From Streptococcus thermophilus (GTDB taxonomy: Bacteria > Bacillota > Bacilli > Lactobacillales > Streptococcaceae): 64,000 nt of DNA. The DNA lies in assembly GCF_010120595.1 (NCBI RefSeq), contig NZ_CP038020.1:1550001-1614000 (forward strand), in the 5' to 3' direction. Shown here piece by piece: positions 1 to 64,000 of the stretch. The position numbers were made by a program, and so were the translations under genes. How positions within the stretch are numbered: the first letter of the stretch is position 1; the number at the start of each line of letters is the position of its first letter. The notes under the pieces are model-generated. The model searched no databases and was not told the origin of the DNA. It was given only the letters and a program-made list of their open reading frames with translations.

Positions 1-158
1 ATGTTACTTAACCCTAGTTCTTCCAATTCTGGTTTTAGAATATTCAAAGCAAAATCTACCTGGCTTTGTGTTGTTGGCGTCCTTGTTGCATTTTCATCAC
101 TACGTGTATTAATTTTGGCATAGCGTAGAAAACGCTCTAAGAGTAGGTCGTAGGCCAT
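1..158 (-). CDS. pepT: Peptidase T (tripeptide aminopeptidase), N-terminal part
   Basis: Only the first 52 codons lie in the window; the gene runs off the left edge. The translation starts [20 protein letters not shown] and continues with a [12 protein letters not shown] stretch, which is the conserved N-terminus of PepT, a cytoplasmic dinuclear-zinc M20 peptidase that releases the N-terminal residue from tripeptides during peptide-based nitrogen nutrition. The zinc ligands lie outside the window. The ATG at 158 has an AAAGGAG ribosome binding site just upstream. It is transcribed away from the window, in the same direction as the lepB-like gene but behind terminators. Confidence 0.85.
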
Positions 159-206
159 AAGCGCTCCTTTTACTGTATTTACTATTTACCTCGATTATAG
201 CATAAA

Positions 207-227
207 AACCCATCATATTGATGGGTT
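207..227 (-). terminator. Hairpin with short T-run between lepB-like gene and pepT
   Basis: A perfect 9-bp stem (AACCCATCA / TGATGGGTT) with a 3-nt loop; on the minus strand it is followed by TTTT. It could be a weak second terminator behind the signal-peptidase-like gene or a hairpin in the pepT leader. Confidence 0.35.
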
Positions 228-301
228 AACCGTATAACTTAAACTTTAGATTCTTTTTCGTAGTAAGCCTTAATTTCTTCCACAATAGCATTCGCTAAAA
301 C

Positions 302-359
302 CAATACCACTAAAAAAGCTGGAGACTTTTGATAAGTTCCAGCTTTTTTAGTGGTATTG
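302..359. terminator. Strong bidirectional terminator formed by a perfect 22-bp inverted repeat
   Basis: Arms 302-323 and 338-359 are exact reverse complements (22 bp) around a 14-nt loop. Each arm holds an AAAAAA/TTTTTT run after the GC-containing part AGCTGGA/TCCAGCT, so both strands read as rho-independent terminators. It directly follows the stop of the lepB-like gene. Confidence 0.75.
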
Positions 360-364
360 AAATA

Positions 365-922
365 TTAATCCACATCAACAAAACCGAAGCGAGATAGAGG
401 GTACAATCTGAAAGAGATAACTCCCTTGATTTGGTCTTTTTCAATAAGACCAAACTTACGACTATCTTCAGTATCACGACGATTATCGTTCAATACAAGG
501 TACTGCCCCTTCTTGATTTTAGTTTGCTTATTATCAGTCAATGTTCCAATTGAAAAATCATCTGTGAAAAAATTCCCAGGTGAAACGGTTGCTAAATAAG
601 CTGACTTATCTTTGCTGATATAGGTTTCTTCAACTGGTTTATCATTAACATAAAGAAAATCATCCATAGCTGTTACACTCTTACCTTCATCTGCAATGAC
701 ACGGCCGGTATATTCCTTACCATTAACCGTATACAGGATAAAGTCCTTAATATGCGGTTCAACCTTTTTATTGAAAGTAACATAATCACCTGCATGAATA
801 TAGTCATTCGCCTGACCTTCGGTTACACGGTGTGTTGATAACACAAAAACTCTTAACAATGAAATCACTACAATGGCAAGAACTGCTATGATAATATTTC
901 GAATTAAATCTCTCTTAACCAT
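365..922 (-). CDS. Signal peptidase I-like membrane protein without the catalytic dyad
   Basis: The 185-aa protein has the type I signal peptidase (S26) layout: one N-terminal membrane segment (about residues 8-28), then an extracytoplasmic beta domain with recognisable family blocks (AGDYV near 44-48, LYVNDKPVEE, GQYLVLNDNRRDTEDSR near the C-terminus). The nucleophile motif, normally SMxPTL, reads QANDYI at residues 37-42, so the serine is missing. The general-base lysine, normally KRIxGxPGD, is replaced by Gly73 (TGRVIADEGK). Loss of both residues resembles SipA of Streptococcus pyogenes pilus loci, a non-catalytic assembly factor, so a chaperone-like role is possible. An automatic lepB label would be misleading. 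AAGGAG ribosome binding site; own promoter. Confidence 0.75.
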   Translation of the reverse strand: MVKRDLIRNIIIAVLAIVVISLLRVFVLSTHRVTEGQANDYIHAGDYVTFNKKVEPHIKDFILYTVNGKEYTGRVIADEGKSVTAMDDFLYVNDKPVEETYISKDKSAYLATVSPGNFFTDDFSIGTLTDNKQTKIKKGQYLVLNDNRRDTEDSRKFGLIEKDQIKGVISFRLYPLSRFGFVDVD

Positions 923-948
923 ATTTACTCCTTATGGGTTCCAATAAA

Positions 949-957
949 ATTATAACA
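949..957 (-). promoter_or_regulatory. Extended -10 promoter of the signal-peptidase-like gene
   Basis: On the minus strand TGTTATAAT, an extended -10 element, is followed by a leader of about 20 nt and AAGGAG. No good -35 is visible. Confidence 0.55.
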
Positions 958-969
958 TAAATAGACAAA

Positions 970-1012
970 TAAAAAAAGAGGAAGTTGAGTAAGATTCGCG
1001 CTCCCCTTTTTC
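970..1012 (-). terminator. Probable terminator after the TPR gene
   Basis: On the minus strand AAAAAGGGGAG can pair with CTTCCTCTTTTT (one A-C mismatch, G-U pairs) across a 16-nt loop, followed by a T-run. Confidence 0.4.
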
Positions 1013-1044
1013 TCTATAAACTACTAATTATAGCATTTTAAAGC

Positions 1045-2274
1045 TTAATAATCTTCAAGAAACGTTTGCATATTGACATCGTCTGGCACCAAGGCAAGGT
1101 ATTTTTCTGCTGTTACACGCGCCTGGTCTCTGTAACCAAATTCTCTTAGAATATATGCATAATCCTGTAAGAATTCAGGATTATCAGCCAAATCTTTAGA
1201 CAAATCTTGATAGATTTGAAAGGCTTCTTCTTCATCATCAAGTGCTTGATAAGCCCTGGCGATATTCCAACGAGCCAAAACAGAATCAACCTCGTAATCA
1301 GCTAAAGCTGCAAGATCATCGAAACGTTCTTCTTCCAAATAAAGAGCACTTAAACGTAAGACGATTTCATCATTATCTTCCGCTAGCGGTAAAGCCTGCT
1401 TCAAATAGGATTCAGCCGACTGGGTGTCATGTAATTCATAGGATAACTGTGATGCAAACAAAAGTAATTGAACATCAAAAGCATTCTTCGAAATGCCTTG
1501 CTGCGTCATACGTAAAGCTTCTTCTGTTCGATGTTCAGCGTGAAGCGATAGAGCGTAATTATACTCATAACCCTCAAAATCGGAAGACATGGTTTCTATC
1601 TGCTTAAAGTAGAAATTAGCTTTTTGATACTCTTCTTGATCATATAGTAGAGTGGCTAATTCAAAAGCAATGGTGTCATTGTATTCAATTTCAATGGCTT
1701 TTTCCAAAAATTCACGAGCAGCTTCAAATTTACCAAGACTGGCATAAGACTTACCGATACGCTCATAAGTAGAAACGCCAGTTGTTGCAAGAAGATCACG
1801 ATTATCCAGTTTGGCATAGTATTGAATGGCTTGCTCAAAGTTTCCGAGTTCAAACTCCATCTCAGCCAAACCAAAAATAATCAATGAGTCATCTGATAGT
1901 TGACTTGCTTCCAACAACTTGTCACGGGCTACATCCGTTAAGCCCTCCATTTGGTAAAGGTCTGCCTTTACAATCAACGCAGACAAATAGTCCTCAGACT
2001 CCTCAGGAATAGCATCTAAATAGAGAAACGCTTCTTCAATATTACCATCTTCGGCTGCAATTTGTGCTAAGTTAACATTGACCTCTGGAAAATCAAAACG
2101 AACTTTTTCGTAAATTTCCTGTGCCTGTGGTAAAAAGCCAATAGACTCTAAATATTCGGCCAACTCAACAAGAACCTCTGCTGGATCCTCATTTAAAGCT
2201 TTTTTTAAATATTTATCCGCATGGTGTAAATCTTGCTTCTCAATAGAAGCAACCATTTTTTCACTATTTAACAT
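1045..2274 (-). CDS. Tetratricopeptide repeat protein
   Basis: About 409 aa, almost wholly TPR-like helical repeats with the usual spacing (for example LAEMEFELGNFEQAIQYYAKL and IGKSYASLGKFEAAREFLEKA, each one repeat). There is no signal peptide or membrane segment, so it is probably a cytoplasmic scaffold; the partner cannot be told from sequence. The start at 2274 (MLNSEKMVASI) is preferred over the upstream in-frame ATG at 2304 because AAAGGA stands 8-9 nt before it. It overlaps the end of the upstream AI-2E gene by 11 nt, suggesting translational coupling. Proteins of this kind are conserved in streptococci without an assigned role. Confidence 0.8.
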   Translation of the reverse strand: MLNSEKMVASIEKQDLHHADKYLKKALNEDPAEVLVELAEYLESIGFLPQAQEIYEKVRFDFPEVNVNLAQIAAEDGNIEEAFLYLDAIPEESEDYLSALIVKADLYQMEGLTDVARDKLLEASQLSDDSLIIFGLAEMEFELGNFEQAIQYYAKLDNRDLLATTGVSTYERIGKSYASLGKFEAAREFLEKAIEIEYNDTIAFELATLLYDQEEYQKANFYFKQIETMSSDFEGYEYNYALSLHAEHRTEEALRMTQQGISKNAFDVQLLLFASQLSYELHDTQSAESYLKQALPLAEDNDEIVLRLSALYLEEERFDDLAALADYEVDSVLARWNIARAYQALDDEEEAFQIYQDLSKDLADNPEFLQDYAYILREFGYRDQARVTAEKYLALVPDDVNMQTFLEDY

Positions 2275-3442
2275 CGTATTTTTGTCCTTTAATTTCAATG
2301 TCATCTTGGTAAAGATTACTTACAGAACGGTACCAATCAAAAATCTCCTTAACAATAACCTTGACAGAAGCGTAAATTGGAATACCCAACAGTACTCCCC
2401 AAACACCGTAAAGAGAACCTGCTGTCAAAAGAATGAACATAATGGTAATAGGGTGAATACTTAGTTTATTTCCCAGAACAAGTGGAGAAACAAAACGTCC
2501 TTCAATAGTTTGCTCGATAACAAAAATGATGAGAACCTTGATTAGCATAGTAGGGCCTTGAACCAATCCCATAATAACAACCGGTACCATAGCTATAAAA
2601 CTTCCAAGATAAGGAATCATGTTTAGAAATCCTGCTAAAATACCAAAAGTCATGCCATAACGAAGCCCAACAATCTTGAACATGATACAGAACATAATTG
2701 CTATGACAATCGCTACTGTCACTTGACCTCGAACATAACATTCAAGCTGATTATTGATATCTGAAAGCATACGGACAGTCGTTTCCCGAAAGCGCGTCGG
2801 TAAAGCTGAGACAAAGCTATGTTTTAGCTTTTGACTATCTCTTAAGAGATAAAAAAGAATGAATGGTGTCAAAATGATAGCAACTGTTACTCTTGCAACT
2901 GTGCTAGCAAAGGTCCCAATCCAACTAAGAGCTGAAGTAGAAAAGTTCTCGGCATAATTGACCATTCTCGCTGAAAAATCGCTAAGCATGGCCTCTAAAT
3001 CACCATGAAAATTGGAAAGAATAGGAAGTTTCAACCAACGTTCCGTTTCACTGTTCGCACGAGAAATGTATGATGGGGCATTTTTAAGCAAAATCAAAAT
3101 TTGATCTTGTAAGTTAGGAATAGCTGTCGAAATTCCCCAAACTAAGAGTAAGGCAAGAATAGCATAGATAACCAAGATAGCCATGGTTCGATCTAAGCCA
3201 ATTTTTTCAACTAATAGCACCAAAGGTTTTATCAAATAATAAAGAAGCATGGAAATAACCAGAGGCAACATAATAATGGTCAGAAATTGAATAACTGGTG
3301 AAAAAATTGGACTAATTTTGGTAAAAATCAAGACCGTCAAACCAATCAAGAGTAAGATTAGAAAGGACACTACCGCCTGATTATTCAAAATCCACTTAAA
3401 AAACCATGTTTCTGAAAATTTTTCTGTCTTTTTACAGCTCAT
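2264..3442 (-). CDS. AI-2E family transporter (PerM/YtvI-like membrane protein)
   Basis: About 392 aa with seven to eight hydrophobic segments; the pair near the N-terminus (VVSFLILLLIGLTVLIF and ITIIMLPLVISMLLYYLI) and the C-terminal GLRYGMTFGILAGFLNMIPYLG-like stretch are typical of PF01594. Family members have been linked to autoinducer-2 export or Na+/H+ antiport, but substrate cannot be inferred here. The ATG at 3442 (MSCKKTEK) is chosen because AAAGGAG lies 5 nt upstream; the in-frame ATG at 3463 has none. It sits 10 nt after the Nudix gene and overlaps the TPR gene, so the three form an operon. Confidence 0.85.
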   Translation of the reverse strand: MSCKKTEKFSETWFFKWILNNQAVVSFLILLLIGLTVLIFTKISPIFSPVIQFLTIIMLPLVISMLLYYLIKPLVLLVEKIGLDRTMAILVIYAILALLLVWGISTAIPNLQDQILILLKNAPSYISRANSETERWLKLPILSNFHGDLEAMLSDFSARMVNYAENFSTSALSWIGTFASTVARVTVAIILTPFILFYLLRDSQKLKHSFVSALPTRFRETTVRMLSDINNQLECYVRGQVTVAIVIAIMFCIMFKIVGLRYGMTFGILAGFLNMIPYLGSFIAMVPVVIMGLVQGPTMLIKVLIIFVIEQTIEGRFVSPLVLGNKLSIHPITIMFILLTAGSLYGVWGVLLGIPIYASVKVIVKEIFDWYRSVSNLYQDDIEIKGQKYDVK

Positions 3443-3452
3443 AGTTACTCCT

Positions 3453-3935
3453 TTATTTATCATAAAATGTTACAGTTTTATCTATCAAGTTTTGGTTACA
3501 ATCGTAGCTAAATTTTGCAGAGAAGAAAGGTTTATCTTCTAGAATCCACTTAAAAATCTCATAGTCACCTTCCCAGGTTTGTTTAGTTAAAACCTGATCA
3601 TATGGTACCCATTCAAGTGTCCCTTCACGAGATTCCTCATCAGAAATGAGTTTTCCTTCAAAATCAGTCACCTTAAAGACATAGGTATACCAATCGTGGC
3701 CCGGAGTAAATTCTGGGAAGGTAATCATACCTTTGAAGTCCATCTTTTTCACTGTCAAATGAGTTTCCTCGAAAATTTCACGACGAGCACATTCGTCAGG
3801 CGTTTCTCCCGCTTCTAGTTTTCCCCCAACAGAAATCCACTTTCCTTCATGAACATCATTAGGCTTTTTATTACGATGTAGGAGCAAAAGCTCCTTCCCA
3901 TTGTCAATATAACAAATGGTAGCTAACTTTGTCAT
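3453..3935 (-). CDS. mutX: Nudix hydrolase, 8-oxo-dGTP diphosphatase (MutX type)
   Basis: A 160-aa protein with a clear Nudix box: G38-x5-E44-x7-R52-E53-x2-E56-E57, preceded by the short strand LLLLHRNKKPND. Streptococcal MutX hydrolyses 8-oxo-dGTP and so prevents A:T to C:G transversions. The start MTKLATICYID matches the family; the in-frame upstream start at 3953 adds six residues without support. First gene of a three-gene minus-strand operon with the AI-2E and TPR genes. Exact substrate is inferred from family similarity. Confidence 0.8.
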   Translation of the reverse strand: MTKLATICYIDNGKELLLLHRNKKPNDVHEGKWISVGGKLEAGETPDECARREIFEETHLTVKKMDFKGMITFPEFTPGHDWYTYVFKVTDFEGKLISDEESREGTLEWVPYDQVLTKQTWEGDYEIFKWILEDKPFFSAKFSYDCNQNLIDKTVTFYDK

Positions 3936-4050
3936 AATGCATCTCTTTTCCAATGTTTTTAAACATTATACCAAATCTAGGATTGATTTTGGGCTTTGAG
4001 CCATGATTTTGAGATATAAGTGGAAATCTGCTTTTTCTGATTCTCTTGAC

Positions 4051-4080
4051 AAAACAAAAAGAGAACCAAATTAGTTCTCT
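4051..4080 (-). terminator. Rho-independent terminator of ftsEX
   Basis: On the minus strand AGAGAAC, a 7-nt loop and GTTCTCT are followed by TTTTTGTTTT, a few bases after the ftsX stop codon. Confidence 0.8.
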
Positions 4081-4090
4081 CTAGACTTAT

Positions 4091-5020
4091 TTAATATTTC
4101 AAATAACGACGCATGGCCATACGTGACCCGATCGAACCGATAATAATACCGACTGCGAAGAGGGTGCCAATGACTGCATAGACAAACCAGTCTACATCAT
4201 ACATAGAAATACCACCTTTAACAAAATCGGGGTTTAAGGTTGAGTAAACCATGTGATACAAAACATAAATAAGAACAGAAGGAATGATGGCACCAAGTGC
4301 TCCAATCCAAGCTCCCTCCATCAAGTAAGGACGACGAATGTATGAGTTTTTCGCACCGACCAAACGCATGATTTGAATTTCAGTCGCACGTGACATAATG
4401 GTAATACGGATGGTATTTGAAATCAATAGGACAGCTACAATAGTTAAGAGAGCTGTAGCAATGATTCCCCAAAATTGAACACGTTTCATAGTAGCCATCA
4501 AAATTTCGGTATCTGATCCACCAAAGTTAGCATTATCAACGCCCTGAATAGCTTTTGCTTCCTTGGCAACACGACTAACATCATCTGGTGATTTAGTTTG
4601 AACGATGTAAACATCTGACAGAGGGTTGGCATCGCCAGTAGCAGTCTCGAAACTTGACCCCATTGTTTCAATGAGTTGTTTCTTTTGTTCTTCTTTGCTA
4701 GAGAAAGTAACCTTATCTACACCTTTGATTTTAGTCAAAGCATTATAAATTTTATGGTAGTCCTTATTGGCAACGATTTGTCCAGAAAGTTCCTTGACTG
4801 TTTCTGAAGCATCTGTTGAATCTGGATCCAAGTAAACATTGACCTGAATATTCTTTTCAATATCTGAAGCCAATTTTTGCGTGTTAAGAATAACAGAACC
4901 AAATACACCTAAAAGCGAAAGGACAATCATAACCGAAAATACTGCCGTAAGTGTCGACAATAAATTACGTTTGAGGTTCTTAATAGATTCTCCTAAGTGA
5001 TGGAAAAAGCGTCTAATCAT
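4091..5020 (-). CDS. ftsX: Cell division ABC transporter permease FtsX
   Basis: A 309-aa integral membrane protein with the FtsX arrangement: cytoplasmic N-terminus, TM1 (near 25-50), a large extracellular loop (about 50-165) and three further TM segments ending in RMAMRRYLKY. With FtsE it forms the membrane complex that activates the peptidoglycan hydrolase PcsB at the streptococcal septum; it does not transport a solute. The start MIRRFFHHLGES at 5020 matches pneumococcal FtsX and has AAAGGAGAG upstream, whereas the in-frame start at 5071 adds 17 unlikely residues. It overlaps ftsE by 8 nt, so translation is coupled. Confidence 0.92.
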   Translation of the reverse strand: MIRRFFHHLGESIKNLKRNLLSTLTAVFSVMIVLSLLGVFGSVILNTQKLASDIEKNIQVNVYLDPDSTDASETVKELSGQIVANKDYHKIYNALTKIKGVDKVTFSSKEEQKKQLIETMGSSFETATGDANPLSDVYIVQTKSPDDVSRVAKEAKAIQGVDNANFGGSDTEILMATMKRVQFWGIIATALLTIVAVLLISNTIRITIMSRATEIQIMRLVGAKNSYIRRPYLMEGAWIGALGAIIPSVLIYVLYHMVYSTLNPDFVKGGISMYDVDWFVYAVIGTLFAVGIIIGSIGSRMAMRRYLKY

Positions 5021-5705
5021 GGTAACCGTACTCTCCTTTCTCTTCATCACGAACAATACGACCTTCCTCAATCGCTACGACACGATGTCGAAGATTATTA
5101 ACGATAGTTGAGTTATGGGTTGCCATTATAATGGTAGTCCCTTGTAAGTTAATACGTTCAAGAACCTGCATAATTTCCCAAGAAATCTCTGGGTCCAAGT
5201 TTCCTGTTGGTTCATCTGCAATCAAAACCTTGGGATTATTAACAATGGCACGCGCAATAGCGACACGTTGTTGCTCACCACCAGACAATTGATTTGGGAA
5301 TGAACGCATCTTGTGTTTGAGACCAACCAACTCGAGGACTTCTGTCACACGTTTCTTGATATGACGAGGTTTCTCACCAATAACTTCCATGGCATAGGCA
5401 ACATTTTCAAAAGCTGTTTTCTTTGGAAGAAGTTTGTAATCCTGGAAAACAACTCCAATAGAACGTCGCAAGAGTGGTACATCTTTCTTACGAAGACGAG
5501 TTAAATCAAACTCCCCAACCTTCATAGAACCACTCGTCAATTTTTCTTCTTGGTAGAACAAGCGGATTAGACTTGATTTACCTGCACCAGAAGGACCGAC
5601 CAAGTAAACAAACTCCCCTGAATTGATAGATAAATCAATATGTCTGAGGGCTGTTGTTGACTTATCATACTTCTTAGTAACGTCTTTTAATTCAATAAGA
5701 GCCAT
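5013..5705 (-). CDS. ftsE: Cell division ATP-binding protein FtsE
   Basis: A 230-aa ABC ATPase: Walker A GPSGAGKSS (about 38-46), Q-loop, signature LSGGEQQRVAIARA, Walker B VLIADEPTGNLD and the H-loop ATHN. It energises FtsX for PcsB-dependent septal wall hydrolysis. The ATG at 5705 (MALIELKDVTKKY) matches known FtsE length; only a weak ribosome binding site is visible, and an upstream in-frame TTG (5720) lacks family support. It follows prfB, the same order prfB-ftsE-ftsX found in other streptococci. Confidence 0.93.
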   Translation of the reverse strand: MALIELKDVTKKYDKSTTALRHIDLSINSGEFVYLVGPSGAGKSSLIRLFYQEEKLTSGSMKVGEFDLTRLRKKDVPLLRRSIGVVFQDYKLLPKKTAFENVAYAMEVIGEKPRHIKKRVTEVLELVGLKHKMRSFPNQLSGGEQQRVAIARAIVNNPKVLIADEPTGNLDPEISWEIMQVLERINLQGTTIIMATHNSTIVNNLRHRVVAIEEGRIVRDEEKGEYGYHD

Positions 5706-5789
5706 AATATCACTATTCAACTACTAAAATAGCTGAAAGTCTTCCTTTCATTGAGATAGAGTATCTTAATACTTTAAAACAGTATATCC

Positions 5790-6891
5790 TTACCATTCTT
5801 CCATACGCCACTTGAGGTAGGCATCGATGAAACCTTCAATATCCCCATCCATTACTTTATCAACCTGGGCAACTTCATAGCCTGTACGGTGATCTTTAAC
5901 CATGGTATATGGGGTGAAAACATATGAGCGAATTTGGCTTCCCCAAGTGATTTCTTTCTTATCACCTTTCAAGGCATTCACTTCTTCTGCTTTTTTTTCT
6001 TGCTCCATTTGATAGAGCTTAGCTTGAAGCATCTTCATAGCACGGTCTCTGTTTCCGTATTGTGTACGGTCAACCGTAGAAGATACAACAATACCTGTTG
6101 GAATGTGAGTCAAACGCACACCGGTAGAAACCTTATTGACGTTCTGACCACCTGCACCACCTGATCGGAAAGTATCCATCTTGATATCGTCATCACGGAT
6201 TTCGACTTCAATGGTATCATCTAATTCAGGCATGACTTCCACTGATGTAAATGAAGTGTGACGACGCTTAGCAGAGTCAAATGGTGAGATACGAACCAAA
6301 CGGTGAACACCCATTTCTGACTTGAGGAATCCATATGCATTAGGTCCCTCAAAAGCAAGAGTTACAGATTTGATTCCAGCCTCATCACCAGCCTGATAAT
6401 CCAAAATCTCAACTTTGAAACCTTTGGCATTTCCATAACGCTGGTACATACGGAGTAACATTTCTGCCCAGTCCTGAGCTTCAGTTCCACCAGATCCTGG
6501 ATGAATTTCAAGAATGGCATTGTTATGGTCATATGGCTCAGACAAAAGCAACGTCATCTCGTAACTTGTCATAATCTTATCAAGTTTTTCGAGCGTTTCT
6601 TCGAGTTCCTCTTGAACGCTATCATCTTCTTCCAACATTTCCAAATAAAGCTCTGTCTCGTCAGAGAGCTCTTTCATGTTGTTGAAAGTTTCATATTTTA
6701 TTTTGAGCTCATTTAACTCTTGAGAGGTCTTTTGAGCCGCAATATTATCATTCCAAAAATCTGGCTCAGTCATTCTGTTTTCAAGGAGCGCAATGTTCTC
6801 TTCCAAACGATCTAAGTCAAAGAGACCTCCCGAAGCTCACGAGCTTCTCTTGATTTTCAGAGATTTTTTGGCGAATTTCTGCCACTTCCAT
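5790..6891 (-). CDS. prfB: Peptide chain release factor 2, with programmed +1 frameshift
   Basis: RF2 recognises UGA and UAA and releases the nascent peptide. The gene starts at ATG 6891 (GGAGG upstream), reads 24 codons to an in-frame TGA at 6819-6817, and continues in the +1 frame from 6818. Joined, it gives 366 aa, close to the 365 aa of E. coli RF2. The anticodon-like SPF motif ([11 protein letters not shown]) and the catalytic GGQ ([12 protein letters not shown]) are both present. The frameshift makes production depend on RF2 shortage, a classic autoregulatory loop. It precedes ftsEX on the same strand. Not a pseudogene. Confidence 0.95.
6816..6831 (-). promoter_or_regulatory. RF2 autoregulatory +1 frameshift site
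   Basis: Minus strand reads GGGAGG TCT CTT TGA C: an SD-like GGGAGG three bases before the slippery CTT, then the UGA stop that RF2 itself decodes, followed by C, the weak-termination context typical of prfB. Confidence 0.93.
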
Positions 6892-6943
6892 GGATAGGTT
6901 TCCTCCATTTTATAGTATTATGCTTAATTCTAGCATAAATCAC

Positions 6944-8062
6944 TTAAATTTGCCATTTTGCACACACAAGCTCCCACTCTGCTTGGGAGTGCTCATCCTT
7001 TGGTGAGAGTCCCCTCATATAGTCTAACATAGCCTCATCGGGCTTCTTAACAATCTCACCGAGAGCCCAAATAGCCGTTGCCGTATGAATAGGATTATTA
7101 TTCTTATCAATTATCTCCATCAGTTTGACAATAGCATTGCGATCATGTAGGTTAGCCAAGGCAATAATGGCATTACGTTGAAGAATATTCTTCCCTCGCC
7201 AGGAACCGGCAATCATCCCAAATGTCTCCTTAAAGGACTTATTAGTCAGCTCTAGAAATGGGAGCAATTCAGGCATGGCAAGCTCAGGATCAATGTCTGA
7301 AGCCAAGGGATTGTCGATACCTCTGTTATATGGACAGGAAATCTGACAGATGTCACAACCATAGATAACAGTCTTTATCTTCTTTCGAAACTCCATATCC
7401 ATCATCCCCTTATCTTGGGTTTGAAAGGATAGGCAACGACGAGCATTCATCGTACCATCACCAATGAGACAAGATGTCGGACAGGCATCCAGACAACGAC
7501 GGCAATCCCCACAACCATAGTCAACTTCTTGGTCTGGTTCAATCTCTAGATTAGTGATAAGCTCGCCAAGATACATGTAAGACCCGTATTCTTTCGAGAT
7601 AACGAGTCCATTCTTTCCGATAAAGCCTATTCCAGCTCGCTTAGCCACTGCTGTATCAACCAAGGCTCCAGTGTCCACCATACCTTTATATTCGAAGTTT
7701 TCCGTTAGTTTTTCAATACCTTTTGCCAGACGTTTCAGTTTATCCTGCAAAACATAGTGATAATCTAGGCCCCATGAATTTGGAGTGATTTTGCCACGCT
7801 TAAATTCTGTTTTTTGGGGTTGTTGCGGCAACTTATGCGGATAGGCCACAGCAATAGATATGATGGTTTTAGCTGATTCCAAGCTCAATTTGGGGTAAAT
7901 ACGCTCTTCAATATTTTTATGTTCAAATCCTGTTGTTCGCCCTTCTTCGACACCAAGACGAAGGGATTTTTCCAGATAGTCGAAATCATCGGCGGTTGTA
8001 AAACCAATTTTTGAAATGCCAATTTCCTTGGCCATCTTTTGTATTTCTAACTTGATATTCAT
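6944..8062 (-). CDS. queG: Epoxyqueuosine reductase
   Basis: A 372-aa cobalamin-dependent enzyme that reduces epoxyqueuosine to queuosine in the wobble position of GUN-anticodon tRNAs. It has the N-terminal DUF1730 domain, two 4Fe-4S motifs (CGDCRRCLDACPTSCL near 183 and CDICQISCPYN near 236) and a C-terminal HEAT-like segment (GKNILQRNAIIALANL), the full-length architecture of bacterial QueG. No ribosome binding site precedes the ATG; instead a -35 TTGCCC, 17 bp and -10 TATGAT place the transcript start on the A of the ATG (see promoter 8069-8097), so the mRNA is probably leaderless. Divergent from the phosphoesterase at 8156. Confidence 0.92.
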   Translation of the reverse strand: MNIKLEIQKMAKEIGISKIGFTTADDFDYLEKSLRLGVEEGRTTGFEHKNIEERIYPKLSLESAKTIISIAVAYPHKLPQQPQKTEFKRGKITPNSWGLDYHYVLQDKLKRLAKGIEKLTENFEYKGMVDTGALVDTAVAKRAGIGFIGKNGLVISKEYGSYMYLGELITNLEIEPDQEVDYGCGDCRRCLDACPTSCLIGDGTMNARRCLSFQTQDKGMMDMEFRKKIKTVIYGCDICQISCPYNRGIDNPLASDIDPELAMPELLPFLELTNKSFKETFGMIAGSWRGKNILQRNAIIALANLHDRNAIVKLMEIIDKNNNPIHTATAIWALGEIVKKPDEAMLDYMRGLSPKDEHSQAEWELVCAKWQI

Positions 8063-8068
8063 ATTCTT

Positions 8069-8097
8069 ATCATAATGAAAACAGAGCCCAAGGGCAA
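8069..8097 (-). promoter_or_regulatory. queG promoter, predicted to make a leaderless mRNA
   Basis: On the minus strand -35 TTGCCC (8097-8092), 17-bp spacer, -10 TATGAT (8074-8069). The base 7 nt past the -10 is 8062, the A of the queG ATG. Confidence 0.55.
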
Positions 8098-8120
8098 GTA
8101 TTTTTTATCATCTTCGTCTA

Positions 8121-8149
8121 AGGACAAGGTACGACCTTTTTGTTACAAT
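8121..8149 (+). promoter_or_regulatory. Phosphoesterase promoter, predicted to make a leaderless mRNA
   Basis: -35 AGGACA (8121-8126), 17-bp spacer, extended -10 TGTTACAAT (TACAAT 8144-8149). Seven bases later is 8156, the A of the ATG. No Shine-Dalgarno lies upstream. Confidence 0.55.
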
Positions 8150-8155
8150 GTTTCT

Positions 8156-9013
8156 ATGACAAGACTTGCAGTAATGAGTGATTTACATATTGATTTAAAT
8201 CATTTTGAGACATATGAAATTGATACTCTTATAAAGTGTCTAAAAGATCAAAAGGTCACCCACCTCCATATCGCTGGTGATATTTCTAACCATTATTTTA
8301 TCGACACGAAACCTTTTCTACACAAACTTTCTAAGGAGGTCAAGGTTACCTCTAATTTAGGCAATCATGATATGCTTGATTTAGAGGATGACCTTATTGA
8401 TAATCTGGATTTTCAGGTAATTGATTTAGGAAGTATGACATTATTGGCCTTTCATGGATGGTATGATTATTCCTATTCTGGTGAAAAGTTGGATAAGATT
8501 CTCAAACGTAAGAAGCAACTCTGGTTCGACAGACGCCTCAAGCGATTGGGTAACGATCCAGAAATCTGTCACAATGGTCTCAAGAGGCTAGACGATATTC
8601 TAAATGATTTGGACACTAGCAAACTTATAGTTGCCATGCATTTTGTTCCTCACAATCGTTTCACCATGACTCACGAGCGTTTTAAACCTTTTAACGCTTT
8701 TTTAGGATCTGAACAATTCCATAAGATTTTCGTCAAGCACAGCGTTAAAGATGTTGTTTTCGGTCATGCCCACCGAAGTTATGGGACGGTAACGATTGAC
8801 GGTGTAACCTATCACTCGCGTCCTCTTGGATACCGACGTGAATGGGATTTAACCATTGACTTTGTTTCCAATCACCCTGAACTCAATCCTACTGGAACAT
8901 GGAACCTCTCCAAACGTTACAACCTAGTCAAGAAACGGCCAGAGTTTTTAGATTACGAAAAAAAGGAACTAGCAAATGAGTTCCTTTCATCTATGACATT
9001 ATTCGATTTATAG
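8156..9013 (+). CDS. Calcineurin-like metallophosphoesterase
   Basis: A 285-aa cytoplasmic protein with the complete dimetal phosphoesterase signature: SDLHID (8-13), GDISNH (about 41), GNHD (about 69), an HFVPH block and GHAH towards the C-terminus. The family hydrolyses phosphomono- or diesters; the substrate of this streptococcal branch is unknown. The ATG at 8156 starts the conserved MTRLAVMSDLH core; a longer in-frame start at 8075 would overlap the queG promoter and has no family support. There is no ribosome binding site, and promoter geometry predicts a leaderless transcript. Divergent from queG. Confidence 0.85.
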   Translation: MTRLAVMSDLHIDLNHFETYEIDTLIKCLKDQKVTHLHIAGDISNHYFIDTKPFLHKLSKEVKVTSNLGNHDMLDLEDDLIDNLDFQVIDLGSMTLLAFHGWYDYSYSGEKLDKILKRKKQLWFDRRLKRLGNDPEICHNGLKRLDDILNDLDTSKLIVAMHFVPHNRFTMTHERFKPFNAFLGSEQFHKIFVKHSVKDVVFGHAHRSYGTVTIDGVTYHSRPLGYRREWDLTIDFVSNHPELNPTGTWNLSKRYNLVKKRPEFLDYEKKELANEFLSSMTLFDL

Positions 9014-9038
9014 AACGACTCTTTGAGAGTCGTTTTTT
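9014..9038 (+). terminator. Terminator of the phosphoesterase gene
   Basis: Perfect 9-bp stem AACGACTCT / AGAGTCGTT with a 3-nt loop followed by TTTT, immediately after the stop codon. Confidence 0.85.
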
Positions 9039-9783
9039 AGTCGATGAAAAATCCCTGCTTTTGTAGATCCTTCAAGGTGTTAGCACGATTGGCAACGGAT
9101 TTGTCCATGGTCTTGGCAATTTGAGTCGTAAATTCATCAACTCTGTTATTGAGATCGCGAAGATCATAATACTCATGGACTTCAGCGTCGTAGTCTTTTA
9201 GCTCCGCCAAGGGATTTTCCAAATCTTTATAGTAATTTTCCATATGGATGACATGACGTGGCAAACGAGGTTTAAGCTGCGGTTCCTGGTCTGGCCAACC
9301 AACTGCTAAACCAACTGCTGGATAGACATACTTTGGAAGTTTGAGGAGCTCTGAAAGTTTGGCATTATCATTTAAGATACTGCCCAAATAAACAGTTCCC
9401 ATACCTAAACTCTCAGCAGCTACCACCATATTTTGCGCAGCAATCATAGCATCTGAAAAAGCTGAAATAAAGCGTTCAGGACTACCTTGTACCAAAGCCT
9501 TGGTTCCCTTAGCTTCTGCAATCAAGGTATTACGTCTTTGGTCTACAACAAATACAAAGAGGTGCCCAGCATTAGGAATATAGGGTTGGTTGGCAATTTC
9601 TGCAATTTGTTCCTTCAATTTTTCATCAGTAATACTGATAATCGAATAAGCCTGTCTAAAATTACTTGTTGGTGCATGTCTGGCAACATCAACCAGGAGG
9701 TTAACCTCTTCTTGTGCCAAAGCCACAGGTTTAAACTGACGAATACTGCGGTGATTGAGTTGTGTCTTAATAGTTTCGTTCAT
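9037..9783 (-). CDS. NADPH-dependent nitroreductase / FMN reductase (NfsA-NfrA type)
   Basis: A 248-aa flavoprotein of the nitroreductase superfamily: RSIRQFKP (12-19) for FMN phosphate contact, HAPTSNFRQAYS (36-47), the AAESLGMGTVYLGSI helix-strand block and a C-terminal AVGLAVGWPDQEPQLKPRLP motif typical of the NfsA/NfrA group. It would reduce FMN, nitroaromatics or similar acceptors with NAD(P)H. The ATG at 9783 has AAGGAGAAGGTC before it. Its 3' end abuts the convergent terminator of the phosphoesterase. Physiological substrate not deducible. Confidence 0.85.
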   Translation of the reverse strand: MNETIKTQLNHRSIRQFKPVALAQEEVNLLVDVARHAPTSNFRQAYSIISITDEKLKEQIAEIANQPYIPNAGHLFVFVVDQRRNTLIAEAKGTKALVQGSPERFISAFSDAMIAAQNMVVAAESLGMGTVYLGSILNDNAKLSELLKLPKYVYPAVGLAVGWPDQEPQLKPRLPRHVIHMENYYKDLENPLAELKDYDAEVHEYYDLRDLNNRVDEFTTQIAKTMDKSVANRANTLKDLQKQGFFID

Positions 9784-9856
9784 GACCTTCTCCTTAACTT
9801 ATGATTAGTTCCTTTCATTATAAACAAGACAGCTAATGAATTCAAGATGTGATAAG

Positions 9857-9886
9857 AAAAAGCCAAAGACCATTGTCTCTGACTTT
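9857..9886 (-). terminator. Terminator of the P-type ATPase gene
   Basis: Minus-strand AAAGTCAGAGAC pairs along 12 bp (with G-U pairs) with GTCTTTGGCTTT, followed by TTC; it lies directly after the ATPase stop codon. Confidence 0.65.
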
Positions 9887-9891
9887 ATATC

Positions 9892-12576
9892 TTAAATAGC
9901 GTCTTTATCCTTACCAAGGGCACGTTGAATAGCTTTGACTATTTCAACCAAAACCACAATCAAGAATGAACCTACAATAACCGCAAGCCATTGTGTAAAA
10001 CTTAGATGTGACACATGGAAGAGATTATTCAACCCAGGAACCACGATAGTTGCCATCAAGAGGATGAAGGCAACTGGAATTGCCCAGTTAAATGTCTTGT
10101 TTCTAAAGAGACCAACTTTAAAGACTGATTGATAAACAGACTTAACGTTAAAGGCATGAAGCAACTGAATCAATCCAAGTGTTGCATAGGCCATTGTAAG
10201 GGCATCTGCATGAATTTCTGCTTGTGTATGATGTTCTGGGAAAACAAGACCCCAACCATATACTGCAAGAACCAGGATAGTTTGGAAAACACCTTGATAC
10301 ATGATAGCACCAAAGACCCCACCATCAAAGAAGTTTGATTGACGTCCACGAGGTTTGTGAGTCATAATACCTGGTTCAGCTGGCTCAACACCAAGAGCGA
10401 TGGCTGGAAGGGTATCTGTTACTAAGTTAATCCAGAGAAGGTGCACTGGTTGAAGCACATCCCATCCAAATAATGTAGCAAAGAAGATAATAAAGACTTC
10501 GGCCATGTTAGCTGACAAGAGGTACTGGATTGATTTTTGAATATTGGAGAAGACCTTTCGACCTTCTTCTACAGCAACGATAATTGTCGCAAAGTTATCA
10601 TCGGCAAGAACCATATCAGAAGCTCCCTTAGAAACCTCTGTACCTGTAATCCCCATACCGATACCAATATCAGCTGTCTTAAGTGATGGCGCATCATTGA
10701 CCCCGTCACCTGTCATAGCAACAACCTTGCCCTCATTTTGCCAAGCCTTAACGATACGAACCTTGTGTTCAGGAGACACACGCGCATAAACTGAGTACTG
10801 TTTGAAGACTTTCTGGAATTCCTCATCAGAAAGCTCATTAAGCTCAGCCCCAGTAATGACACGATCTTCCGTATCATTTGGATCAATGATACCGAGACGC
10901 TTAGCGATTGCTTCCGCTGTATCTTGGTGGTCACCTGTAATCATAATTGGACGGATTCCCGCCTCTTTAGCGACACGGACAGCTTCTGCTGCTTCAGGAC
11001 GTTCTGGGTCAATCATCCCAACCAAACCAGAGAAAATCAAATCAGACTCAACAACTTCAGATTCCAAAGTAGGAATTTCACTTGTTGTCTTATAAGCCAT
11101 CATCAAGACACGAAGGGCTTGTTTTGCTAAGTCTTTGTTGACAGCAAGGATAGCTTGTTTGTCTTCATCCGTAATTGGGCGAACTTCCCCATTGATTTCA
11201 ATTCGAGTAACACGCTTGATCAATTGGTCAGGTGCACCCTTGACGGCTACAAAGTAAGAACCATCTGGTTCCTTATGGATAGTAGACATGAGCTTACGGT
11301 CAGAGTCAAATGGTAACTCTGCCACACGAGGCTCTGATTTCAAGACTTCACGAACATCAAAATTGTGATCTAAACCAAACTGTACCAGTGCTGTTTCTGT
11401 TGGGTCCCCGATTAATTTACCATCTGGATCCACCTTTGTATCATTAGCAAAGGTCATAATACGAAGGGTCGTATTGTCAGCACCAAGTTCTGTATCAGCA
11501 TTTTGCAATTGACCGTTTGTATAGACTTTTTCAACAGTCATCTGGTTCATCGTTAAGGTACCAGTCTTATCAGATGCGATAATTTCAGTTGAACCTAGGG
11601 TTTCAACTGCTGGCAATTTACGAACAATCGCATTGCGTTTGGCAAGAGTCGTTGTTCCAAGTGACAAGAGAATCGTTACAATGGCAGGCAATCCTTCAGG
11701 AATAGCTGCAACGGCAAGAGCAACTGCAACCATCAAACCTTCAAGGGGCTGTTCGCCACGAATAAATACACTAACCAAGAATGTCACCAAGGCAATAGCA
11801 ATAATAAGGTAAGTCAAAGTCTTAGACAATTGCTCCAAGCTTTGCTTCAACGGCGTTTGTGATTCGTCCGCATTAGCTAGCATATCAGCAATCTTACCAA
11901 CTTCAGTATACATACCAGTATTGGTTACTACACCAGTACCACGACCGTAAGTAACGTTTGAGTTTTGGTAACACATATTCACACGGTCACCAATTCCGGC
12001 TTCTGCTTCAACCGTCTCGGTAATATCTTTTTCAACTGGAACGGATTCACCAGTAAGGGCAGATTCTTCAATCTTAAGTGAGGCAGCTTCGATCAAACGC
12101 ATATCTGCCGGAACAACATCACCTGCTTCAAGCAAAACAATGTCTCCTGGAACCAATTCACGTGAATCAATTTCAACCACATTGCCATCACGGCGCACAC
12201 GTGCCATTGGACTTGACATGTTTTTAAGAGCTTCAATAGCCGCTTCTGCTTGCCCCTCTTGATAAACACCAAAGGCTGCATTCAAAACAACAACGGCAAA
12301 AATAATACAGGCATCCGTCAAACCATGCCTGCCTTCTGTAATGATAGAAAGGGCAGCAGCGACAAGCAAGATGATGATCATCAAATCTTTAAACTGGTCG
12401 ATGAATTTTGATAAAAGGCTACGTTTTTCACCTTCATCCAACTCATTATAGCCATAGGCATCTAAACGTTCCTTGGCTTGTGCAGTAGACAAACCATCAA
12501 CGGAAGTGTCCAAGCTTTTTAGGACTTCTTCCACTCCTTGCGTGTAAAACAAGGCTTTACTTTGTTCTTTCGACAA
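9892..12576 (-). CDS. mgtA: P-type cation ATPase (SERCA-like, probable Mn2+/Ca2+ exporter)
   Basis: An 894-aa P2A-type ATPase: cation ATPase N-domain, actuator loop ALTGESVPVEK, M4 motif VAAIPEGLPAIVTILLSLG with the PEGLP ion-binding bend, phosphorylation site SDKTGTLT (about residue 335), hinge MTGDGVNDAPSLK and a C-terminal six-helix membrane block. Relatives include PacL, lactococcal YoaB and pneumococcal MgtA/CaxP, which extrude Ca2+ and/or Mn2+. The yybP-ykoY riboswitch upstream argues for Mn2+ export in response to excess Mn2+. The start codon is TTG (12576), set by AGGAGGAG 8 nt before it. The gene symbol follows pneumococcal usage and is tentative. Confidence 0.88.
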   Translation of the reverse strand: MSKEQSKALFYTQGVEEVLKSLDTSVDGLSTAQAKERLDAYGYNELDEGEKRSLLSKFIDQFKDLMIIILLVAAALSIITEGRHGLTDACIIFAVVVLNAAFGVYQEGQAEAAIEALKNMSSPMARVRRDGNVVEIDSRELVPGDIVLLEAGDVVPADMRLIEAASLKIEESALTGESVPVEKDITETVEAEAGIGDRVNMCYQNSNVTYGRGTGVVTNTGMYTEVGKIADMLANADESQTPLKQSLEQLSKTLTYLIIAIALVTFLVSVFIRGEQPLEGLMVAVALAVAAIPEGLPAIVTILLSLGTTTLAKRNAIVRKLPAVETLGSTEIIASDKTGTLTMNQMTVEKVYTNGQLQNADTELGADNTTLRIMTFANDTKVDPDGKLIGDPTETALVQFGLDHNFDVREVLKSEPRVAELPFDSDRKLMSTIHKEPDGSYFVAVKGAPDQLIKRVTRIEINGEVRPITDEDKQAILAVNKDLAKQALRVLMMAYKTTSEIPTLESEVVESDLIFSGLVGMIDPERPEAAEAVRVAKEAGIRPIMITGDHQDTAEAIAKRLGIIDPNDTEDRVITGAELNELSDEEFQKVFKQYSVYARVSPEHKVRIVKAWQNEGKVVAMTGDGVNDAPSLKTADIGIGMGITGTEVSKGASDMVLADDNFATIIVAVEEGRKVFSNIQKSIQYLLSANMAEVFIIFFATLFGWDVLQPVHLLWINLVTDTLPAIALGVEPAEPGIMTHKPRGRQSNFFDGGVFGAIMYQGVFQTILVLAVYGWGLVFPEHHTQAEIHADALTMAYATLGLIQLLHAFNVKSVYQSVFKVGLFRNKTFNWAIPVAFILLMATIVVPGLNNLFHVSHLSFTQWLAVIVGSFLIVVLVEIVKAIQRALGKDKDAI

Positions 12577-12640
12577 AATAGTCTCCTCCTTTTAAATAGG
12601 GAAATATGGCTAACAAGACTCTTTTTATATAAAAAATCAT

Positions 12641-12785
12641 ACCAAAAGAGACCTGTTTAATTAAAAACAAGTCTCGCTGTTTAAGAATATGCCGGAAATG
12701 TAAAATTTCGTAATGACGACATAATCGCAATCTTTAATCAAATCTCATGATTAAAGTCGCCTGCTACTCCCTTGATTTTTCCTTT
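12641..12785 (-). promoter_or_regulatory. yybP-ykoY (Mn2+-sensing) riboswitch with terminator
   Basis: The minus-strand leader carries the conserved core GGGAGTAGC (12771-12763) near the 5' end and the distal CAGCGAGAC element (about 12680-12671), separated by a multi-helix insertion, as in yybP-ykoY RNAs. GAGACTTGTTT (12675-12665) from the aptamer's 3' side can instead pair with AAACAGGTCTC (12658-12648) to make an intrinsic terminator followed by TTTT. Mn2+ binding should prevent terminator formation and turn on the exporter. Boundaries are approximate. Confidence 0.88.
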
Positions 12786-12787
12786 AC

Positions 12788-12815
12788 ATTCTAACATAAT
12801 TCAACATTATTTCAA
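12788..12815 (-). promoter_or_regulatory. Promoter of the riboswitch-ATPase transcript
   Basis: -35 TTGAAA (12815-12810), 16-bp spacer, extended -10 TGTTAGAAT (TAGAAT 12793-12788). Confidence 0.65.
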
Positions 12816-12841
12816 GCAAAATGATTCTATTTCTAAACAAA

Positions 12842-13228
12842 TTAAAACCATGAAATTTCTAATTCATAATCGGCAAAAACATCTTCTGTTTCTGGATGCT
12901 TCAATTGATAATGAACATCAACTGTTTGTCCATTTGGGTCATGAGCAAATAGACTAGTATCTGTCAGAAAATGCTGGACACCAAGCGGTGTCGGAATTTG
13001 GAGCAAGGTAGGTGCTTTAGCAGAAAAACGCATAATGGATTTTGGATTAGAAAAGCGTGTCATCACCAGCTCTTCCTTGTTCAACTTAATAACCACTTTT
13101 TCTTTCTCCGAATTATGGTGAACAAGATAGGTATAATCTCCTTTTTCCATAACCTCACAAGTGTGGATTTCTTCGATAATCTCCGTTTGATCGCCTACTT
13201 TTATTTTGTTTTTAATTTTAATTTCCAT
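12842..13228 (-). CDS. DUF1934 family protein (YwiB-like)
   Basis: A 128-aa all-beta, calycin-like protein conserved in Firmicutes; recognisable features are the opening MEIKIKNKIKVGDQ, the SKxSIMRFS-like strand (NPKSIMRFSA) and the closing YELEISWF. No signal peptide. Function unknown; homologues are often near argS/rpoE or cell-envelope genes. AAGGAA precedes the ATG, with a TAGAAT -10 candidate about 15 nt further up. It lies between the divergently unrelated GNAT pseudogene and the riboswitch promoter. Confidence 0.8.
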   Translation of the reverse strand: MEIKIKNKIKVGDQTEIIEEIHTCEVMEKGDYTYLVHHNSEKEKVVIKLNKEELVMTRFSNPKSIMRFSAKAPTLLQIPTPLGVQHFLTDTSLFAHDPNGQTVDVHYQLKHPETEDVFADYELEISWF

Positions 13229-13319
13229 TAAGTATTCCTTCTATTCTAAAACTATTTTTCTACTTAAGATAATAGCAACTCTATACTAAAAGAGAGTATC
13301 AGTATTGCGTCTACCATTT

Positions 13320-14200
13320 CTATTTCAAGTAAACCACCTGGGTTTGTTTGACAAAGCCGATATTTTCATACAAACGTTTGGCTCCAATATTGCTATCTTC
13401 TACTGCAATTTGAAAAGCCTTGTCATTTTGCGCAATGAGTTGGTTGACGACTGATTTTACCAGATAGCTTCCATAGCCCTGTCCACGATAAGCTTCAGCA
13501 ATCGCAAGACCGTAGAGGTAGTTGCTATTCCCAGATACATCGACAGTACAAACTCCAATGATCTTACCTTCTTTGAGCAGGATGTAAAGCAAGCTATCGG
13601 AATCTTTCAAGGCCTCAGCGATATATCTGTGGGTAACCTCAAGAGTTTCTTCCGCATCAGAAAAGGCTTGGTGGTGAAATAGACTTTTTCAACAGTCATG
13701 TTGAGTAATTTCTTCAAGATAAGAGGGTTCTGCTAAGAGCACCTTAACATCTAAACGGGAATTCCAGAGCATATGGTAATCTACCTCTCCCTAGCCAAGT
13801 TTCCGTCTCCTCATCCTCAATCACCCCCCAATGGCTTGCCAGACTAGGATGACGATTTAGAAAAACACGCTCTGTCTGAGAAGTCACTGATTGAATAGGA
13901 TAAGATGCCGTTTCTTTTTCGAAACTCTTAAACAAGGCACGCGCAATGCCCTGACGACGATTATTGGAATGAACTAGGATGCTTAGTTCAACATCTTCAT
14001 TATCCGCATAAACCGTTAATAAACCAAGCAACCTCCATTTTGATAATAAAGGAAAAAGGCTAGCGTGTTGAAATCGAAATTAAGCATATTGGAGAGATAA
14101 GGTTCTCGATAGGTTCGGTCCTAGGCTTGGCAGCTGACAATCAATGTTTTTTTGCATCCTTCCGTTCTTTTTCTGTCAATTGATTGGTTGCTCGAATCAT
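13320..14200 (-). pseudogene. Tandem GNAT acetyltransferase, broken by several mutations
   Basis: Reading from ATG 14200 (AAAGGAG upstream) the frame gives MIRATNQLTEKERKD and stops at TGA 14143-14141. A second frame (14031-13744) encodes a GNAT acetyl-CoA-binding block, LSILVHSNNRRQGIARALF. A third (from about 13690 to 13320) encodes a further GNAT block, LYGLAIAEAYRGQGYGSYLV, ending FVKQTQVVYLK. The pieces lie in the order of one two-domain acetyltransferase of about 290 aa, so a single ancestral gene has lost function through at least one stop and two or more frameshifts. The substrate is unknown. Confidence 0.85.
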
Positions 14201-14342
14201 TTTAGCTCTCCTTTATTTGTCTGACCTTATTTTACCAATTAAAAATCATTTGAGCAATTCTTAGTTAAGGTGGTTTTTCTTTAAGGTTGAGCTTTGATCT
14301 GTTACTGATGACTCATCACTATTATTTTTCTTAGGAAGAACT

Positions 14343-14371
14343 ATGACAAAGCGGCTAAATTTTAGTAAAAT
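14343..14371 (+). promoter_or_regulatory. Promoter of HAD phosphatase-FemAB operon
   Basis: -35 ATGACA (14343-14348), 17-bp spacer, -10 TAAAAT (14366-14371); leader of about 30 nt. Confidence 0.65.
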
Positions 14372-14407
14372 AGAAGGGAAATTAACTAAACGGAACAGGT
14401 ACTTATT

Positions 14408-15217
14408 ATGTCTATTAAACTAATTGCAGTTGATATTGATGGAACTCTTTTGAATAGCCAACGTCAAGTCACACCTGAAGTCTTTCAAGCAATTCAAGAT
14501 GCCAAGGCTGCTGGGGTAAAGGTCGTTATTGCGACTGGCCGTCCTATTCCTGGCGTACTTCCACTTCTTGAGGAACTTAATCTTAACCAAGATGGCGACT
14601 ATGTCATCACCTTTAACGGAGGGCTCGTTCAAGAGACTTCTACTGGTAATGAATTGATTCGCGAGACGCTTTCATACGAAGACTACCTTGATATTGAAGT
14701 TTTAGCTAACAAGCTTGGCGTTCATTCTCATGCTATTACTAAAGATGGTATCTACACAAGTAATCGAAACATTGGTCGCTACACTGTTCATGAGTCTACC
14801 CTTGTTCATATGCCGATTTACTATCGTACACCTGAAGAGGTGGCTGACAAGGAGTTTGTTAAGGCCATGTATATTGACGAACCTGAAATTCTTGATGCAG
14901 CCATTGCCAAACTTCCACAGGAATTTTATGATCGCTTTACAATCGTAAAATCAACGCCATTTTACCTAGAAATTCTCAAGAAAACAGCCAATAAAGGGAT
15001 CGCGGTTACACACCTTGCTGAAAAACTTAGTCTCACTAAAGAAGAAACAATGGCTATTGGAGACGAAGAAAATGACCGTGCCATGCTGGAGGTCGTCGGT
15101 TCTCCTGTCGTTATGGAAAATGGAAATCCAGAAATCAAGAAAATTGCTAAATACATCACAAAATCAAATGATGAATCCGGTGTCGCTTACGCTATTAGAA
15201 AGTGGGTTCTAGACTAA
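14408..15217 (+). CDS. Cof-type HAD-IIB sugar phosphatase
   Basis: A 269-aa cytoplasmic HAD hydrolase with the nucleophile motif DIDGTLLNS (D9, D11), motif II IATGRP (about 42), a C2B cap domain, the lysine of motif III (TANKGIAVTHL) and motif IV AIGDEENDRAML. Family members such as YidA dephosphorylate sugar phosphates and related metabolites; the in vivo substrate here is unknown. It is the first gene of a two-gene operon with the FemAB ligase, whose ATG begins one base after this stop codon, so the two are translationally coupled. Confidence 0.88.
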   Translation: MSIKLIAVDIDGTLLNSQRQVTPEVFQAIQDAKAAGVKVVIATGRPIPGVLPLLEELNLNQDGDYVITFNGGLVQETSTGNELIRETLSYEDYLDIEVLANKLGVHSHAITKDGIYTSNRNIGRYTVHESTLVHMPIYYRTPEEVADKEFVKAMYIDEPEILDAAIAKLPQEFYDRFTIVKSTPFYLEILKKTANKGIAVTHLAEKLSLTKEETMAIGDEENDRAMLEVVGSPVVMENGNPEIKKIAKYITKSNDESGVAYAIRKWVLD

Positions 15218-15218
15218 T

Positions 15219-16433
15219 ATGTTTACCTATAAAATTGGACTCAGCACTTCTGAGCATGACCGCTTTGTTATTGATAGTCCTCAAACCAACTTATTACAAA
15301 GTAGCTCATGGGCAAAAATCAAGGATAGTTGGGGCAATGATCGTCTAGGTTTCTATCAAGATGACAAACTTGTTGCCGTCGCTAGTGTTCTTATTCAACC
15401 ACTACCTCTTGGATTCTCTATGATTTACATTCCACGCGGTCCTATCATGGACTACCAGGATAAAGAGTTGTTAGCTTTTGTCATAACTTCACTTAAAAAA
15501 TATGCCAAAACAAAACGTGCTCTCTTTGTTAAATTTGATCCAAGTCTCTTTGTCACTAAAAATTTGATTTCTCAAGAAGTTAACATCAATGAAGATACTT
15601 TGTCAATTGCCAAAGATATCCAAGCTCTGGGCGTTGAATGGACTGGTCTCACCGAAGATATGGCTGAAAATATTCAACCACGCTTCCAGGCAAATATTTA
15701 TAAGGAAGATTTTACTGAGGAACAGCTATCTAAGAGTACTAAGCAAGCTATTCGCACTGCTCGAAACAAAGGCATTTCAGTTCAATTTGGTGGCACTGAG
15801 CTGCTAGACCAATTTGCAGATCTAATGAAAAAAACAGAGGCTCGTAAGAACATTCATCTTCGTGGGATTGATTACTATGAAAAGTTGTTGACTACTTACC
15901 CAGAATCTTCTTACATTACACTCTCAACACTAGATTTGCCAGCTCGCCTCAAAGATCTTAATAAACAACTTGAAAAGAATATTGCCGACGCTGCCAAGTT
16001 TACAGAAAAAACCAAACCTGGAAAAATTGAGAACAATAAAGAAGAGTACAAGAGACTTTCAGAAGAAATCGCCTTCCTTCAAGAAAAGGTTGATGCTGGT
16101 AACAAGATTGTTCCACTCTCAGGTACCTTAGTTCTGGAATTTGGAAATACATCTGAGAATATATATGCGGGAATGGACGAAGACTATCGTCGTTACCAAC
16201 CTGCCATTTTGACATGGTTTGAAACTGCGAATCACGCTTTCGAACGCGGTGCCGAGTGGCAAAACATGGGAGGAATTGAAAATTCTCTAGATGGCGGCTT
16301 GTACAATTTCAAGTCAAAATTTAACCCACGCATTGAACAATTTATTGGGGAATTCAACCTTCCTGTTAGCCCATTCTATGGCCTAGCCAACTTTGCCTAT
16401 AAAGTCCGTAAAAAATTACGCAGCAAACATTAA
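15219..16433 (+). CDS. FemAB/MurMN-type aminoacyltransferase
   Basis: A 404-aa enzyme of the FemABX family, which adds amino acids from aminoacyl-tRNA to the lysine side chain of lipid II to build interpeptide bridges. Two GNAT-like subdomains are visible (MIYIPRGPIMDY near 68; YAGMDEDYRRYQPAILTWF near 310), separated by a helical hairpin (about 236-300, LKDLNKQLEKN...EEIAFLQEKV) like the seryl-tRNA-synthetase-like arm of FemA. The closing NMGGIENSLDGGLYNFKSKF is a family signature. Salivarius-group walls carry alanine bridges, so it is plausibly an Ala ligase, but MurM, MurN or a third paralogue cannot be separated by eye. Confidence 0.85.
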   Translation: MFTYKIGLSTSEHDRFVIDSPQTNLLQSSSWAKIKDSWGNDRLGFYQDDKLVAVASVLIQPLPLGFSMIYIPRGPIMDYQDKELLAFVITSLKKYAKTKRALFVKFDPSLFVTKNLISQEVNINEDTLSIAKDIQALGVEWTGLTEDMAENIQPRFQANIYKEDFTEEQLSKSTKQAIRTARNKGISVQFGGTELLDQFADLMKKTEARKNIHLRGIDYYEKLLTTYPESSYITLSTLDLPARLKDLNKQLEKNIADAAKFTEKTKPGKIENNKEEYKRLSEEIAFLQEKVDAGNKIVPLSGTLVLEFGNTSENIYAGMDEDYRRYQPAILTWFETANHAFERGAEWQNMGGIENSLDGGLYNFKSKFNPRIEQFIGEFNLPVSPFYGLANFAYKVRKKLRSKH

Positions 16434-16445
16434 TGGATAGTAGTT

Positions 16446-16479
16446 AAAATGAGACTTCCTTTTGGAAGCCTCATTTTTT
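16446..16479. terminator. Terminator after the FemAB gene
   Basis: AAAATGAG-A-CTTCC, TTTT loop and GGAAG-C-CTCATTTT form a 13-bp stem with one mismatch and a T-run. It would also work for the convergent DUF454 remnant. Confidence 0.8.
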
Positions 16480-16484
16480 ATCTT

Positions 16485-16846
16485 TTATCCGTCTTTATCA
16501 GGAATAACCTTAAACAAGCAATAAGTGATAAAGAGCATCAGGAAAAAGAGCACAATTTTCACCTAAATAATAGGCGCGAAAACTATCGATATTCCCATCA
16601 AAACATAGATTTGGATAATGATTTTTTCTTTCGTTCTTTGGCAATCGATTTTGTTTCTCGAAAATCGGCGACATAAGTTTGGTAAAGTTTGGTATTATAT
16701 AACCATTTCTCAAAACGTTTGGAACTTCTAGCAAAACAAGCGATGGCTAAAAGTAGAAAAGGTGTTGTGGGTAAGATAGGTAGAGGAATTCCAAGAATTC
16801 CCAAACCAAGCGACACCATCCCTAGCGAGAGATACATTATTTTCAC
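16485..16846 (-). pseudogene. DUF454 (YbaN-like) inner membrane protein, frameshifted
   Basis: From GTG 16846 (AAAGGA upstream) the frame encodes the DUF454 core YLSLGMVSLGLGILGIPLP and LPTTPFLLLAIACFARSS, two membrane segments, then goes out of frame at a run of six A (around 16622-16627) and ends after KSMF. The remaining C-terminal segment (IQIYVLMGISIVFAPII and VKIVLFFLMLFITYCLFKV) continues in the -1 frame to a stop at 16485-16487, but with an internal TAG where the family has Trp. Two lesions make this a pseudogene. Function of the family is unknown. Confidence 0.75.
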
Positions 16847-16913
16847 ATATACTATCCTTTTAAAAAGCCACACTAAACTATTAGACTATTAGTGCAGCTC
16901 TTCTGCTATTATT

Positions 16914-17726
16914 CTAAATATCTATTAGTGGGGTCGCCGTATCTGGTGAGGTACCAAAAATCTTAAAGTCAGTTCCAACACCAAAGTCAGCGCGAGCCAA
17001 CTGATTTTCCATCGTCATGTAGGCCAATTCCTTGATATTATTTTCTTTGGAAAGATGACCCAGATAAATCTTTTTAGTTTTATTACCGATGGTACGAATC
17101 ATAGCATCGGCTCCATCCTCATTACACAAGTGACCCTGATCAGAGAGGATACGTTGCTTGGTTGACCAAGGATAAGAACCTGCTCTCAAGATTTCAATAT
17201 CATGATTAGATTCAATCAGATAGCCATCAGCATTTTCAATAAGACCAGCCATACGGTCTGAAACATAGCCTGTATCCGTCAACATGACAAAGCTCTTTCC
17301 GTCTTTCATAAAGCGGTAAAATTGTGGATCAATAGCATCATGACTAACTCCGAAAGATTCAATGTCGATATCACCAAAGGTTAGAAGCTTACCGCGAGAA
17401 AAAATATGTTTCTGACTATTATCAACCTTACCTAGCATATTCTTACTATCCATAATTTGCCAGGTTTTCTCATTGGCGTATATATCCATGCCATATTTAC
17501 GAGCTAAAACACCTACACCATGGATATGGTCCTTGTGTTCATGTGTTACTAAGATAGCATCAAGATCACTTGGATCACGGTCAATCTCCGCTAGCAAACT
17601 TGTAATTTTTTTTCCTGATAAACCAGCATCCACTAGAATCTTCTTTTCTGGAGTTTCCAAATAAAAGGAATTCCCGGTTGACCCTGAAGCCAAAATACTA
17701 TATTTAAACCCTAATTCTGAGATCAT
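16914..17726 (-). CDS. vicX: Metallo-beta-lactamase fold protein VicX (WalJ/YycJ)
   Basis: A 270-aa MBL-fold hydrolase with the metal motif THEHKDHIHG (about 62-71), the downstream DTGYVSDRM and YLGHLSKENN blocks and the opening GFKYSILASGSTGNSFYL of the WalJ family. It is the third gene of the vicRKX operon and has been linked to competence, cell wall and oxidative stress phenotypes in streptococci; biochemical activity is thought to be a 5'-3' DNA exonuclease in relatives. The ATG at 17726 fits the family; an upstream ATG at 17744 overlaps the vicK stop. Downstream of vicK by coupling. Confidence 0.92.
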   Translation of the reverse strand: MISELGFKYSILASGSTGNSFYLETPEKKILVDAGLSGKKITSLLAEIDRDPSDLDAILVTHEHKDHIHGVGVLARKYGMDIYANEKTWQIMDSKNMLGKVDNSQKHIFSRGKLLTFGDIDIESFGVSHDAIDPQFYRFMKDGKSFVMLTDTGYVSDRMAGLIENADGYLIESNHDIEILRAGSYPWSTKQRILSDQGHLCNEDGADAMIRTIGNKTKKIYLGHLSKENNIKELAYMTMENQLARADFGVGTDFKIFGTSPDTATPLIDI

Positions 17727-17731
17727 TTCTA

Positions 17732-19072
17732 CTACATCTCCCATTCATCGACCATCATTGCGTCCTGGTCATATGGAAGCACAATTGTAAAAGTTGACCC
17801 CTTACCATACTCACTCTTAGCCCAAATGAAGCCATTATGTTGTTTAACAATTTCTTTTGCTATGGACAAGCCAAGTCCTGTTCCACCCTGAGCACGACTT
17901 CTGGCCTTATCAACACGGTAAAAACGGTCAAAAATCAGAGGTAAATCTTTTTTAGGAATTCCTAAACCTTGGTCAGAAATAGAAACAATCAACTGAGTGT
18001 CTGTCGTTTTCATAGATACTGTAATTTGCCCACCATCAGGAGAATACTTGATGGCATTATTAAGTATATTATCTACGACCTGGGTCATCTTATCAGTATC
18101 AATTTCCACCCAAATAGAGTTTACTGGGTAATCTCGAATGATTTCATAAGACTTACCTGGATTAGTTTCTTGACTCTTAATTTGACCAAATCGATTCAAG
18201 ATATAGGTCATAAAGGCTGTAAAGTTTGTCATTTCAACATTAAGCTGTGTGCTTTTATTGTCAATTCGAGATAATGCCAAGAGGTCAGAAATCATACGCA
18301 TCATGCGGTTGGTTTCATCTAAAGAAACTTTGATAAAGTTTGGAGCAATCTCTTCGTTGAGAGCACCATCATCAAGCGCTTCAAGATAGGATTTCACAGA
18401 AGTTAAAGGCGTCCGCAATTCGTGACTAACATTTGATACGAAGAGACGGCGTTCGCGCTCTTCTTTTTCCTGCTCAGTGGCATCATGAAGAACGGCTACC
18501 AGACCTGAAATAAAACCAGATTCCTTACGAATTAATGCAAAATTAACACGTAGCGTCACAAATTCATCGTTAGCATCTCGACGCGACAGATGGATTTCGG
18601 GTGTCTTAGACAACAATTCACTATAGGTATAGGGATTCTCACCATCTAATATATCCAAAATAGACATCTGAGTCGCAGTTTCGCGATCTAAATTCAACAA
18701 GCGTTGGGCAGTACTATTAATCATAGTAATCTGACCAAGGCGATTGGTCGCAATAACCCCGTCACTCATGTACGAAAGGACAGATGATAAGCGGTTTTTT
18801 TCCTGGATTAGATTTTCATGTGTCAAACGAAAGACGTCCGACAAATCATTCAAGCTATTAGCTAGCTCTAAAAGCTCTGAATCTCCCTTTATGCGTAATT
18901 TTTCATTATAATTACCTGCCATAAGGGATTTGACTCTCTTAGTCAACTTTCGGATATTTTTGACCTGTTGATAATCACGATAAGCTAGAAAAATGAAATA
19001 GAAAGCAACAAAGAGGAGCGTAAAGAGTAAGGCTAGTTCAAAGCTTGTAATATTTAAGCCAATACTAGTCAT
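17732..19072 (-). CDS. vicK: Sensor histidine kinase VicK (WalK)
   Basis: A 446-aa kinase: one N-terminal membrane segment (about 11-31) without the extracellular loop of Bacillus WalK, HAMP (about 33-85), PAS (about 95-200), HisKA with [14 protein letters not shown] (phospho-acceptor H217) and HATPase with N-box [18 protein letters not shown] and [14 protein letters not shown]. It phosphorylates VicR and controls wall hydrolases such as PcsB. The lack of an external domain is typical of streptococci, where the PAS domain is thought to sense an internal signal. Its start overlaps vicR by 8 nt and its stop overlaps the region of the vicX start. Confidence 0.95.
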
Positions 19073-19772
19073 AATTCTTCATGTAATAACCGACACCACG
19101 ACGCGTCAAGATATATTCAGGACGGCTAGGTGTATCTTCAATTTTTTCACGCAGACGACGAATCGTTACGTCCACAGTACGAACATCCCCAAAATAGTCA
19201 TAGCCCCAAACGGTTTCAAGCAAATGTTCACGCGTCATAACTTGTCCCATATGAGTTGCCAAATGGAAGAGTAACTCAAATTCACGGTGGGTCAACTCAA
19301 CTTCGTTTCCACGTTTTTTAGCAACAAAGGCATCCGGAACAATAACCAACTCACCAATTGAAATTTCTTGTTTGCCAGAGTTAGAGCTCTCTTCTACTGC
19401 AGTTTCAATCGTTTCTGTACGACGCAAGTGGGCTTTAATACGTGCCAACAATTCACGGTTAGAAAATGGCTTAGTCACATAGTCGTCTGCCCCAATTTCT
19501 AATCCGATAACCTTATCAAACTCACTATCTTTAGCTGAAAGCATGATAATCGGTGTGTGGCTCGTTTTACGGATTTCCTTGGCAACTTCCAAACCATCCA
19601 GTTCAGGCAACATCAAGTCCAGAATAACCAAGTCTGGTTTTTTAGCTTCAAATTGTTCCAAAGCTTCTCGCCCATCAAAGGCCGTAACCACTTCATAACC
19701 CTCCTTAGTAAGGTTAAACTTGATGATATCGGAGATTGGTCTTTCATCATCAACAACTAGAATTTTTTTCAT
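19065..19772 (-). CDS. vicR: Response regulator VicR (WalR)
   Basis: A 235-aa OmpR/PhoB-type regulator: receiver with VVDDE (7-11), phospho-acceptor D52 in [11 protein letters not shown] near 101 (VTKPFSN), and a winged-helix C-terminal domain with [19 protein letters not shown] and [16 protein letters not shown]. WalR is usually essential and regulates peptidoglycan hydrolases. ATG at 19772 has GAGGTG upstream. First gene of vicRKX, with its own promoter at 19841-19869. Confidence 0.96.
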
Positions 19773-19840
19773 ATAAACACCTCATCGGTTTTCTTAAGTC
19801 ATTCAATTTAGTAAAGCCAAAAACTTTACATATCAAACAT

Positions 19841-19869
19841 ATTATACCAAAAAATAGGTCAAGGACCAA
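19841..19869 (-). promoter_or_regulatory. vicRKX promoter
   Basis: On the minus strand -35 TTGGTC (19869-19864), 17-bp spacer and a perfect -10 TATAAT (19846-19841); leader of about 60 nt. Confidence 0.7.
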
Positions 19870-20214
19870 GTTTCGAGTATGCCTTTGTGGCTGATATATA
19901 AGCTTTCTTTACATTTTTATTAATGAGCAATCACCAACCTTCCTTAGACTAAATATTTCTGACTTTTACAACACCTACAGTAGAATAAATAGTTCTAGTA
20001 CATTTAGTTACAAAATATGAAATTAACCATCGTTTTAACTTGTTTCGTACTTAACTTTACCACCTCTAACAACTCTCGTTACCCCAGCAAACAATGGTAA
20101 CAAGCTAGTGAAGGCAGTACTCATCCTAATGCCGATTTTTTTCTATATCTATATCGTAAAATTGGTTAACCATATCATAAAAACCGAGCATTTCGCAAAA
20201 ATATTCGTATTTTT
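19870..20214. other. Intergenic region between vicR and gln operons
   Basis: About 345 bp of AT-rich DNA between the two divergent promoters. No ORF with a ribosome binding site is visible. The only structure seen is an inverted repeat GTTACC...GGTAAC (about 20079-20102) and the palindrome GGTTAACC (about 20164-20171), of unknown meaning. Confidence 0.5.
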
Positions 20215-20243
20215 TTGACTTTAAACTCATCTTATGCTAAACT
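20215..20243 (+). promoter_or_regulatory. glnQHMP promoter
   Basis: -35 TTGACT (20215-20220), 17-bp spacer, extended -10 TGCTAAACT (TAAACT 20238-20243). The transcript should start near 20250, with AGGAGG ahead of glnQ. Confidence 0.8.
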
Positions 20244-20256
20244 AAAATTATGAACA

Positions 20257-20273
20257 TGTTAGAAAATCTAACA
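20257..20273 (+). promoter_or_regulatory. GlnR operator
   Basis: TGTTAGAAAATCTAACA exactly fits the GlnR consensus TGTNA-N7-TNACA and is a palindrome. It lies about 7 bp downstream of the predicted transcription start, so bound GlnR would repress when glutamine is plentiful. Confidence 0.85.
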
Positions 20274-20298
20274 AGCAAATCCATTATAGGAGGCTCTT

Positions 20299-21066
20299 AT
20301 GGCACTTATCGAATTTAAAAATGTCAATAAATATTACGGAGACTATCATGCTCTTCGTGATATCAATTTAGAAATTGAAAAAGGACAGGTTGTGGTTATC
20401 TTGGGACCTTCTGGTTCTGGGAAATCAACCCTTATCCGTACTATCAATGCTTTGGAACCAATCGACGAGGGTACCCTGATCGTTAACGGACATAATGTTA
20501 CTGAGGCATCTGCTAAGGACTTGGTAGAATTGCGTAAGGAAGTAGGTATGGTCTTCCAACACTTCAACCTCTACCCTCACAAAACCGTTCTTGAAAATGT
20601 AACCTTAGCACCAATCAAGGTTCTCGGAATTAGTAAGGCAGAGGCGGAGAAGACAGCTGAAAAATTCCTTCGCTACGTTAACATGTGGGACAAGAAAGAT
20701 TCTTATCCTAGTATGCTTTCTGGTGGGCAAAAACAACGTGTCGCCATCGCTCGTGGTCTTGCCATGAAACCTGAACTTTTGCTTTTTGACGAACCGACAT
20801 CAGCTCTTGACCCAGAGGCTATCGGTGATGTTCTTGCTGTTATGCAAAAACTTGCCAAAGGTGGTATGAACATGGTAGTTGTTACCCACGAAATGGGCTT
20901 TGCTCGTAGTGTGGCTGACCGTATCATTTTCATGGCTGAAGGTCAGGTCCTTGTAGACACTACGGATGTCGATGGCTTCTTCGACAATCCAACTGAACCT
21001 CGTGCAGCTAAGTTCCTCTCTAATATTATCAACCACCACTCTGATAAAGTCTCAGTGGATGCCTAA
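20299..21066 (+). CDS. glnQ: Glutamate/glutamine ABC transporter ATPase
   Basis: A 255-aa polar-amino-acid ABC ATPase: Walker A GPSGSGKSTLI (about 35-45), Q-loop VFQHFNLYPH, signature LSGGQKQRVAIARGLA, Walker B LLFDEPTSALDPEA and H-loop VTHEMGFA. It powers the two permeases encoded two and three genes downstream. The four-gene order ATPase, binding protein, permease, permease, next to vicRKX, matches the glnQHMP glutamate transporter of S. mutans, which is GlnR-regulated; an exact GlnR box precedes this gene. AGGAGG precedes the ATG. Confidence 0.93.
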   Translation: MALIEFKNVNKYYGDYHALRDINLEIEKGQVVVILGPSGSGKSTLIRTINALEPIDEGTLIVNGHNVTEASAKDLVELRKEVGMVFQHFNLYPHKTVLENVTLAPIKVLGISKAEAEKTAEKFLRYVNMWDKKDSYPSMLSGGQKQRVAIARGLAMKPELLLFDEPTSALDPEAIGDVLAVMQKLAKGGMNMVVVTHEMGFARSVADRIIFMAEGQVLVDTTDVDGFFDNPTEPRAAKFLSNIINHHSDKVSVDA

Positions 21067-21077
21067 GGAGGTGGCCT

Positions 21078-21911
21078 ATGATTTTCAAAAAAATCTTACG
21101 TTACCTAACAGCCGTAAGCTTGGTGATTGCTACTGTTTTTCTGATCACAAATCACAAAACTGAGGCAGAAGATACTAGCAAACTCCTAGATAGTAAGGCC
21201 GTCCAAAAGATCGTTAATCGAGGAACACTTAATGTTGGTGTTAAACAAGATGTCCCTAACTTTGGTTACTATTCTGCTAAGACCAATAGATACGAAGGTA
21301 TGGAAGTTGACCTTGCTAAAAAGATTGCTGATGAGTTGAAAGTAAAAGTGAATTACATTCCAGTAACGACACAAACCCGTGAACCTCTTATGGATAACGG
21401 TACTATTGACTTACTTATCGGTACTTATACTATCAATGATGAACGTAAGGCTTCTTATGCCATCTCAAATCCTTACTACCATGATCAAATTGGTTTCTTA
21501 GTCCTAAAGGATTCAGGTATTAACAAAATCTCTGATTTGAATGGTAAGACTATCGGGGTTGCTCAAGGGGCATCAACTAAAGCCGCCTTGCAAGAATATG
21601 CCTCAGCCCATAATCTTAAGTTCAACTACGTTCAACTTGGTTCTTACCCGGAATTGGCTGTATCTCTTTACGCCCACCGTGTGGATGCTTTCTCAGTGGA
21701 TAAATCTATCCTCTCTGGATATGAAAGTAAGAAAACTAAAATATTGAACGAAGGTTTCAAAACACAAGATTATGGTATTGCTTCAAGCAAGTCTAACCAA
21801 GAGTTGATTGACTATACCAACGATTTGATAGCTAAATGGCAAAAAGATGGAAGTCTTCAAAAACTCTACGATAAATATAATTTGAAACCTGCTAAGGCTG
21901 AAAATAAATAG
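21078..21911 (+). CDS. glnH: Glutamate/glutamine-binding protein of the ABC transporter
   Basis: A 277-aa type 3 solute-binding protein: N-terminal hydrophobic signal (about 7-26), then GTLNVGVKQDVPNFGY, the YEGMEVDLAKKIA signature and a SKSNQELIDYTNDLI helix near the end. It should capture glutamate/glutamine outside the membrane and deliver it to GlnM-GlnP. Unusually for a Gram-positive binding protein no lipobox cysteine is visible in the signal (VFLITNHKTEAED), so it may remain anchored by an uncleaved signal or be secreted. GGAGGTGG lies upstream; 11 nt from glnQ. Confidence 0.9.
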   Translation: MIFKKILRYLTAVSLVIATVFLITNHKTEAEDTSKLLDSKAVQKIVNRGTLNVGVKQDVPNFGYYSAKTNRYEGMEVDLAKKIADELKVKVNYIPVTTQTREPLMDNGTIDLLIGTYTINDERKASYAISNPYYHDQIGFLVLKDSGINKISDLNGKTIGVAQGASTKAALQEYASAHNLKFNYVQLGSYPELAVSLYAHRVDAFSVDKSILSGYESKKTKILNEGFKTQDYGIASSKSNQELIDYTNDLIAKWQKDGSLQKLYDKYNLKPAKAENK

Positions 21912-21928
21912 AAAGGAGTCCTGAATTT

Positions 21929-22627
21929 ATGTATCTTTTAACTGAAACGGTTAGTCCTTTCGCTCTCGAACGTTGGGCTGCTTTCTTTGCTAACTTTGGC
22001 CAATTTGCCAAAGGATTCTTATATACCCTTGGCATTTCTATCGGTGCCTTGATTGTAGCACTTCTACTTGGATTGATTTTTGGTGCTATGAGTTCGACTC
22101 GCAACAAGGTACTTCGTGGTATTTCACGTGTTTATGTCGAAATCTTCCAAAATACCCCTTTGCTAGTACAATTCGTAGTTGTCTTTTATGGCATTTCGAT
22201 TTTGACTGACGGTAATGTCATGATTCCAACTTCCTTGACGGCTATCCTTTGTGTAGGAGTCTACACAGGAGCTTATATTTCTGAAATTATTCGTACAGGT
22301 ATCGAGGCAGTTCCTAAAGGTCAAACAGAAGCAGCTTTATCTCAAGGGTTCACCTACGCTGATACCATGCGTATCATTATCTTACCTCAAGCTGTCCGTA
22401 CTATCTTGCCACCATTGACCAATCAAGTGGTTAACTTGATTAAAAACACTTCTACGGTTGCCATTATTTCTGGAGCAGATATCATGTTCACTGCTAAGGC
22501 TTGGGCTTATGATACAACTAACTACGTGCCCGCCTTTGCTGGGGCTGCTTTCCTCTACTTTATCATGTGTTTCCCTCTAGCCACATGGGCACGTCGTAAA
22601 GAAGAACAAAATAAGAAAGCTTACTAA
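21929..22627 (+). CDS. glnM: Glutamate/glutamine ABC transporter permease
   Basis: A 232-aa HisM/GlnP-type permease with about five membrane segments and the EAA loop EAALSQGFTYADTMRIIILPQA that docks with the ATPase. RVYVEIFQNTPLLVQ is the usual family block after the first membrane pair. It follows glnH by 17 nt with GAAAGGAG upstream and pairs with glnP in the translocation pore. Confidence 0.92.
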   Translation: MYLLTETVSPFALERWAAFFANFGQFAKGFLYTLGISIGALIVALLLGLIFGAMSSTRNKVLRGISRVYVEIFQNTPLLVQFVVVFYGISILTDGNVMIPTSLTAILCVGVYTGAYISEIIRTGIEAVPKGQTEAALSQGFTYADTMRIIILPQAVRTILPPLTNQVVNLIKNTSTVAIISGADIMFTAKAWAYDTTNYVPAFAGAAFLYFIMCFPLATWARRKEEQNKKAY

Positions 22628-22638
22628 GGAGGTCCATT

Positions 22639-23289
22639 ATGTCAGAAGTTTTATCAGCTACTAACCTTAAATTCTTGGCACAAGGAATGTGGACAACCCT
22701 TTACTTGTCTTTCTTCATCATTGTGCTGTCTACCTTATTTGGAACTATTCTCGCGGTCATGCGTAACGGAAAGAATCCTATTCTTCGTTGGATTGCTTCT
22801 ATCTACATTGAGTTCGTTCGTAACGTTCCTAACTTGCTTTGGATTTTCATTATCTTCTTGGTCTTCCAACTCAAGTCTACAGCGGCAGGTATTACCTCGT
22901 TCACGGTCTTCACATCAGCTGCCTTGGCGGAAATCATTCGTGGAGGACTTAACTCTATCGACCATGGACAAACGGAAGCCGGCTTGTCTCAAGGATTTAA
23001 CAACAGACAAATCTTTATTTATATTATCTTCCCACAAGCTATTCGTAAAATGTTACCATCTATCATTTCTCAATTCGTAACGGTTGTCAAGGATACTTCT
23101 TTCCTTTACTCTGTTATCGCCTTGCAAGAATTGTTTGGTAAGAGCCAGATTCTGATGGGTGGTTACTACGAACCAAGCCAAATCTTTACTTTATACGGTA
23201 TTCTGGCTTTAGCCTATTTCGTGGTTAACTTTGCTATCTCTAGCTACTCTCGCTACCTCTCTAAACATTGGGAGCAAGCTAGTGAATAA
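22639..23289 (+). CDS. glnP: Glutamate/glutamine ABC transporter permease
   Basis: A 216-aa second permease of the operon, related to GlnM: YIEFVRNVPNLLWIF block, about five membrane segments and the EAA loop EAGLSQGFNNRQIFIYIIFPQA. AAGGAGG lies upstream, 11 nt after glnM. Last gene of the operon; two hairpins follow. Confidence 0.92.
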   Translation: MSEVLSATNLKFLAQGMWTTLYLSFFIIVLSTLFGTILAVMRNGKNPILRWIASIYIEFVRNVPNLLWIFIIFLVFQLKSTAAGITSFTVFTSAALAEIIRGGLNSIDHGQTEAGLSQGFNNRQIFIYIIFPQAIRKMLPSIISQFVTVVKDTSFLYSVIALQELFGKSQILMGGYYEPSQIFTLYGILALAYFVVNFAISSYSRYLSKHWEQASE

Positions 23290-23329
23290 AAAACTCACCT
23301 TGCGGTGGTTTTTTATTTGTCTAGATACT

Positions 23330-23357
23330 AAAAACGACTCCACTCGGAGTCGTTTTT
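23330..23357. terminator. Bidirectional terminator between glnP and endA
   Basis: Perfect 12-bp stem AAAAACGACTCC / GGAGTCGTTTTT with loop ACTC, giving T-runs on both strands, between convergent operons. A weaker GC-rich hairpin with T-run follows the glnP stop at about 23287-23314. Confidence 0.88.
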
Positions 23358-23359
23358 CT

Positions 23360-24241
23360 TCAATTCACCGTTACTTTTCCTGAATAGTAATCTAGTGTAA
23401 TTCCCTCTTGTACATTTGGAACAAAGACATTAAACTCAAGTGAGCCGTCTGCTGACTTAGCTTCAAGATGTGTTCCTGATGGAATGAGATTCTCTCCTTC
23501 ATAAATCAGGGTCACACGATAACGAACACGTTTGTTTTTATCCAGAGCTTTTCGTACTAGGCTTTCATAATAGTTTTGGCCTGTAGAACTATCGCTATAT
23601 GCTTGATTTGCCCAAGCAGTTTGAACAGCAATATTCTCTGGATTTGAAGTCGAGGCGTCAAATCCTTTCAAACCACCTATCAGTGCATAACCTAGCAAAT
23701 GGCCTCTATCTACGGCATGGCTATACTCTCCTGATAAATTTTGAACCTGGTGCCATCCAGCTGGTGTCCAAGAGGTTGAACCATTCCCTGTTTCTTGACG
23801 ATTTTTGTACTGTCTAGTTGCTTTACTTAATAAGGCATTAGCAACTGTAGGAACAGTTTGTCCTTGAACCGTTTTGACTTGGTTATTAGCATAGGGTTGG
23901 CTTGATACCTTAGCATTTAGATTCGTCTTATTTCTATTAATAATGTAGGCCCCAGCTCCATTCCATTCCAAGGAATTACCCAGTTGGCTTTTGACTGAAC
24001 TAGTCATTACTGTCTCAGAAAGCTGCTCTTGTGGTGTAGACTGACTATTTGTTGAACCATTAGATTTAATGGATTTGTTAGATTTCCCTGAAACTAGACT
24101 TGCTACTTGTCTGATAGGATTATCAGGCGAGAGCTTGTTACTGGTTCCTAGGTAACCTAAAACAGCTATTAAAGCTGCTATTATTAATGTGACTAACTGA
24201 CGTTTCTGTTTATTTGTCAAAGATGTCTTTCTTTTTGCCAT
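23360..24241 (-). CDS. endA: Membrane-anchored DNA/RNA non-specific endonuclease EndA
   Basis: A 293-aa nuclease with an N-terminal membrane segment (about 14-31), a Ser/Asn-rich linker (52-75) and the beta-beta-alpha-metal nuclease domain with [13 protein letters not shown] (D178-R179-G180-H181, H being the general base) and downstream [14 protein letters not shown] holding the metal-binding Asn. In S. pneumoniae EndA sits at the competence pore, degrades one strand of incoming DNA and can also degrade extracellular traps. The murA-epuA-endA order is the same as in pneumococcus. Confidence 0.92.
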
Positions 24242-24302
24242 TGTTCTCTTTCTTTGATATAAATGTCATGATGAAAGGAGTGGTACGACTGCCCACTCCC
24301 TC

Positions 24303-24491
24303 TTATTTTCCTGTAAATTTAGCAATAATTGCCTGCCAGGATTCTGGTTTTAAGATGCTAATAGGATCCTTGCCTTCACCCAATACGGAATAGCCAATCA
24401 TTAAACCGATAGCTAGAGAAGCAAGGCTAATTAAACATACAATCAAAACAAGTAATAATTGACGAAAAACATAGCCTTTACCAGTTTCCAT
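24303..24491 (-). CDS. epuA: EpuA family small membrane protein
   Basis: A 62-aa protein with one membrane helix (VFRQLLLVLIVCLISLASLAIGLMIGYSVLG) and the short C-terminal tail SILKPESWQAIIAKFTGK, matching the EpuA family (often labelled DNA-directed RNA polymerase subunit beta). Role unknown; it lies between murA and endA in streptococci. The ATG at 24491 has GAGG 6 nt upstream and lies just beyond the murA stop, overlapping by a few bases of leader, so translation is coupled. Confidence 0.85.
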   Translation of the reverse strand: METGKGYVFRQLLLVLIVCLISLASLAIGLMIGYSVLGEGKDPISILKPESWQAIIAKFTGK

Positions 24492-24492
24492 A

Positions 24493-25764
24493 CTATGCCT
24501 CACTTACACGTGAAATTTGGGCTCCTAGTTTAGCTAGTTTCTCATGGAATTTATAGTAACCACGATCCAAGTGTGTCAATTTCCCAACAGTTGTTGTTCC
24601 TTCAGCAACCATCCCTGTGAGGATAAGGGCTGCAGAAGCTCGAAGGTCAGTAGACATAACTCGCGCTCCTTGAAGTGGCAAACCACCGTGAATCATTGCA
24701 GTATCACGAAGGATTTCAGAATGAAGCCCCATACGACGCATTTCCTCTAAATGTTGGAAACGATTCTCGAAGACTGTTTCACTTATGCTTGATTTACCTT
24801 TCACAACTGCCATAAGAGCCGTAAATTGAGCCTGCATGTCAGTTGGAAAACCTGGGTGAGGTAGGGTTTTAACAGCTACAGGTTTCAATTTCGAAACATC
24901 AGATTTAACACGAATGCCTCTGTCCTCTTCCTTAACGTCGACACCCATTTCCAATAATTTAGAAATCAAAGGACGGTTATGTTCCCAGATAGCATCCTTA
25001 ATAAGAACATTGCCAGAAGTCATGGCTGCTGCTACCATAAAAGTACCTGCTTCAATACGGTCCTGAACAACCGCATGTTGCGTACCATGAAGAGATTTAA
25101 CACCTTTAATCACGAGTTTTTCAGTTCCAGCACCTTTGACATTTGCCCCCATCTCGTTAAGAAGAATAGCCAAGTCAACGATTTCCGGTTCACGCGCAGC
25201 ATTTTCAATGGTAGTGACTCCATCAGCTAAAGTGGCTGCCATCATAATGTTCTGAGTAGCACCAACTGATGGGAAGTCCATATAAATAGTTGCACCTTTA
25301 AGTTTTTCTGCTGTCGCGGTGATATCACCACCAACTTGGATAATTTTAGCACCCATCGCTTCCAAACCTTTAAGGTGGAGGTCAATAGGACGACTACCAA
25401 TCGTACAACCGCCAGGCATTGAGACCTTAGCATGACCATTACGAGCAAGAATAGGGCCAAGAACTACGATTGACGCACGCATCTTACTCACATACTCATA
25501 TGGTGCTTGATCGAGAATTTCTCCACTAGCATCAACTACAACGGTATTGTTTTCCTCGTCAAAGTCTACAGCAATATCTAAACCACGGACAACATTATTC
25601 ATCGTATAAACATCTGACAAGATTGGAACATTAGTTAAGGTTGTTTGACCTTCTGAGGCCAAGATAGTCGCCGCCAACAAAGGAAGGACAGAGTTTTTAG
25701 CACCTTCAATGACAACCTCACCACTTAATCGAGTGTTGCCACCCTTCACAATAATTTTATCCAT
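24493..25764 (-). CDS. murA: UDP-N-acetylglucosamine 1-carboxyvinyltransferase
   Basis: A 423-aa EPSP-synthase-fold enzyme that transfers enolpyruvate from PEP to UDP-GlcNAc, the first committed step of peptidoglycan synthesis in the cytoplasm. [21 protein letters not shown] (substrate-binding start with K22-N23) and the loop [11 protein letters not shown] with the fosfomycin-target Cys120 are present. Streptococci have two paralogues; this is the one upstream of epuA-endA. Start at 25764 (MDKIIVKGG) is supported by AAAGGA; the in-frame start at 25779 is not. Confidence 0.95.
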
Positions 25765-25833
25765 AAGGATTCCTTTCAAGGATTAATTTCGTATTTTTTT
25801 GTATTATATCAAAACACAATTAAAATCACTAAT

Positions 25834-26070
25834 TTAAGAAATCGAGCTAGCCATATTCTGTCCAAAAGCTAAAACTGACAGAATAAAGGAGCTGACAAGA
25901 TAGCCTAAGGCAATGCTAATAAAAAGCAAGAAAAGTTTCAACTTACCAGTATTCTCGATAGGATTTTTGATCAATTTTGCCCAATCAAAGAGGCTAATCA
26001 GCATATGGTAGCTCAATCCAATAAATACTAGGTGACTCGTCAAAGTGACGAATTGATTAATAATAGTCAT
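25834..26070 (-). CDS. DUF1146 family membrane protein (YwzB-like)
   Basis: A 78-aa protein with two membrane segments (about 12-28 and 45-68) and the conserved DWAKLIKNP block between them. YwzB homologues are found just upstream of murA in Bacillus as here; role unknown. There is no Shine-Dalgarno; an extended -10 TGGTATAAT ends 7 nt before the ATG, so the transcript probably starts at the AUG. 69 nt separate it from murA. Confidence 0.82.
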   Translation of the reverse strand: MTIINQFVTLTSHLVFIGLSYHMLISLFDWAKLIKNPIENTGKLKLFLLFISIALGYLVSSFILSVLAFGQNMASSIS

Positions 26071-26076
26071 GATTTC

Positions 26077-26085
26077 ATTATACCA
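26077..26085 (-). promoter_or_regulatory. Extended -10 of DUF1146-murA operon, predicted leaderless
   Basis: Minus strand TGGTATAAT; the base 7 nt after TATAAT is 26070, the A of the ATG. The -35 (TGTTTT) is weak. Confidence 0.55.
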
Positions 26086-26106
26086 TAGAAAGCTAGTCTA
26101 AAACAT

Positions 26107-26166
26107 AAAAAGAGGGTGAGACAGTTCTAAACCTATAATCATTTAGTGACTGTTTTCACACCTCTT
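26107..26166 (-). terminator. Probable terminator after galE
   Basis: Minus-strand AGAGGTGTGA pairs with TCTCACCCTCT with one bulge over a long loop, followed by TTTTTA, about 90 nt past the galE stop. Confidence 0.45.
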
Positions 26167-26257
26167 CTCTTTATTTCTGAGGCGACTAGATTAGGGTTGC
26201 TTAAAAAAATCTAGTGCTTGTCCTACTCTCTATAGGCTATGATTTCCTAGACTAAGT

Positions 26258-27271
26258 TTAGTCTTCATAACCATTTGGGTTTGTTGTTTGCCAACGCCAA
26301 GAATCTCTGACCATATCTTTCAAAGTCTTCTTAGCTTCCCAGCCGAGAACTTCTTTGGCCTTTTCAGGAGACGCATAGCAAGTCGCAATATCACCAGCGC
26401 GACGCCCTTGAATACGGTAAGGGATAGCAACCTTATTTTCACCTTCGAATGTCTTAACGAGATCCAAAACACTATAACCGTGTCCAGTACCCAAGTTGAA
26501 AATCTCAGCACCTTTGTGGCTCAAATTATATTTGACGGCAGCCAAGTGACCTGATGCCAAGTCAAGAACGTGAATGTAGTCACGGACACCTGTACCATCC
26601 GGAGTCGGATAATCATCACCAAAGACATTAAGCTCAGGAAGTTTACCGATAGCAACTTGTGTAATATATGGCATAAGATTGTTTGGAATACCGTTTGGCA
26701 ATTCACCAATCAAACCACTCTCATGAGCTCCGATAGGATTGAAATAACGAAGATTTGTGACAGACCATGAAGGGTCTGAGGCAGCTACGTCTGTAAGAAT
26801 TTGTTCCATCATCAACTTTGTATAACCGTATGGATTAATCGCTGACGTTGGCATATCTTCGGTCATTGGGGAAGGATTATTGGTACCGTAAACTGTTGCA
26901 CTTGAACTGAAGACAATGTTTTTCACATCGTATTCCTTCATTTTTTCAAGGAGAGTAATGGTACCATTGATGTTGTTCTTATAATATTTCAAAGGTTTTT
27001 GAACAGATTCACCCACTGCTTTAAAGGCTGCAAAGTGAATGACTAACTCAATATCTTCATTTGTAAAAACCTTATCCAAAAAATCAGTATCTAAAATGGA
27101 ACCTTGATAAAATGGAAACTTTTTACCCGTAATCTTTTCCAAACGTTCAAGTACCGCTGGCGAACTATTTGAAAAGTCGTCAGCTAAGACTACATCGAAA
27201 CCTGCATTAAGGAGTTCGACGGTTGTGTGGCTACCGATATAGCCAGCTCCTCCTGTAATTAAAATAGACAT
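26258..27271 (-). CDS. galE: UDP-glucose 4-epimerase
   Basis: A 337-aa extended SDR: GGAGYIGSHT (7-16) NAD-binding motif, catalytic SSSATVYG Ser and YGYTK (Tyr-x-x-x-Lys) near 147-151, and YFNPIGAH. It interconverts UDP-glucose and UDP-galactose for galactose use or polysaccharide precursors. It lies 14 nt downstream of the chimeric gene at 27286-28098 and is not next to other Leloir genes, so it may be a second, polysaccharide-dedicated copy; that is inference. AGAAAGGAATAATA precedes the ATG. Confidence 0.93.
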   Translation of the reverse strand: MSILITGGAGYIGSHTTVELLNAGFDVVLADDFSNSSPAVLERLEKITGKKFPFYQGSILDTDFLDKVFTNEDIELVIHFAAFKAVGESVQKPLKYYKNNINGTITLLEKMKEYDVKNIVFSSSATVYGTNNPSPMTEDMPTSAINPYGYTKLMMEQILTDVAASDPSWSVTNLRYFNPIGAHESGLIGELPNGIPNNLMPYITQVAIGKLPELNVFGDDYPTPDGTGVRDYIHVLDLASGHLAAVKYNLSHKGAEIFNLGTGHGYSVLDLVKTFEGENKVAIPYRIQGRRAGDIATCYASPEKAKEVLGWEAKKTLKDMVRDSWRWQTTNPNGYED

Positions 27272-27285
27272 TTATTATTCCTTTC

Positions 27286-28098
27286 TTACTTGTCAGTGCC
27301 TTTTTGATCCTTTTGAATCGTTGCTAATTTAGGCATAACTTCTCCTTCGAAACCATTCATGGCAAAATGAACAGAAGGCACTTGTGTCATTGGAGATAGA
27401 ATTCCTAGCTTCACTTGATAGTTCTGATCTTTGGAATAGGCGAAACTTGCCTTAAGTTCAGTTGTTTGATCTGGAAGCAATTCAGACAAACGACACTCAA
27501 GTTGTTGGGCTTGAAAAACCCTTTCCATTAGCATTACACAAGTATTATACCACAGGCCAATCCCCATATAAAAGGGCACCCCAGAATTTTCCAAATTAAG
27601 TGTAATATCAACCTTGCCTTCTCCTTTGGAAATTGTCAAACCTGATACCCAGAGGCGGTAGCCCATATTCATCAAAAGCTCCCTATAAGCAGCTTGCCCA
27701 TCACCGATATCTTCAGCAACCTTTGGCCCTAAAAATGTCAAATGCAATGCTTTAGCCTCTTCTTGAAGCTCTGATAGATTATTTACAAGTAGGTTAGACC
27801 TTGTATTTATTTTCTCTTGAAGACACTTTAGTAATCTGATTAAATTCTCAATCTCCCCTGAACTTTCATGTCCATAATTGAGGTATTCCGAAAGATAGAT
27901 GATTTGATCATAATCATGAAATTCAAAAATATCTTCTAGCTGATCATTTTCATAACGCTTGGTATAAACGGTGATTTTATTTTTACGAGAGTTCTTTACA
28001 CCTGTATGACCAAAAATAAAAACTGCTTGATTAGGAAACGTTCTCAAAATGAAATCGTTTGTTAATCCAGCAGTATTACCAATTATCAATATGTTCAT
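27286..28098 (-). CDS. Chimeric protein: partial SDR N-terminus joined to a DUF4832-like C-terminus
   Basis: A 270-aa protein with no single-family look. Residues 1-100 resemble the start of an NAD-binding SDR (MNILIIGNTAGL, then a strand-helix pattern ending YDQIIYLSEYLNYG). From about residue 130 the sequence AYRELLMNMGYRLWVSG with ITLNLENSGVPFYM resembles the C-terminal beta domain of DUF4832 proteins, which occur in exopolysaccharide loci. No active site of either half is complete. The best reading is an in-frame fusion left by deletion of the middle of a polysaccharide operon. It is preceded by a strong promoter 430 nt upstream and followed by galE 14 nt downstream. Function, if any, unknown. 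Confidence 0.6.
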   Translation of the reverse strand: MNILIIGNTAGLTNDFILRTFPNQAVFIFGHTGVKNSRKNKITVYTKRYENDQLEDIFEFHDYDQIIYLSEYLNYGHESSGEIENLIRLLKCLQEKINTRSNLLVNNLSELQEEAKALHLTFLGPKVAEDIGDGQAAYRELLMNMGYRLWVSGLTISKGEGKVDITLNLENSGVPFYMGIGLWYNTCVMLMERVFQAQQLECRLSELLPDQTTELKASFAYSKDQNYQVKLGILSPMTQVPSVHFAMNGFEGEVMPKLATIQKDQKGTDK

Positions 28099-28687
28099 AA
28101 GCTTCTACCCACATTTAAAAGTGTTCTCTTAACTACACCTTTTAACCATTCTAATCATTAGACCTCGGTATTTTCCTATAACATTAGGACTACAATGTAA
28201 TATCTTTCTTGAGCAAGCTCTGTAGAAACCAAATCTCTCTCCCCAATGAGAAAAGACACAACCTCCACCAGACTCCTAGCTCTGTAGGTATAAACATTTT
28301 AGAAAAATAAGGAAGAACATGATTAATCTAAGCAAACATTAACTAAAATTAATATTATTAAAAATAAATTGAATTGACTAACTAAATATCCTGTTTTGTT
28401 GATTAGTTTCCCCAAAAAATCACAAACTCACCAAAGTGTTTTAGATTATCTAACACCTGTAAAACTATATATAGGTGTTTCTCTTACTCTATCAATCTAA
28501 AATAACTCTAGTTTTATATTTACATCGTCACTTTCATTATAACAATTTATTCTTATTTTTCAAATGATTTCAGTGTTTTTCAGCTAAGAAAATTATTAAT
28601 GGTTAGTGTCCTTAAGCCTATCATTTTAAACATCTAAAAGTTTCAGTAAAGTCTTAAATCAGAAAATTCATATTATTTATAATGGGA
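28099..28687. other. Long non-coding stretch between galE operon and metK
   Basis: About 590 bp, AT-rich, with no ORF carrying a ribosome binding site. It contains the strong minus-strand promoter at 28536-28563 and, in its transcribed part, an AACACCT...AGGTGTT hairpin (about 28453-28484). The rest may be the remnant leader of the deleted operon. Confidence 0.5.
28536..28563 (-). promoter_or_regulatory. Strong promoter reading towards the chimeric gene and galE
   Basis: -35 TTGAAA (28563-28558), 16-bp spacer, extended -10 TGTTATAAT (TATAAT 28541-28536). It implies a 5' leader of about 430 nt before the ATG at 28098. Confidence 0.65.
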
Positions 28688-28721
28688 ACAAAAAACAGAA
28701 TTCAAAAAAATAAATTCTGTT
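28688..28721 (-). terminator. Terminator of metK
   Basis: Minus-strand AACAGAATT, a 10-nt loop, AATTCTGTT and TTTTTG, about 40 nt after the metK stop. Confidence 0.8.
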
Positions 28722-28761
28722 AGATTTAAAATTATTAAATTTCATATAATATTAAATTATT

Positions 28762-29955
28762 TTAAGCTTCTACAGCTGCTTTCAGTGCATCTACCTTGTC
28801 CAATTTTTCCCATGGAAGATCAACATCTGTACGTCCCATATGACCGTAAGCCGCTGTTTGACGGTAGATAGGACGTTTAAGATCAAGCATTTGAATGATA
28901 CCAGCTGGACGCAAGTCAAAGAGATCACGGACAGCAGATTCAAGTTTTCTCTCAGCAACTGTTGCCGTTCCGAAGGTATCAACACGGACAGATACTGGGT
29001 TAGCAACACCAATAGCATAAGCCAATTGTACTTCTGCTTTCTTAGCAAGACCAGCAGCTACAATGTTTTTGGCAATATAACGAGCGGCATACGAAGCTGA
29101 TCGGTCGACCTTAGTTGCATCCTTACCAGAGAAGGCACCACCACCATGTCTTGAGTAACCACCATAAGTATCAACAATAATCTTACGACCAGTCAAACCA
29201 GAATCCCCTTGAGGACCACCGATTACAAAACGACCTGTTGGATTGATGAAGAACTTGGTATCTTCATCCAAGTATTCTGCAGGAATAACGGCCTTAATGA
29301 CTTTTTCAATGACATCCTGACGAATTTGGTCGTTAGTCGCTTCAGGATCATGTTGTGTTGAAATAACAACTGTATCGACACGGACAGGTTGATCATTTTC
29401 ATCATACTCAACGGTAACCTGAGATTTAGCATCTGGACGAAGGTAGGAAATCTCACCAGATTTACGCAAATCTGCCAATTTTTTTACTAATTTATGTGAA
29501 AGACTAACTGGAAGCGGCATAAATTCTGGAGTTTCATCAATAGCGAAACCAAACATAAGACCCTGGTCACCTGCTCCGATAAGATCAAGTGAATCTTGGT
29601 CACCAGTTCCACGAACTTCAAGTGATTCATTAACACCTTGAGCAATATCTGGAGATTGTTCGATCAATGATGGGTGAACCCCAACAGATTCTGCTGCAAA
29701 GCCGTATTCTGAATTATTATAACCAATTTCAGCGATAGTATCACGAACCACACGGTTAATGTCCACATAAGCTGTTGTAGAAACCTCACCAAAAACATGG
29801 ACAGAACCAGTGTAAACAGCTGTTTCTGCTGCTACATGGGCGTCTGGATCTTCTGCTAAAATCGCATCGAGAATGGCATCTGAAATTTGGTCTGCAATTT
29901 TATCTGGATGTCCCTCAGATACTGATTCAGACGTGAAAAGTTTACGTTCTGACAT
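28762..29955 (-). CDS. metK: S-adenosylmethionine synthetase
   Basis: A 397-aa enzyme that makes SAM from methionine and [22 protein letters not shown] (8-26) and [12 protein letters not shown] (about 116-127) are the two signature motifs, and [22 protein letters not shown] the third; length is typical. The start at 29955 ([11 protein letters not shown]) is set by AAGGGGGA; the in-frame start at 30000 would lie inside the regulatory leader. Its Shine-Dalgarno is probably masked by the S(MK) RNA when SAM is abundant. Monocistronic. Confidence 0.96.
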
Positions 29956-29959
29956 ATAG

Positions 29960-30126
29960 AATGTCCCCCTTTTAATATGAAAAATAGTATTAGATAGCAC
30001 GGAGATTTAACCGCCTCCTAATAGATAAAACGCTATACTCCACAAAGAGCTCGGCGCCGTTAAAAAGTTACAAAGAACCAGCAACCATTCTAGGATGACT
30101 GCTGCCTTATCGGGACTTAATAACTA
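29960..30126 (-). promoter_or_regulatory. S(MK) box (SAM-III) translational riboswitch of metK
   Basis: The metK leader contains an anti-Shine-Dalgarno AAGTCCCG (about 30120-30111) followed by GATAAGGCAGCAGTC, and a Shine-Dalgarno GGGGGAC (29969-29963) that can pair with GTCCC. This anti-SD/SD pairing with a variable linker is the S(MK) design known from metK of lactic streptococci and enterococci. The linker here is long, about 130 nt. Boundaries are approximate. Confidence 0.75.
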
Positions 30127-30132
30127 AGTTTC

Positions 30133-30161
30133 ATTATATCACTTTTTTCTTGTCTAGTCAC
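30133..30161 (-). promoter_or_regulatory. metK promoter
   Basis: -35 GTGACT (30161-30156), 17-bp spacer, -10 TATAAT (30138-30133), with TGA before the -10. Confidence 0.65.
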
Positions 30162-30235
30162 ATAGTTATTAATTATCAAATCTTATCAATATTTTATGGC
30201 GAGCAATTTACTGGTTTTTGTATTATACTTAGAAT

Positions 30236-31174
30236 ATGAAAACCTATGAACGTGTTTATGAAATATTAGCAAAGAGTCCTGATTTTGTTACTGGAGAAAG
30301 CCTTGCCAAAGAGCTTGGTATCTCACGAACAGCCATTTGGAAAGCCATTCAGTCACTTCAGGATCAAGGTGTTGTTATTACAAGTGTCCGAAAAAAAGGA
30401 TACCATTTAGAAAAGGGAGATATTCTTCTTTCTCAAGAGATTTCTAAGCAACTCAACTTTCCTGTCTACTTTAATCCCGACTCCACCTCTACACAACTTG
30501 ATGCTAAACATGGTATGGAAAGACAAGATCCTGCCCCTAGCCTTTATCTTGCGTCTAATCAAGGATCAGCTAAGGGACGCTTTGAACGTCACTTTCATAC
30601 AAGTCCTCACGGTGGTATCTATATGAGTATTCACCTTAAGCCAAACTGTCACTTTAGTGAGTTACCGCCTTATACCATGATGGTAGCTGCTTCCATTGTC
30701 AAGGCTATTCAGCGCCTTACAGGCATAGATACAGACATCAAATGGGTCAACGATATCTATCTGAACAACAAAAAAATAGCTGGTATTCTTACCGAAGCCA
30801 TCAGTTCTATCGAATCTGGATGTATCACAGATGTCATTATCGGTGTAGGACTTAATTTTTCAATTAGCGATTTTCCTGAAGAAATAGCTACTAAAGCAAC
30901 CAGCCTTTTCCAAAATGAGCGTCCCACAATCACTCGGAATCAGCTCATTTCAGAAATTTGGAAGCTCTTTTTAACCATTCCTACTACTGATTTGGTCAAA
31001 GTTTATAAAGAAAAGTCCCTCGTTTTAGACAAACAAGTGACCTTTGAACAATCTGGAAAGGCTTACAGTGGTATTGCTAAAGAAATTGGAGACAAGGGGC
31101 AACTCCTCGTTCTCACTGATGACGGTCAGGAAAAATGGCTGAGCGCTGGTGAAGTCAGCCTTACTTCTTGGTAG
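30236..31174 (+). CDS. birA: Biotin-protein ligase and biotin operon repressor BirA
   Basis: A 312-aa bifunctional protein: N-terminal winged helix (about 1-60, SLAKELGISRTAIWKAIQSL), biotin-ligase core with KGRFERHFHTSPHGGIYMS (a variant of GRGRxxxxWxSP), the catalytic KWVNDIYLNNKKIAGILTE and a C-terminal SH3-like domain (GEVSLTSW end). It biotinylates carboxylases such as AccB and represses biotin genes. No ribosome binding site precedes the ATG, and TATACT (30224-30229) ends 7 nt before it, so a leaderless transcript is possible, but no -35 is clear. Its 3' end overlaps the DUF3272 gene by 14 bp. Confidence 0.92.
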   Translation: MKTYERVYEILAKSPDFVTGESLAKELGISRTAIWKAIQSLQDQGVVITSVRKKGYHLEKGDILLSQEISKQLNFPVYFNPDSTSTQLDAKHGMERQDPAPSLYLASNQGSAKGRFERHFHTSPHGGIYMSIHLKPNCHFSELPPYTMMVAASIVKAIQRLTGIDTDIKWVNDIYLNNKKIAGILTEAISSIESGCITDVIIGVGLNFSISDFPEEIATKATSLFQNERPTITRNQLISEIWKLFLTIPTTDLVKVYKEKSLVLDKQVTFEQSGKAYSGIAKEIGDKGQLLVLTDDGQEKWLSAGEVSLTSW

Positions 31175-31346
31175 ACTTATCGGCTGCACTCGCAATTCGA
31201 GAAATAATATAAGTGGTCCAAAGACGACGTAAGAGTAAGTAACCAAAAAAGGCTGTAAAAAAGTAATAGCCTTGCTGTAAACTGTAATTAAAACAAACCG
31301 TTTCAAAAATAGTTTCCACTGTAATAAACAAAATTTGTTGAATCAT
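31161..31346 (-). CDS. DUF3272 family small membrane protein
   Basis: A 61-aa protein with one or two hydrophobic segments (ILFITVETIFETVCF and YYFFTAFFGYLLLRRLW) followed by a basic tail, matching the streptococcal DUF3272 family. Function unknown. It is convergent with birA and overlaps its last codons. It has no ribosome binding site; an ideal promoter (31353-31381) puts the transcription start on the A of its ATG. Confidence 0.7.
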   Translation of the reverse strand: MIQQILFITVETIFETVCFNYSLQQGYYFFTAFFGYLLLRRLWTTYIISRIASAADKSTKK

Positions 31347-31352
31347 AAGATT

Positions 31353-31381
31353 ATTATAGCAATAGTTAGAGCCTAGGACAA
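31353..31381 (-). promoter_or_regulatory. DUF3272 promoter, predicted leaderless
   Basis: -35 TTGTCC (31381-31376), 17-bp spacer, extended -10 TGCTATAAT (TATAAT 31358-31353). The A of the ATG (31346) is 7 nt past the -10. Confidence 0.65.
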
Positions 31382-31483
31382 GCAGTCTAGGCTCTTTTAG
31401 ATGATAGAAAGATTATCCATTAAGATAGATAAACACACTCACAAGATACCTCAGGCAGAAGAACTAACTCTCCCTAGCTTATA

Positions 31484-31570
31484 CATTTCTTGGACCGGAC
31501 CTAAAAAGGTCCACTGGACCTCCTCGATTTTGCATTTCTTGGCTCGGACCTAAAAAGGTCCACTGGACCT
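31484..31570. repeat. Two direct copies of a 38-nt hairpin-bearing repeat
   Basis: Copies 31484-31521 and 31533-31570 (49-bp period) differ only in a 2-base patch (GGACCGG versus GGCTCGG). Each contains GGACC-TAAAAA-GGTCC and the second terminator-type palindrome CCACTGG, so several alternative hairpins are possible downstream of dnaX. Confidence 0.85.
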
Positions 31571-31576
31571 TTTTAG
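31550..31576 (-). terminator. dnaX terminator containing the stop codon
   Basis: Perfect 12-bp stem CTAAAAAGGTCC / GGACCTTTTTAG with loop ACT/AGT. The TAA stop of dnaX (31575-31573) is part of the 5' arm. Confidence 0.8.
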
Positions 31577-33225
31577 TCCTCTATTTCTACTACATCAGAG
31601 AGAAACTCGAGTTCTTGAGGGATGTACTCTTCACGATCCTCTTTTTCCAGCTCTTCTTTAGATTTGAGGCTTCGTGCAAATTCTGTTCGGAGTTTTTCAA
31701 ACTCTGCTTTCGGAACAGCCATAATATTAGGTGAAAAACCAGCAGCTGAACTCATGATGTTGCCAAACATATCATTGAGATCACTTCGTTTCATGACCAG
31801 TTCAGCATTAAAAGCAGCGTTAAAAGCTAGGATAGCATTTTCTTGATTGGCTAACACAGGTTCTGATCCGTTCAAAAGCGCCCTATTTTGAGGGCTGATA
31901 GAATCCAAAATCTCAGGCCATGTTGCTTTTAGAGCATCCAGACACTGGCGTGATCTTTGGGGATTCTCCATAGTTTCTCGCATAATAGTAAGGATTTTCT
32001 CACGATCCACCTTATACTGATAAGAAGCTTTGGATTTTCGAGTAGGTGCTACTTTTCCTTGAGATGGGCCCTCTTTAAGAGCTTTACGTAGACTATCTAC
32101 CTCACGACGAAGACTGTCAAGTTCTTCTTGCAAATTAGCCGGGATGTCTTGTCTTACTTGAGCACTTGTCTCAGTTAGTTTAATCGTCAACATCTCAGCA
32201 TAGATTTTAGGATGTGTCCCAGTTTTAATCTCGGGCAGAGCACTTGTTACCAAGTCAATCAATTGGAAAAGTCGGTCTTGTTCCAAAGATAAGTTTTCTT
32301 CAAAAAGGGGACTATGGTGACTATTTTCACCACCCGCTTTTACTATCAAAAGATCACGGAAATACTCCAAAAGGTCAGTCGCAAACCGACTCATAGACTT
32401 CCCATTATCAAAGAGCGTTTCAAGATTTGATAAGGCTTTTGTGGTATCCTGATTGCGAACACTAGCTACAAAACTATCCAAGGCAGTAAGACCAATAGAG
32501 CCTGTGATTTCTTCGGCAACGGATTGACTGACATTGTTGTCAGCAGAAAGACTCAGTGCTTGGTCTAAGATTGACAAGGCATCACGCATACCACCTTCTG
32601 CACGACGTGAAATAATGGTTAAGGCTTCATCATCAAAAGTCAATCCTTCTTTTTCGAGAATTGAAGCTAAATGCTCTTTAATAGCCCCCTGCTTAATCGA
32701 TTTAAATTCAAAACGTTGAACACGGGATAAGATGGTTGCTGGGATTTTATGTAACTCTGTAGTCGCGAGGATAAAAACAACATTTTCAGTTGGTTCTTCC
32801 AAAGTCTTCAAGAGAGCATTGAAGGCACCTGTCGACAGCATGTGCACCTCGTCAATAATATAGACCTTGTATGTGGCACGACTTGGTGCATAGGTTGATT
32901 TATCACGGATTTCACGAATCTCATCAACACCGTTATTGGAAGCCGCATCGATCTCAATAACATCTTCAAGACTGCCATTAGTAATATCACGACAGATATC
33001 ACAGTGGTTACATGGCTCACCATCGACCTGATTAGGACAATTCATTGCTTTGGCAAAAATTTTTGCTGCACTGGTCTTACCAGTACCACGTGGGCCAGAA
33101 AAGAGATAAGCATGGCTGATTTTGCCTGACTCTACCGCCTGTCTTAGCGTGGTTGAAATCACTTTTTGACCAACCATTTCGCCAAAGGTTTGACTACGGT
33201 ATTTTCGGTATAGGGCTTGGTACAT
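31573..33225 (-). CDS. dnaX: DNA polymerase III subunit gamma/tau
   Basis: A 550-aa clamp-loader ATPase: Walker A SGPRGTGKTSAAKIFA (about 43-58), zinc site CPNQ...CNHCDIC, Walker B VYIIDEVHMLS, sensor TTELHKIPATILSR, then a coiled linker (LQEELDSLRREVDSLRKALK near 365) and the tau-like C-terminal domain. It loads the sliding clamp for replication. The ATG overlaps the TAA of the upstream fRMsr gene (TAATG), so they are coupled. The stop lies inside the terminator stem. Confidence 0.94.
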   Translation of the reverse strand: MYQALYRKYRSQTFGEMVGQKVISTTLRQAVESGKISHAYLFSGPRGTGKTSAAKIFAKAMNCPNQVDGEPCNHCDICRDITNGSLEDVIEIDAASNNGVDEIREIRDKSTYAPSRATYKVYIIDEVHMLSTGAFNALLKTLEEPTENVVFILATTELHKIPATILSRVQRFEFKSIKQGAIKEHLASILEKEGLTFDDEALTIISRRAEGGMRDALSILDQALSLSADNNVSQSVAEEITGSIGLTALDSFVASVRNQDTTKALSNLETLFDNGKSMSRFATDLLEYFRDLLIVKAGGENSHHSPLFEENLSLEQDRLFQLIDLVTSALPEIKTGTHPKIYAEMLTIKLTETSAQVRQDIPANLQEELDSLRREVDSLRKALKEGPSQGKVAPTRKSKASYQYKVDREKILTIMRETMENPQRSRQCLDALKATWPEILDSISPQNRALLNGSEPVLANQENAILAFNAAFNAELVMKRSDLNDMFGNIMSSAAGFSPNIMAVPKAEFEKLRTEFARSLKSKEELEKEDREEYIPQELEFLSDVVEIED

Positions 33226-33725
33226 TAGTTTACCTCAAACATTCCAAATGTAAAATCAGTTTTCTCAAGTAATATTTTGACAAATGCTTCCAGATAATCT
33301 TGATCCACCTGGTTATAGTCTTCTACTTGGTGAGAATCCAAATCAAGAACACCAACTAATTTACCACCCTTTTCCATAGGGACAACAATTTCACTCCGAG
33401 CAGCAGAATCACAGGCAATATAGTTGGCATGTTTAGTGACATCTTGGACAATCAAGGTTCTATTTTCTGCAGCAGATTGGCCACAAACACCCTTACCTAA
33501 GGCAATTCGAACACAAGAGACATTACCTTGAAAAGGACCAAGGATTAGCTCATTTTTGATATTATCCATCAGATAGAAACCTGTAAACACAGAGTTTGGC
33601 AAAGTTGTATTTAAAAGAGCTGAGGCATTGGCAAAATTAGCCAATGCGTTGTCTTCATTAGCAAATAGCACCTTAGCCTGAGCAAGCATTAATTCATAAG
33701 CTAATTTTTTTTCTTCGTTAGTCAT
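33225..33725 (-). CDS. GAF-domain free methionine-(R)-sulfoxide reductase
   Basis: A 166-aa GAF-fold protein with the fRMsr features: [17 protein letters not shown] (catalytic cysteine pair region, about 80-96), [15 protein letters not shown] with the third cysteine, and VLDLDSHQ. It reduces free Met-R-sulfoxide. The start at 33725 ([12 protein letters not shown]) is preferred. There is no ribosome binding site; an extended -10 TGCTATAAT ends 8 nt before the ATG, so the mRNA is probably leaderless. Overlaps dnaX by one base. Confidence 0.85.
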
Positions 33726-33732
33726 AACTACC

Positions 33733-33741
33733 ATTATAGCA
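33733..33741 (-). promoter_or_regulatory. Extended -10 of fRMsr-dnaX operon, predicted leaderless
   Basis: Minus strand TGCTATAAT (TATAAT 33738-33733). The ATG at 33725 is 8 nt past the -10. No good -35. Confidence 0.5.
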
Positions 33742-33769
33742 AAGATAGGTCCTGGATACTAAGATCGAC

Positions 33770-34669
33770 CTACTTTTCTCCTTCCTCTTCATTAAAAAAT
33801 ATAGCAAGATCTTGTATAACATTTTCAGGATATTCTGGACTAGAAATTTGATAGAACCTTACCGTCATCCGATTTCTAAACCAGGTTAATTGACGTTTAG
33901 CAAATCGACGGGTATTTTGCTTGAGTTTTTCTAAGGCATCATCTAAAGTTTGTTCCCCAGAAAAATAAGGAAATAATTCCTTGTAGCCAATTCCACGAGC
34001 CGACTGGGCCTCCGGAAAATTATCGTAAAGCCACTCAGCTTCTTCTAAGAGCCCAAGTTCAACCATCTTGTCAACTCGTGTATTAATACGGTCATAAATC
34101 AGGGAACGCTCGTCATCCAAGCCAATTATAAAGGGTTCATAACAGGTCTCAGTATTTTCAAGATTGTCCGAAAAACGATAAAGCTCAAGTGCTCTAATGG
34201 CGCGACGACGATTTATCTCTTTGATCTCTATACCTAAGCTATCAATCTTTTCGAAAAGCTGCTGATCAGATAATTGCTCTAGTTCTGAACGGCAGGCTAA
34301 AACCTGATTTTGGTCAACTTGCCCCCCTAGATGATAACCTTCTAAAAGGCTCTGTAAATAAAGACCTGTTCCCCCTACAATGATAGGCAACTTGCCACGA
34401 CTAACAATATCAGTGATGGCAGCCTGCGCCTCTGTCACAAAATCATAGGCTGAATAGGACTCATCTACATCACGGACATCGATTAAATGATGTACAGCTG
34501 CTGCTTGTTCTTCAGGAGTGGCCTTTGCAGTTCCTATATTCAGTTGTCGATAAACCTGCTGGCTATCTCCCGAGATTATCTCTCCATTAAAACGCTCAGC
34601 CAATTCGATTCCAAGCGCCGTTTTTCCCACAGCAGTAGGTCCAGCTACTACAATAAGTTTGGTTTTCAT
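33770..34669 (-). CDS. miaA: tRNA dimethylallyltransferase
   Basis: A roughly 299-aa enzyme that adds the dimethylallyl group to A37 of tRNAs reading UNN codons. It opens with the P-loop [18 protein letters not shown], followed by [13 protein letters not shown] and [13 protein letters not shown] and the closing [15 protein letters not shown] are family signatures. Start at 34669 ([12 protein letters not shown]) is typical; the ATG two codons upstream (34675) is an alternative, and a TAGAAT -10 (34691-34686) lies so close that the leader would be only a few bases. Divergent from the DUF3042 gene. Confidence 0.9.
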
Positions 34670-34744
34670 AATCATTTCACTTGCTATTCTAGATATTTTT
34701 TTAGATAATGTAAGTATATTATAACATATACGGAGGATAGTCTC

Positions 34745-34921
34745 ATGGCTAAAAAACATTCATTTGCTAAAGGTGTCGCTACTGGCATTCTCGGAACTGC
34801 TGCTACTGTAGCAGGAGCTGTTTTCGCAGTTAAGAAAACAATCATCGAACCAGAAAAAAAGAAATTGGCTTTCATCGAAGAAAACCGTAAAAAAGCAGCT
34901 CGCCGTCGTGTAAGTCGCTAA
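34745..34921 (+). CDS. DUF3042 family small protein
   Basis: A 58-aa protein starting [17 protein letters not shown], with one membrane-like helix (about 10-28, Gly/Ala-rich) and a highly basic tail ending [13 protein letters not shown]3042 is widespread in lactic acid bacteria; function unknown. ACGGAGGA precedes the ATG. A terminator follows at once. Confidence 0.85.
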
Positions 34922-34931
34922 AAGTTATGGC

Positions 34932-34952
34932 CAGGGAAACCTGGTTTTTCTC
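34932..34952 (+). terminator. Terminator of the DUF3042 gene
   Basis: CCAGG-GAAA-CCTGG followed by TTTTTCT. Confidence 0.8.
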
Positions 34953-34995
34953 TGCATTTTTTTCCTTTCAGCTATGACTAAGAACGGAGCCAAAC

Positions 34996-35518
34996 ATGAA
35001 AAGAAAAAAATATAATAAAAAAGTTATTATTATGACTTTTGTTTTAATGACTGGACTGTATTCTCTTTCTTAACTATTTTATCAAAACATTCCAAAGAAC
35101 CTGAAAAACCAGAAACAAAAACACATCACTCATCATCTTTCCAATCATCTAAGAATAGCTCGTCTCATAAGAAAACTACCACCAACTCCTCGACAGCTAC
35201 TTCGACGGATGATAAAACAAGGAATTCTAAAGAGAAGGATAAGGACCAAGCATCTTCTCCTTCTCAACAATCAAGTCAGAAGCAAAATAGCAATACGCCT
35301 CCTCATAAAGAAGGTTCTCAAGAAGAACCAAATTCCTTTGAAGGGGACGAGGTTGGGGCGGTCCAGAAGATGGTTCATATGTCACTAACAGCGATGGAGA
35401 ACGTGTTCAATATAGCTCATTCAATGAAATCAATGAGTGGAGCACTAATGCTGATAACAGTACTTATGAGTATCCACAATCTTCATCAAGCGCTAACTCA
35501 AGTTTAATTGTAAATTAA
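34996..35518 (+). pseudogene. Serine-rich secreted or membrane protein, frameshifted
   Basis: ATG 34996 (ACGGAG upstream) gives MKRKKYNKKVIIMTFVLM with a membrane/signal helix, then stops at a TAA about codon 26. The next frame continues with a Ser/Thr/Lys-rich stretch (KTHHSSSFQSSKNSSSHKKT and similar) and a third frame gives GWGGPEDGSYVTNSDGERVQ and ends SSSANSSLIVN at 35518. Two frameshifts therefore break what was a roughly 170-aa exported, low-complexity protein. No homologue recognised. Confidence 0.7.
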
Positions 35519-35557
35519 ATCAAAAAATTGCTCAGAATCATCAAGTATTCAGGAGAT

Positions 35558-35595
35558 AACCCCAATTAGAAACTAAATCTAACTGGGGTTTTTTA
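35558..35595 (+). terminator. Terminator after the Ser-rich pseudogene
   Basis: AACCCCA-ATTAGA and TCTAAC-TGGGGTT pair with one mismatch, followed by TTTTTTAG. Confidence 0.7.
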
Positions 35596-35633
35596 GTCTT
35601 GAATATACAATATAAGTGCACAATTCAAGGTAT

Positions 35634-35661
35634 TAAAAAACACCTATCTCGTAATAGGTGT
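35634..35661 (-). terminator. Terminator downstream of tRNA-Arg
   Basis: Minus-strand ACACCTAT, 6-nt loop, ATAGGTGT, TTTTTT. Confidence 0.75.
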
Positions 35662-35737
35662 CAAACAACTTTAAATAAAAATTGAGGCAGATTTGGGGCA
35701 AAGTAGCTTTAAAACCGCATGGTTAAAGGATTAAAAA

Positions 35738-35809
35738 TGTCCCCTGCCGGAATCGAACCAGCAACGACTCCTTAGGAGGGAGTTGTTATATCCATTTAAC
35801 TAAGAGGAC
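35738..35809 (-). tRNA. tRNA-Arg (anticodon CCU)
   Basis: A 72-nt cloverleaf on the minus strand: acceptor GTCCTCT / AGGGGAC with discriminator A, D-arm TAGTTAAATGGATATAAC, anticodon stem ACTCC / GGAGT around loop CTCCTAA (anticodon CCT), T-arm CTGG-TTCGATT-CCGG. No CCA is encoded. It decodes AGG, a rare Arg codon, and lies between two terminators downstream of rplS. Confidence 0.92.
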
Positions 35810-35814
35810 TTATT

Positions 35815-35843
35815 AAAAAATCTGCCACGAGGACAGATTTTTT
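35815..35843. terminator. Terminator of rplS
   Basis: AAAAAATCTG / CAGATTTTTT, 10-bp perfect stem with a 9-nt loop and T-runs on both strands, 16 nt after the rplS stop. Confidence 0.85.
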
Positions 35844-35859
35844 CAGTGAAATCTGTAAA

Positions 35860-36207
35860 TTATTTACGGATTTCTTTGATACGTGCAGCTTTACCTTGCA
35901 AAGCACGCAAGTAGTAAAGTTTAGCACGGCGGACTTTACCGTAGCGTACAACTTCAATCTTATCAACACGTGGAGTGTGGATTGGGAAAGTACGTTCTAC
36001 ACCGATACCGCTTGAGATTTTACGAACTGTGTACATTTCTGAGATCCCTTGACCTTTGCGTGAAATAACTACACCTTCAAAGATCTGGATACGTTCGCGA
36101 GTTCCTTCGACAACTTTTGCGTGAACGCGAACAGTGTCACCAGGACGGAATGATGGGATGTCAGTACGAAGTTGACCTTCTGTCAAACTTTGGATCAATG
36201 GATTCAT
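35860..36207 (-). CDS. rplS: 50S ribosomal protein L19
   Basis: A 115-aa ribosomal protein: [35 protein letters not shown] and the closing [21 protein letters not shown] are invariant L19 blocks. L19 sits at the 30S-50S interface. It has its own promoter (36301-36329) and a structured leader. ATAGGAG precedes the ATG. Confidence 0.97.
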
Positions 36208-36294
36208 TTTTATATACTCCTATCTTACTAATCTTAAGAGCAACCTCTGTGTCCCAGCGGATTAGCCGTTATTTTTGTGTGTCCATTACACACT
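36208..36294 (-). promoter_or_regulatory. Probable L19 ribosomal leader
   Basis: The 87-nt leader has a hairpin GTGTGT-AATG-(G)ACACAC at its 5' end, then AACGGCTAATCCGCT and GGGACACAGAGGTTGCTC which can fold further. Firmicutes have an autoregulatory L19 leader upstream of rplS, so this is a likely member, though I cannot check covariation. Confidence 0.5.
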
Positions 36295-36300
36295 CTTAGT

Positions 36301-36329
36301 ATCTTATCAAAAAATTATCAGGATGTCTA
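36301..36329 (-). promoter_or_regulatory. rplS promoter
   Basis: -35 TAGACA (36329-36324), 17-bp spacer, -10 TAAGAT (36306-36301) with TGA before it. Confidence 0.65.
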
Positions 36330-36334
36330 GTATC

Positions 36335-37561
36335 TTATTGCATTTCTAGCATTTTTTGTTGACCATAAATACTTGTCTTATGATTGATAATATAAGCAAA
36401 AGCCATGACAATCGCATAAGGGATTGCATTAGCGGGGCCAAAGACCTCAATACCAATAAAAATCGGTGCTAATAGAGTATTGGTGCTACTACCAAAGACC
36501 GACAAATAACCAAGACCTGCTACAAGAGAGATAGGAAGACCAAGAATGGGTGCTAGCACAGCACCAAGACTTGCTCCGATGGCAAACAAAGGGGTTACTT
36601 CTCCTCCTTGGAATCCAAGAGATAAGGTAAAGACAGTCAAGAGAAGTTTAAAGAGCCAATCCAATGGATAAATGGTCCCACCATCAACACTTAAAGCAAT
36701 CAAATTCGTTCCAAGCCCTGTATAGCGTCCCTTACACAAAATCAAAAGAAGACAGGTTAAGACGACACCTCCTAAGAGAACACGATAATAGGGATTGGGG
36801 AGCAAACTTGCTACTTTCTTTTTAGCTAGTGACAAGAGATAAGCAAAGAGGTTTCCTGCTAGACCAAAGGCCAAACCTAAAAGAGCTAATTTCATAAACG
36901 TCTCAAGGTCAATAGTCAAACTTTTGGATACAAAGTGGCTAAATTTTTCAAGACCTAAGAGATGGCTTGTTGTACTAGCCATAAAAGATGCAATAAGAGT
37001 CGGTACTAAGATTGGCAGGCTTAACTGTCCTAAGGTCAAGACCTCAAGTGCAAAGAAGGTCGCAGCGATTGGTGTTTGGAAGAGTCCTCCAAAACCAGCG
37101 GCCATTCCCATGGTCAAGAAAATGCATGAAGCATTAGGGAGCTTAAAATAGCGACTAAAAGCATGAGAAACTGTGGCCCCTAGTTGTACAGCAACTCCCT
37201 CACGACCTGCGGATCCCCCGAAAAGGTGGGTCAGCCATGTGGTTACAGTCACCAGTGGAATTAACCTTAGGGGAACTTGATCCTCCTCATTATGTCCAAC
37301 CTTGAAAATCAAGCCCATTCCCTGCGCTGCCTTACCAGCAAACTTTTGGTAGAGGTAAACTATCAAAAGACCTGCTAAAGGAAGTGCCGGGACTAGATAA
37401 AAGAGATGGTGGTCACGAAATTCCGAGAGTCCTATAAGCACGCGCCCAAAAACAGCATCAATCAGTCCAACCAGTACCCCTAACAAAATTGCATAAAGAC
37501 TTAACATTACTAAATGTAAGTAAGAAAGACCTTTACTATCACTTAATTGTCTTACTTTCAT
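36335..37561 (-). CDS. CLC-type antiporter of the fluoride-exporting (CLC-F, EriC1) branch
   Basis: A 408-aa CLC membrane protein with about ten hydrophobic segments. The first selectivity-filter motif, GSGIP in chloride transporters, reads GMGLI (M82 in place of the Ser), and the gating glutamate is E121 in GREGVAVQLGA. A Met at that position is the mark of CLC-F fluoride/proton antiporters, whose Enterococcus example has Met79 and Glu118, the same spacing. S. mutans eriC1 genes lie in the equivalent place near rplS and confer fluoride resistance. It has no C-terminal regulatory domain. It lies 10 nt after the chorismate mutase gene. Confidence 0.8.
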   Translation of the reverse strand: MKVRQLSDSKGLSYLHLVMLSLYAILLGVLVGLIDAVFGRVLIGLSEFRDHHLFYLVPALPLAGLLIVYLYQKFAGKAAQGMGLIFKVGHNEEDQVPLRLIPLVTVTTWLTHLFGGSAGREGVAVQLGATVSHAFSRYFKLPNASCIFLTMGMAAGFGGLFQTPIAATFFALEVLTLGQLSLPILVPTLIASFMASTTSHLLGLEKFSHFVSKSLTIDLETFMKLALLGLAFGLAGNLFAYLLSLAKKKVASLLPNPYYRVLLGGVVLTCLLLILCKGRYTGLGTNLIALSVDGGTIYPLDWLFKLLLTVFTLSLGFQGGEVTPLFAIGASLGAVLAPILGLPISLVAGLGYLSVFGSSTNTLLAPIFIGIEVFGPANAIPYAIVMAFAYIINHKTSIYGQQKMLEMQ

Positions 37562-37570
37562 CCTAGGGGC

Positions 37571-37843
37571 CTACTTTTCTTCTAGCTTACTTGCTTGATA
37601 AGTACGTGAATGCTTCATAATATCCGCAAAACTTGCGACGATAGCTTCTTTATATTCAGGATTAAGAACACTAGCGCCTACCTTGTCTAGCAGGGCTTGC
37701 TCTCGTTCGGGATCATAAATCGCCTTTCCAGTGCGTTGTTTATAAGCACTTACTCGAGTTACCAATTTCATACGTTCTTCCAACAAAGCCACAATCTCAT
37801 TATCAACGGAGTCAATCTGTTGGCGAATCTCATTTAAGTCCAT
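37571..37843 (-). CDS. Chorismate mutase (AroQ class)
   Basis: A 90-aa all-helical protein: LNEIRQQIDSVDNEIVALLEERM (first helix, with Arg and the LLxxR/ERM pattern) and VSAYKQRTGKAIYDPEREQALL, with catalytic Arg and Lys of AroQ. It converts chorismate to prephenate for Phe and Tyr synthesis. The pairing with flavodoxin and CLC genes is common in streptococci. GGAGG lies upstream. Confidence 0.88.
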   Translation of the reverse strand: MDLNEIRQQIDSVDNEIVALLEERMKLVTRVSAYKQRTGKAIYDPEREQALLDKVGASVLNPEYKEAIVASFADIMKHSRTYQASKLEEK

Positions 37844-37917
37844 ACTGACCTCCTTTTTTTCTCTCCATTATAACAAAAATGACCTGAGGACAAAAGAGCC
37901 TCAAGCCTTTGAATTGA

Positions 37918-39453
37918 TTATAAAAAGAGTTTTCTTACCTGACTGATATTACTTTCATTAACAACCAGATACAGGGTTGCTCCTGCTTTTAGACGTGTGT
38001 CTCCGTGAACAACCTCAGACTGGTCTTGAAAAATCTGAGTGGAAATCAAAACCCCGTCAGGTAAAGTTAAATCCTTAACCAATCGACCAGCTAAACTATC
38101 TGTAACTGGTAAATCAATCATCGTCGGTATATTATCAACTTGTTTTGGTTCGTGAGCGATTAGATTGTGAAGCATGGCTTCATAGACAGGTTCTCCTCCC
38201 ATGAAATCCATGACTAGATAGGCAATCAGGGTCACGACTCCAATTGTCATCAATTGGTGAAGGTTCCCCACCATCTCAGTCACTAAAATCATAGCAGTTA
38301 GCGGTGCCTTAGATACCGCGCCGAAATAACCAGCCATACCAAGAATGATAAAAATAGGGAACTGACTGACTTGTAAGAATCCTAGATTTTCAAAAGCTGC
38401 CGCAAAAACGCTACCAGAAAGAGCACCTAGAGTTAAAATTGGAAGGAAAATCCCACCAGGAAATCCTGAACCAAAGGACAACATACTCCAAACAAAGCGA
38501 ATAGCCAAATAGAGGATGGCCACAGTTAGAGCAGGATGTAAACCATTTAAAGCAAGAATCAATTCATTTCCACCACCTAAAAGATGTGGAAAATAAAGAC
38601 CAATAGGAATGATAAACAGAACTGCCAAAAGGCCATAAAAATGAGATGGCAAGTGGAAGATTTTCCCTAACCCTTGGTAGACCTTACCAATACGTAAGAC
38701 AACCCACTCATAACCGTATCCAAGCACACCTAGAAAAGTCCCCAAGAGAATAAGAATCCAATAATCTTTCAAAGGAAATACTGGTAATTTTTCTGTCATA
38801 GCAAGGACTGATACCTGACCAAAGATGCGTAGGGAAACAGCATTGGCCACTAAAGATGCCGTTAAAGCTGTCACCCAAACAGGACGAGAGAAATGATGAT
38901 AGACTTCTTCAACGACAAACAAGAGACCAGCAATCGGGGCATTGAAGGCAGCCGATAATCCTGCTGCTGCTCCTGCAGCAATCAAGACACGTTTCTCACG
39001 TGCAGAGAGCTTAAGTCCCTCGGCTAATCCCTTAGCAGTCATGGCACCTAGTTGAATACTAGGGCCCTCACGTCCCAACATCAGTCCCATTGAAATCCCA
39101 AGGACACCACCCACGAACTTACGCCATAATACTGACCACCAAGACGGATGTAAGAGCCCCATCAGTTCCCCTTCAACATGGGGAATTCCTGAGCCCTTGA
39201 TGTCTTTTTCCTGCTTAATAAGGTAACCAATAAAAAGTGCAATCAAGAGATTAACCAGGACAATTCCCAAAATCAGATGTGGATTATGAAGGGCGTCTTT
39301 GTATATAGCTACAGAAAACTCGGCCCCTTTGGCAATTAACCAGCGAAAAAGACTGACCACTGCTCCTGCCGTCACCCCCACTAAGAGCCCTCGCCAAACG
39401 GACCAAAGAAGATGTTGAGATTGCGTCCTAAAATCTCTTTCTATTTCATTCAT
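37918..39453 (-). CDS. Chloride/proton CLC antiporter with C-terminal RCK_C domain
   Basis: A 511-aa CLC transporter with canonical filter GSGIP (87-91, with Ser88) and GREGPSIQLGA (gating E129), about 12 hydrophobic segments to residue 420 and a C-terminal TrkA-C/RCK_C domain (about 435-511) that could sense a nucleotide or ion. It should exchange Cl- for H+, possibly for acid resistance. It is the canonical paralogue of the CLC-F-like protein two genes downstream. Confidence 0.88.
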   Translation of the reverse strand: MNEIERDFRTQSQHLLWSVWRGLLVGVTAGAVVSLFRWLIAKGAEFSVAIYKDALHNPHLILGIVLVNLLIALFIGYLIKQEKDIKGSGIPHVEGELMGLLHPSWWSVLWRKFVGGVLGISMGLMLGREGPSIQLGAMTAKGLAEGLKLSAREKRVLIAAGAAAGLSAAFNAPIAGLLFVVEEVYHHFSRPVWVTALTASLVANAVSLRIFGQVSVLAMTEKLPVFPLKDYWILILLGTFLGVLGYGYEWVVLRIGKVYQGLGKIFHLPSHFYGLLAVLFIIPIGLYFPHLLGGGNELILALNGLHPALTVAILYLAIRFVWSMLSFGSGFPGGIFLPILTLGALSGSVFAAAFENLGFLQVSQFPIFIILGMAGYFGAVSKAPLTAMILVTEMVGNLHQLMTIGVVTLIAYLVMDFMGGEPVYEAMLHNLIAHEPKQVDNIPTMIDLPVTDSLAGRLVKDLTLPDGVLISTQIFQDQSEVVHGDTRLKAGATLYLVVNESNISQVRKLFL

Positions 39454-39476
39454 AAAAACTCCATTTTAACTACAAT

Positions 39477-39500
39477 AAAAGCAGACTTTACTCTGCTTTT
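39477..39500. terminator. Terminator after flavodoxin gene
   Basis: AAAAGCAGA / TCTGCTTTT around a short loop, between the flavodoxin stop and the CLC ATG; part of the transcript may read through into the CLC gene. Confidence 0.65.
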
Positions 39501-39503
39501 TTC

Positions 39504-39947
39504 TTATGCTAATGCTTCTGAAATTTTTTCAGCGAAAGCTTCAAGGTTTTCGATATCTTCATCTTCAGCAGAAAGGTCAACCTTGACGCTATCAGCACCC
39601 TTAGTCGCTCCTGTGAATGTGAATTGATTTTCAAACTCATCCACTGAATGACAGAAATAATCGTAGAAGGTATCTCCTGAACCTACAACACCAAAGATTT
39701 TACCTGACAAGTCAAGGTCAGCCAAATCTTCGTAAAAGTCAACGATTTCATCTGGCAACTCACCATCACCATAAGTGTAAGTCGCTACGATACAGATGTC
39801 CGCATCTTCAAAATCAGCGGCATCAACCGTTGTACACTCGTCTACATCCACAGTGTGACCCAATTCTTCCAATTTTTTGGCAACAATATCTGCGATTTCT
39901 TCCGTATTACCGGTCATACTGGCATAAACGATTTTTGCTAAAGCCAT
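39504..39947 (-). CDS. fld: Flavodoxin
   Basis: A 147-aa acidic electron carrier with the FMN phosphate loop SMTGNTEEIAD (about 10-20), the TYTYGDGELPDE loop stacking on the flavin ring and GSGDTFYDYFC. Start at 39947 (MALAKIVYAS) has GGAGG 5 nt upstream. Streptococci use it with pyruvate-formate-lyase activation or other redox enzymes; partner not shown here. Confidence 0.93.
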   Translation of the reverse strand: MALAKIVYASMTGNTEEIADIVAKKLEELGHTVDVDECTTVDAADFEDADICIVATYTYGDGELPDEIVDFYEDLADLDLSGKIFGVVGSGDTFYDYFCHSVDEFENQFTFTGATKGADSVKVDLSAEDEDIENLEAFAEKISEALA

Positions 39948-40032
39948 AATGTCCTCCAAAATAATAAATTAGCTATATTATATCATACTTTTTCAGAAAA
40001 TAAACGCCGTAATATCCTAAAAAAACTACCCC

Positions 40033-40404
40033 TTAGGACAGTTTTAAATTTTGCAAGAGTTCGAAATGTCGATAGACAAGCCATAAACCAATAGCAATGA
40101 CAAGCACAAGAACTACGGCTCTCATAAGACCTTTAAGAAAAGTCACGAACCAGGTTATAATCATAGATGTCATTAGCCAAGTCAAACCTGAGGCACCATA
40201 TAGGGTTCGAATATTCTCAAGGGAGTGGCTAGTTAAGGTGTTTACCCAAGTGGGAATATAGATCCAAATATCATCACCTGATAAATCCAAACGGTAGGCA
40301 ATCATGGTTCCCGTTGTTTGCAACCAGGTAAATACCCCAGCATTGAAAAGAATGAGAAAGCTTTGCATAGGGTAACGCCTAACAAGGTGTTTAATATAAC
40401 GCAT
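40033..40404 (-). CDS. Membrane protein of unknown function
   Basis: A 123-aa protein with three hydrophobic stretches (about 13-30, 74-90, 92-108). The opening RRYPMQSFLILFNAGVFTW recalls the first helix of rhomboid proteases, but no catalytic Ser or His follows. It starts 12 nt after the matrixin gene with GGAGG upstream, so the two are co-transcribed and may work together. No family recognised. Confidence 0.6.
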   Translation of the reverse strand: MRYIKHLVRRYPMQSFLILFNAGVFTWLQTTGTMIAYRLDLSGDDIWIYIPTWVNTLTSHSLENIRTLYGASGLTWLMTSMIITWFVTFLKGLMRAVVLVLVIAIGLWLVYRHFELLQNLKLS

Positions 40405-40415
40405 GACAGACCTCC

Positions 40416-41135
40416 TTAATTGGCATAAAGGGCATGAACCGTATCAATATCCTCCTGTTGAATACCGTAATAAGAACCCGCTGATTGCATAACTGATGTC
40501 TTAGAGTCATCGTGATCCAAGCCAATGGCATGCCCCAATTCGTGCTCGGCCGTATTAACAATACGTTTGTGGGTATAACCAAAATCACTATTCAAGAGGA
40601 AATAACGATTCAACTTAACATCCACATGAGTGATACGATTTGTTAAAATATTAGTCTGACTATCCGCTAGACCAGCTGCTTGTGAATTAGCATCGGAATA
40701 GTCTGTCGCAACAATATCAGCTGTTGACGCATCATCTGTCAGAGTAAAGATGAAAGCACCCGTTTTGTTCCAGTTTGTGATAGCTTCCTTATAAGCAGCT
40801 ACCAAGGTTTCATCTGTAGATTGAATATAGATGCTAGCTGTATTTTGTGCCCATCTGGCACCATTAGACTCAGGAATTGTATCTGTCGTCGATAGGTTTG
40901 AAACGACCTTTTCAACATCACTTGTATTGGTCCCACTAAAACCTAGCTCAACTTGTCGAAAGGCACGGTTAATGTTTGTAGCTAAGGTACTTGAAGAGTT
41001 GTTAGCATAATAGATAAGTCCATAACCAACTATGGCTAGGATAAGGGCAAGTTTAAAAATAGCCCAAATAAGATTCCATATAAATCGTAAGAGAAGTTTG
41101 GGAATATAGAAGATTACTCTCAATAATTTTTTCAA
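40416..41135 (-). CDS. Membrane-anchored matrixin-like zinc metalloprotease
   Basis: A 239-aa protein with an N-terminal membrane segment (about 15-45) and an external domain bearing HELGHAIGLDHDDSKTSVM (about 198-216): the HExxHxxGxxH zinc motif and a following Met-turn (SVM), the mark of matrixin/M10 peptidases. It is much smaller than eukaryotic MMPs and has no propeptide cysteine switch visible. The start codon is TTG (41135), set by AAGGAGG. Substrate unknown. Upstream of the membrane protein at 40033. Confidence 0.82.
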   Translation of the reverse strand: MKKLLRVIFYIPKLLLRFIWNLIWAIFKLALILAIVGYGLIYYANNSSSTLATNINRAFRQVELGFSGTNTSDVEKVVSNLSTTDTIPESNGARWAQNTASIYIQSTDETLVAAYKEAITNWNKTGAFIFTLTDDASTADIVATDYSDANSQAAGLADSQTNILTNRITHVDVKLNRYFLLNSDFGYTHKRIVNTAEHELGHAIGLDHDDSKTSVMQSAGSYYGIQQEDIDTVHALYAN

Positions 41136-41254
41136 TACAGAGCCTCCTTTTCGAAATTTCCCCTAGTATATCATGCTCTAATCATTCTAGAAAGTAAAAA
41201 ATATCACTTTAAGCTTTTATCATCTCTTTGACAAGATGTTACATACTTGACCAA

Positions 41255-42037
41255 TTAGGATAAGCGTTCTTCTTTAATGTAATCAATAGGTAACCATTCT
41301 AAATAGGCCTCTAGTTGTTTTTCCCAATAATACCACTCGTGTCTTCCATGGTCTATACTGTAGTCAATATCTAGGCCAAGAGCCTTCAAATCAGCAACTG
41401 CTTGATCTTGAGTGTCAAAAAGGAAATCTTCCAGACCACACCAAGCAAAAAATTTAGTTTTCTTGTCATGTTGCTTGGCTAAATTAACCAATTTATGCTG
41501 CTCAATATCTTTTCCTTCCAAATCACCAAAGACACCCCGCCAGTATTCCTTGGACTCAATGGTCTCATCTATAATCATCTCTGTAGATAAACCAAGGGCA
41601 CCAGAGAAGGAACCTGCGCAAGCAAAGTTATTCGTGGTTAAGGCAATTTTAAAGGAACCATAGCCACCCATAGAAAGTCCAGCAATAAAAGTCTTTTTAC
41701 GCTTCTTTGTCATACTTGGGAAAAAACGTTGCATGACTTGAGGAAGCTCCTTGGCAATGGCATCGTAATATCTTACGCCATATTTAGTATTTGTATACCA
41801 TCCATTTTCAGAATTAGGCATAATGACAATGAGGTTGGTCTTACGAAGGAGACGCTGAATATTGGTACGGAAGGCCCAAGAATTATGATTCCCCCCCATA
41901 CCATGAAGAAGATAAAGGACTGGAATGTCCGTATCACTTTCCGTTTCAGCAATCTGATCACGATCCGGATAGATAACATCTACTTGACGGTATTGTCCTA
42001 GAACAACTGATGAGTATTCAATTTGAAAAAAAGCCAT
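41255..42037 (-). CDS. estA: Tributyrin esterase EstA
   Basis: A 260-aa alpha/beta hydrolase of the esterase D group: [12 protein letters not shown] oxyanion loop (about 43-54), nucleophile elbow GLSMGGYG with Ser, and the late His in [12 protein letters not shown]. EstA of lactic acid bacteria hydrolyses short-chain triglycerides and can make flavour esters. AAAGGAAAAGAC precedes the ATG. Monocistronic between terminators. Confidence 0.88.
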
Positions 42038-42062
42038 TTGTCTTTTCCTTTCTTAATGATAG

Positions 42063-42086
42063 AAAAGCTGGGACAGCCCAGCTTTT
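42063..42086. terminator. Bidirectional terminator between estA and rnjB
   Basis: AAAAGCTGGG / CCCAGCTTTT, 10-bp perfect stem, loop ACAG. Confidence 0.88.
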
Positions 42087-42161
42087 TCTTTTTCAAAATA
42101 GTCTTGTGAGACTTTCTAATATCAATGAATGTAAGTAACATACTCACACTCTAATAATTAA

Positions 42162-43823
42162 TTAACGTACTTCCATAACAACTGGAAGAATTGCTGGGCG
42201 ACGTTTGGTTTGGTCAAAGAGGAACTTAGCCACATCATCGCGAACCGCACCTTTAAGTTCTCCCCAATCAAAACTATCTCCTGCCAAGTAATTTTCAACA
42301 GTTGCATTGACAATATCAGCAGACTCACTTAGGATATCACGGCTCTTTTTAACATAGACGAAGCCACGCGTATTGACACGCGCTCTAGAAACAATCTTAC
42401 GCTCCTTTTTATTGACTGTAATAGCAACGATAAAGATACCGTCTTCAGACAAGACCTTACGGTCACGAAGCACGATATTTCCAACATCACCGATAGCATT
42501 ACCATCAATCATAACATCACCAGCTGGGACAGCACCTTCATGAAGGAAACCTTGGTCCTCTGATAAGTGCATGATATCTCCACGCTTAACAATGTAGATG
42601 TTTTCTGGAAGGATCCCAACTTCAAGGGCTAACTCAGCATGAGCTTGAAGTTCACGGTACTCCCCTTGGACTGGGAAAAGATACTGTGGACGAAGAAGAT
42701 TCAGCATCAATTGAAGCTCACGAGCATTGGCATGTCCAGATACACGAAGATTCTGTGTAATCATCTTAACAGTCCCACCAGCCTTATAGATAGCATTGTT
42801 TACGCGTGCGACCGCTGCTTCTTTAGCAATACTTGGTGTGGTTACGATATAAACTAAGTCCCCATCTTTGATTTGAACATAACGGTGACGGCCAACTGCC
42901 ATTTTTTGAAGACCGTCGATTGGCTCTCCCATACGTCCATTTTCGAGGATAATCAACTCGTGGTCTTCGAACTTGTTCATATCCTTTGGTTTAACAATGA
43001 GCTTCTCATGCTCCACAGTCAATTTCTTAAGACGGATAGCTGTACGAACAATATTTTCAACGTCAAAACCTGTAAGAACAACGCGACGTCCATGTTCAGC
43101 AGCTGAATCAAAGACTTGTTGAATACGAACCAAGTTTGAGGCAACTGCTGCAATAATAACACGTCCATCTGCATCGGCAATAACTTGGTCAATCTCTTGG
43201 CCAACTTCTGCTTCTGAAGCTGTTTGTTCAGTACTTGTCGCATTTGCTGAGTCTGACAAGAGGGCCAAGACACCTTCTCGACCGATTTCAGCCAAGCGAC
43301 CTAAATCAGTTTTGTAGTAAGGGCGAGCAGCTTGGTCAAACTTGAAATCACCAGTATAGACAATATTGCCTCGGTCCGTCCCAAGAACAATCCCCATTGA
43401 TTCTGGGATAGAGTGAGTTGTCTTAAAGAATGAGACCACTGCATCATCGAATTCAATTTCAGTTTCTGAGTCAATGACATGGAAATTATTGAATTTATTA
43501 ACGCCAGCATTTTTTACAAAAAGCTTAGCTAACTCAATAGTAAGTGATGACCCAAAGACTGGTACTTTGGCGTCTTGCAAGATATAAGGTAGGGCACCAA
43601 TGGCATCAGCGTGCCCATGCGTCAAGAAAATCCCCTGGATACGGTCTTTATTTTCAACCAAATAATCTAAATTAGGGATAACAAAGTCAACACCTAATTG
43701 TTCATTCTCAGGATACCTTAGACCAGCATCCAAGATAAAGATAGAGTCGTTAATTTCAACAATATAGAGGTTCTTAGCATTTTCACGCACTCCACCTAGG
43801 GCAATAATTTTAATATCGCTCAT
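42162..43823 (-). CDS. rnjB: Ribonuclease J2
   Basis: A 553-aa beta-CASP ribonuclease of the RNase J type: GGVRENAKNLYIVEI opening, metal loop LTHGHADAIGALPY (about 67-80), SDSANA and C-terminal domain. The canonical HxHxDH is HGHADA here: H69, H71 and D73 remain but the second-site His is Ala74. This degenerate motif and the 553-aa length identify J2, which has little activity alone and forms a complex with RNase J1 in mRNA decay. AAAGGAG precedes the ATG. Confidence 0.9.
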   Translation of the reverse strand: MSDIKIIALGGVRENAKNLYIVEINDSIFILDAGLRYPENEQLGVDFVIPNLDYLVENKDRIQGIFLTHGHADAIGALPYILQDAKVPVFGSSLTIELAKLFVKNAGVNKFNNFHVIDSETEIEFDDAVVSFFKTTHSIPESMGIVLGTDRGNIVYTGDFKFDQAARPYYKTDLGRLAEIGREGVLALLSDSANATSTEQTASEAEVGQEIDQVIADADGRVIIAAVASNLVRIQQVFDSAAEHGRRVVLTGFDVENIVRTAIRLKKLTVEHEKLIVKPKDMNKFEDHELIILENGRMGEPIDGLQKMAVGRHRYVQIKDGDLVYIVTTPSIAKEAAVARVNNAIYKAGGTVKMITQNLRVSGHANARELQLMLNLLRPQYLFPVQGEYRELQAHAELALEVGILPENIYIVKRGDIMHLSEDQGFLHEGAVPAGDVMIDGNAIGDVGNIVLRDRKVLSEDGIFIVAITVNKKERKIVSRARVNTRGFVYVKKSRDILSESADIVNATVENYLAGDSFDWGELKGAVRDDVAKFLFDQTKRRPAILPVVMEVR

Positions 43824-43936
43824 GCTTGTTTTTCTCCTTTTTAGTTTGACTCTCTTCTAGAGCCTATTTATACAGACGGTCCAAGAAGCTGAACGTTCAT
43901 GCGAACAGTCTCCTTGTCGATTTACAGGCCACAACA

Positions 43937-43971
43937 AAAAAGTTGTATACTCTTTAAGTATACAACTTTTT
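43937..43971. terminator. Terminator of the TrpXYZ-like operon
   Basis: A perfect 15-bp stem AAAAAGTTGTATACT / AGTATACAACTTTTT with loop CTTTA and T-runs both ways. Confidence 0.9.
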
Positions 43972-44003
43972 GGCTTATTTTACAATTTAGAGTCAATCTG
44001 GGC

Positions 44004-44762
44004 CTACTCGAACATAGCGTAGTAGTCTGCGATATCCAATTGATCCTTTTCTTCCTTGGTAAGATCTTTAATGATTTGTCCATCCTTCATAACGATAAGA
44101 CGGTTCCCATATTTTAGAGCATCTTCCATGTGATGGGTAATCATCAAGGCTGTAAGATGGTCTCTCGTCACAAACTCATCAGTCAACTTCATAAGAGCCA
44201 CACTTGTCTTAGGATCCAAGGCTGCGGTGTGCTCATCTAAGAGCAAGAGCTCAGGACGTTTAAGTGTCGCCATTAAGAGGCTAAGGGCTTGACGCTGACC
44301 ACCTGATAGAAGACCCGCTGGTGTTTCCAGGTGTTTTTCCAGACCGTTACTAATCCGTTCAATCAAACCTTGAAACTCCTCGGTATATAGGTGAAGATGA
44401 CGTGATTTAAGGCCTCGTTTTTCGCCACGGTATTTGGCAATCAAAAGGTTTTCCGCAACAGTCATTCGAGGAGCAGTTCCCATTTTAGGATCTTGGAAAA
44501 CACGTGAGAGGTGTTTGGCACGCTTCTCAGCAGGTAGAGCCGTAACCTCCTCACCCATGATAAAAATCTGACCACTAGTCAACATGAGGGTTCCTGCAAT
44601 GACGTTGAAGAGGGTTGATTTTCCGGCACCATTTCCACCAAGGATGGTAATAAAATCACCTTCCCTAATGGTAAGATTGACATGATCCAAAATGATTTTT
44701 TCGGTGTCAAAACCGTTATTAACCTTAACAGTTGCATCTTTGAGTTCTACAATAGCTGTCAT
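44004..44762 (-). CDS. ABC transporter ATPase (TrpZ-like)
   Basis: A 252-aa ABC ATPase: Walker A GGNGAGKSTLF (about 42-52), Q-loop, signature LLSGGQRQALSLLMA, Walker B LLLLDEHTAALDP (note H in place of the usual P) and H-loop MITHHMED. It belongs with the permease and binding protein upstream to the PF04392-type importers often called TrpXYZ in streptococci, proposed for aromatic amino acids. Overlaps the permease gene by 4 nt. Confidence 0.85.
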   Translation of the reverse strand: MTAIVELKDATVKVNNGFDTEKIILDHVNLTIREGDFITILGGNGAGKSTLFNVIAGTLMLTSGQIFIMGEEVTALPAEKRAKHLSRVFQDPKMGTAPRMTVAENLLIAKYRGEKRGLKSRHLHLYTEEFQGLIERISNGLEKHLETPAGLLSGGQRQALSLLMATLKRPELLLLDEHTAALDPKTSVALMKLTDEFVTRDHLTALMITHHMEDALKYGNRLIVMKDGQIIKDLTKEEKDQLDIADYYAMFE

Positions 44763-45628
44763 CGTGATAAGCTCACCCCCTTATAGAATTTTCGGCGCAG
44801 GACAGGCGAAATCAAGCAAAGGGCTAGAACAATCGCACTAAAGAGTTTTAGGTAGTTAGTGTTAAAGCCAAAAGCGATTACAGCTGTCAAAAGGAACTGA
44901 TAAAGGATTGAACCTACACAGATGGCAATCAATCGTTCCAACAAGGTCAAGTTAGTCTCGTACAAGACTTCACCAATGATAATGCTGGCAAGTCCGATGA
45001 CTATAACCCCAATCCCTTTTGAAACGTCGGCATAACCGTCCTGTTGACTAATCAAGGCTCCTGAGAGGGCAATAATACCATTTGAGATAACAAGTCCCAT
45101 CACTTCCATTGAATCCGTATTGATACCGAAAGATTTGGCCATATCGCGGTTATCACCAGTAGCAATGTAGGCTTGGCCTAGGCGCGTGTTAAGAAAGGCA
45201 ATCAAGGAAGCAATAACAATAGTTACAGCTAAGAGACCAACGATTAAGAGGTTGTAATCCTTACTAAAAGGAAACAGATCTTGAATTGTCTTAATATCAA
45301 GGAGACCTAGATTGGCTCTTCCCATTATCATAAGCATGACTGAGTTAAGGGAAGTCATGACCAGAATTCCTGCCAATATCGTTGGAATTTCTCCTTTCGT
45401 ATAAAGGAGACCAGTCACTAGACCAGCAAGACAGCCGGCTATTACAGAAACCAAGGTCGCAAAGATAGGGTTCCAACCAAAATTCATGAGGGTTACTGCT
45501 ACTGCCCCACCTAAAGGGAAGGAACCTTCTGTCGTTAAATCAGGAAAATCTAAGATACGGAAAGTCATGTAAATCCCAAGACCTAAGATTCCGTATAGAA
45601 GACCCTGATAAATGGATGAAATAATCAT
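44759..45628 (-). CDS. ABC transporter permease (TrpY-like)
   Basis: A 289-aa membrane protein with about eight hydrophobic segments and the conserved FRILDFPDLTTEGSFPLGGA (about 23-42) and ATGDNRDMAKSFGINTD (EAA-like loop) of this permease family. It forms the pore for the binding protein 10 nt upstream. Confidence 0.88.
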   Translation of the reverse strand: MIISSIYQGLLYGILGLGIYMTFRILDFPDLTTEGSFPLGGAVAVTLMNFGWNPIFATLVSVIAGCLAGLVTGLLYTKGEIPTILAGILVMTSLNSVMLMIMGRANLGLLDIKTIQDLFPFSKDYNLLIVGLLAVTIVIASLIAFLNTRLGQAYIATGDNRDMAKSFGINTDSMEVMGLVISNGIIALSGALISQQDGYADVSKGIGVIVIGLASIIIGEVLYETNLTLLERLIAICVGSILYQFLLTAVIAFGFNTNYLKLFSAIVLALCLISPVLRRKFYKGVSLSR

Positions 45629-45637
45629 AAGTCCTCC

Positions 45638-46639
45638 TTATTCATCAGCTTTAACAGCAATGTCTGACTGCTTAAGCACATCATCAGGTATGGTGATGTG
45701 AAGATCTCGAGCAACTTTAAGGTTTAGCGTTGGAGTCCCATCATCAATCACATCAACTGGGACATCCTTAACTTTTTTACCTTTAAGAACTTTAACAGCA
45801 CTACGGGCTGTAGCTTTTCCAAGCTCATATTGGTTTTGAGCAACTGAGGCCAAACCGCCTTCTTTAACCATGGTATCAACAGTTGTATAAACGGGAATCT
45901 TAGCTTGATTGGCTAAAGAGATTACTGTTGAGAAAGCTGATGCAATGGTATTATCCTGAGGTATCCAGATGACGTCAACCTTACCAGTCATTACTGACAT
46001 GGTTGTGTTGATTTCATTGGTTGATGGTACAGCGTATTCAACCACATTTAAACCGTCTTGTTCAGCATATTTTTTAAAGCTTTCAACCTGTGATTTGGAA
46101 TTGTCTTCACTTGAAGCGTAGAGAATACCAATTGTTTTGGCGTTTGGTGTCAGTGATTTGACCAATTCTACTGTCTGCTTAATAGGTACTTGATTGGAAG
46201 TTCCTGTGACATTACCTTCCGGATGCTTGAGATCCTTAACTAATTTAGCCCCAACAGGATCTGAGATAGCTCCCATAATGACTGGAATATCCTTGGTAGC
46301 TGCCGCTAGTCCCTGAGCTGCTGGCGTTGCAATACCGATAACAACATCATTTTTATCGTTGACCAATTGTTTAGACATGGTTTGAATCTTCGATTGGTCC
46401 CCTTCGGCATTTAGGAGGGTAATTTGAACCTTGTCCCCTTTATAGCCAGCTTCCTTAAGTCCATCCTCAATACCTTTCTCGATTTGATCCAGGGCATCAT
46501 GAGTGACGAACTGGAGGATTCCAACTTTAACAACCTTATGGGTATTTTGCTGTTCTTTTTTGAACAGATCTGTACCAATAGAGCCGAGCGTCAAGATAGC
46601 TAAGAAAACCAAAGTCAAAATTAAACGCTTGTTTTTCAT
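45638..46639 (-). CDS. ABC transporter substrate-binding protein (TrpX-like, PF04392)
   Basis: A 333-aa periplasmic-type binding protein: N-terminal signal/anchor (about 5-20), then KVGILQFVTHDALDQIEKGIE and IGIATPAAQGLAAATKDIP, IGILYASSEDNS, and VPVDVIDDGTPTLNLKVA, all features of PF04392. No lipobox cysteine is seen (LTLGSIGTDLFKKE). AAGGAG precedes the ATG. The promoter at 46671-46699 shows no T-box or attenuator, so tryptophan control at RNA level is not evident. Confidence 0.87.
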   Translation of the reverse strand: MKNKRLILTLVFLAILTLGSIGTDLFKKEQQNTHKVVKVGILQFVTHDALDQIEKGIEDGLKEAGYKGDKVQITLLNAEGDQSKIQTMSKQLVNDKNDVVIGIATPAAQGLAAATKDIPVIMGAISDPVGAKLVKDLKHPEGNVTGTSNQVPIKQTVELVKSLTPNAKTIGILYASSEDNSKSQVESFKKYAEQDGLNVVEYAVPSTNEINTTMSVMTGKVDVIWIPQDNTIASAFSTVISLANQAKIPVYTTVDTMVKEGGLASVAQNQYELGKATARSAVKVLKGKKVKDVPVDVIDDGTPTLNLKVARDLHITIPDDVLKQSDIAVKADE

Positions 46640-46670
46640 ATCAGTCTCCTTATATAAATTCTTACTCTCT

Positions 46671-46699
46671 ATTGTAAGTCATTTTCAGTTAACTAGCAA
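46671..46699 (-). promoter_or_regulatory. Promoter of the TrpXYZ-like operon
   Basis: -35 TTGCTA (46699-46694), 17-bp spacer, -10 TACAAT (46676-46671), leader of about 30 nt. Confidence 0.65.
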
Positions 46700-46732
46700 T
46701 ATTCTTAATTTATAAAAAAACTTTTAAAGAAG

Positions 46733-46762
46733 AAAAAACCAGAAGATAGCTTCTGGTTTTTT
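46733..46762. terminator. Terminator of the DUF4649 gene
   Basis: AAAAAACCAGAAG / CTTCTGGTTTTTT, 13-bp perfect stem, loop ATAG. Confidence 0.88.
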
Positions 46763-46774
46763 TCTCATTTTTTC

Positions 46775-46996
46775 TTACTGATATTGAGCTAAGTCTAACT
46801 TCATAATATGGAAGTAAAGGTCACCGAATTGTCCTTTGTATTCAATATCATGGCCGTTGATGGTTACCTTAGTTACTGGCGTTGAGTCTGGTATGGCAAT
46901 CCAACAGGCTTGCTGAGCTCTAACGAATTCATTGTAATCTTCAAATGAGATATGGCATTCTTGCTTAGCTGCATTTAGATAAGAAATTTCAATCAT
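46775..46996 (-). CDS. DUF4649 family protein
   Basis: A 73-aa small soluble protein (MIEISYLNAAKQECHISFED start, GDLYFHIMKLDL end) matching a streptococcal family without known role. AAGGAGGTCCTACC precedes the ATG. Monocistronic with a strong terminator. Confidence 0.75.
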   Translation of the reverse strand: MIEISYLNAAKQECHISFEDYNEFVRAQQACWIAIPDSTPVTKVTINGHDIEYKGQFGDLYFHIMKLDLAQYQ

Positions 46997-47099
46997 GGTA
47001 GGACCTCCTTATAATCCTTTAACTGAAGTATAGCTTACACTTCCTAAAAGGCAAAGTCAACTCTGACGACTTAGGAAAGTATCACGCATGGGTATACAA

Positions 47100-47131
47100 A
47101 TAGACCCCATAACAAATGTTGTGAGGTCTAT
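47100..47131 (-). terminator. Possible terminator after the adhesin pseudogene
   Basis: Minus-strand ATAGACC...GGTCTAT with inner partial pairing and TTTG; imperfect. Confidence 0.35.
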
Positions 47132-47179
47132 ATTGATTGGAATCAGAATTCTACTGCCCTAAACGACTGCTAATTGATT

Positions 47180-48821
47180 TCAACATTTGCGTCGTTTTCA
47201 AGTATAGAATCCCATTTCTGCTAGAAGAATTGCCAGACCAACAAATGCAAGATCTGAACTCTCACTACCAGTTTCTGGATGGACAAAATCCTTAGTATCT
47301 TCAGGTTCTGGTTGTGATTGTGGAGTTATCTGTGACCCTGGAGTTGGAGTCACAGTATGTTAGTAGATGTGCTGAGTATTACCATTTTCATCTACTACTC
47401 TTCTCAAATTAATAACTCGGGATTTCTTTCTTCTCTTGTTCGCCATCTTCTGTTGGGGAACAAGAAAATTCAGCTTTTGCTTGTTCCCCATCAACTGTAG
47501 GATTTCCTGGAATTTCCTTACCATTCTTATCTACAAATGACCTAACTGGCAATACAGAGTAGGTGGGTAGGTCGCTGAATCCTTAGTTCCGTTCACATCT
47601 TCATGAACCACTGTAACTGCTGGGACAGGTCCTGTAAGTTCAGTTTCTGGTGTGAATGTTACTGTACCATCTGCAGCTACCTTGTAACTACCAAGACATG
47701 AAATAGTCTTGGTAGTGGTGCTATCTTCAAATGTAACTGGAACGGCATCATTTATTGATACACGGCTGTCACCTTCTATAAAGATTGGCTTTCCTGTTTG
47801 AGTTGCACTCTTATTACCAACTGAAGTAACTGGTGTGACAGTTGGTCTATACTTATCAGTTGCAGTCTTAAGAGCATTATCTGACATTCTACCATCTCTA
47901 TCACGACCAACTGAAGCCGTAAGAGAAACTGTTACACCCTTGGCAGTCCCAGTAAATCCTGGGTCTGGTACAAAGGTAACCTATACAGTCAGCTCATATA
48001 AGTAGATTTCTTTTCCTTCTACAGTCAAAACAGGATCATTGATTACATTTCCAGTTGTTGGATCGACAAGCTTGGACAGATAATCAAAATCAGGTGTGAT
48101 TTTAACTTTCTCATTATTATTATTTGTTCCTTCAATAGCGAATTCTGGAGTAGCAGTTTGACTAACTCCTTGAACATCCATAGATGTCTTGTCTTCCCCT
48201 TCAAGTTCTTTTGGAGTAACAGTTGGAATATGGAATATATAGTCCATCCATGCTATCCCAGACTTCATTTATAGAAGAATGTGCTTCTTTGTCTTTAGAA
48301 ACTCAATCAGTTGTATAGCCGTTGTTATCAGTAATCTGATTCAGTATTCATTATGGCTACCTCAGTTGCCTCTAATTCATTATTTACAGCAAGTGCTGAA
48401 GTATTTGTCTAACCGTTAGCAACTACCAAATTCTCTAAGGAGGCTTGAGCTATGAAAGATGATTCATGATTCTTGGCTTCTGATGTTTGACTTGATGAAT
48501 CCATCGATTTATCAGTTCCACTACCATTATCTGTAGATTGAGAAGCTTCAGCTTTAACTCTTGCTTGGCTATCTGTAACTGATGTTGCAGTTTCACTTGT
48601 TGCTTCGCTCGCAATAATTAATGCCAATGTACTATTATAGTTGTGCATCTTGACTAGTGGTGTAGCGGCACTGTTTGAACTTCTGTAGTTAACTCGTCTG
48701 TTAAAACTTTGTTATCAGTACCAAACATCACAAGAGTTCCAAGTAAGACAGAGCACACGGCTACATTGAGTTTACGAATTGAAAATCTACTTATACAATT
48801 ATTTAATAAATCTTTACCCAC
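47180..48821 (-). pseudogene. LPXTG-type surface adhesin with CshA-like repeats, degraded
   Basis: The GTG at 48821 (GGAGG upstream) starts an YSIRK-type signal peptide (FSIRKLNVAVCSVLLGTLVM), then a Ser/Thr/Ala-rich N-terminal part, then scattered pieces of CshA-type fibril repeats (GTVTFTPETELTGPVPAVTV near 47640; FDYLSKLVDPTTGNVI near 48060). Near the 3' end come HPETG (degenerate LPXTG), a membrane helix and KRRK, with a TGA just before KRRK. At least four frame changes or stops break it and the mature part is short, so internal deletion is likely too. In intact form it would be a sortase-anchored adhesin of oral relatives. Confidence 0.8.
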
Positions 48822-48839
48822 TTTGGTAATCCTCCACAC

Positions 48840-49494
48840 CCAACATTAAAGCATCTTACCCCTCAATGAGATTAAAAGTATTTTAAAATATTAATCGTTT
48901 AACATTCTAACACGATCAGTAAAGTAAATTTATTTTTTGTATAAATATATCTTTATCCAAGTCTATATAAAATATATGCGTATGTTTAGCAGTATTTAAA
49001 ATTGTTCAAAAAGATAATTTTAAGATTTCATTATTTTAAAGAAAGCGATTATATTAATTAATTTTAAAAAATGAATTCAAAGGAAATGTTTAAATTTCTA
49101 AATCTTAATGATTATGGTTAACTTCATAAAACGTCTCTTCATTATCTTTTTGAAAGTTTTTAGGAGCTTTAACAAATTTCAAAAGCACTCTTAAAATAAA
49201 TGTAGCTAAGACAATATATTTCTAGGCAAATTATCTTAAGCAATTGAATTTAGCTAGCGATTTAAAATAGGAGTGTAAAGCGTAAACTATTACAGCTATA
49301 CCTGAATCTTCTAGGAATTTACAATCAAAATAAAAGCTAAGATTCAAAGAAAAATCATGTAATTTATCATAATACTCATTTATAACCAACTCAGCTATTT
49401 TATATACCCCCATTAATCCACTTCCTCAAATATAATCTATATAGTATTTTCCACTAGATAAATTTTATAGTTAAATAGAATATAAAACTAAAAA
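48840..49494. other. AT-rich intergenic region with one doubtful small ORF
   Basis: Very AT-rich. The only candidate is a 60-codon minus-strand ORF (49231-49413, MGVYKIAELVINEYYDKLHD start) with GAGG 9 nt upstream and no recognisable family; it may be a gene fragment. No structured RNA is apparent. Confidence 0.4.
49487..49494. repeat. Left 8-bp flank of the ISL3 element (imperfect target duplication)
   Basis: ACTAAAAA here versus AATAAAAA at 50906-50913: 7 of 8 identical, as expected of an old 8-bp duplication, but the sequence is low in complexity. Confidence 0.45.
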
Positions 49495-50905
49495 GGCTTT
49501 ATAATTTTTGTAGTGGGTAAAACTACTGTAGGGATTATAGAGCTTTTTGAGTGTACACAAAAAGTCCCATAAGAACTATAATGAAAAGCAACCAAACCAT
49601 CATTAGGAAGAACTTATGAGACTTATTAAGAATAACACAGAATTAATCGGAATCAAAGACCAAAATATCAACATTTCACTTGTTTTTGAAACTGACACTC
49701 ATATCGAGATTCAAGCAAAACTTGATTACCCTGCACCATCATGTCCTCATTGCCATGGAAAGATGATCAAGTACGACTTTCAAAAGCCTTCTAAAATCCC
49801 TCTTCTCGAGCAAGCGGGAACACCAACTCTACTACGTCTGAAAAAACGTCGTTTCCAGTGTAAAAGTTGTAGAAGTGTCACGGTAGCTGAGACATCTATC
49901 GTTGAGAAAAACTGCCAAATCTCCAATCTAGTCCGACAAAAAGTTACACAACTCCTAACTGAGAAAGTGTCACTAACTGATATTGCAAGAAGACTTCGCG
50001 TGTCGACGTCCACTGTCTATCGTAAGCTTGATCAGTTTACTTTCAAGGAACATTATGACAAACTCCCTGCTGTTATGTCCTGGGATGAGTTTGGGTTCAA
50101 GAAAGGGGAATTGGCTTTTGTAGCGCAGAATTATGAGACAAACGAACTCATAACCATCCTTGATAATCACCGCCAAACTACTATACGAAACTACTTTTTG
50201 AAGTATCCATTGAAAGTCCGATAACAGGTACAGTTTATCACGATGGATATGTCTGGAGCTTATATTCCACTGGCTCGCAAGCTCTTTCCAAACGCAAAAA
50301 TCGTTCTTGATCGTTTCCACATCATCCAGCACCTTGGACGTGCCTTTTTAAAGACAAGAATTGCAATTATGAACCAGTTCGATAAGAAGTCACTACCCTA
50401 TCGAGCCCTGAAAAATCACTGGCGACTCTTCCAAAAAGACAGATGTAAGTTATCTCTCAACTCTTTCTATTTAAAGACTTTCCGTCAAACTTTAGTACCA
50501 CATGAAGTCGTTGCGAAGACACTAGTCTTTTCAAAAGAGCTTACTGACTACTATACACTTTATCAGCTTTTGCTTTTTCACTTTCAGGAGAAGAGAGTAG
50601 ATGAGTTCTTTGAACTGATAGAGGAAAATAGGAGCAAGGTCAATCATTATTTTCAAACTGTCTTTAGGACTTTTCTTAGACACAAGCAATACATCAAAAA
50701 CGCACTAGAAACGGACTATTCAAATGCGAAACTTGAAGCGACTAATAAGTTGATCAAAGACATCAAACGTTTGGGCTTCGGTTTTAGAAACTTTATCAAC
50801 TTTAAGAAGCGTGTCTTCATCACACTGAACATACATAAAAAAAGGACCTATCCGGTCCTCTCTAGATGTTAGCTTTTCGTCACCCACTACAGTTGACAAA
50901 GAGCC
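49495..50905 (+). mobile_element. ISL3-family insertion sequence (IS1167-like), inactivated
   Basis: A 1411-bp element bounded by imperfect 24-bp inverted repeats (49495-49518 and 50882-50905), both ending in TGTAGTGGGT inside, with outer GGCT. IS1167 of S. pneumoniae (about 1.4 kb) has the same end, GGCTCTTTGTCAACTG. It encodes one transposase, interrupted by a stop codon. It lies between the adhesin remnant and the pyk terminator. Confidence 0.88.
49616..50872 (+). pseudogene. ISL3-family transposase with one nonsense codon
   Basis: Reading frame from ATG 49616 to 50872 stays in phase through both halves, with a single TAA at 50222-50224 (KVR-stop-QVQFITMDMSG). The N-terminal zinc-finger (CPHCHGKM, CKSC), an HTH (LTDIARRLRVSTSTVYRKL) and the DDE domain (SWDEFGFKK; MDMSGAYIPLARKLFPNAKI; SNAKLEATNKLIKDIKR) are all present, giving about 418 aa, the usual ISL3 length. 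The lone nonsense codon should abolish transposition. Confidence 0.88.
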
Positions 50906-50910
50906 AATAA

Positions 50911-50940
50911 AAAAAGAAGATCCTCACGGACCTTCTTTAT
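50911..50940 (-). terminator. Terminator of pyk
   Basis: Minus-strand AAAGAAGGTCC-GTGA-GGATCTTCTTT followed by TTTTATT, 19 nt past the pyk stop and directly against the right end of the IS element. Confidence 0.8.
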
Positions 50941-50958
50941 ATTTAAGTATAACTTATA

Positions 50959-52461
50959 TTATTTAACTGTGCGGATACGCATAGTATTTGTATTACCAGA
51001 ACCAACTGGAACACCAGCAACAATAACAATGTTATCACCTGATTCTACAAGACCTGATTCAAGAGCAACACGCTCAGCAACTTCAAACATATCATCAGTA
51101 GATGAAGGTATTTCAGTAACAACTGGAATAACACCCCAGTTAAGCATCAATGATTTTTGAGTAAGTTCATCGAATGTTATTGCCAAGATGTCAGCTTCTG
51201 GACGGTATTTAGAAATCAAACGAGCTGTGTTACCAGATTCAGTAAGTGCAACAATAAGTTTGATATCCATTGAGTTAGTAGCATCTTTAACTGCAGATGC
51301 AACAGCTTCAGTTTTACTTGAGCGATCAAATGTTGATGAATCAAGACGACCATACTCTTTAAGAAGAGTTTGAGCGTTTTTATTAATTGTAGCCATTGTA
51401 CGAACTGATTCAACTGGATATTTACCATTTGCAGACTCACCAGAAAGCATTGTCGCATCAGTACCATCGATAACTGCGTTAAACACGTCAGATACTTCAG
51501 AACGAGTTGGACGTGGTTTTTCTGTCATTGTTTCAAGCATGTTTGTAGCTGTAACAACAATTTTACCAGCAGCATTTACTTTAGTGATAATCATTTTTTG
51601 GTAAACTGGAACCATTTCGAATGGTACTTCGATACCCATGTCACCACGAGCGATCATGATACCATCAGCAGCTTCAATGATTTCATCGATATTATCGATA
51701 CCTTGTTGGTTTTCGATTTTAGCCAACAATTTAACGTGGCCGTTTCCAGTTTCTTCACAGATAGCACGTACTTCTTGTACATCTTTCGCAGTACGTACAA
51801 ATGAGATTGCGATAAAGTTAATACCTTGTTCGAGACCAAAACGAATATCAGCATTATCACGTTCAGCAAGTGCTGGGAAAGGAATTTTAGTGTAAGGGAT
51901 GTTTACACCTTTTTGTTTAGCAATAATACCATCATTTTCAACTTCAACGATGAATTCACGTTTTTCAGCATCCTTGTCTACAACACGAAGACCAAGTTTA
52001 CCATCATCCACAAGAACTTGTTTACCAACTTCTACATCGTCGAAAATGTCAAGTGCACCAGCAACGTTCAAAGCAATAACGTCGCGAGTTGATTTGATAC
52101 CTTGTTTAGTAGCAATACGGATTTGTTCACCAGTTTTGTATGCATACTCTTTAGCATCACCTTCAAACAATTCAGTACGGATTTCAGGTCCCTTAGTGTC
52201 AAGAAGGAAACCTACTTTTTGACCAGCAATAGATTCAGCCATACGTACGACATCCATACGTTCACCTTGCTCAGCGTGGTCACCATGTGAGAAGTTGAAA
52301 CGGAAAACGTTAGCACCTTCCTCGATCAATTGAGCAATGTTTTTAGCAGATGCATCAGGGTCAAGTTTTTCACTCCAGTAACCATCTTCACCAAATTTCT
52401 TGCCACCACGGATTTCAACCGCAGGACCAAGTGTAGCAACTATTTTTACGCGTTTATTCAT
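50959..52461 (-). CDS. pyk: Pyruvate kinase
   Basis: A 500-aa glycolytic enzyme that makes pyruvate and ATP from PEP. IVATLGPAV (5-13), NFSHGDH, MIARGDMGIEVP with its Lys region LLAKIENQQG, and TATNMLETMTEKPRPTRSEVSD are the active-site and domain blocks. The C-terminal allosteric domain is complete. Start at 52461 (MNKRVKIVATLGP) has AAGGGAG upstream. It follows pfkA by 69 nt in the conserved pfkA-pyk operon. Confidence 0.97.
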   Translation of the reverse strand: MNKRVKIVATLGPAVEIRGGKKFGEDGYWSEKLDPDASAKNIAQLIEEGANVFRFNFSHGDHAEQGERMDVVRMAESIAGQKVGFLLDTKGPEIRTELFEGDAKEYAYKTGEQIRIATKQGIKSTRDVIALNVAGALDIFDDVEVGKQVLVDDGKLGLRVVDKDAEKREFIVEVENDGIIAKQKGVNIPYTKIPFPALAERDNADIRFGLEQGINFIAISFVRTAKDVQEVRAICEETGNGHVKLLAKIENQQGIDNIDEIIEAADGIMIARGDMGIEVPFEMVPVYQKMIITKVNAAGKIVVTATNMLETMTEKPRPTRSEVSDVFNAVIDGTDATMLSGESANGKYPVESVRTMATINKNAQTLLKEYGRLDSSTFDRSSKTEAVASAVKDATNSMDIKLIVALTESGNTARLISKYRPEADILAITFDELTQKSLMLNWGVIPVVTEIPSSTDDMFEVAERVALESGLVESGDNIVIVAGVPVGSGNTNTMRIRTVK

Positions 52462-52530
52462 GATATATAAAACTCCCTTATATTTATTGTCGCTTTTGCG
52501 ACGGATTAACAATAATTAGTAGAACCGCTA

Positions 52531-56753
<4,223 letters not shown>

Positions 56754-56834
56754 GAAGGGCTCCTTTCAACATTATTTTTTGTCAAATAATAATTTAGGTT
56801 TCTAGAAAAAATTAAAGAAATCTATTCAAATAGT

Positions 56835-56843
56835 ATTATATCA
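56835..56843 (-). promoter_or_regulatory. dnaE extended -10 promoter
   Basis: Minus strand TGATATAAT (TATAAT 56840-56835), no clear -35; leader of about 75 nt. Confidence 0.45.
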
Positions 56844-56857
56844 CAAGTTTTTAAGCA

Positions 56858-56887
56858 TATTAAAAGCAGAACCAAGGGTTCTGCTTT
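56858..56887 (-). terminator. Terminator of the Sua5/YciO gene
   Basis: Minus-strand AAAGCAGAACC-CTT-GGTTCTGCTTT followed by TAAT, just after the stop codon. Confidence 0.8.
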
Positions 56888-56905
56888 CTTGAAGACATTA
56901 TTTTC

Positions 56906-57691
56906 TTAATAATACTCACCTTGACGGTAGTTCCAAGAATTAAAGTGGTCTGAAAGGTTCATCATAATTTTATCTATATCAAGACCCTTACGGATAACTA
57001 CTGGACATGGTTCTACTGAACGGCTTCCCTCACCTTGTTCAGGAATTAATTTACCGCCTGCATCAACCATTGATACCATAACACCTTGTTCATAACGTGT
57101 TTCAACAGTTTTATCAGGCTGAATTGACGCAACGTATTCATCAGCTTCAATGACAAGGTCAACAGCATTTTCAATACGTTCACCAATACCTTCAACCTTA
57201 CCACGGTTACCTTTACCTGAAGGGTTTGCTGATGAAGCATAAACCATTTTACCTTCTTTTTCCCACATTTCTTTAGCAATTTGCTCACCAGGTTTACCAA
57301 ATTTAATAACGAAACATGATGTTCCACGTGCATCAGTCATAAGCTCTTCACGGCCATCACCAAATGCTTGGAGTTTTGCGTAAGCATCCTCACGCCACGG
57401 AAGAATACATCCAAGAAGAATGTCTTCATCCCAGTGCTTTTGATAGAAAGCATCAATTTCAGGAGTCAATTGTGCCAATGCACGCAACTCATCCATGCTT
57501 CCGCAAAGAACAACACCTGGTTTGTTACGGTTACGTTCTTTAGCTTCGAATTTACGTTCCAAACCAGCTTTATCGCTAGTCATAATAATATAACCAACTT
57601 TAGTTGGTGTAACGATACATCCACCTTCACCTTTAAGAATTTCAAAACCTTCTTGGTTAAGGTTACCATCCCATTGGACATGTTTAGTCAT
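56906..57691 (-). CDS. Sua5/YciO/YrdC family protein
   Basis: A 261-aa member of the threonylcarbamoyl-AMP synthase superfamily: CIVTPTKVGYIIMTSD (25-40, where TsaC has PTDTVYGL), KERNRNKPGVVLCG (KxR motif) and YASSANPSGKGNRG (SxN motif). It is longer and diverges from canonical TsaC/Sua5, so it is probably the YciO-like paralogue of unknown role rather than the tRNA t6A enzyme. ATG at 57691 has GGAGAA upstream. Not in an operon with the leu genes; gap 96 nt. Confidence 0.75.
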   Translation of the reverse strand: MTKHVQWDGNLNQEGFEILKGEGGCIVTPTKVGYIIMTSDKAGLERKFEAKERNRNKPGVVLCGSMDELRALAQLTPEIDAFYQKHWDEDILLGCILPWREDAYAKLQAFGDGREELMTDARGTSCFVIKFGKPGEQIAKEMWEKEGKMVYASSANPSGKGNRGKVEGIGERIENAVDLVIEADEYVASIQPDKTVETRYEQGVMVSMVDAGGKLIPEQGEGSRSVEPCPVVIRKGLDIDKIMMNLSDHFNSWNYRQGEYY

Positions 57692-57787
57692 AATGTGTGT
57701 TCTCCATTTAATTTATAATACATATATTTTACCATGTTCATAGCTATCAGGCAAGTAATTTTCGGAATATTCGAAAATATAAGACTA

Positions 57788-58378
57788 TTACTGCCAATAG
57801 CTTGGACGATGTTTTTCGTACTCGGTTATCAAATCCTCATACTGCATGGTAATCCCTATATCATCTAATCCATTTAAAAGTTTATGTTTCCATTCACCAT
57901 CAATTTCAAAAGTGAACTCACCAACCGGTGAAATAATTTTTTGTTGTTCTAAGTCTACCGTCACTTCATCAGTAGGTTTTAATTGTTCCAATTTTCGACG
58001 TACTTCTATCGGTTGAACAATTGGTAACATCCCATTATTAAGTTCATTATTATAGTGAATGTCTCCGAAGGAACCTGCAATAACAACTTTAAATCCGTAG
58101 TCAGCTAGGGCCCACGCAGCATGTTCACGAGATGAACCTGCACCGAAATTATCGCCTGTTATTAAAATAGTTGCTTTACGATATTCAGGTCGGTTAAAAA
58201 CAAAATCAGGATCCTCAGTGTATTTGTTATCTTTATAACGCCAAGAATACATCAAATATTTTCCAAAACCTTTTTTGTCAATCAGTTTGAGAAACTGTTT
58301 GGGAAGAATCTGGTCGGTATCGATGTTATCATTCATCAATGGAACTGTCGTACCGGTATAAATGGTAAATTTTTCCAT
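57788..58378 (-). CDS. leuD: 3-isopropylmalate dehydratase small subunit
   Basis: A 196-aa swivel-domain subunit: [14 protein letters not shown] (17-30), [17 protein letters not shown] and [19 protein letters not shown] are the conserved blocks. With LeuC it isomerises 2- to 3-isopropylmalate. GGAGG lies upstream of the ATG; 9 nt after leuC. Last gene of leuA-leuB-DUF1294-leuC-leuD. Confidence 0.96.
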
Positions 58379-58387
58379 GTTTCCTCC

Positions 58388-59770
58388 TTATTGTACTTCT
58401 GGCATTCGGCGAACATCAACGAAATGTCCGGCGATAGCTGCTGCCGCTGCCATTGCAGGACTACAAAGGTGTGTTTTTGCTCCAAACCCTTGTCGATCCT
58501 CAAAATTTCGATTACTTGTTGAAGCACAATGGACCCCATCAGGCACTTTATCTGGATTCATTCCAAGACACATTGAGCATCCTGGCTCTCTCCATTCAAA
58601 ACCAGCATCTTTAAATATCTTATCCAACCCAATTTTCTCTGCAGCTCGTTTAACAGGTCTAGAACCTGGAACCACAATAGCTGTCAAATTAGGGGAAATC
58701 TTCTTACCTTTAACAATTCTGGCTGCCAACTGCAAGTCACTCAAGCGAGCATTAGTACAAGACCCAATAAAGATATACCCAAGATTAATGTCTTCTGCTT
58801 TTTGACCCGGACGAAGACCCATATAATGGTATGCACGCTCATCATTCATATCTCGAACTTCAGGGAAAGGCGTATCAAAATCTACCCCCATAGATGGATT
58901 AGTTCCCCATGTGACCATTGGTGCCAACTCAGAAACATCCATTCGAATGACTTTATCGTATTCTGCATCATCATCACTAACTAGTGTCTTCCAGTCAGCT
59001 ACTGCTGCATCAAAATCCTCAGGAACACATTCTCGACCACGCATATAATCATATGTTGTTTGGTCTGGATTCATAATTCCCATTTTCGAACCAAATTCAA
59101 TTGACATATTACAGATTGTCATACGTTCTTCCATAGTCAAACGGTCAATTGCCTCACCGCGGTACTCTACAACATAACCCACTCCACAAGCAACCCCATA
59201 TTTAGCAATCAAGGCGAGAATGTAATCTTTTGAATAAATGCCTTTCTGAGGCTTCCCAGTGAATTCTACCAACATCTTTTTAGGTTTGACTTGCCAAAGT
59301 GTCTGTGTAGCAAAGACATGCTCAACCTCACTCGTTCCAATACCAAAGGCTATAGCTCCAAAGGCACCGTGGGTAGCTGTGTGACTATCCCCACAAACAA
59401 TAAACTTACCTGGTTGCGTACGTCCTGTTTCTGGACCAACCATATGTACAATTCCTTGCTTATCCGAACCATGTGACGCATTGTCAATACCAAACTCAAT
59501 GACATTTTCAGCAAGTTTATCAATTTGTGCCTTAGAAATAGCATCTCTAATATCAAAGATATTCACAGTTGGAACATTATGGTCAAAGGTCCCAAAAGTC
59601 AGATCTGGACGCCTTACTTTACGTCCAGCATCACGAAGACCTTGAAAAGCTTGAGGACTAGTCACTTCATGAATATAATGTTGGTCCACGTACATAAGTT
59701 GGGGTTGCCCCTCATCACCCGTAATTACGTGGCGGTCCCAAAGTTTATCGAAAATTGATTTTCCGCTCAT
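58388..59770 (-). CDS. leuC: 3-isopropylmalate dehydratase large subunit
   Basis: A 460-aa aconitase-fold enzyme: [33 protein letters not shown] (4Fe-4S Cys) and [18 protein letters not shown] with the other cluster Cys pair. Start at 59770 ([12 protein letters not shown]) has GGAG upstream. It pairs with LeuD. Confidence 0.96.
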
Positions 59771-59800
59771 AAAATACTCCAATTATAATCTAAGGATTGG

Positions 59801-60082
59801 TTAATCCGAAAGCTTCGTTAGGATAAGGTATAAAAGAACGACATCTATAACAATCCCTGAAAGCCAGCAGAACTTAAAGTACCATTTGTTAATTTTATGT
59901 CTAAATAGTCTCCCACCTAGAAAGGCACCAATACCACCAAAGATAATAGTCTGCAATAATAATGACTTCTCAGAAATCCGTCTCTTATGTTGAATAGCCT
60001 TATGTTTATCAAGTCCATAAACGGATAAGATGACTAGATTCCACACCAACAAAACACTTAGTAACACTAATTTCAGTGTCAT
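59801..60082 (-). CDS. DUF1294 family membrane protein
   Basis: A 93-aa protein with two or three hydrophobic segments (about 3-22, 45-62, 70-90) and the family core YGLDKHKAIQHKRRISEK with GGIGAFLGGRLFRHKI. Role unknown. It lies between leuB (4 nt upstream) and leuC (30 nt downstream), so it is co-transcribed with leucine synthesis genes; no leucine function is known for the family. Confidence 0.85.
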   Translation of the reverse strand: MTLKLVLLSVLLVWNLVILSVYGLDKHKAIQHKRRISEKSLLLQTIIFGGIGAFLGGRLFRHKINKWYFKFCWLSGIVIDVVLLYLILTKLSD

Positions 60083-60086
60083 GATT

Positions 60087-61124
60087 TTAGAGATTGCTAA
60101 TAATAGCTGCTGTCATTTCAGCAGTCGAAGCCTGACCACCCAAATCACGTGTCAAGATGCCTTGATTCAAGGTCTTATCAACAGCATTTTCAATCAATTC
60201 TGCCCCTTCAGTTTCATTAAAACTTTCACGTAACATCATAGCTACTGACAAAATCATTGAAATTGGATTGGCAATACCTTGACCAGCGATATCTGGTGCT
60301 GAACCATGAATCGGTTCATAAAGACTTGGACCGTTTTCAGAATGACTAGCAGACGGCATAACACCTAGGGTACCTGGAAGAACACTTGACTCATCAGATA
60401 AGATATCACCAAAGAGGTTTTCAGTCACAACAACATCAAAGCGAGCTGGGTTGGTAATCATAATCATTGCTGCACTATCAACGAGCTGGTGTTCAAGAGT
60501 TACATCTGGAAACTCCAAAGAAACTTCATCAGCAACCTTACGCCACAATTTAGAGGTCGCCAAAACATTTTGTTTATCAATGCTAGTAACCTTTTTGCCA
60601 CGACCTTGGGCAATCTTGAAGGCACGACGCATGATGCGACGAATCTCATCAGCTGAATAATCATTTATATCACGAGCCTTATCTTCCTCTAAAATGTGCT
60701 CACCAAAGTAAATACCACCTGTAAGCTCACGAACAACGACAAAATCTACGCCTTCAATACGCTCCGGTTTAAGAGGTGACAAGTGTTTCAAAGCATCAAA
60801 GATACGAACAGGACGGATATTAGCAAAGAGATTCAACTCCTTACGAATGGCCAAAAGCCCTTGTTCGGGACGAACTGGTGCATTATCATATTTAGGTCCG
60901 CCAATAGCAGCCAAAAGGATAGCATCTGCCGATTTAGCAGCTTCTAGAGTAGCTTTAGGAAGTGGATGACCCTCAGCATCAATACCAGCACCACCAAAAG
61001 GTTTAGCATCAACATCATAATCAAATTCAATTTTTGAAGCTACTTTATCCAGAACTCCAAGACCTGCTGCCATGATTTCAGGTCCAATACCATCACCAGA
61101 AAGTGTTACAATTTTTTTTGTCAT
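60087..61124 (-). CDS. leuB: 3-isopropylmalate dehydrogenase
   Basis: A 345-aa beta-decarboxylating dehydrogenase: TLSGDGIGPEIMAAG, GGPKYDN, VRELTGGIYFGEH, NLFGDILSDESSVLPGTLG and EPIHGSAPDIAGQGIANP. It oxidises 3-isopropylmalate. Start at 61124 (MTKKIVTLSGD) has GAGGTG upstream; in-frame start at 61133 is not supported. 12 nt after leuA. Confidence 0.96.
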   Translation of the reverse strand: MTKKIVTLSGDGIGPEIMAAGLGVLDKVASKIEFDYDVDAKPFGGAGIDAEGHPLPKATLEAAKSADAILLAAIGGPKYDNAPVRPEQGLLAIRKELNLFANIRPVRIFDALKHLSPLKPERIEGVDFVVVRELTGGIYFGEHILEEDKARDINDYSADEIRRIMRRAFKIAQGRGKKVTSIDKQNVLATSKLWRKVADEVSLEFPDVTLEHQLVDSAAMIMITNPARFDVVVTENLFGDILSDESSVLPGTLGVMPSASHSENGPSLYEPIHGSAPDIAGQGIANPISMILSVAMMLRESFNETEGAELIENAVDKTLNQGILTRDLGGQASTAEMTAAIISNL

Positions 61125-61136
61125 GTTTAACACCTC

Positions 61137-62699
61137 TTAAGTTTGTGGAAGGTCACGGTAAGAAACTTTTCGTGCCATCTCACCAGCATTTTCTTTTTGA
61201 ACCAGCGTATTCGCATTAATATATGCAATTGCTGAAGCTTTCAAGACGTCAAAATCCAAACCTGAAGCGTTGAAGATTGTATCTGTGTCCACATTTTCTA
61301 CAGATACAAGTACACGTGCTTGGGCATCAATACCATCAGTTATGGCATCGATATTATAAGAAATCAAGCGGACTGTTTGATTGAAGAACTTATCGATAGC
61401 ATTGAAGATAGCTTCAACTGATCCTTGGCCATTTGCCAAAAATTCTACAGCTTCCCCGTCTTCATTTACCAAGCTAACTGCAGCAGTAATTGTTTCATCA
61501 GGATTAGTTGTCAAGCGAAGATCTTGGAAATGGAAGCCTTCTGGATTTTCAACATTAGTCCCAGCAACAAGTGCACGAATATCAGCATCAGTAATGTCAT
61601 GTTTTTTATCAGCCAAGCGCTTGAATTTAGCAAAGAGTGGTTTGATATCTTCTTCAACAAAGTCAAGCTCAAGTTCTTTCAATTTTTCAATAAAGGCATG
61701 GCGACCTGACAATTTACCAAGTGGAAGTGAGCTTTTCTTAACCCCAACCAACTCGGGTGTAATGATTTCATAAGTAAGAGGATTTTTAAGGAAACCATCT
61801 TGGTGGATACCAGATTCATGAGAAAAGGCATTCCCACCAACAACAGCTTTATTCTTAGGAATAGCGATACCTGAATATCGAGATACAAGTTCAGCAGTGT
61901 TGACTGTCTCATTAAGCACAATATCACTTGTTGCTTGATAGTAGTCTTCACGGATATTAAGTGCCACTGCCACTTCTTCAAGCGCTGCATTTCCGGCACG
62001 TTCACCGATACCATTCACAGTTCCTTCAACACGGCCAGCACCATTTTTAATAGCTGCAAGTGTGTTAGCTACAGCCATACCAAGGTCATTGTGACAGTGA
62101 GGACTAAAGATAATTTCACGATCTGATTTAACATTTTCAATGAGATATTTGAAAATATGACCGAACTCTTCAGGAGTTGTAAAACCCACTGTATCCGGAA
62201 TATTAATATAAGTCGCACCGGCATCAACTGCTGTTTGAACAACTTCCAAGAGATAATCGAGCTCTGTACGAGTAGCATCTTCAGGTGAAAACTCAACAAC
62301 ATCAAAACGTTCACGCGCATAAGTCACATGTTCTTTGATAATCTCAAGAATTTCTTCTTTTGATTTCTTCAACTTAAATTCACGATGAATAGGACTTGTT
62401 GCAATAAAGACATGACATTGTGGGAATTTTGCATCCTTAATAGCTTCATAACAAGCATCAATATCAGACTTTACAGAACGAGCCAAACCAGAAACTGCTG
62501 TAGTAGTCATAGCAGCTGAAATTTGTTTTACAGCCTCAAATGAATCTGGACTAGCTGCAGGGAAACCAGCTTCGATTGAAGAAATTCCCCATTTTTCAAG
62601 TTGCTTTGCAATAGCAACTTTTTCTTTGATTGAGAAGTTAACACCTGGTGTTTGTTCCCCATCTCGAAGGCTTGTATCAAGAAACTCCACTTTACGCAT
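61137..62699 (-). CDS. leuA: 2-isopropylmalate synthase
   Basis: A 520-aa enzyme, first of leucine synthesis: LRDGEQTPGVNFS (acetyl-CoA lyase signature, 11-23), SPHCHNDLGMAVANTLAA, and a C-terminal allosteric domain (about 390-510) for leucine feedback. Start at 62699 (MRKVEFLDTSLRDG) has AGAGGA upstream; in-frame start at 62729 lies in the attenuator. Preceded by leader peptide and attenuator. Confidence 0.96.
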   Translation of the reverse strand: MRKVEFLDTSLRDGEQTPGVNFSIKEKVAIAKQLEKWGISSIEAGFPAASPDSFEAVKQISAAMTTTAVSGLARSVKSDIDACYEAIKDAKFPQCHVFIATSPIHREFKLKKSKEEILEIIKEHVTYARERFDVVEFSPEDATRTELDYLLEVVQTAVDAGATYINIPDTVGFTTPEEFGHIFKYLIENVKSDREIIFSPHCHNDLGMAVANTLAAIKNGAGRVEGTVNGIGERAGNAALEEVAVALNIREDYYQATSDIVLNETVNTAELVSRYSGIAIPKNKAVVGGNAFSHESGIHQDGFLKNPLTYEIITPELVGVKKSSLPLGKLSGRHAFIEKLKELELDFVEEDIKPLFAKFKRLADKKHDITDADIRALVAGTNVENPEGFHFQDLRLTTNPDETITAAVSLVNEDGEAVEFLANGQGSVEAIFNAIDKFFNQTVRLISYNIDAITDGIDAQARVLVSVENVDTDTIFNASGLDFDVLKASAIAYINANTLVQKENAGEMARKVSYRDLPQT

Positions 62700-62735
62700 A
62701 GACAATCCTCTTTCTAAAAGTAAAAACAATAGTAG

Positions 62736-62790
62736 TAAAAAAACATCTCACTCGGAAACCCAAGCGAGATGTTTTGAACTCCCGCTTGGT
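62736..62790 (-). terminator. Leucine attenuator: terminator and antiterminator
   Basis: On the minus strand AAACATCTCGCTTGG pairs with CCGAGTGAGATGTTT (15 bp, two G-U pairs, loop GTTT) followed by a T-run: a strand-specific terminator. Its 5' arm CTCGCTTGG can also pair with the earlier CCAAGCGGGAG (62789-62779): an antiterminator. Choice would follow ribosome stalling on the leader peptide. Confidence 0.85.
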
Positions 62791-62817
62791 AAACCAAACA
62801 GGACTAATGCTTTTGCA

Positions 62818-62865
62818 CTAGCCCTCATTACGCAATAGCAAGATAGTTGTAGTTGCGAATGTCAT
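62818..62865 (-). CDS. leuL: Leucine operon leader peptide
   Basis: A 15-codon ORF, MTFATTTILLLRNEG, with AAAGGA upstream of the ATG. It contains consecutive Ile-Leu-Leu-Leu codons (ATC TTG CTA TTG), so shortage of charged tRNA-Leu should stall the ribosome and let the antiterminator form. Too short for usual gene finders. Comparable to the leader reported for the Lactococcus lactis leucine operon. Confidence 0.85.
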   Translation of the reverse strand: MTFATTTILLLRNEG

Positions 62866-62899
62866 CTGATTTATTTCCTTTCGATGTATCTTGTTTTAT

Positions 62900-62928
62900 A
62901 TGATACATCTTTCAATTTCGAAAGTCAA
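62900..62928 (-). promoter_or_regulatory. leu operon promoter
   Basis: -35 TTGACT (62928-62923), 17-bp spacer, -10 TATCAT (62905-62900). An 8-bp inverted repeat GATGTATC...GATACATC overlaps the -10 and start. Confidence 0.75.
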
Positions 62929-62974
62929 GGAAAAAATACTGAATTGACTGACTTTTCTGACCGTTTTTTATATT

Positions 62975-62989
62975 TTTTTTCAGAAAAAC
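62975..62989. promoter_or_regulatory. Possible CodY-like box upstream of leu promoter
   Basis: The core TTTTCAGAAAA (62977-62987) matches the centre of the CodY motif (11 of 15 positions), about 50 bp upstream of the -35. It may instead be the T-run of the gpmA terminator. Confidence 0.3.
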
Positions 62990-63014
62990 AAAAAAGCTGA
63001 CCAAAGTCAACTTT
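62990..63014 (-). terminator. Terminator of gpmA
   Basis: Minus-strand AAAGTTGAC-TTTG-GTCAGCTTT (9 bp, one G-U) followed by TTTG and more T, about 33 nt after the gpmA stop. Confidence 0.75.
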
Positions 63015-63046
63015 TCTAATTGTTCTTAATATCTACTTTTCTTAGC

Positions 63047-63739
63047 TTATTTTCCGAGGTAATATTCAGAAACAACGTTCAATTTTTCGTCAAATTCAAA
63101 TACCAATGGTGGGAAGTTTGGAATTTCAACATCCATGATTTCGTCATCTGACAATTTTTTGATGTGTTTTACAAGGGCACGGATTGAGTTACCATGTGCA
63201 CCTACGAATACGTTTTTACCATCTTTAAGAGCTGGAGCAATTTTATCTTCCCAGAATGGAAGGGCACGTTCCAAAGTTACTTTCAAGTTTTCAGCATCTG
63301 GAATTACTGAATCGTCAAGTGAAGCGTAACGACGGTCTTTGTGTGCTGAGTACTCATCATCACGGTCCATTTTTGGAGGCAATACATCGTATGAACGACG
63401 CCAGATGTGAACTTGCTCATCACCAAATTGTTCAGCAGCTTCTGCTTTATTTTTACCAGTCAAACCACCGTAGTGACGTTCGTTCAAGCGCCATGATTTT
63501 TCAACTGGAACCCAAAGTTGGTCAGAGGCTTCAAGCGCAAGGTTAGTTGTTTTGATCGCACGTTTCAATACTGAAGTGTAAGCTTTGTCAAATTCAATAC
63601 CAGCTTCTTTAATCAATTTACCAGCGTCAATAGCTTGTTGAGTACCTTTTTCAGAAAGATCTACGTCAGCCCAACCTGTGAAAAGATTAGCTTTGTTCCA
63701 TTCAGACTCACCGTGGCGAGCGAAAACCAATTTTACCAT
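63047..63739 (-). CDS. gpmA: 2,3-bisphosphoglycerate-dependent phosphoglycerate mutase
   Basis: A 230-aa glycolytic enzyme: [10 protein letters not shown] (6-15, phospho-His H9), [25 protein letters not shown] and [15 protein letters not shown] with the second active-site His. It interconverts 3- and 2-phosphoglycerate. AAGGAGACATAACTA precedes the ATG. Monocistronic. Confidence 0.97.
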
Positions 63740-63916
63740 TAGTTATGTCTCCTTTTTATTTCGGGTTAAACCCATTTACTCTATATATTCTACCCAAAAA
63801 ACATTGAAAAAGCTAGCAAAATATCAAAATTCTGTAAAATTCTACTGTTCCTTTCCTTTGCAAATTAAAACTAATCAGATTTTTAAGTCAGAAGCTTATA
63901 CCTATCCATTATTTCC

Positions 63917-63945
63917 TTGTTTTAAGCCTTCTTTCATGCTAGAAT
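63917..63945 (+). promoter_or_regulatory. Promoter of the gene starting at 63994
   Basis: -35 TTGTTT (63917-63922), 17-bp spacer, extended -10 TGCTAGAAT (TAGAAT 63940-63945). Confidence 0.6.
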
Positions 63946-63993
63946 GAAACGAAAATAGTAACATTTTACTTTGTGATACTTAAGGAGGATCTT

Positions 63994-64000
63994 ATGGTTT
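63994..64000 (+). CDS. Start of an unidentified gene, cut by window edge
   Basis: AAGGAGG stands 6-8 nt before an ATG at 63994, 42 nt downstream of a good promoter; only two codons are in the window, so the product cannot be told. Confidence 0.5.

Follow-up and report, generated by a model that had tools for sequence, protein, structure and literature searches.

The locus under study lies in a stretch of 64,000 nucleotides, hereafter the window, which corresponds to positions 1550001-1614000 of contig C1 in a Streptococcus genome of 2.10 Mb. Two divergent genes stand there head to head, with 93 bp separating their start codons. On the reverse strand, queG (8062..6944, start ATG at 8062-8060) encodes a tRNA epoxyqueuosine(34) reductase of 372 residues, whose product scores 374 bits against TIGR00276, above the cut-off of 200 for membership, and also matches Pfam QueG_DUF1730. 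On the forward strand, a gene at 8156..9013 (start ATG at 8156-8158) encodes a metallophosphoesterase of 285 residues that belongs to subfamily TIGR03729 (acc_ester), with 270 bits against a membership cut-off of 148 and a match to Pfam Metallophos (PF00149). Among the loci of named relatives, that of S. vestibularis is the nearest, its phosphoesterase being 88% identical to that of the window. The coordinates, the divergence and the 93-bp gap given in a first-pass annotation of this DNA were reproduced exactly.

Rfam matches at gathering thresholds were sought over the whole window, and none marks an RNA element in 8062-8156; the three that were found all lie elsewhere, including SSRC10 (12643-12751, reverse strand), which precedes a gene for a P-type cation ATPase, and Srn266 (49495-49604, reverse strand). 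After the phosphoesterase stop codon, an inverted repeat followed by a run of T's was noticed by eye at about 9015-9040, overlapping the 3' end of a convergent nitroreductase gene; this repeat is absent from the motif scan output for this stretch. On the other side of the pair lies prfB, coding for release factor 2 (main frame 5790-6806, reverse strand; Pfam PCRF and RF-1). Inspection by eye of about 6800-6895 on the same strand revealed a short upstream frame ending in CTC TTT GA and then the main frame, with GGGAGG just before; this resembles the usual programmed frameshift site.

Both genes of the pair carry a -10 box 6 nt before the ATG, which is within the 6-7 nt that serve as the criterion for a leaderless gene. 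For queG, the hexamer TATGAT (8069..8074, reverse strand) is accompanied by a partial -35, TTGCCC (8092..8097, read 8097-8092). The phosphoesterase has an extended -10, TGTTACAAT (8141..8149, forward strand), with TACAAT as its hexamer, and a partial and weak -35, AGGACA (8121..8126). The distance between -35 and -10 is 17 bp on both strands, and no Shine-Dalgarno (SD) sequence precedes queG or the phosphoesterase in the window, all of which agrees with the first-pass description. The -35 boxes are poor, those of the phosphoesterase being the worst, with a best match of 1-4 of 6 positions over 51 distinct upstream regions. In addition, promoter-like matches over 6500-9800 are at chance level (10 against 8.6 +/- 3.1 in shuffled sequences), and matches to the promoter consensus were consequently dropped as stand-alone evidence.

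The background for these motifs was taken from the window together with ten 20-kb stretches of the same genome, a sample of 264 kb with 233 crude gene calls, some of which are spurious and some of which have frames with several possible starts. An SD match of at least 5 nt was found before 151 of these calls, one of 4 nt before 51 and none before 31, so that the earlier remark that most neighbours have a strong SD site is roughly right. Per upstream position, the frequency of TAnnnT is about 3.7% (1.3% for hexamers with at least 5 of 6 matches to TATAAT). Before SD-led starts it was never found with a spacer, that is, the distance from hexamer to start codon, of 6 or 7 nt (0/151). Among genes without an SD match, a set of 21 of which part may be spurious ORFs, 5 have TAnnnT at spacer 6 relative to their first ATG, queG among them; the phosphoesterase was counted in this set under a longer frame that opens at 8075. 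Elsewhere in the window, a gene for a BirA-like biotin ligase/repressor (30236, forward strand; Pfam BPL_LplA_LipB, HTH_11 and BPL_C) also lacks an SD match and has TATACT 6 nt before its ATG, and its sequence makes it a likely further leaderless gene.

In order to compare the two upstream regions across the genus, 147 Streptococcus genomes were searched, including the genome of the window; 60 contained a match to the phosphoesterase and 84 to queG. Three phosphoesterase rows were dropped (G141, with an internal stop; G113 and G056, broken) and that of G015, a gene split in two, was retained because its start is intact, leaving 57 upstream regions to be read. In all 57 the start is an ATG at the place homologous to 8156. 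The TAnnnT pattern lies 6 nt before the ATG in 56/57 genomes and 7 nt in the remaining one, and the base at -1 is a pyrimidine (C or T) in 57/57, with or without an adjoining queG. The extended form TGnTAnnnT at spacer 6-8 has 47 occurrences over the 51 distinct upstream regions, and none of these regions has an SD-like motif, such motifs being scored throughout from a motif list and not with a hybridisation model. The sampled genomes are related, and upstream regions were therefore clustered on the stretch from -60 to -19 (less than 70% identity between clusters), which removes kinship only partly; even so, 31 of the 32 phosphoesterase clusters have TAnnnT at spacer 6, against 9 at offset 11, which touches the -10, 8 at offset 1 and at most 3 at any other offset. 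In line with these counts, loci of named relatives show TAnnnT at spacer 6-7 in 25/26 cases and a pyrimidine at -1 in 26/26. The exception (L025) has GACAAT at the place of the -10, and one further locus (L023) has a poor TAATTT there and a better box 9 nt away.

A similar layout was observed for queG, for which one of the 84 rows was dropped as partial (G109), one start was shifted by one codon upstream (G127) and one gene in two pieces was retained with its start intact (G125). Over the 83 genomes read, the spacer is 6 in 34, 7 in 46 and 8 in 2, so that TAnnnT is present at 6-8 nt in 82/83 and at 6-7 nt in 80/83. The start codon is AUG in 83/83, and SD-like motifs are absent from all 77 distinct upstream regions on the same motif list. 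After clustering, 44/45 clusters have TAnnnT at spacer 6-8, and any other offset has it in 7 at most. The only genome with none (G112, locus L122) contains an imperfect 10-bp repeat, owing to which an extra ATG, out of frame, stands where a leaderless start would lie; the real ATG follows 10 nt downstream. The base at -1 is T in 34/34 of the genes with spacer 6 and a purine in 42/46 of those with spacer 7; before SD-led ATGs of the window's own genome, this base is a pyrimidine in 70/123 cases. Together, the two patterns imply that with either spacer a purine usually stands 7 nt past the -10, as at a start site of transcription. Judged from these sequences, the 46 queG mRNAs with spacer 7 may carry one extra nucleotide at the 5' end.

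Only part of the genus has the two genes as head-to-head neighbours less than 300 bp apart: 13 of the 54 Streptococcus genomes in which both were counted, the window included, a number that can miss pairs at contig ends. Seven genomes from three other genera have the same arrangement. This adjacency, together with the overlapping -10 boxes of four genomes that are described below, would fit a divergent pair that acts as a functional unit, in which overlapping occupancy of the promoters co-regulates queG and the phosphoesterase. In most of the counted genomes, however, the genes lie apart and each retains its layout, with spacer 6 in 44/44 phosphoesterase genes and spacer 6-8 in 69/70 queG genes, and we regard co-regulation of this kind as improbable. 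Since each gene keeps its layout when it stands elsewhere, they are most probably leaderless independently of each other, and the pair represents old neighbours and not a dependent unit.

It could also be argued that each mRNA begins with a leader, between a few and some tens of nucleotides long, made from another promoter and translated weakly or without an SD, and that the -10-like hexamers are a coincidence of base composition. The upstream regions are indeed AT-rich, the -35 boxes weak and promoter-like sites no more frequent in 6500-9800 than chance predicts. These features, however, do not account for a fixed spacing over dozens of diverged upstream regions, given a background of 3.7% per position, nor for the pyrimidine pattern at -1 and the lack of SD motifs, and we hold this explanation to be very unlikely. 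The most doubtful reading, to which we give almost no credit, places the phosphoesterase start at an in-frame ATG at 8075, inside the queG promoter, with 8156 as an internal codon: the longest open frame of the window for this gene (312 aa) does begin there, but the match begins at the ATG aligned with 8156 in every one of the 57 genomes, in the 285-aa form TIGR03729 is matched from residue 3 onwards, the longer frame would run through the conserved extended -10 of the gene itself, and the extension was rejected as not conserved because the open frame in the two closest matches (G114 and G083) has only 292 codons, compared with 320 here.

Taken together, these results make it highly probable that both genes are leaderless and are transcribed from back-to-back promoters, each gene being so independently, in an old neighbourhood and not as a special device of two genes. 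The first-pass annotation had predicted leaderless mRNAs for both; this prediction is strongly supported by the -10-to-ATG distance, whose conservation in the streptococcal comparison proposed there makes chance very unlikely, by the lack of SD motifs over 51 and 77 distinct Streptococcus upstream regions, and by the pyrimidine at -1 of the phosphoesterase. It is further supported by the lack of a conserved upstream extension of the phosphoesterase and of any in-frame start codon earlier than 8062 for queG, whose open frame was read upstream. According to this leaderless reading, the 93-bp region would consist of two back-to-back promoters of the sigma-A type with no leader. RNA polymerase would melt each -10, and +1, 7 nt downstream, would be the A of the ATG, so that the predicted transcription start sites (TSSs) of the pair are 94 bp apart. 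Each gene would then give rise to a leaderless mRNA beginning with 5'-AUG, to which the ribosome presumably binds directly, without a Shine-Dalgarno sequence. A promoter further upstream may yield an additional, longer mRNA.

Outside Streptococcus, the layout was scored as a hexamer at spacer 5-8 with at least 4 of 6 matches to TATAAT. Among other genera of the Streptococcaceae, 24 of the 28 genomes matching the phosphoesterase were sampled, and 22 of the 24 genes have the leaderless layout. The exceptions are a gene in genus g10, which has an SD-like motif, and that of a metagenome-assembled genome (MAG), G170, where 9 nt separate the hexamer from the ATG. The sample from outside the family comprised 17 of the 60 genomes with a match and represented three families; 3 gave no ATG, and among the 14 testable genes the leaderless layout was found in 0 and an SD-like motif in 12. 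Regarding queG, 26 of 40 matching genomes from other genera were sampled and 25 scored, the gene of G199, in two pieces, being left out. The layout is present in 13/25, with a marked dependence on the genus (7/8 in g9, 3/5 in g8 and 3/4 in g2; 0/4 in g3, 0/2 in g5, 0/1 in g4 and 0/1 in g10), and in two of the 13 (L165 and L166) the -10 is closely preceded by an SD-like motif. The comparison of 22/24 with 13/25 indicates that the layout is close to family-wide for the phosphoesterase and patchy for queG outside Streptococcus.

In four relatives the gap between the two ATGs has collapsed to 14 bp (G189, locus L204), 16 bp (G169, L164, and G196, L217) and 17 bp (G170, L177). The first three are genomes among the 12 of genus g9, and the fourth is the Streptococcaceae MAG mentioned above. 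From the A of one ATG to the A of the other the distance is 15-18 bp, and the opposed -10 boxes overlap. In G169 and G196, the queG TATAAT (spacer 6) and the phosphoesterase TATTAT (spacer 5) have five base pairs in common, judged from the spacer sequences. In G189 the phosphoesterase TACTAT at spacer 6 has two base pairs in common with the queG -10, and so does in G170 the phosphoesterase TATAAT, 9 nt from the ATG, with the queG TAAAAT (spacer 6); a box at 9 nt would be expected to leave a leader of about 3 nt. As far as sequence can tell, these collapsed spacers look like one bidirectional promoter that starts two leaderless or nearly leaderless mRNAs.

Bidirectional bacterial promoters have been defined by a shared -10 from which TSSs diverge at a distance of 7-25 bp, 18 bp being favoured (PMC12825309, PMC10268837); the main text of PMC12825309 makes no use of the word "leaderless". 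The predicted geometry of the four relatives fits this class, with 15-18 bp from A to A compared with the favoured TSS distance of 18 bp. The pair of the window lies outside it, its predicted TSSs being too far apart and its two promoters standing back to back without overlap. We consider that there is about an even chance that this phosphoesterase is leaderless throughout the Streptococcaceae as a family trait, and that in some lineages this let the intergenic spacer between queG and the phosphoesterase shrink to 14-17 bp, where overlapping and nearly symmetric -10 boxes would form a bidirectional promoter from which both mRNAs start leaderless or nearly so, with the -35s inside the opposite genes. 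If true, an intergenic spacer of this length would come close to the lower limit for a divergent gene pair. The collapsed spacers would also allow a test of whether one -10 that is nearly symmetric is enough to drive both leaderless genes. The collapsed, possibly bidirectional version is more unusual than the pair of the window and is the one most worth an experiment.

The in silico survey of TA-led genes by Zheng et al. 2011 describes leaderless genes in the Lactococcus-Streptococcus clade, and in TA-led genes a TANNNT some 12 bp ahead of the start codon takes the place of the SD (PMC3160421); it proceeds genome by genome, whereas here one gene pair is followed across a family. In the first-pass annotation, leaderless translation was called uncommon in streptococci and little described there. 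Mapped transcriptomes contradict this view, with leaderless mRNAs reaching 8-9% in three species. The published counts are 78 leaderless mRNAs (8%) in S. agalactiae, all with AUG and 90% starting on its A (PMC4448216), 67 (8.6%) in S. pyogenes, 54 of which also occur in S. agalactiae, 39 being common to all three species (PMC6431027), and 70 of 768 operons (9%) in S. pneumoniae D39, where the leaderless pbp2A mRNA was efficiently translated in a reporter (PMC6212727). The genes described here share with these dRNA-seq and Cappable-seq sets the AUG start, a TSS expected on its A, the lack of an SD and conservation between species; 5' ends were measured in those studies and are predicted for queG and the phosphoesterase. 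The words "queG" and "phosphoesterase" are absent from the three main texts, a literature search judged by titles and the openings of abstracts found no report of queG as a leaderless gene, and "leaderless mRNA" does not appear among the matches listed for thermophilus, salivarius, suis and mutans.

The pair is a new case, well supported and unusually well conserved, of a type already described, and is only modestly surprising. Our findings extend the leaderless genes of streptococci by two well-supported members. The sampled phosphoesterase relatives outside the family, in which the -10 is missing from its place and an SD-like motif is usual, together with the variation of queG between genera, provide natural comparisons to address what leaderlessness is for. 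Leaderlessness can be a trait that is long kept gene by gene, independently of the neighbourhood, which argues for selection on it.
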